Positions 1 through 28,277 of a DNA stretch of 28,277 nt are shown here, in pieces; positions within the stretch are counted from its first letter, which is position 1; each line of letters opens with the position of its first letter. The stretch comes from a virus. The DNA lies in the IMG/VR virus record IMGVR_UViG_3300006802_000409, positions 1-28,277 of that record; one strand, given 5' to 3'. The position numbers were made by a program, and so were the translations under genes. The notes beneath the pieces are model-generated. The model was not told the origin of the DNA. It saw nothing but the letters and a program-made list of their open reading frames with translations, and did not search any database.

Positions 1-1556
1 ACTCTATTGTGGCACGAGCAGTTGAGAATCCTTTTCTCTTTGGCGACCGTTCTATTATTGCGTACCAGCACGACACGGTACCTAACCGATTCTGGGGTAG
101 GGGTGTAGCTGAAAAAGGTTACAACCCGCAGAAAGCTCTTGATGCAGAAGTCAGAGCGCGTATAGATGCTCTTGCCTTGTCTACTCACCCCATGATGGCT
201 ATTGACGCCACCAAAATCCCACGGGGAGAGACTTTTGCGATCCGTCCGGGTCGCTCCATTCTTACAACGGGCAATCCGTCTGAAACCTTGATGCCCATCA
301 AGTTCCCTGCCCCAGACCCCTACACCTTCCAGCAAACACAAGAATTGCGGGAAATGATTCAGAGGGGTACCGGAAGTTACGAGCTTCCGGCTAACGTGGA
401 TAACAATCGTATGGCTGCTACCAGCATGTCTATGGTTGTAGGGTCTATGATCAAGAGGTCACGCCGCACGCTCAGCAACATTGAGCGGCAGTTCCTCCAG
501 CCTCTTGTTCAAAAAGTTTTGTACCGTTACATGCAGTTTGACCCAGAACGCTTCCCGATGAAGGACTACAAGTTCATTGTCCGTGCGTCTATGGGTATCA
601 TGGCTCGTGAGTTTGAGCAGGGACAGCTTGTGTCCCTCCTCTCGACGGTACCTTCCGAGTCTCCGGCTTTCTGGATGTTGATACGCGGTATCTACACAAC
701 CAGTAACATTGAAGACCGGGAGCAGATGATTAAGTTCTCAGAGATGATGCTACAGAAGGCGCTTCAGCCCCCTCCCCCACCGGAGCCTGACCCGCGTATT
801 CAGATTGAAATGGCTAAGATTGAACTGGATGCGCAGAAGCACAAGGACAACCTTGACCTTGAAACTATCAAGGCAATGCAGCTTGACCGTGCTTACGAGG
901 CAGAAGCGAAGCGAGACGAAGGGGAGGGGAGGATGCAGACTGCTACCGCTATCCTTCAGTCCGTCAAAGCCGAGACAGAGAAAATTAAGGCGGCTTCCGA
1001 GTCGGCCCTTAACATGGCTAAGGTTGAGTCCGAAAGGATTAAACTTGAGTTGCAGGAACAGAAGCAGCGTATGGACGCCATGCGTGCCGAAATGGAACTG
1101 CAAATTAAAATGGCAACTATGGCTATGCAGTCTGTTCCAGATGCCAAGGGTGTCGTTATCTCCGGGGGTATTGAAGCTCCTGAAGGAGAAGAGTACGGCA
1201 ACATGGAAGGGAACATGGAAGAGAGGGAACCGGCGTTAATTCAAAAGATGGACTTGGAGGAGTCTACCTTCGAGCGTCTTACACGAGTCATCCAAGAGCA
1301 GATCTCGCGACTTGTTAATAAAAATATCGAAGATACCTCTAAGATGCAAGTAATGGAAATTGATGCACTGAAGCAAGGACAGACTCAGATTGTCCAGTTG
1401 CTTAACGAACTTAGGCTTAGAGATGAACAGCCTGTACCCCAGGAAACGCAAGACGGTGGACCCCAGATTGAACGCGGCCCTGATGGTATGGTAGTAAGTA
1501 TTAACGGACGCCCTGTAAAGAGAGACGAGCAGGGCCGTCTAATGGGAGTTGAATAA
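1..1556 (+). CDS. Portal (head-to-tail connector) protein, 5' end cut off by the window
   Basis: The frame is open to the first base of the window, so this is the C-terminal part of a longer protein; the GTG at 9 is probably internal. About 515 residues are visible. The first ~240 look like the portal clip and stem region of short-tailed phages, the dodecameric ring through which DNA enters and leaves the head. A proline run (PPPPPEP) follows around residue 252 counting from the GTG. After it comes a long charged alpha-helical, probably coiled-coil, region to about residue 360. The tail ends in a conserved-looking segment (DGMVVSINGRPVKRDEQGR). Its place ahead of scaffold and capsid genes agrees with a portal. 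The family assignment comes from overall resemblance, without an alignment. Confidence 0.8.
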   Translation, partial: SIVARAVENPFLFGDRSIIAYQHDTVPNRFWGRGVAEKGYNPQKALDAEVRARIDALALSTHPMMAIDATKIPRGETFAIRPGRSILTTGNPSETLMPIKFPAPDPYTFQQTQELREMIQRGTGSYELPANVDNNRMAATSMSMVVGSMIKRSRRTLSNIERQFLQPLVQKVLYRYMQFDPERFPMKDYKFIVRASMGIMAREFEQGQLVSLLSTVPSESPAFWMLIRGIYTTSNIEDREQMIKFSEMMLQKALQPPPPPEPDPRIQIEMAKIELDAQKHKDNLDLETIKAMQLDRAYEAEAKRDEGEGRMQTATAILQSVKAETEKIKAASESALNMAKVESERIKLELQEQKQRMDAMRAEMELQIKMATMAMQSVPDAKGVVISGGIEAPEGEEYGNMEGNMEEREPALIQKMDLEESTFERLTRVIQEQISRLVNKNIEDTSKMQVMEIDALKQGQTQIVQLLNELRLRDEQPVPQETQDGGPQIERGPDGMVVSINGRPVKRDEQGRLMGVE

Positions 1557-1557
1557 C

Positions 1558-1773
1558 ATGCCGGTATTGTCAGACGACATTAGAGAAGATATCTGGTAGA
1601 ACTTCATGCAAACCGTTCCAGGTACCATTGGTGCGTGTACTAAGACAGACTTGAGGGACGCTGTTAACGCTCTTGACGACTGGATTACAAACAGCGCACC
1701 TGCTTTGGGAGCAGGGGGTCGGGGGTTCGAATCCCTCTGCCCCGACCAAAATTCCCACCGCGACGACGATTGA
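1558..1773 (+). pseudogene. Broken conserved phage gene: early amber stop, and 3' end replaced by tRNA-Pro sequence
   Basis: An ATG one base after the portal stop, behind a GGGAG ribosome binding site, opens a frame MPVLSDDIREDIW that ends at TAG (1597-1599). The same frame then stays open to TGA at 1771-1773 and reads NFMQTVPGTIGACTKTDLRD, then AVNALDDWITNSAPA. This resembles the N-terminal half of a small protein commonly found near portal and capsid genes (recalled, not searched). From about 1693 the DNA is instead the 3' part of a tRNA-Pro, so the frame ends in tRNA-derived residues (LGAGGRGFESLCPD). An ATG at 1606 could restart translation, but its ribosome binding site is poor. I read it as a gene inactivated twice: by a nonsense codon and by loss of its 3' end. 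Confidence 0.65.
1693..1748 (+). tRNA. Partial tRNA-Pro (TGG), 3' part only
   Basis: From AGCGC onward the sequence matches the second half of a bacterial tRNA-Pro. The anticodon arm CCTGC-TTTGGGA-GCAGG carries anticodon TGG. The T arm is GGGGG-TTCGAAT-CCCTC. The acceptor 3' strand is TGCCCCG, with discriminator A and an encoded CCA (1746-1748). The matching 5' acceptor strand (CGGGGCA) and a complete D arm are absent. Upstream sequence instead reads as protein-coding phage DNA that merges with the tRNA at AGCGCACCTGCT. It cannot fold into a full tRNA as it stands. It is either a recombination scar from tRNA capture or a tRNA 3'-end identity block of the kind phage integrases use. Confidence 0.75.
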
Positions 1774-1802
1774 TTGACCGAGGGTTGGCCCGGGTTTGAA
1801 AT

Positions 1803-1879
1803 GCGCCTGTAGCTCATTCGGATAGAGCATCGGCCTTCTAAGCCGAGGGTAGCAGGTTCGAATCCTGCCATGCGCGCCA
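1803..1879 (+). tRNA. trnR(ucu): tRNA-Arg (TCT)
   Basis: A complete cloverleaf can be drawn. The acceptor is GCGCCTG/CATGCGC with one C-T mismatch. It is followed by TA, then a D arm GCTC-ATTCGGATA-GAGC. The anticodon arm is TCGGC-CTTCTAA-GCCGA with anticodon TCT, and the T arm is GCAGG-TTCGAAT-CCTGC. The discriminator is G and CCA is encoded (1877-1879). It would decode AGA, a codon used freely in the phage genes here. The acceptor mismatch suggests mild decay or a recently altered host gene. Confidence 0.9.
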
Positions 1880-1880
1880 C

Positions 1881-1940
1881 CGCTTCGCCTGGAGGGCCGA
1901 GGCCCCGGAGTCGGGCAGGGTTTGAATCCCGGCCCGGACA
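1881..1940 (+). other. Degenerate tRNA-like remnant (T-arm hairpin)
   Basis: This G+C-rich spacer between two tRNAs contains a hairpin with stem CGGGC/GCCCG, an A-G mismatch, then GGG/CCC around a TTTGAAT loop (about 1913-1936). That looks like a tRNA T arm followed by an acceptor 3' strand. A second short hairpin (GGGC-CGAG-GCCC) lies upstream near 1893-1904. No complementary 5' acceptor strand and no anticodon arm could be found, so it is at best a decayed tRNA with its middle deleted. Confidence 0.3.
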
Positions 1941-1967
1941 TTTCCGCAGACTGAATGAAGATTCAAT

Positions 1968-2044
1968 GGCGGGCGTAGCTCAGTTGGTAGAGCACAGGTT
2001 TGTGGTACCTGGTGTCGTGGGTTCGATCCCCATCGCTCGCCCCA
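1968..2044 (+). tRNA. trnH(gug): tRNA-His (GTG)
   Basis: The acceptor GCGGGCG/CGCTCGC includes one G-T pair. The D arm is GCTC-AGTTGGTA-GAGC. The anticodon arm CAGGT-TTGTGGT-ACCTG carries GTG, and the T arm is GTGGG-TTCGATC-CCCAT. The extra G at -1 (1968) faces C73 (2041), the hallmark of tRNA-His. CCA is encoded at 2042-2044. It is very like ordinary bacterial tRNA-His and is probably functional. Flanking sequence can extend the acceptor helix (GAAGAT 1957-1962 with ATCTTC 2048-2053). Confidence 0.93.
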
Positions 2045-2079
2045 TTCATCTTCGATGATTCCCTGGATTCAGGGCCGTA

Positions 2080-2373
2080 ATGAACACAGCAGTAAAGCGT
2101 TATTCTTCCGTCCATACCTACTTACCATTTCGAGGAATAGGGACACTACCGAGCGGGACGATAACACAAGACGAAAGACAGTCCCTAGCACTTCTGTACA
2201 ACGGGATACTTGCGGGAGCAGCTGTACCAGTTGCGGCAGGAGCGAGGGGTGGTTGGAGTGCAAAAGAAACAAAGCTAAACGCTAAACTAAAAAGACTTGC
2301 ACTGCAGCAAGCAAGATTCAAAGATGAAGAGGAAGTACTTGCTTTGATACTGAGTTTGATGAAAAACAATTAA
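2080..2373 (+). CDS. Hypothetical protein, 97 aa, first gene after the tRNA cassette
   Basis: I do not recognise this protein. The N-terminal half is neutral with an Ala/Gly-rich hydrophobic stretch around residues 41-57 (YNGILAGAAVPVAAGA). The C-terminal half is a charged helix (KLNAKLKRLALQQARFKDEE). The ATG has a modest AGGG ribosome binding site six bases upstream. It begins only 35 bases after the tRNA-His CCA, so its 5' end could have been rebuilt when the tRNAs were inserted. Codon use looks phage-like, unlike the G+C-rich tRNA block. Confidence 0.6.
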   Translation: MNTAVKRYSSVHTYLPFRGIGTLPSGTITQDERQSLALLYNGILAGAAVPVAAGARGGWSAKETKLNAKLKRLALQQARFKDEEEVLALILSLMKNN

Positions 2374-2393
2374 CCACAATGACTTGAGGATTT

Positions 2394-2630
2394 ATGATTA
2401 CTGAGAAATATTGGGATAACTACTTCGATTTATTCGTTAGTCCCGGTTGGAAACAGTTTGTAGAAGAAAGCACTGAGAACTACAACTCGATTTACTTGGA
2501 ACGGTGCAAAGATTGGAACGAATATCTTACTAGCAGAACAGAGAAGTTGATGCTAGAAAAGATTATCAAGTTTGAAGAACTGATTAGAAACTCCTACGAC
2601 AGGTGGACCAATGATCCTGTACGAGTATAA
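2394..2630 (+). CDS. Small conserved phage protein, 78 aa, between portal and scaffold
   Basis: It starts at ATG five bases after a GAGG ribosome binding site. The sequence begins MITEKYWDNYFDLFVSPGWK and continues as an acidic and aromatic helical protein. Small proteins with this kind of opening (Y-x-D-x-F-x-x-x-G-W-K) occur next to the head genes of many podo- and siphophages; I recall the pattern but know no function. Its last 20 bases overlap the next gene, which implies translational coupling. It is probably a minor head-assembly or regulatory factor, but nothing in the sequence proves that. Confidence 0.75.
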   Translation: MITEKYWDNYFDLFVSPGWKQFVEESTENYNSIYLERCKDWNEYLTSRTEKLMLEKIIKFEELIRNSYDRWTNDPVRV

Positions 2631-2835
2631 GTGTCCTAATCACGGTATCTTCGAAGGATGGGCAACTGTATCTACAAGAGATGTTCCACAGAAGTGCAAC
2701 ATTTGTAATACAGCCTCAGAAAGGACGGCAAGTACGCCGTCAGTTAAACTTCCTGGATGGTGCGATACTTTTCCAACAGCAAGTATGAAATGGGAAAACC
2801 GACACATCAAGGAAGCGTCTAAAACAAATCCATAA
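2611..2835 (+). CDS. FmdB-like zinc-ribbon protein, 74 aa
   Basis: The protein opens MILYEYKCPNHGIFEGW, the signature of the FmdB-type zinc ribbon, with a second knuckle KCNIC. Ligand candidates are Cys8, His11, Cys29 and Cys32. The usual second cysteine is replaced by His, giving a CxxH + CxxC site. A further Cys51 lies in the C-terminal part, which has no clear fold. FmdB-like ribbons are common beside phage structural genes with no established role. The ATG lies inside the end of the preceding gene, in another frame. Confidence 0.75.
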   Translation: MILYEYKCPNHGIFEGWATVSTRDVPQKCNICNTASERTASTPSVKLPGWCDTFPTASMKWENRHIKEASKTNP

Positions 2836-2865
2836 CCAAAGTATTCCTTTGGCGGGAGAATTAAA

Positions 2866-3708
2866 ATGAGTGAAGATATTCAAGACCAGCCGCAGATAAC
2901 TACCGCACTTGTAGAACCTCAGGAAATTGGAGACCCAACTGAGCTAATCGCAAGTCTGGAGTCTGAGAAGGCAGGAGAAGTACAGCAGCAGGTAGAAGAA
3001 CAGTCGGAGATGTTGCAAAGCACTTCCGACATTAACGTCCCGGAGAAGTTTCGTAACAAGTCTCTCCCGGATGTTATCAAGTCATATCAAGAGCTAGAGT
3101 CACAGCTAGGACGCCAAGGCGCTGAACTTGGTGAACTCCGTAAGATGACGGATGAGTTTATTAAGTCTCAACTTGCAGCGAGCAAACAACAGCAGCAGGT
3201 TGAACCAGAACCAGATTTTTACTCAGAGCCAGACAAGGCTGTGAGGAAACTTGTAGAAAAAGAACTTGCACCAGTACAGGAACTGATTGCGGAAACTCGA
3301 CGTACCAAGCTGGACGGTCAACTCCGCGCTGCCCATGAAGATTACATGGACGTAGTGCGTAGCGACGACTTCCAGAAGTGGGTTACTGAAAGCCCTTTGA
3401 GAATTGAACTGTTTGCAAGAGCAGACCGTAACTACGAAGTTACATCTGCTGTGGAACTTCTTAGCATGTATAAAGCTATGAAGGGTATTAAATCTGCTTC
3501 CAAGCAGAAACTAAATCCAGAGGAAGTGGCGGCTCGGGACACAGCGTTCCAAAAAGCCTCTCTTGAGTCTGGTTCAGTTAGTGAAGCTCCGCCACGAAAG
3601 ATTTATCGTCGGTCGGATATTCTTAACTTGATGAAGACAAACCCTACGCGCTACCAGGCACTGCAGCCTGAGATTATGGCTGCGTATGCGGAAGGGCGTG
3701 TAAGGTAA
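2866..3708 (+). CDS. Capsid scaffolding protein, 280 aa
   Basis: A highly charged, glutamine- and glutamate-rich, mostly helical protein lies directly upstream of the major capsid gene, the classic position and composition of a podophage scaffold. Residues 1-50 are acidic. A segment VPEKFRNKSLPDVIKSYQELE (from about residue 57) resembles the start of T7 gp9-type assembly proteins. A basic C terminus (about residues 245-280, including RRSDILNLM) would contact the coat shell. A good GGGAG site precedes the ATG. It would act transiently inside the procapsid and then be released or degraded. Confidence 0.8.
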   Translation: MSEDIQDQPQITTALVEPQEIGDPTELIASLESEKAGEVQQQVEEQSEMLQSTSDINVPEKFRNKSLPDVIKSYQELESQLGRQGAELGELRKMTDEFIKSQLAASKQQQQVEPEPDFYSEPDKAVRKLVEKELAPVQELIAETRRTKLDGQLRAAHEDYMDVVRSDDFQKWVTESPLRIELFARADRNYEVTSAVELLSMYKAMKGIKSASKQKLNPEEVAARDTAFQKASLESGSVSEAPPRKIYRRSDILNLMKTNPTRYQALQPEIMAAYAEGRVR

Positions 3709-3839
3709 GACGGACAAACCTCCCCACGAGGCCCGTTGCTGTCGGAACCCAATCTATACCGATTGGGCGATACTGTGGGACGTATTAACACACTCGTTCA
3801 ATTAGTTATTATTTTATTTATATAGATTGGAGATTCTAA
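3709..3839 (+). promoter_or_regulatory. Structured leader of the major capsid gene
   Basis: This 131-base non-coding gap holds a perfect 7-bp hairpin, CCCAATC (3748-3754) and GATTGGG (3761-3767), around the loop TATACC. An outer pairing CCCAC (3723-3727) with GTGGG (3775-3779) could close it into a larger structure. No U-run follows the hairpin, so it is unlikely to be a terminator. Downstream is an A+T-rich stretch (3799-3824), then a strong GGAGA ribosome binding site seven bases from the ATG. RNA processing, mRNA stabilisation or a promoter are the possibilities. I find no convincing -35/-10 pair that leaves a reasonable leader length. Confidence 0.4.
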
Positions 3840-4922
3840 ATGGCTACTTCTACTTATCCTACCGTTACGGCTGGCGTTGGTAAGACCCAGGCTGACAAGT
3901 TTATCCCGGAGCTTTGGTCTGATGAGATTCTCGCCGCCTACCAGTCGAACCTGGTGGTGGCAAACCTCGTCAGCAAGATGAACCACAGCGGCAAGAAGGG
4001 TGACACGGTTAACATTCCGTCGCCTGTTCGTGGCTCCGCTTCCAACAAGACTGCTCTCACCGGTGTCACGCTCCAGAACAACACCGAAGGTTCCGTGATT
4101 GTCTCAATTGACAAGCACAAGGAATACAGCCGTCTTATCGAAGACATTGTTTCGGTTCAGGCGCTTCCTTCGCTCCGTCAGTTCTATGTGTCTGACGCTG
4201 CGTATGCGATTGCTACCCGTGTTGACCGTGACCTTGCCCTTCTGTGGCACTATTTCAACGGCGGTAACACCACCCCTGCGGCGGCTAACCTGTTTGAAAC
4301 GGCTGTCATTGGTTCTAACGGCTCCACCCTGTTTGCTGGTGCCACTGGTGGTAACGGTGCGGCCCTTACCGATGCCGGTATCCGCAAGATGATGCAGACT
4401 CTTGACGACAACGACGTTCCGATGAGCGAGCGTGTCATCATTATTCCTCCGGTTGAGAAGAACAACCTCCTTGGTCTGTCTCGTTTCACGGAACAGGCGT
4501 TTGTTGGTGAGTCCGCTACCGGTAACAGCATCCGCACGGGTCTTATCGGTAACGTCTACGGCATGCCCGTGTACGTTTCCACCAACTGCCCGGTTATCCA
4601 CGTTGAAGCCACAACCACCAACACCCAGTTGGTGACTTTTAGCACGACCGCACTGACTTCGAGCACGACTGACGAGTATGGCCTGACGGTGGACTTTACG
4701 TCTAAGACCGACACCCGTTACCGCGTGGGTGCGATGATGCACAAGTCCGCTCTTGTGTACATCGAGCAGCTGGCTCCTCGTGTGCAGACCCAGTACAAGC
4801 AGGAATACTTGGCTGACCTTATCACCACCGACACGATTTATGGCGTTGGTCGCCTTCGTGACGGCGGTACGGGCACCAACAGCCTTGCAACTGCTGGTAT
4901 TGCCTTTGTTGTGCCTGCCTAA
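3840..4922 (+). CDS. Major capsid (coat) protein, 360 aa
   Basis: Size, position after the scaffold and sequence style identify the coat protein, presumably of HK97 fold. The N terminus reads ATSTYPTVTAGVGKTQADKF, followed by FIPELWSDEILAAYQSNLVVANLV, an opening shared by many phage coat proteins. An extended-loop-like segment covers about residues 55-85, and long mixed alpha/beta regions follow to the hydrophobic C terminus. The gene is distinctly more G+C-rich at third codon positions than its neighbours and favours codons such as AAC, GGT and CGT, as expected for a very highly expressed gene. It has its own structured leader and is followed by a hairpin terminator, so its expression can be set apart from the rest of the arm. 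Confidence 0.88.
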   Translation: MATSTYPTVTAGVGKTQADKFIPELWSDEILAAYQSNLVVANLVSKMNHSGKKGDTVNIPSPVRGSASNKTALTGVTLQNNTEGSVIVSIDKHKEYSRLIEDIVSVQALPSLRQFYVSDAAYAIATRVDRDLALLWHYFNGGNTTPAAANLFETAVIGSNGSTLFAGATGGNGAALTDAGIRKMMQTLDDNDVPMSERVIIIPPVEKNNLLGLSRFTEQAFVGESATGNSIRTGLIGNVYGMPVYVSTNCPVIHVEATTTNTQLVTFSTTALTSSTTDEYGLTVDFTSKTDTRYRVGAMMHKSALVYIEQLAPRVQTQYKQEYLADLITTDTIYGVGRLRDGGTGTNSLATAGIAFVVPA

Positions 4923-4937
4923 CTATAGGTAACTTTT

Positions 4938-4969
4938 GGAGGGTCGGAAACGGCCCTCCTATTCTTTTT
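4938..4969 (+). terminator. Hairpin terminator after the capsid gene
   Basis: A 9-bp stem GGAGGGTCG/CGGCCCTCC (one T-G pair) is capped by a GAAA tetraloop and followed by TATTCTTTTT. It lies 16 bases after the capsid stop codon. The stem is strong but the U-run is interrupted, so partial termination is plausible. It would lower expression of downstream tail genes relative to the coat protein. Confidence 0.75.
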
Positions 4970-4988
4970 CGATTAGGAGTTAAAACAC

Positions 4989-5333
4989 ATGGCTTTTACC
5001 GCTGCTGGTACCGCATCTACTATTTATCGCGGACGTAACCAGTTCCAGGGACTCTGGAACGATATGTTTGCAGTCACTATTACCTCTGCAAACCCCTCGT
5101 CTATTGCTGCTGGCGCTGAAGATACCCAGACCTACACGATTGCTGGTCTTGCGCTTGGCGATATGGTCCTCGGTATTTCATTCAGTCTTGATGTTACGAT
5201 TAATGCTGACATTCAGGCTTCCGTTTCTGCGGCTAACACCCTTACTATTCGCATCAGTAACCTTAACGGTTCTACCGCTCTTGACCTTGCGGCTGGAGAC
5301 TTTAAGGTTCTTATCGCTCGTCCTTCTTTCTAA
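4989..5333 (+). CDS. Capsid-proximal structural protein candidate, 114 aa
   Basis: The gene lies directly after the capsid gene and its terminator, with an AGGAG site upstream of the ATG. The protein is predicted to be nearly all beta strand: after a short N-terminal region it has SSIAAGAEDTQTYTIAGLAL, then GDMV, and later strands including ANTLTIRISNLNG and FKVLIARP. Small beta proteins of this kind follow the coat gene in many phages and are often virion decoration or spike-like proteins; here that is inference from position and predicted fold. Codon use resembles the capsid gene, suggesting high expression. Confidence 0.65.
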   Translation: MAFTAAGTASTIYRGRNQFQGLWNDMFAVTITSANPSSIAAGAEDTQTYTIAGLALGDMVLGISFSLDVTINADIQASVSAANTLTIRISNLNGSTALDLAAGDFKVLIARPSF

Positions 5334-5347
5334 GAGGGGTAAGAGCG

Positions 5348-5509
5348 ATGCTTATACGAATCCTGACACCAGAGAAATTCGTACATATTATGGAGGCTTG
5401 TAGGTATTACGAGATTCAGTACGAAGAAGTAGAAGAACAACAAAACCTAAATCAGGCAAAGCAAGAAACCCTAAAGCGAACGAAACAAAAGCAGGTGGAG
5501 CAGGTATAA
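5348..5509 (+). CDS. Small hypothetical protein, 53 aa
   Basis: A short frame starts at ATG 5348 with GAGGGG upstream and ends at TAA one base before the fibre gene. The protein begins MLIRILTPEKFVHIMEACRY. It continues as a very charged helix rich in Glu, Gln and Lys (YEEVEEQQNLNQAKQ). The good ribosome binding site, fit between two genes and protein-like composition favour a real gene. The helix could be a coiled-coil assembly factor for the neighbouring tail fibre, but no function is recognisable. Confidence 0.6.
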   Translation: MLIRILTPEKFVHIMEACRYYEIQYEEVEEQQNLNQAKQETLKRTKQKQVEQV

Positions 5510-5510
5510 A

Positions 5511-6281
5511 ATGCAAAAGTATGTTAACAACATTACTACAGTTATAGACGGAAAGCTAGAGCCGCTTTCAAGTGCTTCTGTTACTGTTTACGAGGGAGGC
5601 ACAAATACGTTCGCTACACTCTACAGTGATAACGGTACCACAACCACCGCAAATCCTTTGACAACTACGGATACGGGGCGGGTTGAATTTTATGTAGAAG
5701 ATGGTCGTTACGACTTTGTTATCGCAAAACCAGGATATAGTACACTTAATATCCAAGATATTCTATTTGATGATCCTGAAGACCCAGAAGACCTTGAAAA
5801 TTCTTTTATAGACTTTGTAACTCCGTTGTTAGCTTTAAAAATAGACGACGCGCCGAATATTATAGATAACACTAAACTTGCTATGGCTCCTGCCTTTAGT
5901 ATTAAAGGAAATAAAAATAATTTTTCTACAGACCCACAAGATTTAACGGCCAAAGAAGTTACTTCTCTTTTAGGATTTGATTTCACAAAAGCTACTCCAG
6001 GAGAAATTGTTTTTCCTGCTGTTTATGGGGATAGCGCGCCTTTAAGGATTAAATTTGGATTCTCTACTTCAAACGGGGCTCAAACATATGCTACCGCGTT
6101 CCCAAACGCTTTTTTGGCTATATACGCGACTCCAAGGGGTAATACCTACTCAACCTATACAGTCAGCATAACTGGTACCACTACGACAGGATTTAATGCT
6201 TACCCTAAAGGATGGGATAGTGCTACTAGTACTTGGGTAACTTCTACTTCTGGGTTTAACTGGATTGCTATAGGATACTAA
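5511..6281 (+). CDS. Tail fibre/spike protein, 256 aa
   Basis: The N-terminal ~90 residues form a beta domain common at the start of phage fibres and spikes. It contains LEPLSSASVTVYEGGT, then LYSDNGTTTTANPLTT, DTGRVEFYVEDGRYDFVI and KPGYSTLNI. This domain usually attaches the fibre to the tail. An acidic linker (DDPEDPEDLE, from about residue 86) follows. The C-terminal ~110 residues are beta-rich and end FNWIAIGY, like the tip of several receptor-binding fibres. From about 5760 the DNA becomes visibly more A+T-rich than the upstream capsid genes, hinting that the receptor-binding part was exchanged. The next gene starts two bases after the stop. Confidence 0.75.
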   Translation: MQKYVNNITTVIDGKLEPLSSASVTVYEGGTNTFATLYSDNGTTTTANPLTTTDTGRVEFYVEDGRYDFVIAKPGYSTLNIQDILFDDPEDPEDLENSFIDFVTPLLALKIDDAPNIIDNTKLAMAPAFSIKGNKNNFSTDPQDLTAKEVTSLLGFDFTKATPGEIVFPAVYGDSAPLRIKFGFSTSNGAQTYATAFPNAFLAIYATPRGNTYSTYTVSITGTTTTGFNAYPKGWDSATSTWVTSTSGFNWIAIGY

Positions 6282-6283
6282 AC

Positions 6284-7354
6284 ATGATTAGGCTCGATAA
6301 AAGCTTAAACAACGCTACATTGGAACACGGAAGAGACACTGACGAATGGTACGGCCTTAATGTACTAAATACTGGAGGAGTAATTTTTAATGACACTGTA
6401 TTTATATACTATAGAGGCCCAGTAGGAACTTATGAACCCTCCCATTCAATCGGAGTAATAACGGCACCTGTTTCAGACTTTAATGGGAAAGTAAATTGGA
6501 ATTACCATAAAGATATAAACCCTATCTTGAGCCCAAGCGACCTTTCTTTAGGAGACGCAAAACTAGCCAACGTATCTGCTGCTGTTTATGATGGATATGT
6601 TTACCTTTACTTTAATGTAAAGGATACGGGACCCTATAGGTGCGCAGTAGCTAGGTCTTCAGACGGTTTTAACTTTACTGACTTAGGTAACTGTTTAACA
6701 CCTAGCTCAGCGACTTTTGGAGGGGGTGGCTGCGGAGTAGTGGACGTTGACGGTACTCTTGTTATGATGCACGGTGTTCCTACAGGTAGGGAAACATCTT
6801 GTAGAACTTCTACTGACGGAGTTGTCTGGGATAACTTTGCTCTTGCGATTGATGATAGCCCCATTGCCGGGTCGTGCGACGAGTACTCTAGGGTAACACA
6901 AAGACTTATTTATGAAGACCCCTACATATATGCTTTTATAGGGGGTTCTCCAGAGTTTGAAGATTGGCCAGAAGCATTTATTTTGTACAGGGCACACAAA
7001 GCTAATTTACAGTCGTGGGAAAGATACTCACAAAACCCAGTGTTTCTTAGGGGGTCTGCAGGAACATGGGATGAAGGAGCTTTGTGGTCTCCAACTGTAC
7101 TAAAAGTAAATAATGAATGGTACATGTTTTATGAAGGCGCAGGTTCGGATAGTGCAGGAGGAAGCTCAAATTCTAACGGAGCCCGCGACGATGATTATTA
7201 TCAGTATAGCTCTACTAATTTCTCTAGAATCGGCCTAGCAAAAGACAATTCGTTAAAGACTTTAACGGAAAGGTGGTCAGACCCTGGAATGGAAGGCGAT
7301 TACTACGTTAGAAGTCTGCAAACAGGTTTATACCTAGGGGAAGCAGAAGTATAA
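6284..7354 (+). CDS. Beta-propeller (glycosidase-like) receptor-binding or depolymerase protein, 356 aa
   Basis: Repeated blade-like segments (VYDGYVYLYFNV, VVDVDGTLVMMHG, LIYEDPYIYAFIGG, TVLKVNNEWYMFYEGAG) and the string WDEGALWSPT are typical of five-bladed beta-propeller glycosidases such as GH43/GH32/GH130-like enzymes. Phages use such proteins on the tail to bind or cut surface glycans. Catalytic acids cannot be assigned by eye. The frame ends at TAA 7352-7354 just after YYVRSLQTGLYLGEAEV, which already looks like the first strands of a ricin-type lectin. The same frame then stays open for 97 codons (7355-7645, TAA 7646-7648). The protein is therefore probably a C-terminally truncated version of a propeller-lectin fusion. 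The gene is A+T-rich. Confidence 0.7.
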   Translation: MIRLDKSLNNATLEHGRDTDEWYGLNVLNTGGVIFNDTVFIYYRGPVGTYEPSHSIGVITAPVSDFNGKVNWNYHKDINPILSPSDLSLGDAKLANVSAAVYDGYVYLYFNVKDTGPYRCAVARSSDGFNFTDLGNCLTPSSATFGGGGCGVVDVDGTLVMMHGVPTGRETSCRTSTDGVVWDNFALAIDDSPIAGSCDEYSRVTQRLIYEDPYIYAFIGGSPEFEDWPEAFILYRAHKANLQSWERYSQNPVFLRGSAGTWDEGALWSPTVLKVNNEWYMFYEGAGSDSAGGSSNSNGARDDDYYQYSSTNFSRIGLAKDNSLKTLTERWSDPGMEGDYYVRSLQTGLYLGEAEV

Positions 7355-7648
7355 ACAACAAAAAATAAAATAACAATTGACAAACTTGTCAACGAATTTT
7401 ACACGTTGTCTATAAATGACTCGTATTTAATTTCTGACGATAGAAACGACGGAGAGATTTCAACCGGAACAGATGAAGACAGTATATATGCTCATTGGCA
7501 TATTATAGACGTATCTTCGACTTACTCTTCACTAAAGCTCGTTAAAATACAGAATAGATATACAGGTTATTTTTTGTCAAATGCAGAAACTCTAACGTCA
7601 AGAAAGTGGGACGGAAAGTCCGATCAAATTTGGTACTTAAAGTCTTAA
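7355..7648 (+). pseudogene. In-frame C-terminal ricin-like lectin segment beyond a TAA stop
   Basis: The reading frame of the propeller gene continues without another stop from 7355 to TAA 7646-7648. It encodes about 97 residues ending YTGYFLSNAETLTSRKWDGK and SDQIWYLKS. The pattern (KIQNRYTGYFL, then W-x-G-x-S-D-Q-I-W) is that of a ricin-type beta-trefoil sugar-binding repeat. No ATG exists in this segment and the only possible start is a TTG at 7406 without a ribosome binding site, so independent translation is unlikely. Either the stop is a recent nonsense change (CAA to TAA would suffice), or it is read through at low level, or it is a sequence error. Confidence 0.65.
7377..7392 (+). repeat. 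Perfect inverted repeat 22 bases after the in-frame TAA
   Basis: TTGACAA and TTGTCAA are separated by AC. As RNA it can fold a 6-bp stem with an AACU loop. It follows an A-rich stretch (7353-7376) and sits inside the lectin reading frame. Possible roles are a stimulator of stop-codon readthrough or a protein-binding site; chance is also possible. Confidence 0.4.
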
Positions 7649-7675
7649 TTTTTATTATTTGTAGGATTTCTTATA

Positions 7676-8362
7676 ATGACAATTATTGTAACACCTGTCG
7701 TCACTACTAATCAACTTACGTTCTCGCAAGTCATTAATAGAGTACTTACTAAGTTGCGTCAGGATAACGTCAGTACATTTTCTGGTGTGGGTGACTATGT
7801 AAGATTGGTAGCTGCTCTTGTAAACGAAGCTATGGAAGAGGTTGATGCTGCTTGGGACTGGAATCATCAGCGTACTGTTTATTCTTTTTTGACTATTGAA
7901 GGAGAAGATACTTACGCTTTGGACGGAACAGGGCACGAAACCACTATCGAAAGTGTTTACAACGAAACAGCCGGTACAGCTATTTATGGCCCGTTGGCTA
8001 ACAACATTAAAGACCAAAATATTTTATACAACGATGGCTATTACTGGGACATTACTGGACAAGATTTTAATGGCAACTTAAAAATCCGCCTACTTAACAA
8101 CAATACGGCAGGAGAAACTATTCGTGTGTACGCCCGCATAAGGCAGCGCTACTTGGACATTGCGGTAGACGAGAACACTTATATCAAAGGCCCTATTCGT
8201 CCTATTGTAGCCCTTGCTTACGCTAAAGCGCTGGGTGAGCGAGGAGAAGACGGGGGTCAGAACTATAACTTTGCAATGGCAGAGTACCAGAAAGCCCTTT
8301 CAGACACTATTTCACGAGACGAGAAACTAGGCCACAGAAACACTACTTGGTACGCAGACTAA
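7676..8362 (+). CDS. Tail adaptor (tail tubular protein A / gp4-type), 228 aa
   Basis: The protein resembles the head-tail adaptor family of short-tailed phages (T7 gp11, P22 gp4). It has an N-terminal helical part (VINRVLTKLRQDN ... YVRLVAALVNEAMEEVDAAWDWN), a central beta region, then RIRQRYLDIAVDEN and a C-terminal helical region (PIVALAYAKALGERGEDGG). The motif AAWDWN followed by a beta stretch is typical. The protein would form a ring below the portal. The ATG has an AGGA site 11 bases upstream. The following gene begins one base after the stop, and adaptor then nozzle is the usual podophage order. Confidence 0.8.
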   Translation: MTIIVTPVVTTNQLTFSQVINRVLTKLRQDNVSTFSGVGDYVRLVAALVNEAMEEVDAAWDWNHQRTVYSFLTIEGEDTYALDGTGHETTIESVYNETAGTAIYGPLANNIKDQNILYNDGYYWDITGQDFNGNLKIRLLNNNTAGETIRVYARIRQRYLDIAVDENTYIKGPIRPIVALAYAKALGERGEDGGQNYNFAMAEYQKALSDTISRDEKLGHRNTTWYAD

Positions 8363-8363
8363 G

Positions 8364-9971
8364 ATGACGACACAACTAGTTCCTCTTACAATAAATAACC
8401 CAGGATTCAAGGGGTATAATAGTCAGACTTCTAGCTCAAATCTTGATGTGGGTTGGGCTACTGTTCTTGAAAACGCAGTATTCGATCTTAACAGCCGAAT
8501 TACTGCTCGACAAGGATGGATAAAGATGACTACCTCAGGTACTCCTGGGAGTCACGCTTTCAGGGCACTGCACGCATACGAGACAGCCTCTAACACGAGG
8601 CTTTATTCTGCGGCTAACAATAAGATTTATGTGGGGGCAGCTACTCTTACAAACAAAACGGGAACAATTACTACACCCACAGCAAGCAACTGGAAGTTTG
8701 TAAACTTTAATAGGCAGTATGTAATTGGGTTTCAGGATAGTCATGACCCTTGCGTAGCCGATGCCTCTGTAAACGGCGCTTTTCAAGACTTGTCATCAGT
8801 AGCCGGATACACGGCTCCAAGCGTAGGAGATTTGAGAGGTGGAGTTGCTATAGCGGCGTTTGGTAGGGTATGGGCGTCAGACTCTGATGGACAGACGTTC
8901 CATTACTCTAAGTTGCTTGACCATACAAAGTGGGATGACTCTGACGGTGGAGGGAGATTCCAGACCCAGGCTTACTGGCCTAATGGCTCTGACTACATTA
9001 CGGGGATGGGTGTACTTCAAGACCAGTTAATCGTTTTTGGTAGGCATAACATTCTTATTTACGACTCACCGCAGAGCGCGTCTGCTGTAAGCCCACTCAC
9101 TGCATTTCTTGTGGACACAATCGAGGGTGTAGGGTGTACAGCTAGAGACTCTATCGTAAATATTGGTAATGATATTCTGTTTATGAGTGAGACGGGTATC
9201 CGGTCTCTCCGTAGAACTATCCTTACCACAAAGGCTCCTCTTGAAGATGTTACGGCAGCTATCCGTGACGTACTGCTTATATACACTGCTGGACACGGAG
9301 ACGAAGTAAAGGCTTGCTACAACCAGAAAGAAGGTATCTATCTTATTACCTTTCCACAAGCCTCGTACTCCACTATATACTGTTTAGATGTAAAGAACCT
9401 TGGTTCTTCCACAACGCAAGGCGCAACCTACGAAGGTGTGCGAATAAGCCAGTGGACTGGTTTTGGAAGGTGCTCAGCGATTGTGTATGGCAGAGACGAG
9501 GTAATGTATGGAGGGTTCAGAGATACTAACGGAGATGGAGTTATAGGACGTTACCAAGGTTACTTGGATAACACTTCAACTTATACATTTACTTACAAGT
9601 CTCCTTGGATTAACCTCCAAGGTAATCAGCCTGGTACGTTTTATAAGATACCAAAGAGTGCTTCAGTTATTACAATCGGAGGCGGTGCCTACAATGTAAA
9701 CTTTAACTGGGCATTTGACTTTGAGGAGTCAAACAAAACAGAGTCTGCTTCAGTTTCTTCTGCTACTGAGTTGGTAGAGTGGGGTTCTTCTACTTCTGAG
9801 TGGGGTGAAGACGAATGGAACAGTAACAACAAGATTTTGTATACCACTAGATATAACCTGTCAAGGTTTGGGGAGTATATCCGAGTAGGGATTAGTTATG
9901 TAGTAAATGGATACGAAATTGCACTTCAAAAAATTGATTTATTCCTTAAAAAAGGAAGGTTGTCCAGATGA
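8364..9971 (+). CDS. Tail nozzle/tubular protein B-like, 535 aa
   Basis: This large beta-rich protein directly follows the adaptor. Segments such as NPGFKGYNSQTSSSNLDVGW near the N terminus, then AVFDLNSRITARQGW, GMGVLQDQLIVFGRHNILIY and NIGNDILFMSETGIRSLRR, are typical of podophage tail nozzle proteins with a beta-propeller-like body. They form the distal tube of the short tail. The C-terminal part is rich in Ser/Thr/Trp/Glu (ELVEWGSSTSEWGEDEWN), followed by a basic end. Translation is probably coupled to the adaptor gene (one base apart), and the next gene overlaps its stop in an ATGA arrangement (9968-9971). Confidence 0.78.
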   Translation: MTTQLVPLTINNPGFKGYNSQTSSSNLDVGWATVLENAVFDLNSRITARQGWIKMTTSGTPGSHAFRALHAYETASNTRLYSAANNKIYVGAATLTNKTGTITTPTASNWKFVNFNRQYVIGFQDSHDPCVADASVNGAFQDLSSVAGYTAPSVGDLRGGVAIAAFGRVWASDSDGQTFHYSKLLDHTKWDDSDGGGRFQTQAYWPNGSDYITGMGVLQDQLIVFGRHNILIYDSPQSASAVSPLTAFLVDTIEGVGCTARDSIVNIGNDILFMSETGIRSLRRTILTTKAPLEDVTAAIRDVLLIYTAGHGDEVKACYNQKEGIYLITFPQASYSTIYCLDVKNLGSSTTQGATYEGVRISQWTGFGRCSAIVYGRDEVMYGGFRDTNGDGVIGRYQGYLDNTSTYTFTYKSPWINLQGNQPGTFYKIPKSASVITIGGGAYNVNFNWAFDFEESNKTESASVSSATELVEWGSSTSEWGEDEWNSNNKILYTTRYNLSRFGEYIRVGISYVVNGYEIALQKIDLFLKKGRLSR

Positions 9972-10726
9972 GTGATTATAGTCAAACAATTAGTTTTGGA
10001 GCTAAAGACAGTTTGCCGTCAGGTAATCCTGCAAAAAGGATTCTTGGGGCAGACGTAGATACGGAACTTGGACTAGTAGCTTCTGCTATTAGTTCTAAAC
10101 TGGATAAGTTCAGTACGTTTTCTCAGGAATCCCCTGACCAGACAAACGACACTACTGTGTTTTACGATGTATCTACAGGTCTTTATAAAAAGACCACTAT
10201 CAGTAGTTTGTCTACACCGGCTCTTACTGGTTCAATCATAGCATACGCAGGGACCACTACTCCTTCTGGGTACCTTGAATGCAATGGAGCTAATGTATCT
10301 AGGACAACCTACGCGAGTCTTTTTAGTGCTGTAGGGGTTACTTGGGGAGCGGGAGACGGGACAACCACGTTTACGCTCCCTGACCTTCGCCGTAGGACTA
10401 TGATTGGCAAGAACGGTACTGCTGGCACAGGTTCTCCTGGTATTACTGTTGGTTCTACTGGAGGTGCAGAAACTAAAACCCTCGCTCAAGCGGAACTACC
10501 TTCTCACTACCATTTATCTTTTAACACTGACACAGAAACAGTAAATAGTGTTACTTCATCCACTTACCCTACAAGATCAGGTGCTATTCCAGCTTCAGAT
10601 TATGCCTATACTATAGCTGGAACCAGTTCTACTCCGACTGTAGGTAGAAGTAGCTCAGTTGGTTCTGGTACAGCTTTTAACTTGATGCAGCCTACGGCAG
10701 TTGTCGGCTACTTTATTAAGATTTAA
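9968..10726 (+). CDS. Tail fibre with phage collar domain, 252 aa
   Basis: Residues ~87-155 form a textbook phage tail collar domain: GSIIAYAGTTTPSGYLECNG, then ANVSRTTYASLFSAVG and WGAGDGTTTFTLPDLRRRTMIG. After it come a Gly/Thr-rich segment, the HYHLSF histidine strand and a C-terminal FNLMQPTAVVGYFIKI, which is how these collar fibres usually end. The N-terminal ~85 residues would anchor it to the tail. The ATG overlaps the previous stop. It is likely a short fibre at the tail, but its receptor cannot be predicted. Confidence 0.85.
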   Translation: MSDYSQTISFGAKDSLPSGNPAKRILGADVDTELGLVASAISSKLDKFSTFSQESPDQTNDTTVFYDVSTGLYKKTTISSLSTPALTGSIIAYAGTTTPSGYLECNGANVSRTTYASLFSAVGVTWGAGDGTTTFTLPDLRRRTMIGKNGTAGTGSPGITVGSTGGAETKTLAQAELPSHYHLSFNTDTETVNSVTSSTYPTRSGAIPASDYAYTIAGTSSTPTVGRSSSVGSGTAFNLMQPTAVVGYFIKI

Positions 10727-10738
10727 TAGAGACACAAT

Positions 10739-11446
10739 ATGATTAACGTAACTAACGAACAATGGTCAGGTACCAGGGAAGCGCTGGAAGCTGCAGTCAC
10801 TGCATTCAAAGCAGAAGTTGAAGCACACAGAACTACTGTAGATGTCCCTGCTCCTTTCTGCGATAACGTGCTTATTGAGAACCTTGCTAATAGCAACGGA
10901 TACTTCACACTTGAGAGTGAACTAAAGTGGGTGTGGAGAGGAGTTAAAGTAAAGGAGCCTGTTGCTTACCGCAGACTGGACTTCAACGAGTCACCTATTC
11001 AAGGTGAAACAGAAGTTGACTACGAACCTGTTGGGTACATCTTGGATGAAGACGGTGTTTCTATCCGTAAAGAGACTGACAGTGAAATTCTAGAGAAAGT
11101 CAAAGTTATTAGGCAGAACTACATTAACGGAAAGCGAGAGCAAGACATTGCTTCAGGAGTAGATTTTAACGGTTGGAGTTTCGACACGGACTCTAAGAGC
11201 ATTGATAACATTACTGCTGCTGTAGCATTTATTAAGTCTGCTCCTGACGCAGGACTCACTCCTCCCAGCACTATTTCTTGGAGAGACGCTACCAATGTAG
11301 ACAGAGACTTGACGGTCGTGCAGCTTATTGGACTAGGGGCTGCTGTATTCCAGAAAGTACAAGCGGCTCACTTCAAAGCTCGGCAACTCAAGGACGCGAT
11401 TGCCTCTTGTGCTACCAAGGAAGAAATAATGGCTATTGACTGGTGA
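10739..11446 (+). CDS. DUF4376-type protein, 235 aa (fibre-associated)
   Basis: The C-terminal ~110 residues match the DUF4376 pattern found beside phage tail fibre genes. They contain REQDIASGVDFNGWSFDTDS and KSIDNITAAVAFI, then WRDATNVDRDLTVVQLIGLG and finally LKDAIASCATKEEIMAIDW. The N-terminal half is acidic, with no clear domain (LKWVWRGVKVKEPVAYRRL). Proteins of this class are often fibre-assembly or tail-tip accessory proteins; the exact role is unknown. The stop codon TGA overlaps a GTG that starts the next gene. Confidence 0.72.
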   Translation: MINVTNEQWSGTREALEAAVTAFKAEVEAHRTTVDVPAPFCDNVLIENLANSNGYFTLESELKWVWRGVKVKEPVAYRRLDFNESPIQGETEVDYEPVGYILDEDGVSIRKETDSEILEKVKVIRQNYINGKREQDIASGVDFNGWSFDTDSKSIDNITAAVAFIKSAPDAGLTPPSTISWRDATNVDRDLTVVQLIGLGAAVFQKVQAAHFKARQLKDAIASCATKEEIMAIDW

Positions 11447-11709
11447 ACTCTGTGGAAGGGTGGCACTTAAAAAGAGAAGTCAACTTATCACACCTAGCAG
11501 CTACCGTAACTCTTGCAATTGGATTGATAAGTTGGGGTAATAAAATAGACAACAGGATTACTTCTGTCGAGGCGCAAGTAGCTTTTCAGAAAGAGATGCT
11601 AGACAGCCAGCAGGTAAGAACTGCACAACTGTTTGACCAGCTTTCAAGCAGATTGCAAAGGATAGAAGACAAACTGGATAGAGTAATCGAAAGAGAGCGA
11701 GATAAATAA
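11443..11709 (+). CDS. Membrane-anchored coiled-coil protein, 88 aa (virion or lysis accessory)
   Basis: It starts at a GTG overlapping the upstream TGA (GTGA). A short N-terminal segment (NSVEGWHLKREVNL) is followed by one hydrophobic helix, about residues 17-31 (HLAATVTLAIGLISW). A charged coiled-coil tail follows (RITSVEAQVAFQKEMLD ... LQRIEDKLDRVIERERDK). This one-helix plus coiled-coil architecture is common in small phage membrane proteins, including some holin or i-spanin-like proteins. The gene lies among tail and ejection genes, far from the holin-endolysin pair at 16-17 kb, so a lysis role is uncertain. Confidence 0.65.
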   Translation: MNSVEGWHLKREVNLSHLAATVTLAIGLISWGNKIDNRITSVEAQVAFQKEMLDSQQVRTAQLFDQLSSRLQRIEDKLDRVIERERDK

Positions 11710-11710
11710 T

Positions 11711-12496
11711 ATGGGACTTTTTAGCGGTATTGCAAACTTGTTTGGCGGTTCGGCTGCCTCAAAGAAACAAGAACAGGCTTATAGAGACGCAGCCGCAATG
11801 GCTGAGTTCAAGCCATACGATGTAACCAACCCACTAGGGAGTGCTAAGTTTAGCGGAGGAGCTCTCTCCACTAGTTTGAGCCCTGAGTTTCAAGCTCAGT
11901 TAGAGAACCAGCTAGGAATGGCTCAGGGAGCGTATGGAGCATACCAGCAGTTCAATCCGCAGAACTACGCCCAGAACATGTACCAGACGCTTACAGCGTA
12001 CCAGGCTCCTGAGCAGGCTATGCGTAACCAGAACATTCTGCAAGACCTGTATAGCTCTGGGCAGTGGGGAAGCACGCCTGGTGAAGCCTCTCTGTACTCT
12101 TATCAGAACCAGCAGGACCTGAATGACCAGTTGTTGCGTCTTCAGGCGCAGCACGCGGGTGGTCAAGAGCAGAATCGCCTATTCAACCTGTACACCAATG
12201 CTCTGACAGGCGCTCAGGGTACGGCACTTGCTCCGCTTCAGTTTGGTCAGCTTGGCGGAAATCTTGGAGCAGCTAGGTCACAAGCAGCAGCTAGAGCGGG
12301 AGAGTTTTTGGTAGGCGCAGGCAATGCTGCCGCTAACCGTACCTCTAACTTCTGGGGCTCTATCGGAGCTATTGGGGATAGTATCCTCGGTGGGTTTAGT
12401 GGCGGTGGCTTCGGCGGAGGCGGGGGTGGCGGAAGCCTTACTAGAAATGCAGGGTCTGCCTTTGGCGGAAACCCTGGAATGATTTGGGGATCTTAA
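11711..12496 (+). CDS. Internal (ejection) virion protein candidate, 261 aa
   Basis: The protein opens MGLFSGIANLFGGSAASKKQ. It contains many Gln, Ala, Tyr and Gly residues, and ends in a glycine-rich run (about residues 228-243, GGFSGGGFGGGGGGG). Small Ala/Gln/Gly-rich proteins at this position, before two larger proteins, are usually DNA-ejection proteins packed in the podovirus head. They resemble the P22 gp7/gp20 class in composition, not by alignment. The ATG is one base after the preceding stop. Confidence 0.65.
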   Translation: MGLFSGIANLFGGSAASKKQEQAYRDAAAMAEFKPYDVTNPLGSAKFSGGALSTSLSPEFQAQLENQLGMAQGAYGAYQQFNPQNYAQNMYQTLTAYQAPEQAMRNQNILQDLYSSGQWGSTPGEASLYSYQNQQDLNDQLLRLQAQHAGGQEQNRLFNLYTNALTGAQGTALAPLQFGQLGGNLGAARSQAAARAGEFLVGAGNAAANRTSNFWGSIGAIGDSILGGFSGGGFGGGGGGGSLTRNAGSAFGGNPGMIWGS

Positions 12497-12499
12497 ACA

Positions 12500-13699
12500 A
12501 TGGCTAATCCTTCTTTCTTCGGGCTGAGCCCACAAGAGACTGCACTTGCGCTTGAGCAGGAGCGTATGCAACAGCTTCCGCAGAATAAGCCGTACTATGC
12601 AGGGGATATTAACTTTGCAGTGGCTAACCAGAACCTAAGAGAGCTAGGACCTCGAATTAGCGCTGCTGTGCAAGAAAGAAGCCTCAAGCCTCTTATTGAA
12701 GGCGGCTTGGGAGGTTTCCGTGACCCTCGTATGCAGAGGGCTTTGCTGCTAGACGAAGCCCGCCAAGAGGTAGCGGGGGCAGGCGTTAGCTTGGAAGCTA
12801 ACCCGATGGAGTATTACAACAGCGCGTTTACTTCTCTTATGAAGCGCGGGTTAGTGGACGAAGCTAATCAGGTTCGCTCTCAGGCTTTGACTGAACTTCA
12901 GGCTCTTAAACCACCGACGGCTTCTAAACCGTCTTTCGACTACTATAGACTTCCTGACGGTTCTGTAATGGAGGGAGAGAGAGGCTCTCCTGAGGTAAAA
13001 ACTGCTCTTGAGGGTGGAGCAGTTCCTTTGTCTTCTGAAAACAAAAAAGCAGCTGGTAAAAGATACGGCTTTCAAAAAGTTGGTAGTGATTTGTATCGCG
13101 TGAATAATGAAACAGGTGATTCAAAACTAATTGCTTCTGACAAGGACGTAGAAGATGGAAGTGAAATTAGAGTAATTGATGGTACAGCTTATAGAATAGA
13201 CCCTAAAACTGGTACTGGAACTCCTATTAAGATTGACGGAAAAGAAATGGGGTCAGAAAAAAGAAACAGGGAAGCTAAAATAGCGGCTATTGCAGCGAAT
13301 AACGCTAAAGAGGTTCTGGGCGATGTTTATGCAGCAATGAATCTTGTAAATCTCCAAACTACGGGTTGGAGTGGCGCTCTTAAAGAACTTCCTGCTACGA
13401 AAGCAAGGGCGCTTGCTAATAAACTTACTACTATAAAAGCTAACCTTGGGTTTGACCGCCTTCAAGCGATGCGAGAGATGTCGCCTACCGGAGGAGCCCT
13501 CGGTCAGGTTGCAGTGAAAGAACTAGAATTTTTGCAGGCTGCTTCTGCTAACCTTGACCAGCTTACTACAGCTGAAGACTTGCAGTCACAGCTAAAGAAA
13601 GTCGAAACGCACTACAACAATTGGCTTTCTACTCTCGATATTGAGCCTGGAGTAGACATTCTTCGTCAGGCTGACGAAATTATAAGTGGGGGTAAATAG
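12500..13699 (+). CDS. Internal (ejection) virion protein candidate, 399 aa
   Basis: A helical protein with a mosaic look. Residues ~1-140 are Gln/Glu/Ala-rich. Residues ~145-255 are a low-complexity, more beta-like insert (LYRVNNETGDSKLIASDKD ... YRIDPKTGTGTPIKIDG) encoded by clearly more A+T-rich DNA. Residues ~265-399 contain LTTIKANLGFDRLQAMREMS followed by PTGGALGQVAVKELEFLQAA. I recall that last string from large virion and ejection proteins of many podophages. The gene lies between two other ejection-type genes. A GGGGA site precedes the ATG by nine bases. Confidence 0.65.
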   Translation: MANPSFFGLSPQETALALEQERMQQLPQNKPYYAGDINFAVANQNLRELGPRISAAVQERSLKPLIEGGLGGFRDPRMQRALLLDEARQEVAGAGVSLEANPMEYYNSAFTSLMKRGLVDEANQVRSQALTELQALKPPTASKPSFDYYRLPDGSVMEGERGSPEVKTALEGGAVPLSSENKKAAGKRYGFQKVGSDLYRVNNETGDSKLIASDKDVEDGSEIRVIDGTAYRIDPKTGTGTPIKIDGKEMGSEKRNREAKIAAIAANNAKEVLGDVYAAMNLVNLQTTGWSGALKELPATKARALANKLTTIKANLGFDRLQAMREMSPTGGALGQVAVKELEFLQAASANLDQLTTAEDLQSQLKKVETHYNNWLSTLDIEPGVDILRQADEIISGGK

Positions 13700-13700
13700 T

Positions 13701-15482
13701 ATGGCATCTGCTGCTGAATACGCGGCATGGATAGTCGCTAATAAAGATAAAAAGGGTACTAAAGAGTTTGAGACAGTCTCAAAGGCATACGAGCTTGCAA
13801 AACAAAGTACGCCTACGACTCCTAGTGCCACAATGCAGCCTGGTGCGGCTATCCCTAATATGAGGACTACTGAACAAACTCCCGCAGAAACGCAGCCTCC
13901 TGCGTGGACAGATGTTGTTCTGCAAGCGTTTCCTAGAGCAGCTGCAGGTACTATTGACGCTACAGTAAACGCAATACCAAACGCAATTAACCTAGCTAAG
14001 ATGGGGTATGGAGTTGCTGTTAACGAGCTTGGTCTTCCTACGGAATATATGCCAGAAGTAACCGCGCCTAGTACCCCAGCTTATGATATTTTGACGAATC
14101 TAGGTGTTATACAAGAGATGCCTAACATGACTCCAGCGCAGCGGATAACTAGTGCTGCCCTTGAGGGTGCATCTGGGGCGATTATGGGAGGGGGGCCAAG
14201 CGGTGCAGGTAAGGCTTTGGCTAAACAGTTCTTTAAGGATACTGTTACCGCAGGAGGCGCAGCAGCTGCTGGGCAAGCAGTCACAGAAGCCACAGGAAAC
14301 GAGTATCTAGGTTTGGCTACCTCTGTAGCAGCACCTGTGGCAGCGAGCCGTGCGCCTGCGCTAAATGCAGCTAGAGCAGAAGCGCAGTTCAAAGCTCAGG
14401 AATACAACAAAACGCTGAATGAGGCTAAAGAGCTAGGGTTTCTTGTTCTGCCTGAAGGAGCAACAGCTAGGTTTGCTGGACAAGACTCTATGCTAAAACT
14501 TATAGAAGATACCAACCAAAATGTTCTTAACAAAGTAGCAAGAGATGGTCTACCTGGCTTTAAGCCTAATAAATCTTTGAGTGTGGATAACTTAAAGGAG
14601 TACAGGCAAAACGAGTACAACAGAGGGTACGCTCCGTTTAAGGGAATTTCTCAAATTAAGCTAGACCAAGATTATTTGAATACTATTAACGGGATATATG
14701 CAAGTTCTAATGTTAAGGCTAACCAACTAGATTCTATTGTAAATAACATACATACAAGAGGAGGAAGGTTTACTAAAAAAAATGCGCCTCCATTTGAGCC
14801 TGACTATTTAATGCAAAATATAAAAGCACTAAGAAGCGATGCTAATCGTAACAGACAAAGCACTGAAAACGCAGATACATACAATCTTGGTGTAGCACAA
14901 AAAGAACTTGCAGACGCTCTTGAGGGTCTTATGGAGCGTCAGCTTCTGCGTGACTATTCGACTACACCGCAGGGTGCTCAAAAAGCACAGCAGATTATTG
15001 ATAGATTCAGACAGTCCCGTAAAAACATTGCGGTATCTCATGTGGTCGAAGACTCACTGCTAAAGGGCTCTGAAAATGTCCAGATGGATGAACTAGCGCG
15101 TGCTATACAAAGAGGAGACTACATTACAGGTGATTTAGCAAAAGCAGGTAAATTTGGTAATGTTTACAAACCTACGAAAGAAGGTAAAAAAGGACTTGGT
15201 AAATACTCATATGCGGCTGGGGCGGCTCTAGGTGGAGCGGCTGCGGCTAAACTTGGACTTGACCCGAGTGCAGGGGCGATTGTCGCAGGTGGAGCACTAC
15301 TAGCAGGTCAGACAGCTGCGAGTCCTTTGAGGAAAGCAACTGAAGCATACCTTCTTTCAAAAAGAGGGCAGGCTTCTGCCGGTATCCCTGACTACACGGC
15401 TTTGGGTATTAACCCTCGCATGGCTTTCCCTGCAACTGTTGGAGCGTTCAGTAACATTCCTCCTGAAGAAGAGCAGCAGTAA
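13701..15482 (+). CDS. Large internal (ejection) virion protein candidate, 593 aa
   Basis: I chose ATG 13701, behind TGGGGGT, over a GTG five codons upstream. The N terminus carries AAWIVANKDKKGTKEFETVSK and then AYELAKQ. Segments of that form (xxKGTxEFxxVxxAYxLA) are familiar at the start of podophage ejection proteins. Residues ~150-235 and ~505-545 are Ala/Gly-rich and hydrophobic (YAAGAALGGAAAAKLGL), fit for crossing the host envelope. The middle (about residues 310-410) is charged, helical and A+T-rich. It probably travels inside the head and helps carry DNA into the cell. No lysozyme or transglycosylase motif was seen. Confidence 0.68.
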   Translation: MASAAEYAAWIVANKDKKGTKEFETVSKAYELAKQSTPTTPSATMQPGAAIPNMRTTEQTPAETQPPAWTDVVLQAFPRAAAGTIDATVNAIPNAINLAKMGYGVAVNELGLPTEYMPEVTAPSTPAYDILTNLGVIQEMPNMTPAQRITSAALEGASGAIMGGGPSGAGKALAKQFFKDTVTAGGAAAAGQAVTEATGNEYLGLATSVAAPVAASRAPALNAARAEAQFKAQEYNKTLNEAKELGFLVLPEGATARFAGQDSMLKLIEDTNQNVLNKVARDGLPGFKPNKSLSVDNLKEYRQNEYNRGYAPFKGISQIKLDQDYLNTINGIYASSNVKANQLDSIVNNIHTRGGRFTKKNAPPFEPDYLMQNIKALRSDANRNRQSTENADTYNLGVAQKELADALEGLMERQLLRDYSTTPQGAQKAQQIIDRFRQSRKNIAVSHVVEDSLLKGSENVQMDELARAIQRGDYITGDLAKAGKFGNVYKPTKEGKKGLGKYSYAAGAALGGAAAAKLGLDPSAGAIVAGGALLAGQTAASPLRKATEAYLLSKRGQASAGIPDYTALGINPRMAFPATVGAFSNIPPEEEQQ

Positions 15483-15487
15483 GTCTC

Positions 15488-16108
15488 ATGGCTAATTCAA
15501 TGTTTGATGAATTGGCTAGGTTCAAGGAAGGCGGTGCGTTTGGAATGCCTTCAAACGAACTGGTAAGTCTGCTTACGCAGCAAGGAGTTCCCGCTGCAAG
15601 AGCTAATGAGATTGCCGGTGGGTTGTTAGGAAATGACTTGTCTACTGCTTCTTGGACTCAGCTACACGCGCTTAGAGATATACCAGAAACAGTTGGTATA
15701 CAGAAGCAGTTAGCTCCGTATGAACACCGGGCATACACAAGGCAATTAGCTGCGTTATCTCCTTTAGCGGGGATTCTTTCAGGAACGGCCTTAAACACTG
15801 TGTACGAGGGCCTTAAAACAACGCCAAAACCATTTCAAAAATGGCTAGGGGAAAGAATTCCTGAACTAGATGTTTCTAAAAGCAGAAGTGGAGCATCTTG
15901 GGAGAATTATGGTCAAGGTCTTTTTGGTACTCTGGAAGGTCTTGCTGGAGCAGCAGGGCTTAATAACCTCGTTCAGAAAATAGAGCTAGGGTACGAAATT
16001 GACGACTTGATGCTTAGGTTAAAGTATGCAGACGAGGGGACCGAGAAGTTCTCAAACTTGCAGAAAAAAATTTCCTCTAAACAAGCAGCACTGAAGGCTC
16101 TAAAATGA
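15488..16108 (+). CDS. Hypothetical virion-associated protein, 206 aa
   Basis: I do not recognise this protein. It is mainly helical. The N-terminal ~60 residues (including FKEGGAFGMPSNELVSLLTQ and VPAARANEIAGGLLG) are Gly/Ala-rich. The centre is hydrophobic (LAALSPLAGILSGTALNTVY). The C-terminal ~40 residues form a charged helix (LMLRLKYADEGTEKFSNLQKK). Its place between the large ejection protein and the holin, with nearly no gaps, suggests it belongs to the same late set. The final four bases overlap the holin start (ATGA). Confidence 0.6.
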   Translation: MANSMFDELARFKEGGAFGMPSNELVSLLTQQGVPAARANEIAGGLLGNDLSTASWTQLHALRDIPETVGIQKQLAPYEHRAYTRQLAALSPLAGILSGTALNTVYEGLKTTPKPFQKWLGERIPELDVSKSRSGASWENYGQGLFGTLEGLAGAAGLNNLVQKIELGYEIDDLMLRLKYADEGTEKFSNLQKKISSKQAALKALK

Positions 16109-16512
16109 TAGGTGAAGTCATTGCGGGTGTAGTAGGCAAGGTGATTGATAGGGCATGGCCTGACCCGGTACAAAAAGCGCAGGCTCTACTAGAGTTAGAG
16201 AAGTTGAAGATAGATGGGTCTTTCAGGGAGTTGGATACAGCCCTCTCAGCGATAAAGACGGAAGCCGCTAGTGCTGACCCTTGGACTTCCAGGGCTAGGC
16301 CCAGCTTCTTGTATGTGTTCTACTTCATACTGTTGGCGCTGGTAGTACTGGCACCTTTGGTTGGTATCACTAATCCAGAAGGAATGTCCTCCTTCTTTGC
16401 TAATGTAAAGCTAGGCTTTGAGGCTATCCCAGAGGCTCTGTGGTGGACATTTAGTGCCGGGTATCTTGGGTACACTGGTGCTAGGACTTTCGAGAAAAGA
16501 GGAAAGCAATGA
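16105..16512 (+). CDS. Holin (Holin_3TMs-like), 135 aa
   Basis: The N terminus is amphipathic (IGEVIAGVVGKVIDRAWPDP), followed by a helical linker. The string SADPWTSRARPSFLYV leads into a hydrophobic helix (about residues 67-86). A second membrane segment (about 108-126) contains IPEALWWTFSAGYLGYTGAR, and a basic tail ends EKRGKQ. That arrangement, with DPWTSRARP before the first helix and LW.TF..GYLGY..AR, is the pattern I know for three-helix phage holins. Such holins form the inner-membrane lesion that lets an endolysin out. Three small genes then the endolysin follow. The stop overlaps the next start. Confidence 0.82.
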   Translation: MIGEVIAGVVGKVIDRAWPDPVQKAQALLELEKLKIDGSFRELDTALSAIKTEAASADPWTSRARPSFLYVFYFILLALVVLAPLVGITNPEGMSSFFANVKLGFEAIPEALWWTFSAGYLGYTGARTFEKRGKQ

Positions 16513-16661
16513 AAGAAGGACTGTACGCTAATATCCATAGGAAACGAGCCAGGATTAAAGCTGGCTCAAACGAGAGTATGCGAAAGCCGGGGAGTAAAGG
16601 TGCTCCCACAGCTGCCGCATTTAGGGCTTCGTCTAAAACTGTAAAGAGAGGTAAAAAGTAA
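16509..16661 (+). CDS. Small basic conserved phage protein, 50 aa
   Basis: The ATG overlaps the holin stop (ATGA). The protein begins MKEGLYANIHRKRARIKAGS, includes MRKPGSKGAPTAAAF and ends KTVKRGKK. Very similar small basic proteins (KGLYANIHxKRxRIKxGSxExMRKPG) recur in phage late regions and are often annotated as hypothetical; this is recalled, not searched. With about a third of its residues basic, nucleic-acid or ribosome contact is conceivable. Tight coupling to the holin and to the next gene (TAATG) argues that it is expressed. Confidence 0.75.
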   Translation: MKEGLYANIHRKRARIKAGSNESMRKPGSKGAPTAAAFRASSKTVKRGKK

Positions 16662-16753
16662 TGGCTACAAAGAAAGCGTTCAAACCGTGTGCTGGTTGTC
16701 CTACGCCTAGCAAGTGCAAGGCTGCAGGGAAGTGTCTAAAGAAGGGTAAGTAA
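16661..16753 (+). CDS. Four-cysteine microprotein, 30 aa
   Basis: The ATG shares its A with the preceding TAA (TAATG). The 30-residue product has Cys10, Cys13, Cys19 and Cys25 in a C-x2-C-x5-C-x5-C array among lysines, which would suit a single zinc ion or two disulfides. I recall similar tiny cysteine proteins next to the same neighbours in other phages, but know of no assigned role. The overlap on one side, a two-base gap on the other and a shared gene order support it as a true gene despite its size. Confidence 0.65.
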   Translation: MATKKAFKPCAGCPTPSKCKAAGKCLKKGK

Positions 16754-16755
16754 TC

Positions 16756-17022
16756 ATGGCTACTGCTAAAGACCCACGATTGGCTAGGGCTGGAGTAAGC
16801 GGCTACAACAAGCCTAAGCGTACTCCTAGTCACCCAACGAAGTCCCATGTCGTTGTGGCTAAGTCTGGAGAGCAGGTAAAGACTATCCGTTTCGGGCAGC
16901 AGGGGGTGCAAGGCTCCCCAGAAGGCTCTGCCAGGAACAAGGCGTTCAAGGCTAGACACGCATCCAACATTGCAAAAGGAAAGATGAGTGCTGCCTACTG
17001 GGCAGACAAAGTTAAATGGTGA
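16756..17022 (+). CDS. DUF6321-like conserved phage protein, 88 aa
   Basis: The protein reads DPRLARAGVSGYNKPKRTPS, HPTKSHVVVAKSGEQVKTIR, FGQQGVQGSP and ends FKARHASNIAKGKMSAAYWA followed by DKVKW. These segments match a well-conserved family of unknown function (DUF6321, name from memory) in many phage genomes. It is basic and probably compact. The usual family has a few more residues in the middle (after GSP) than seen here. It lies in the lysis cassette with the two tiny genes upstream and the endolysin downstream. Its function is unknown. Confidence 0.78.
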   Translation: MATAKDPRLARAGVSGYNKPKRTPSHPTKSHVVVAKSGEQVKTIRFGQQGVQGSPEGSARNKAFKARHASNIAKGKMSAAYWADKVKW

Positions 17023-17029
17023 GGAATAT

Positions 17030-17362
17030 ATGACTGAACGCCAGAAACAGTCTCAGTTCGCTAAGATGGTAGCGCAGCTTATATTGAAGGCTTATGAGCT
17101 GGGGTACGAGATAACTCTAGGAGAAGCATTTCGTCCTCAATGGGTAGCAGATAAGTACGCAGAGGAAGGCAAAGGAAGTCGTAATTCGTTTCACACTAGG
17201 AAACTGGCTATTGACCTAAACCTGTTCAAGAATGGGGAGTGGTTAAGTGACACGGAAGACCATCGCGAACTTGGAGAGTGGTGGGAGAGTATCGGTGGTA
17301 CCTGGGGCGGTCGATTCAAAAGGCCGGACGGGAATCATTACTCCTACTTGGAGGGAAAATAA
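17030..17362 (+). CDS. Endolysin, peptidase M15 family (L-Ala-D-Glu or D-Ala-D-Ala type), 110 aa
   Basis: I chose ATG 17030, behind GAGGAA, over upstream alternatives inside the previous gene. The single domain has the M15 metal site: His55 and Asp62 in SFHTRKLAIDLN, and His103 in DGNHYS, with Asp100 in the catalytic-base position. It also has the FRPQWVADKY opening and the GEWWESIGGTWGGRF segment typical of this family, such as T5-type endolysins. Such enzymes cleave the peptide part of peptidoglycan. There is no signal peptide, so release depends on the upstream holin. It is the last gene of the plus-strand arm, before a strong terminator. Confidence 0.88.
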   Translation: MTERQKQSQFAKMVAQLILKAYELGYEITLGEAFRPQWVADKYAEEGKGSRNSFHTRKLAIDLNLFKNGEWLSDTEDHRELGEWWESIGGTWGGRFKRPDGNHYSYLEGK

Positions 17363-17401
17363 CCCTAACGAAGTTCTGAAATGGATAAGGATGCCACTAA
17401 A

Positions 17402-17434
17402 GAAAAGCCCCCATTACGGGGGCTAATCTTTTTA
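17402..17434. terminator. Bidirectional terminator between the convergent arms
   Basis: The 7-bp stem AGCCCCC/GGGGGCT with an ATTAC loop (17406-17424) has T-rich sequence on both sides: CTTTTT after it on the plus strand, and CTTTTCTTT after it on the minus strand. It sits between the endolysin stop and the stop of the winged-helix gene, so it can end both late-plus and minus-strand transcripts. The T tract on the plus strand runs into the last codons of the minus-strand gene. Confidence 0.88.
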
Positions 17435-17635
17435 GATGGTGTTCAATGGTCGGGTTAGCCCCAACCAGTACTTACCATCAACTGTGTTCACTGAGTAGTT
17501 GCTCAGGAGTTCTCGCACTGCTCGACGAACACTGTTGTAGTTCAGCTTACCCTTCTTGGCAATCTCTGCCGGGGTAAGAGCCTTCGAGTTACGCTTCAGG
17601 ACAGCCAAGATAGAGTCCTTGATAGTCTTACGCAT
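17432..17635 (-). CDS. Small winged-helix DNA-binding protein, 67 aa
   Basis: I chose the ATG at 17635: it has an AGAGGA site nine bases upstream and overlaps the end of the preceding gene (ATGCGTAA). Residues ~1-45 look like a winged helix-turn-helix: MRKTIKDSILAVLKRNSKAL, then TPAEIAKKGKLNYNSVRRAV. The wing would be YSVNTVDGKYWLGL. It is the last gene of the replication arm, next to the terminator. It may be a phage transcription regulator. Target unknown. Confidence 0.68.
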   Translation of the reverse strand: MRKTIKDSILAVLKRNSKALTPAEIAKKGKLNYNSVRRAVRELLSNYSVNTVDGKYWLGLTRPLNTI

Positions 17636-17846
17636 CTTTAACAATCCTCTTGATTTCACGATTGATGTGCCACACGGCCTTTCTCAGGTCTTCTACGCCG
17701 TTCTTATCTTTGTAACGCCAAAGGTAGGCAACGGCTACCCCGATATTGTAATCCATGCTTTCTACGATATCAATACATTCCACCCCAGAGGGGTGGTTGT
17801 TGTAGTGCTTCGGACGGTTTACAACATCGAACTGCTTGTCTGTCAT
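17628..17846 (-). CDS. DUF3310-type phage protein, 72 aa
   Basis: The sequence DVVNRPKHYNNHPSGVECID, then YLWRYKDKNGVEDLRKAVWH and INREIKRI, is the DUF3310 signature, often annotated as an SPbeta/SaV-like or nucleotide-kinase-associated phage protein. The conserved features are RPxHY, GxExID and YLWRYxxKNGxEDLxKA. The biochemical role is not established; it is very often found among phage nucleotide-metabolism genes, as here after RNR. Its stop overlaps the start of the winged-helix gene. Confidence 0.85.
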   Translation of the reverse strand: MTDKQFDVVNRPKHYNNHPSGVECIDIVESMDYNIGVAVAYLWRYKDKNGVEDLRKAVWHINREIKRIVKDA

Positions 17847-17897
17847 AGAATGACTCTCCAGTAGTCTCTGCTGGATGAAGTAACCCTTCCGCTAGGG

Positions 17898-19550
17898 CTA
17901 TACCCCGCAGACTCCTCCTGCACAAGAGTCGTTTTCTTCATAGATGACTCCTTTGTGCGTGATTGCATCTTCGTAAGAGACTTCTGTGATGGGTTGTCCT
18001 CCTCGACTTCCATCTGGATAACAAGTAAATCCTCGGAGCCGGGGAGCGTACTCAGCAAGAACCTTAGCAAACTCTCTAACTCGGTTTTCGTTATTCTTGT
18101 CGGACCCCCAGCTGGGAAGATTGATGGTCGAACTAATGGACATGTCAACGTAATCTTGAATGTCGGCTTGGAACTTGATTCGTTTTTCATATTGGGTGCT
18201 CATAGAGTAGGCGGTTTCAATCTTGGAAGGGTCGATTCCGTGTTCCTTGATAAGGCTGTCTGCAATCCTATCAACAACGTACTCGTACTTCCATCGAGTA
18301 CCTTCCACCAGGTAGCGACGCTTGTAAGCTACAGCAAACAGCGGCTCGATGCCTGTGGTGGTTCCAGCAATAAGACCAATGGTACCAGTAGGGGCAATGG
18401 CTCTGTACGCCACAGGACGGCTGAGATACAGCCTGTCGCAGTGCTCGTTAGCAGCCTTCTCTGATTCTGACTTGTAGACTCCCAGCCAGTTCTTAAGCTC
18501 GGGCACTACCTCGTAACCGTAGTTACGCTTCAGTAGCCATTCGTGGATGCCCATAAGTCCCAGTCCCAGTCTACGATTCTTTTCTCGTACCTGCTTAACT
18601 TTGTCATAAGGTAAATCCGCCCGGACTGTTCCACATACAAGGAACTTGGAGGCAAGGTTCGTAACGTCCTTGAGTTCCTCCAGACTAGTGATATTGCCCA
18701 GATTGAGCGAGCCAAGATTACAAACGTCACTATCGTCTTCAGACGTAACTTCCGTGCAAGCGTTACGAAGCGTCTCATTCTGCTTAGTTCCAAAGTTAAA
18801 GCTAAATCCAGGTTCCCCGGTGCGCATAGCTTGGCTGCAGTTAGCGAGGAACGTGCTATCAAGATGACGGTCAGTCTTGTTCAACCAAGCGTCGTCGTAG
18901 TTGAGGCTGATGTTGGTCATGTCCAATGGGCAAGGGAAGTTGAAGTCTGACTTCTTAACCTCTGCAAGGTTGGTATCCTTGACAGGAATGTTCTCCCAGT
19001 TCTTGATGGACAGGAACTCACCAATGTCTTCGTGTGCCCAGTTGAGGCTGGCATAGATAGCAGAGCGGCGGGAGCCTCCTTGCATGACATGACGGCCTAC
19101 TTCATTGACCATCTGCATAAGAGGAATAGGGCCAGAAGATACGCCACCAGTGCGGCTAAGGGCACGGCCTCTGGGACGAAGCACTGAATAATCGAGGCCA
19201 ATACCACCACCCAGCATAAGACAGCGGTTAGCTCTCCAAAGGACTTCAGACCATTCTTCACGAGAGTCTTCCTCTACCTTGAGCAAGAAGCAGTTGTTCC
19301 AAGCGTGCAATGGCCTGCCTGCGTAGTACAGGTAACGCCCCCCAGGAATGAATTTCATATCGCTAATGTACTGGACCAGATGCTCCCTCTCACCTTTGCT
19401 TAGCAGAGGGTGGGCAGTTCCGTTAAGCGTTCCGCAAACGTCATCGACCAACCGAATACACAGGTTGTGCCAAGTGTCATTACCTCCGTGAGCGTACTTG
19501 TTGTAAAACACGTTACGCCCAATGTCTGTTCTGAATGGGTCTTTGTTCAC
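17898..19550 (-). CDS. nrdJ: Class II (adenosylcobalamin-dependent) ribonucleotide reductase, 550 aa
   Basis: It reduces ribonucleotides to deoxyribonucleotides for phage DNA synthesis using a B12-derived radical. Visible residues are Cys87 (NNC) and Cys277 (VCNLGSLNL) as the redox pair, thiyl-radical Cys265 with Glu267 (NACTE), and the C-terminal shuttle pair Cys543/Cys548 (CAGGVC). The string PTGTIGLIAGTTTGIEPLF is the usual nucleotide-reductase segment. At 550 residues it is shorter than the ~740-residue Lactobacillus enzyme, like other phage class II enzymes, and lacks the long N-terminal allosteric part. No small subunit gene lies nearby, as expected. The start is GTG, overlapping the preceding gene's TGA (GTGA). 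Confidence 0.9.
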   Translation of the reverse strand: MNKDPFRTDIGRNVFYNKYAHGGNDTWHNLCIRLVDDVCGTLNGTAHPLLSKGEREHLVQYISDMKFIPGGRYLYYAGRPLHAWNNCFLLKVEEDSREEWSEVLWRANRCLMLGGGIGLDYSVLRPRGRALSRTGGVSSGPIPLMQMVNEVGRHVMQGGSRRSAIYASLNWAHEDIGEFLSIKNWENIPVKDTNLAEVKKSDFNFPCPLDMTNISLNYDDAWLNKTDRHLDSTFLANCSQAMRTGEPGFSFNFGTKQNETLRNACTEVTSEDDSDVCNLGSLNLGNITSLEELKDVTNLASKFLVCGTVRADLPYDKVKQVREKNRRLGLGLMGIHEWLLKRNYGYEVVPELKNWLGVYKSESEKAANEHCDRLYLSRPVAYRAIAPTGTIGLIAGTTTGIEPLFAVAYKRRYLVEGTRWKYEYVVDRIADSLIKEHGIDPSKIETAYSMSTQYEKRIKFQADIQDYVDMSISSTINLPSWGSDKNNENRVREFAKVLAEYAPRLRGFTCYPDGSRGGQPITEVSYEDAITHKGVIYEENDSCAGGVCGV

Positions 19551-19738
19551 CGTTGTTCCCTTTTTATTTCAATGCAATCGTACACAATGTTAGCCGGGTC
19601 TTCTCTGTCTATGGTGTCGTTCAGACAGGCAGCTTCAGTCATATAAATCTTCGGCAAGGCAAATACTTTATCTACTTCCATAGGGGCGTCCAGGGAGTAG
19701 CTGGACGGGCCCAGGACGATTAGGAGCATTAGCCACAT
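19547..19738 (-). CDS. Small exported protein candidate, 63 aa
   Basis: Residues 1-15 (MWLMLLIVLGPSSYS) form a hydrophobic signal-like segment with no basic start. The rest (about 48 residues) is acidic with two cysteines, Cys38 (TEAACLND) and Cys55 (IVYDCIEI), suited to one disulfide in the periplasm. I do not recognise the family. Its ATG follows the stop of the preceding gene by two bases, and its stop overlaps the RNR start, so it is translated as part of the replication operon. A periplasmic or membrane phage protein among nucleotide genes is unusual. Confidence 0.62.
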   Translation of the reverse strand: MWLMLLIVLGPSSYSLDAPMEVDKVFALPKIYMTEAACLNDTIDREDPANIVYDCIEIKREQR

Positions 19739-19740
19739 AA

Positions 19741-19887
19741 TTACTTCTTCTTGCTAGGCTTCTTCTTGGTGACACCCTTGATAGTGCCCTTGTTTTCAGA
19801 AGCGTAGAAGACTTCTTCACCCTTCTTCTCTCCGTACTCCTTCATCATGGCAGACTTAACTTTCTTACCTTTTTTAGTTAGTGGCAT
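19741..19887 (-). CDS. Small basic phage protein (DUF7218-like), 48 aa
   Basis: The protein begins MPLTKKGKKVKSAMMKEYG. It has KKGEEVFYASENKGTIKGVT in the centre and a lysine tail (KKKPSKKK). Short proteins of exactly this form (xxLTKKGxKIxxxMxxxYGxKKGExVFYASxNKGTIxGV) occur widely in phages and carry a DUF name (DUF7218, from memory). A GGAGA ribosome binding site lies seven bases before the ATG. The biochemical role is unknown; the basic tail suggests nucleic-acid contact. Confidence 0.8.
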   Translation of the reverse strand: MPLTKKGKKVKSAMMKEYGEKKGEEVFYASENKGTIKGVTKKKPSKKK

Positions 19888-19902
19888 AGTAATTCTCCAA
19901 TG

Positions 19903-20232
19903 TTAACGGTGGTCGCCTTCACCTGCTATGGTGTTATTCAAGGCTCGTTTACTCAACTTCTCATAGTTATCCTGCAATGCGTCGCTAGGAGCCATGTCAA
20001 TAGCGTTGCAGAGCATTACAAGGTACCAGAATACGTCTCCTATTTCAGACAACAAAGCTGCCTTAGAAAGAACGTCATCTCTATAGAGTTTCTTAATCTT
20101 TCCTGCAATTTCCCCTGCTTCACTTGCAACACCAAGAGCCAAGTACATTAGCTCGTTTTCGCTGCCAGTCTCTTTTTCCGGGTAGATAGCAAATTCGCTA
20201 ACCTTCCCAAGGTACTTATCAATATCCCTCAT
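19903..20232 (-). CDS. MazG-like nucleoside triphosphate pyrophosphohydrolase, 109 aa
   Basis: The metal-binding EXXE...EXXD signature is present: Glu38/Glu41 in SEAGE and Glu63/Asp66 in SEIGD, in helices (LGVASEAGEIAGKIKKLY; SEIGDVFWYLVMLCNAI) of the all-alpha NTP pyrophosphatase fold. It would hydrolyse (d)NTPs to monophosphates, either cleaning non-canonical nucleotides or tuning ppGpp-linked host state as proposed for other phages. Single-domain length fits phage MazG-like enzymes. It lies in the nucleotide operon with RNR and ThyX. No strong ribosome binding site was found; coupling to the short frame upstream is likely. Confidence 0.8.
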   Translation of the reverse strand: MRDIDKYLGKVSEFAIYPEKETGSENELMYLALGVASEAGEIAGKIKKLYRDDVLSKAALLSEIGDVFWYLVMLCNAIDMAPSDALQDNYEKLSKRALNNTIAGEGDHR

Positions 20233-20281
20233 AGTCGTCTACCATTTCCTTAATCATTCTCTTGGTGATTCTACGTTCCAT
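20219..20281 (-). CDS. Possible leader micro-ORF, 20 aa, overlapping the MazG-like start
   Basis: An ATG in the 62-base gap between the acidic protein and the MazG-like gene opens a 20-residue basic-acidic peptide (MERRITKRMIKEMVDDYEGY). Its stop lies just inside the MazG-like gene. It would carry ribosomes onto the MazG-like ATG, which lacks a clear Shine-Dalgarno of its own. Evidence is limited to this arrangement, and it may be untranslated. Confidence 0.3.
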   Translation of the reverse strand: MERRITKRMIKEMVDDYEGY

Positions 20282-20294
20282 ACGAAACTTGTCT

Positions 20295-20564
20295 TTAATC
20301 GTCTTCGTCAAACAGTTCTTCGAGAGTATAAAATCCTTTTCCAATAACTCCTGGTACATAGCTTTCTTCGGAGTCTTGTTCTTCTTCAGGGTCATCGTAG
20401 TCAGTTCCAATATCAAACTTGTGAAGGTTGTCAACAATAACTTCTTCAAGAAGTTCTACGAGTTCTTCTGTGTCGAGGCCAAGGAAGTCTATGATAGTGT
20501 CAGGGTCATACCTGTCAACCAGCAAAGCCTTCTCTTCTTCAGATAGAAACTTTCTTTTTACCAT
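20295..20564 (-). CDS. Acidic hypothetical protein, 89 aa
   Basis: A GGAGAGAGT site precedes the ATG. The N-terminal half (VKRKFLSEEEKALLVDRYDP, then DTIIDFLGLDTEELVELLEE) reads as three or four short helices. The C-terminal half is strongly acidic and disordered (DYDDPEEEQDSEESYVPG), ending in LEELFDEDD. The net charge is very negative. I recall similar SEEEKALLVxRYxPxxIxDFLGL openings in phage hypothetical proteins, with no function. It could act as a DNA mimic or partner-binding protein, but that is only composition-based. It overlaps the end of the phosphoesterase gene by 26 bases. Confidence 0.72.
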   Translation of the reverse strand: MVKRKFLSEEEKALLVDRYDPDTIIDFLGLDTEELVELLEEVIVDNLHKFDIGTDYDDPEEEQDSEESYVPGVIGKGFYTLEELFDEDD

Positions 20565-21315
20565 ATACTCTCTCCAGGTTCCCCATACTTATAGTTTTAA
20601 TGTCGAACCGTCCAAAGTCGTATATGTCTAGTTCAACAATCCCTTTCCAGTAGTTAGTCATCTTGCCTTGAATGTAATCGGAATTCTGCTCGAAGAAACA
20701 ACCTACGTTCAGGATTTGTTGCAGGTGCTTCATTCCGTGCTTATGTACGCATGATGTATGTAGTTCGTGAGTATGTCCGAATACGACACTGGTTGTGGTG
20801 ACTGCTTCAGCCTTTGAACAAATGTCTTTTCCAGTAATCTCTCGCATCTTTCCGAATGGGACATGCGTGAAGTGGACTCCTTGCAGTTCCCAGTAGGACT
20901 TGTAGGGTATCCACTTGTATCCTCTTGCGTCGATTCCAAGGTCTTTTCTAACACCTAGTGCGTTTTCCAGTTCTGCGTTTTTCTCAATGTATCGGGTAAG
21001 CCTGTTCTCGTGATTACCCTCAAGAAATATAGTCTTCCATTTGTGTTTACTTTGAAAAATCTCAGTGGCATTGAGAGCTACTACTCCAGCCTGTATTTCT
21101 TGTTGGTATCTGCGTCCTTCCATGAGAAGACGCTTGTCTTTGTCCCAAGCACTGAGGGACTCTAGGGTCAAGAAGTCGCCTATCCACACCAAGTAATCAG
21201 GTGGGGATTCGTTAAGGTGGTGCCCTAGCCATACAAACCTTCTGAGACTCTGGTGGAGCTCAACGTGTGCGTCACCAATGACAGTGACTTTTATTTTCTT
21301 GTTAGGCTGCGGCAT
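20539..21315 (-). CDS. Calcineurin-type metallophosphoesterase, 258 aa
   Basis: All core motifs of the dimetal phosphoesterase fold are visible: D15-x-H17 (GDAH), G46-D47 (WIGDF), G100-N-H-E103, H151 and G180-H-T-H183. The substrate cannot be read from the sequence; phage members include nucleases, 2',3'-cyclic phosphodiesterases and polynucleotide phosphatases. The C-terminal ~60 residues (QQILNVGCFFEQNSDYIQGK and beyond) are beta-rich. The ATG lies within the end of thyX (coupled). Given the company of exonuclease, endonuclease and MazG genes, a nucleic-acid or nucleotide phosphate substrate is the best guess. Confidence 0.85.
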   Translation of the reverse strand: MPQPNKKIKVTVIGDAHVELHQSLRRFVWLGHHLNESPPDYLVWIGDFLTLESLSAWDKDKRLLMEGRRYQQEIQAGVVALNATEIFQSKHKWKTIFLEGNHENRLTRYIEKNAELENALGVRKDLGIDARGYKWIPYKSYWELQGVHFTHVPFGKMREITGKDICSKAEAVTTTSVVFGHTHELHTSCVHKHGMKHLQQILNVGCFFEQNSDYIQGKMTNYWKGIVELDIYDFGRFDIKTISMGNLERVYGKKKVSI

Positions 21316-22021
21316 ATATTTGCTTATTCAGTAGTGAGGGAATTACCTTGGAGAGTTCACGCAAGCAGCCTTCAGCAACGAGCCTGTGCTCCTTCTGTGT
21401 AGACTTGTCTGTGCGGAGTTCAAGGTAGTGTATCCAAGAACGGATACTCCCGTTGACGTACAAGACAGACTCCATCATGCCTTCCGGCAGGACAGACCTG
21501 GCTACCTCTTTTGCTATACCTGCTTCGATAGCCCAGTCATAGACTCCTCTGCAAACCTTCTCTACAAGCTCCTGCTGCCAAGTCCACTGGTCCTGTAGAG
21601 ACTTGTTATCGGTAGCCAAAGAGTTCTGCCGGTTGGTTTTATCCTGAAGACGAGCCTCCCGGTAGATGAATTTGAGGTCTTTGGTCGGGTCAGCATAACG
21701 CTGGCTAAACTCTTGGAAAGAGAACGACCTGTGCCGCAGAATCTGCCTAGCAATGTCACGGGTGGTCCTAATCTCGATACATGCATTCACCATCTCGAAC
21801 GGGGACCAGTGCTTATGCTTAATCAGGTAGTTCAGCAGCCTCTCAGTTGTCTCTACGTTACCCTGGTTGTCAGGATTAGAGACACGAGCACAGTACGCAA
21901 TCATGTGCTCCGCGTTGAAGATAGCGTGCTTTTTTACTTCCTCAGTAGGAGCAGTGCAACTGACAAGTTTTACTTGACGGTTGGAGTACCAGTCTTCCAG
22001 CTGCTTATCCCTAGTCGTCAT
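21302..22021 (-). CDS. thyX: Flavin-dependent thymidylate synthase ThyX, 239 aa
   Basis: It makes dTMP from dUMP with FAD, NADPH and methylenetetrahydrofolate. The ThyX signature RHR-x7-S is present as R96-H-R98 ... S106 (RHRSFSFQEFSQR). Other family features are ETTERLLNYLIKHKHWSPFE (usually ...H.SP.E) and RSVLPEGMMESVLYVNGSIR followed by HYLELR. I chose ATG 22021, which overlaps the end of the preceding gene and has GAGAG eight bases upstream, over longer in-frame starts inside that gene. Length fits phage ThyX. It works with RNR to supply dNTPs. Confidence 0.92.
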   Translation of the reverse strand: MTTRDKQLEDWYSNRQVKLVSCTAPTEEVKKHAIFNAEHMIAYCARVSNPDNQGNVETTERLLNYLIKHKHWSPFEMVNACIEIRTTRDIARQILRHRSFSFQEFSQRYADPTKDLKFIYREARLQDKTNRQNSLATDNKSLQDQWTWQQELVEKVCRGVYDWAIEAGIAKEVARSVLPEGMMESVLYVNGSIRSWIHYLELRTDKSTQKEHRLVAEGCLRELSKVIPSLLNKQIYAAA

Positions 22022-22280
22022 AAACAATGCTCTCATAGTAATTAACCATGACAGTAAGTGCGTCCTTGAAAGACACCTTGCTTGTTCCAAAAGAGTCGGC
22101 GTCACCAAAGACAGAAATCCTTTGCAGGGCATCTCGCAGTTCTGTAAGAACGATAAAATCAATGTCCGGGTAGTCAATGGACGCAGTAGCGGTGGTTTTT
22201 ACCTCTACATCGTAGTAAGAATATCCGTCTTCCTTGTATGAGACATTTACAGACGCTTCACATTCAGGTTTGATTTTCAT
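22011..22280 (-). CDS. Hypothetical protein, 89 aa
   Basis: I chose the ATG at 22280, which overlaps the last codons of the endonuclease gene, over an earlier in-frame start deep inside that gene. The first half looks beta (MKIKPECEASVNVSYKEDGY ... YDVEVKTTATASIDYPDIDF); the second half looks helical (VLTELRDALQRISVFGDAD ... FKDALTVMVNYYESI). The protein is acidic. No family is recognised. Compact spacing within the nuclease and nucleotide operon suggests an accessory replication role at most. Confidence 0.65.
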   Translation of the reverse strand: MKIKPECEASVNVSYKEDGYSYYDVEVKTTATASIDYPDIDFIVLTELRDALQRISVFGDADSFGTSKVSFKDALTVMVNYYESIVYDD

Positions 22281-22788
22281 CTTTCTTTGCCTTTTTGTGT
22301 TTTGAAATAATCCAGTCTTCAGGAACATAAGGAAACACACACGCCTTGATGTTGTACTTTGCACACCACTGTGTGTAAGTAATTTTCTCGGCTAATTCCT
22401 TTATAACATTATCACGCATAAATACAAGTCTAACGTCCAGGTCAGGGTTCTGTTTGAGCACTGCTCTCATCTTTACCCTGTCCTTCGCACTAAAGAGTCC
22501 TTTGCACTCTATACGCACTCCGTTCTTCAGCGTGAAGTCTGGAGTGTACTTTCTTTCTATCAGTCCCTTAACCAGTCCACAAGTAGGACAGAGCATCTTG
22601 TTAAGCATCGGGAGATAGTACAGGTATTTATCTACTTCGTACTGCCAAGTTACCTTGCTTTTGTTCAGGTAGTTTGCAAAGTCTTTTTCGAACTTTGACC
22701 TGAACCTGCCTTTACTCTTAATTCTTGTCCTGTACTTCTTGGGTGGAATCTGGCTATTCAGGTATTGGGGGAGTCCAGACTTCCTCAT
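22264..22788 (-). CDS. T7-type endonuclease I (Holliday-junction resolvase), 174 aa
   Basis: A PD-(D/E)xK nuclease with active-site residues matching T7 gp3: Glu34 (SKFEKDFA), Asp84 (YTPDFTL), Glu94 and Lys96 (IECKG). The 10-residue Asp-Glu and ExK spacings equal those of T7 (D55, E65, K67). The gap from Glu34 to Asp84 is about 15 residues longer than in T7 and holds a CPTC pair (Cys67/Cys70). It would resolve branched DNA before packaging and help degrade host DNA. A very strong AGGAGG site precedes the ATG, which lies inside the end of the exonuclease gene. Confidence 0.88.
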   Translation of the reverse strand: MRKSGLPQYLNSQIPPKKYRTRIKSKGRFRSKFEKDFANYLNKSKVTWQYEVDKYLYYLPMLNKMLCPTCGLVKGLIERKYTPDFTLKNGVRIECKGLFSAKDRVKMRAVLKQNPDLDVRLVFMRDNVIKELAEKITYTQWCAKYNIKACVFPYVPEDWIISKHKKAKKDENQT

Positions 22789-23485
22789 GCGTCCTCCTGA
22801 GCCATAAAAGATTAGCTCTGTTGTAAATCATGGTTGCTATCTCATCCTCAGAAAGGTCTGAATAATGATTGCTGTAAGTGTCAAGAACACGGTCAAATGC
22901 CTTTTCTGGGCTATCACTGCAGCCCTTTAGTATTTTAGAAGCTCTGGTTAATCCTATGCCTTTAATGCCAGGTATATCGTCAGTCTTGTCCCCCGCTAAC
23001 AGTTGCTTGAAGAAGAACATATAGGCGTCTTCCTTACTCATAAAGAAAGACTCTTTCTTTACCGGGTTATAATGATTACCCGGAATCATGTTCAAGTCTT
23101 TGTCAATCGTGACTACTACATACTCATCGAAAGACGCACACTTGTACGCAGCACACGCTATCAGGTCGTCTGCTTCTCCCCACTGCGAGTTAGACACACA
23201 GCAGGGGAAAGCGTTGAATGCGTACTCTGTCATCTCAGGCAAGAAAAGAGGGCGCTCCTTGCCCTCTCTGGATTGCTTGTACGGTATCTCGTTAGCAAAC
23301 TGCTCCCGGTATCTAGGCCCTCTCCCTGTAAAGTACAACGAGGGTGTTCCATTCAATGTGTCACATATTTCAGTGATGGTATTGTGAAAGGTAGATACCG
23401 CTAACTGTTCGCCCCAAGATGACTTGAGAGCAGTGAACCCTATCCGATAGGCAATTATGTCCGCATCTATCAGGAGGGACTTCAC
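22754..23485 (-). CDS. 5'-3' exonuclease / flap nuclease, 243 aa
   Basis: Conserved acidic metal ligands are in place: Asp7 and Asp9 (LLIDADII), Glu104/Asp106/Asp107 (WGEADDLIA), Asp128/Asp130 (TIDKDL), and Asp166/Asp169/Asp170 (LAGDKTDDIPG). The helix-hairpin-helix GIKGIG (173-178) follows. This is the T5/T7 gp6-like FEN family, which removes RNA primers and degrades host DNA to nucleotides. The start is GTG, with AAAGG upstream, overlapping the TGA of the small basic gene (GTGA). No polymerase domain is fused to it, as usual in phages. Confidence 0.88.
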   Translation of the reverse strand: MKSLLIDADIIAYRIGFTALKSSWGEQLAVSTFHNTITEICDTLNGTPSLYFTGRGPRYREQFANEIPYKQSREGKERPLFLPEMTEYAFNAFPCCVSNSQWGEADDLIACAAYKCASFDEYVVVTIDKDLNMIPGNHYNPVKKESFFMSKEDAYMFFFKQLLAGDKTDDIPGIKGIGLTRASKILKGCSDSPEKAFDRVLDTYSNHYSDLSEDEIATMIYNRANLLWLRRTHEEVWTPPIPE

Positions 23486-23625
23486 AGCCCGCCTTTCTTC
23501 TTCATCGAGCCAGGTTTAGTGTAAGTGCCTTCGTTGACCTTCTTGCGGGTCTTGGCATTCCTTAGAGCCTCATACCCTGCAACACGGTCCTCTAAGCGTT
23601 TCTCAATCTTCTTGATAGCCTTCAT
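23482..23625 (-). CDS. Small basic hypothetical protein, 47 aa
   Basis: The ATG overlaps the stop of the SSB-like gene (ATGA) and its TGA overlaps the exonuclease GTG (GTGA). The product is a lysine-rich helix, MKAIKKIEKRLEDRVAGYEA then LRNAKTRKKVNE, followed by TYTKPGSMKKKGGL. The KPGSMKKK end resembles many tiny phage proteins. Coupling on both sides makes it very likely translated. No function is known; it may contact nucleic acid. Confidence 0.65.
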   Translation of the reverse strand: MKAIKKIEKRLEDRVAGYEALRNAKTRKKVNEGTYTKPGSMKKKGGL

Positions 23626-24098
23626 TCGGTCTGGTCCCCGGAGAAGTCCATGTCACCTGAAGTGTACGCCTCCACGTTCTTAGCCATATTCAGGATATCT
23701 TCCCATGTGAACCCTTCAGGGGTCTTGTTGGCAGACACAATAGCAATGGCAGCAGTCACTGCATGGCTACGCACGATAGAACGCTGGGTGTGGACCTTAA
23801 CGTCACCCTGCTTGGCTTCGATGCGATTGTTGGACACTGGCTGTCCTCCGTTTGAGTGCGCGTGAGCAGGTGCTGAAGGGGCACCGCCACCGCCGTTAAT
23901 CTGAGGAACGCCCTTGATGTTCTTATAGACTCGGGAACCGTCTGCAGAAGGCTTCTCCGTGTACTCAAAGGTAATCGCGTCACCTACATTGGCGTTAGCG
24001 ATGATTACCGGAAGGAAGCACGAATACCAGTTGCCCTGGACCTTGATGGATTTACCGTCACGGGACTTGGATTCTACAGAACCTGAGATAGTTGGCAT
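23622..24098 (-). CDS. Single-stranded DNA-binding protein candidate, 158 aa
   Basis: The N-terminal ~65 residues look like an OB fold (SVESKSRDGKSIKVQGNWYS, CFLPVII, NVGDAITFEYTEK), with aromatic Trp/Tyr/Phe in the GNWYSCF strand that could stack on bases. A Gly/Pro/Asn-rich linker (about 68-88) follows, then a helical part, and an acidic end (DMDFSGDQTE) reminiscent of SSB tails that recruit partners. The gene lies directly downstream of the polymerase halves. I recall similar proteins annotated as phage SSB, but the fold is only suggested by the sequence. An AAGGG site lies upstream of the ATG. Confidence 0.6.
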   Translation of the reverse strand: MPTISGSVESKSRDGKSIKVQGNWYSCFLPVIIANANVGDAITFEYTEKPSADGSRVYKNIKGVPQINGGGGAPSAPAHAHSNGGQPVSNNRIEAKQGDVKVHTQRSIVRSHAVTAAIAIVSANKTPEGFTWEDILNMAKNVEAYTSGDMDFSGDQTE

Positions 24099-24108
24099 TT
24101 TATTACCC

Positions 24109-24960
24109 TTAAATAATAGATTGAACTTCAGATCGAGTTAACTTTTCCATTTCAGACCACGTTTTTCCGACCTTTATATCGTAGTTATATTTAACTGTCA
24201 ATACATAATCGAAAAGACTTTCAAAATACTTTGGGAATTTTACAAAGCTATCCTCCACAATCTTGAAAAGAAGTTTTATGTTATCGCCACCGTATACCTC
24301 GAAGGCCAGAGAATCGTGAATAGTGTTTACTATTCGTATGGGGTAATCATGCTGACCCTCGAAAGTCTTCAGTATGTCGTCTTGGATAAGGTTTACCACT
24401 ATCGGTACCACTGCACCTGTTGAGAATCCCTGTATGGGGTAGTTCTTCATCTGGGTCAGTGAGAAGTAGGGCTGGCCTCCCTCTGTTACAGTCTTTACAA
24501 ACTTGTAGACCCTGCCAGCAGGATCGTCAAAAGCGATGTACTGACGAGCAGGGTCGGCTTCAGCAATACGCTTAGCCGCCGACAAAGCCTTGTGAAACTC
24601 ATTTACAGCCTCGTACTTCTTGTAAAAAGATTTTATAAAGTCTTGAGCCTCCTTCTCAGGTATAGCAAGCGTCTGTGCCATCTTGGACGCTCCAGCACCA
24701 TACTGGAGTTGGAAAGTCATCACCTTAGCCTTCTTGCGCTCATCTGGAGTAGGTTTACGTCCTAGCCATAGCTTAGCGTTCTCCGTGTGAATATCGACAC
24801 CATTGTCTAGTTCGTTCTTTAGCACGGTATCGTTGGTTATCTCTGCGAGTCCGCACACTTCCAGCTGAGAGAAGTCCATCTCCACCAGGAAGTTTTCCCC
24901 GGTGGATTCGTCAGAAGGCTGCTCAGGCTTGAAGAACTTCTTGATGCTAAAGTCCGACAT
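24109..24960 (-). CDS. Family A DNA polymerase, C-terminal catalytic half (palm/fingers), 283 aa
   Basis: It contains all three polymerase motifs: A (VEMDFSQLEV, Asp29), B (RKKAKVMTFQLQYG, Lys79, Phe83 and Tyr87) and C (IVNTIHDSLAFEV, His215-Asp216). The QYGAGASKMAQTL string continues the O helix. It lacks the thumb and exonuclease region, which are in the separate gene at 25215-26450. In single-chain polymerases the segment before motif A would follow TGR...PNLQN directly; here a new ATG (MSDFSIKKFFKPEQPS) begins after an inserted ORF. The active enzyme presumably reassembles from two chains. Phe83 in the O helix predicts discrimination against dideoxynucleotides. Confidence 0.88.
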   Translation of the reverse strand: MSDFSIKKFFKPEQPSDESTGENFLVEMDFSQLEVCGLAEITNDTVLKNELDNGVDIHTENAKLWLGRKPTPDERKKAKVMTFQLQYGAGASKMAQTLAIPEKEAQDFIKSFYKKYEAVNEFHKALSAAKRIAEADPARQYIAFDDPAGRVYKFVKTVTEGGQPYFSLTQMKNYPIQGFSTGAVVPIVVNLIQDDILKTFEGQHDYPIRIVNTIHDSLAFEVYGGDNIKLLFKIVEDSFVKFPKYFESLFDYVLTVKYNYDIKVGKTWSEMEKLTRSEVQSII

Positions 24961-24961
24961 T

Positions 24962-25213
24962 TTAGTTCACGCTCACCTTTACTCGTTTCTTTGACATTGC
25001 CATAGCAAGCATCTCATCCCACACCTCAACCTTGGCATCGTCTGACATGGCTTCATAAAGCGTCACATGGAACACAGCTGGCATTGTGCCGTAAGCAGCC
25101 TTGAACAGGTTTATGAATTTATCTTCATCCTCGAATTCCTCGAACTTCAGGACAGGGTTAATGTACTCATAAGAATCAGATGCAACGAACTCTTTTTTCT
25201 TAACGTCTTTCAT
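24962..25213 (-). CDS. Small acidic ORF between the two polymerase halves, 83 aa
   Basis: I chose ATG 25213: an ideal GGAGG site lies eight bases upstream, inside the end of the polymerase N-terminal gene. A GTG three codons earlier lacks such spacing. The product is acidic and mostly helical (MKDVKKKEFVASDSYEYINP ... FEEFEDEDKFINLFKAAYG ... VEVWDEMLAMAMSKKRVKVS). It has no polymerase, homing-endonuclease or intein motif. Its stop lies one base before the ATG of the catalytic half. It fills the only gap between the polymerase halves, so it was probably inserted there. Function unknown; a role in joining or regulating the two chains is speculation. Confidence 0.65.
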   Translation of the reverse strand: MKDVKKKEFVASDSYEYINPVLKFEEFEDEDKFINLFKAAYGTMPAVFHVTLYEAMSDDAKVEVWDEMLAMAMSKKRVKVSVN

Positions 25214-25214
25214 G

Positions 25215-26450
25215 TTAGTCACCCTCCACGTTCTGTAAATTAGGCTTGCTTGCTGTTATTCGTCCTGTAGGCGTAGCCGTGTGATTATAGTCACAATGGA
25301 TACGTCCATCCTTGCAGGCAGCAATATAGGGCTCGTAGTACGTCCCTAGCTTCTTGGTTAGCGTGCGGTACTCCCGCAGAGTCTTTGCCAACTCGCTCGC
25401 CTTACCGTAATCGCCCTTGGCAATCTCAGAGAGCGTAGCATCGTCGAGGCTTGTCCTGGTGAAGGGCAGAAAGCCGGGAATCTTGTGAGAGAACCTGACG
25501 GTCTTGTACTTAGGCTCTCCCTTCCTCGCTCCAGTCTTGTAGACACCTGTCACGCCATTGCACGAGACTTCAACATCACCACCAAAGAACACTGCAAGCA
25601 ACTGTGGGTTGCTGTTGCAGTTAGCAGGCTCTACTTGTATTGAGCGTTCCTCCATGGTGTGCAGGAAGTAATCGTCTTCCTCAGCCTGCGGCACCAGGTT
25701 TCCGCTAGTGTGGCTATTGATAACCTCTGCCATGGTGGCCTCAATAGAGTCCTTGAGAGCCTTAACCTGAATAGAGAGTACTTCGCTCTCATCCTTTGCA
25801 CTCACTACGTCAAACGGCATCCCAGTTATGCTCATGCGGATGGTGTTCAACAGGAACCACTGGCGCTGCAGAATAAGGTTAAGCAATGCTTTACCGAAAC
25901 TCTTCAGTACTTCTAGCTGGGTGCTGAATAAAGCCTCCGTTACCAGTAAATCAGAGTTAAGGTATCTCTCCAGCAATTCAGGATTAACCTCAAGAATAGT
26001 CTCAGGGTCAATACCAGCCTTCATCATTTCACTAACTTCATCGTCTTTTGAGACTTGAAGGTTATTGTGAATAGCACTGTCTTTGAGGCTTGGATATTTC
26101 TTTGTCTGACCACTAAGCATGTATTCACATACTGCAGTATCCCAGATAAACAACCTGTGATTATTAAGAACATAATCCCTGAAGTGTTTATCCTGGGAAG
26201 CAGTAACTATAATATCGTAGGATATATTATGCCCTACAAGAGCACGCTCTCCAGCCATTATGTCATCCCGGAACTGGGTAATATCCCTGTATTGCCTGGA
26301 TATAGAATCCTTACGAAGTACACCACCAAGTATAAACTTAGGTGATTGTTTATATATACTAAATTCTTTAGTAATTAAGTTAGTTTCTATATCAATAATA
26401 TTATAATTATTATATATATTATTATATAGATTATTTATATTATATATCAT
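25215..26450 (-). CDS. Family A DNA polymerase, N-terminal half (3'-5' exonuclease, thumb), 411 aa
   Basis: The proofreading exonuclease motifs are intact: Exo I Asp20/Glu22 (IIDIET), Exo II Asp79 (GHNISYD) and Exo III Tyr163/Asp167 (YLNSD). The chain then runs through the thumb and ends HTATPTGRITASKPNLQNVEGD in meaning: TGR at 395-397 and PNLQN at 403-407. A TAA follows exactly where motif A should come next. The first ~17 residues are a Tyr/Asn/Ile-rich low-complexity stretch (MIYNINNLYNNIYNNYN) encoded by almost pure A+T DNA. It would work with the 283-aa catalytic chain encoded downstream. Confidence 0.88.
   Translation of the reverse strand: MIYNINNLYNNIYNNYNIIDIETNLITKEFSIYKQSPKFILGGVLRKDSISRQYRDITQFRDDIMAGERALVGHNISYDIIVTASQDKHFRDYVLNNHRLFIWDTAVCEYMLSGQTKKYPSLKDSAIHNNLQVSKDDEVSEMMKAGIDPETILEVNPELLERYLNSDLLVTEALFSTQLEVLKSFGKALLNLILQRQWFLLNTIRMSITGMPFDVVSAKDESEVLSIQVKALKDSIEATMAEVINSHTSGNLVPQAEEDDYFLHTMEERSIQVEPANCNSNPQLLAVFFGGDVEVSCNGVTGVYKTGARKGEPKYKTVRFSHKIPGFLPFTRTSLDDATLSEIAKGDYGKASELAKTLREYRTLTKKLGTYYEPYIAACKDGRIHCDYNHTATPTGRITASKPNLQNVEGD
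26394..26450. other. Extremely A+T-rich tract at the start of the polymerase gene
   Basis: Between 26394 and 26447 there is a single G and no C; the wider 26341-26460 interval has about 14 G/C in 120 bases. It consists of repeated TATTA/ATATAT blocks. It is coding (polymerase residues 1-19) but the residues look chosen to suit the DNA. An easily melted tract next to helicase and polymerase genes could be a replication origin or unwinding element. Confidence 0.45.
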
Positions 26451-26468
26451 AAGTAATATATTCCTATA

Positions 26469-27716
26469 TCAGTAACCATTACCAGCAGCATAATCGTAGT
26501 ATCTGGCACGGAATCTATCAAGAATTACTATACTCTGCTCATCAGAGGAAGTAACTTTATTCTTCGGAGTATGTATAAATCTCTTATCGTTTTCTGAAGG
26601 TATTCTCCCGATAGTTAATATAATATCTGCTTCACCCTGGGCACCAGTCTTTGACCCGTAGAGCATATTCATCGTAGGGTACATAACACCTTCAGCTGAC
26701 CCATCCAGCTGATTAGTAGCCACTACAGGTGCTACATGCTTGGCTATATCCCTTGCCCAGTTACATAATGCCCTGAATCGTTCAGCGTCATTGCCTTCCT
26801 TGCTTTTAGTTTCCATTCCCCGGATTTTATATAACTGGTCCATGATAATAACCGATGGGCTGTATTTATTAAGTGCAGCCTCTACAACGGAAACATCATC
26901 TGCATCGTCTATATAAACAATTCGACCGTTTGGAACTATTTTCCTGTATTCAAGGTTTGAACCGTTTATATCCTCCAGAATCTCGGATTCATGCTTCCCC
27001 AAGGCAGAGCACCATACGCGGCGCTGGACCTTGGTCATGCTTTCCTCATTGTTGAACCATAACACACACTTCCCCTCGGGTGTCTGACTTGCCCAGTTCC
27101 AAGCGTTATGGGCGAGGAACGTAGTCTTCCCGCCGTCAGGGCGTGCTGCCACGAACACCAGTTCACTAGACAGCCTTCCCAGCATCCTGTCAAGGGTCGG
27201 AAGGCACCATTTCATGCCTGTGTTCGATTTTACGCTTGTGAGCGTCTCTAGGAGGTTTTCCTCTGTACCCGCCACCGTCCTACTCATCGCCCTGGAAAGC
27301 GCCTTAGAATCGCTTATATAGCGTTCTAGGGCATCTTTCACAGCGTCCCACGAGGTAGAGCCTCCCTCGGCTATGTCTAACGCAATTTCGGAGAGTTCGA
27401 CAGCGCGAGCCCTATCCAATAGCAACTGATAAACACTATCATTTGCATCCCCATTGCAATTACCGGATTCAATGAAGTGCCCCATGATTGCATTAAATTC
27501 CCCAATGCTCCCATGGTTACTATGCCGCAACTGAATCCAATTGTGAAAACCTTTCCAATCAATTTCCGAACATCCTTCAGCTGCATAATAATCCCCCAGT
27601 AACTTTATAAGGTCCATGGATTCCTTAGGAAGCATTCCGTTTTTTAATGCTTTCCTGAAGGCTCGATAATCATCGCTATTTGATAGCGTTAATAGAACAC
27701 TTTCGGTAATCGTCAT
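26469..27716 (-). CDS. DnaB-type replicative helicase, 415 aa
   Basis: The C-terminal RecA-like motor domain starts near residue 168 (GMKWCLPTLDRMLGRL). It has Walker A A191-RPDGGKT-198 and Walker B SVIIMD (Asp293), the sensor-like VVATNQLDG, and a C-terminal DRFRARYY arginine region. The N-terminal ~150 residues are helical, as in DnaB primase-interaction domains. It would form a hexamer that unwinds DNA at the phage fork, loaded or primed by the adjacent primase. The Walker A is slightly unusual: ARPDGGKT instead of GxPGxGKT. The ATG overlaps the primase stop (ATGA) and has AGGG upstream. Confidence 0.9.
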   Translation of the reverse strand: MTITESVLLTLSNSDDYRAFRKALKNGMLPKESMDLIKLLGDYYAAEGCSEIDWKGFHNWIQLRHSNHGSIGEFNAIMGHFIESGNCNGDANDSVYQLLLDRARAVELSEIALDIAEGGSTSWDAVKDALERYISDSKALSRAMSRTVAGTEENLLETLTSVKSNTGMKWCLPTLDRMLGRLSSELVFVAARPDGGKTTFLAHNAWNWASQTPEGKCVLWFNNEESMTKVQRRVWCSALGKHESEILEDINGSNLEYRKIVPNGRIVYIDDADDVSVVEAALNKYSPSVIIMDQLYKIRGMETKSKEGNDAERFRALCNWARDIAKHVAPVVATNQLDGSAEGVMYPTMNMLYGSKTGAQGEADIILTIGRIPSENDKRFIHTPKNKVTSSDEQSIVILDRFRARYYDYAAGNGY

Positions 27717-28277
27717 ATAATCCCTAATTCTGATTTTATAGCATCGTTAGATTGTCGCTTGGCGTCACCTGTTTTGACTATTCTGCAAGCATCGCAAAAT
27801 TGCCTGATATAATAGAAAGCATCTAGTTCCTTTCGGATTACTTGCCGGTTGTCGTGGTCCAGCCATAGCACCACGTTATTATAGCATGCCAGGGTAGAGG
27901 GATTTACAGCAACGCTGGTCCCATAGCAACATAGAACATCTGCGAAACGCGCTAGTTTCACTGCCGAAATATAATCCTCGCAGATGGCAAGCGTTCCCGC
28001 TGCTAAATTGCTATGGCACTTTATAACGTCATAGTGCCTTATACCCTTTAACTTGTGTGTGACATACTTGGGCACACTCTCGGGAAATTTTCTGGATTGG
28101 TACCCAACTATTCTATCATCGCTAAACATGGGCAGCACTATTGCCTGCTTTGACTTGCTGTAGTTAATCATTCGTTCCTGTATCTCATTGGATACAATCC
28201 CGAAACCCATCACCCATATAGCGGCCTTGTGGTCCCACTCGCGCAGTGCGGTAGTGCAATCGCTTGGCAAGACTATA
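27713..28277 (-). CDS. DNA primase, TOPRIM part, 5' end beyond the window
   Basis: The frame is open to the window edge, so the 185 residues from TTG 28270 are the C-terminal part of a longer protein. The TOPRIM fold is visible: LAICEDYISAVKLARF (the acid is the catalytic Glu of the usual EGxxD motif) and VVLWLDHDNR (the DxD metal site). A zinc finger is expected upstream, outside the window. It would synthesise RNA primers for the adjacent helicase-polymerase machinery. It is the first of the visible genes in the minus-strand operon and is coupled to the helicase. Confidence 0.85.
   Translation of the reverse strand, partial: IVLPSDCTTALREWDHKAAIWVMGFGIVSNEIQERMINYSKSKQAIVLPMFSDDRIVGYQSRKFPESVPKYVTHKLKGIRHYDVIKCHSNLAAGTLAICEDYISAVKLARFADVLCCYGTSVAVNPSTLACYNNVVLWLDHDNRQVIRKELDAFYYIRQFCDACRIVKTGDAKRQSNDAIKSELGII

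Follow-up and report, generated by a model that had tools for sequence, protein, structure and literature searches.

Split family A DNA polymerases have been described in the Methylophilales phages MEP401 and MEP402 (Zobellviridae), in which the split polymerase occupies ORF13/14/15 with a small unknown ORF between the two halves (PMC10580990, 2023). The split and its small ORF also occur in most metagenomic relatives of MEP401/402; the authors suggested an intron and left the question undecided (PMC10580990), and our literature search found no report of the split other than this one. Replication genes split around an inserted gene are further represented by Aeh1 nrdA/mobE, Aeromonas phage 25 43A/43B, and T4 gene 60/mobA (PMC2988022). 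The split NrdA of Aeh1 is active, gp43A and gp43B of Aeromonas phage 25 co-purify with polymerase activity, and homing elements exploit conserved polymerase sequence (PMC2988022). The polymerase of Xanthomonas phage phiL7, also of family A, carries a group I intron with an HNH gene between PNL and QN.

The locus compared here with these systems lies in a 28,277-nucleotide stretch of DNA from a bacterial virus (IMG/VR record IMGVR_UViG_3300006802_000409), which as a whole is called the window. Its relevant features, in the order of transcription, were as follows.

26469..27716, minus strand: replicative helicase of the DnaB type, immediately upstream of the polymerase N chain (PHROG 19).
25215..26450, minus strand: polymerase N chain of 411 aa, comprising the 3′-5′ exonuclease, the thumb, and the first palm strand; ends in PNLQNVEGD.
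25223..25227, minus strand: GGAGG, probable ribosome-binding site of the small gene (from the sequence, 9 bases before ATG 25213).
24962..25213, minus strand: acidic joint gene of 83 aa from ATG 25213, or of 86 aa from GTG 25222 (open reading frame, shuffles, codon usage).
24109..24960, minus strand: polymerase C chain of 283 aa, comprising palm and fingers with motifs A, B, and C (Pfam, PHROG, AlphaFold/Foldseek).

The first-pass annotation had read this region as a polymerase in two chains around a small gene, and the three genes were located as it described. Up to its stop codon, the N chain ends in TGRITASKPNLQNVEGD, and the C chain restarts with MSDFSIKKFF... directly before motif A (DFSQLE). 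The polymerase halves lie 254 bases apart, and the borders of the intervening gene are TAA-C-ATG on the N-chain side and TAA-A-ATG on the C-chain side, leaving a single base between genes at both borders when the ATG start is used, a tightness that is unusual. The GGAGG of the small gene overlaps the last N-chain codons. The claim that the gap holds a real gene was corroborated by dinucleotide shuffling of the joint, in which an ORF of at least 83 aa appeared in 11 of 5000 shuffles, and by a codon-usage score of 0.272, which was near the range of the window genes (mean 0.185, sd 0.074) and exceeded every wrong frame tested (maximum 0.13). The N chain, the small ORF, and the C chain all read as real genes. 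The stretch 26340-26470, comprising the N-chain start (MIYNINNLYNNIYNNYN...) and the gap to the helicase gene, was very AT-rich.

Like MEP401/402, the window has a family A polymerase in two ORFs around a small unknown ORF, with a helicase just upstream and an exonuclease and an endonuclease downstream. In MEP401/402, however, the joint lies about 14 residues nearer to motif A, the enzyme falls on another tree branch, and ORF14 is not detectably related to the small protein of the window. VP41s3 and the ICP2-type phages (Zobellviridae) share with the window the joint PNLQN...stop / MSDIKK... and the helicase-polymerase order, at about 30% identity in both chains. Their joints differ in content from that of the window, with an unrelated 86-aa ORF in VP41s3, an HNH endonuclease in ICP2 and JPW, and an empty joint (9 bases) in ICP2_2013_A_Haiti and Rostov. 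The helicase-then-polymerase order is common to the window, ICP2, VP41s3, and MEP401, and the window has the Zobellviridae-type split polymerase, that is, two genes with the break between PNLQN and the MSDIKK segment, in the gene order helicase, polymerase N, polymerase C, exonuclease, and endonuclease I. The closest relatives of its DnaB-like helicase were those of ICP2-type phages. The window is a further, divergent member of the split group with its own orphan joint gene.

The more distant systems differ in kind. The phiL7 interruption lies only a few residues from the window joint, but it is an intron. The genes-in-pieces systems likewise have an essential replication gene divided into separate chains around an insert, with function shown for nrdA and 43A/B, but they concern different enzymes (gp43 belongs to family B), and the joint gene of the window has no detectable endonuclease domain. 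Contrary to the earlier view, a gene in this position is not out of the ordinary; such genes are common in this phage group and were already published for MEP401/402 (PMC10580990). The comparison with LUZ24 as an intron-interrupted polymerase was also loose; the LUZ24 record lists gp25 as an exonuclease subunit and gp34, eight genes away, as "DNA polymerase part II", the Rfam search found no intron when LUZ24 was used as an intron control, and phiL7 is the better example.

Both chains matched the Pfam family DNA_pol_A (5.7e-14 for the N chain and 3.6e-31 for the C chain), and the profile was divided consecutively between them, with positions 58-131 in the N chain and 140-381 in the C chain. 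PHROG 9556 (N chain) ends and PHROG 2573 (C chain) begins at the joint. The locus thus encodes a family A polymerase with a 3′-5′ exonuclease; neither chain alone contains the whole polymerase domain, which the two make up together. Across the split relatives, the exonuclease residues D20, E22, N75, D79, Y163, and D167 of the N chain and the polymerase residues D29, E34, R75, K79, F83, Y87, H215, and D216 of the C chain were conserved, in agreement with the earlier statement that the active sites are intact. The AlphaFold models had pLDDT values of 85.9 (C chain) and 76.2 (N chain); Foldseek matched the C-chain model to the palm and fingers of Pol I and Pol theta and the N-chain model to the exonuclease and thumb of the T7 and phiVC8 polymerases, so that the two chains appear as complementary parts of one family A polymerase. 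The last 23 residues of the N-chain model, PNLQN included, were at pLDDT <50, which taken by itself weakly suggests a strand that would fold only against the partner chain.

When split relatives were compared in pairs, whether or not they carried inserts, both chains had dN/dS values of 0.03-0.25, indicating strong purifying selection; the window polymerase itself sits on a long branch, with at most 38% identity to any relative. This selection on the relatives and the complementary placement of the predicted structures are in line with the earlier proposal that the enzyme is probably a functional heteromer. We infer that the flanking genes are one replicative polymerase made as two chains, which would be translated separately from one operon via stop-start coupling and then associate into an active enzyme, the primer-gripping strand at the N-chain end (PNLQN) meeting the catalytic palm of the C chain. 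Split genes can mark early decay, and the polymerase could on that account be a decaying pseudogene, or else an assembly artefact. Either is extremely improbable given the intact catalytic motifs, the purifying selection on split relatives, and the retention of the split across very diverse phages. In addition, a second IMG/VR contig, L007, which may share its assembly origin with the window, is identical to it across the region, and a single assembly error is therefore unlikely.

Searches of phage records and IMG/VR yielded 132 public loci with a split polymerase (some of them near-duplicates), which fall into two joint types. In type 1 (54 loci, including the window, ICP2, VP41s3, and many metagenome contigs), the break lies just after PNLQN, and in type 2 (78 loci, MEP401-like), it comes about 14 residues farther on, immediately ahead of motif A. 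When type 1 enzymes were aligned with single-chain relatives, a check that had been proposed, the split proved to be precise and to drop no residue, with PNLQNISN-stop / M-S-D-I-K-K... in split enzymes corresponding to PNLQNIPRGDTSDVKK... in single-chain ones. The split is stable over wide divergence.

The trees, whose deep branches were poorly resolved, placed type 2 alongside HMO-2011-type single-chain enzymes, and type 1 alongside ICP2-type enzymes and the single-chain enzymes of Autographiviridae-like phages. A common origin of both joint types was mildly rejected (AU test, p 0.0285, 40-row tree). Because of this result and the different break points, two separate splits seem likely, if not strongly so. 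Type 1 as one clade was compatible with the AU test (p 0.23). Since the single-chain loci L188, L196, and L198 were placed inside or beside type 1 in a larger tree, the history of this type may have involved one split with later re-fusion, or several splits. While the replication genes of the window, a partial contig, were closest to those of ICP2 types, its major capsid protein (window:3840-4922) was nearest to that of the Anabaena cyanophage A-4L (29%) and to Pelagibacter phage HTVC011P, which indicates a mosaic genome.

The content of the joint varied widely. There was no gene-sized space in 16 of the 54 type 1 loci (-4 to 18 bases), and all of these retained the stop and start codons; the split is therefore independent of an insert. 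The remaining type 1 joints held one to several ORFs in 52 sequence clusters, a number that is an upper bound, as some ORFs may be out-of-frame chance. Besides the HNH endonuclease of ICP2 and JPW, these included a 2OG-Fe(II) oxygenase (L228), a zinc-ribbon-like family (L027, L048, and L241), and many unknowns. Type 2 joints contained, among others, a winged-helix protein (L101 and L105) and, in the L165 group, a protein with a hydrophobic N-terminal stretch. The clearest natural experiment on joint content is provided by L200, L202, and L204, whose C chains are 96-98% identical and whose joints hold no insert, a 91-aa ORF, and a 66-aa ORF, respectively. At the other extreme, the polymerase halves of MW202796 are 3.6 kb and seven genes apart. 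With joint genes variable or absent and the chains under selection, the enzyme is therefore independent of any particular joint gene.

The 83-aa ORF of the window had no Pfam or PHROG match, and no endonuclease domain, such as a homing endonuclease gene in the joint would encode, was detected with either. No relatives were found in phages, plasmids, GTDB genome contigs, or IMG/VR beyond the twin contig L007, and comparison with MEP401 ORF14 and other joint ORFs gave nothing significant (phmmer, HMM). Whether the encoded protein is a subunit or a passenger had been left open by the first-pass annotation; of the two, the passenger is favored, since relatives carry unrelated genes at the joint, and many carry none. 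If the protein were instead a dedicated third subunit, or a regulator bridging or controlling both chains in the window lineage, this would account for the tight packing of the small gene between the halves in one operon, and such a role has a parallel in type 2, where an acidic helical family, that of ORF14, occupies most joints of the MEP401 lineage, evolves under selection (three of four pairs gave a dN/dS of about 0.3), and persists even when relocated, as in L176/L178, where the halves abut and the ORF14-family gene lies upstream of the primase instead (HMM E 7.5e-17). The window ORF, however, did not match the ORF14-family HMM (E 0.24, among 82 sequences), the joint genes of type 1 relatives are unrelated (within the upper bound of 52 clusters) or absent, and near-identical polymerases differ in joint content, making such a role improbable. 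That the protein entered as a passenger and was then taken up by the replication machine as a true third subunit or switch is distinctly improbable as well.

The reading that we prefer, and regard as likely, is a two-chain polymerase that reassembles after translation, with the 83-aa gene as a passenger in a recurrent entry site. By analogy with the joints of other lineages, this gene is probably independent of the enzyme, and in this phage group the joint would be a place where genes are repeatedly gained, lost, and replaced. The joint ORFs of L202, L204, L215, and L220 look mosaic, which suggests recombination inside the joint; the ORFs of L202 and L215 share their beginning, and those of L202 and L204 share most of the last 19 residues.

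A self-splicing intron, removed so that the mature mRNA encodes one chain, was a possibility raised by the MEP401 authors (PMC10580990), and some related polymerases do contain group I introns. The Rfam intron search nevertheless found none at the window joint, even in permissive mode, and none in the ICP2, JPW, VP41s3, MEP401/402, and Haiti loci, while the positive controls, the introns of phiL7 (31.7 bits, E 1.6e-5) and L048 (75.5 bits), were detected. Furthermore, loci with no more than 18 bases between the genes are too tight to hold an intron, yet they still have both the stop and the start codon. An intron at the joint can accordingly be given almost no weight. In L048, the clear group I intron (L048:4482-4743, Rfam RF00028) lies at motif B of the C chain, and this polymerase is in three pieces, combining a joint split that holds two ORFs with the motif B intron. 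A split intein was likewise not found in the window, where the N chain stops and the C chain starts inside a conserved polymerase loop and there is no extra sequence of intein length.

Mobile elements have struck this part of the gene in other polymerases. In L233, an HNH gene homologous to that of phiL7 lies between the polymerase halves at nearly the phiL7 insertion point, and this interruption is likely an intron. The 71-aa joint ORF of L221 resembles the DNA-binding part of the phiL7-intron HNH protein (E 1e-5) and looks like an HNH-like DNA-binding remnant. L094 encodes a single-chain polymerase of 954 aa (L094:2940-5804) whose motif A is the exact site of an intein-like insert (VDF|CVVPGTRIL...EGMLSHNC|SLEV). 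Comparison of JPW with Rostov, whose joint is empty, gave identities of 85% and 72% in the 60-base blocks flanking the HNH insert and of about 90-100% in every remaining 60-base block of the two chains; the drop in identity beside the JPW HNH gene is the footprint expected from co-conversion during homing. The stretch from PNLQN to motif A thus appears to be a repeated target of mobile elements.

On this basis, a mobile element or a small gene probably opened the joint originally by inserting into the conserved sequence between PNLQN and motif A, and this founding insert would later have been lost or replaced; we infer such an original event from the clustering of elements there. A split by simple stop/start mutation, with genes entering later and no founding mobile element, concerns the origin only and is compatible with the two-chain reading. 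It is a reasonable, if less probable, account, as abutting split genes are common and the polymerases of Rostov and Haiti, relatives of ICP2, are already split at the joint that holds the HNH gene in ICP2. On this account, however, it would be a coincidence that one stretch has attracted introns, HNH genes, the remnant of an HNH gene, and an intein-like insert. Either order, insertion first or stop/start mutation first, may have applied.

The split, its conservation, the variability of the joint, and the absence of a detectable intron are all apparent in the sequence comparisons. What is added here to the published cases is that these comparisons argue for the joint as a variable passenger site with no detectable intron in the loci tested, and hence against introns as the answer to the question left by the MEP401/402 paper about its small ORFs, as far as these loci are concerned. 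The polymerase group also constitutes a natural set of split proteins, presumably reassembling, with abutting, gene-bearing, and far-apart versions, which can be used to examine how an essential enzyme copes with being divided. For annotators and pangenome tools, the halves should not be merged, as in the ICP2 record, which joins the two polymerase pieces around the HNH gene, nor should the joint be labeled an intron.

Several joint genes had counterparts elsewhere. A homologue of the L208 joint gene lies in the same contig (L208:41-373), and for the joint genes of L209 and L212, homologues occur in other phages (L198/L199 and L256) at positions other than a joint.
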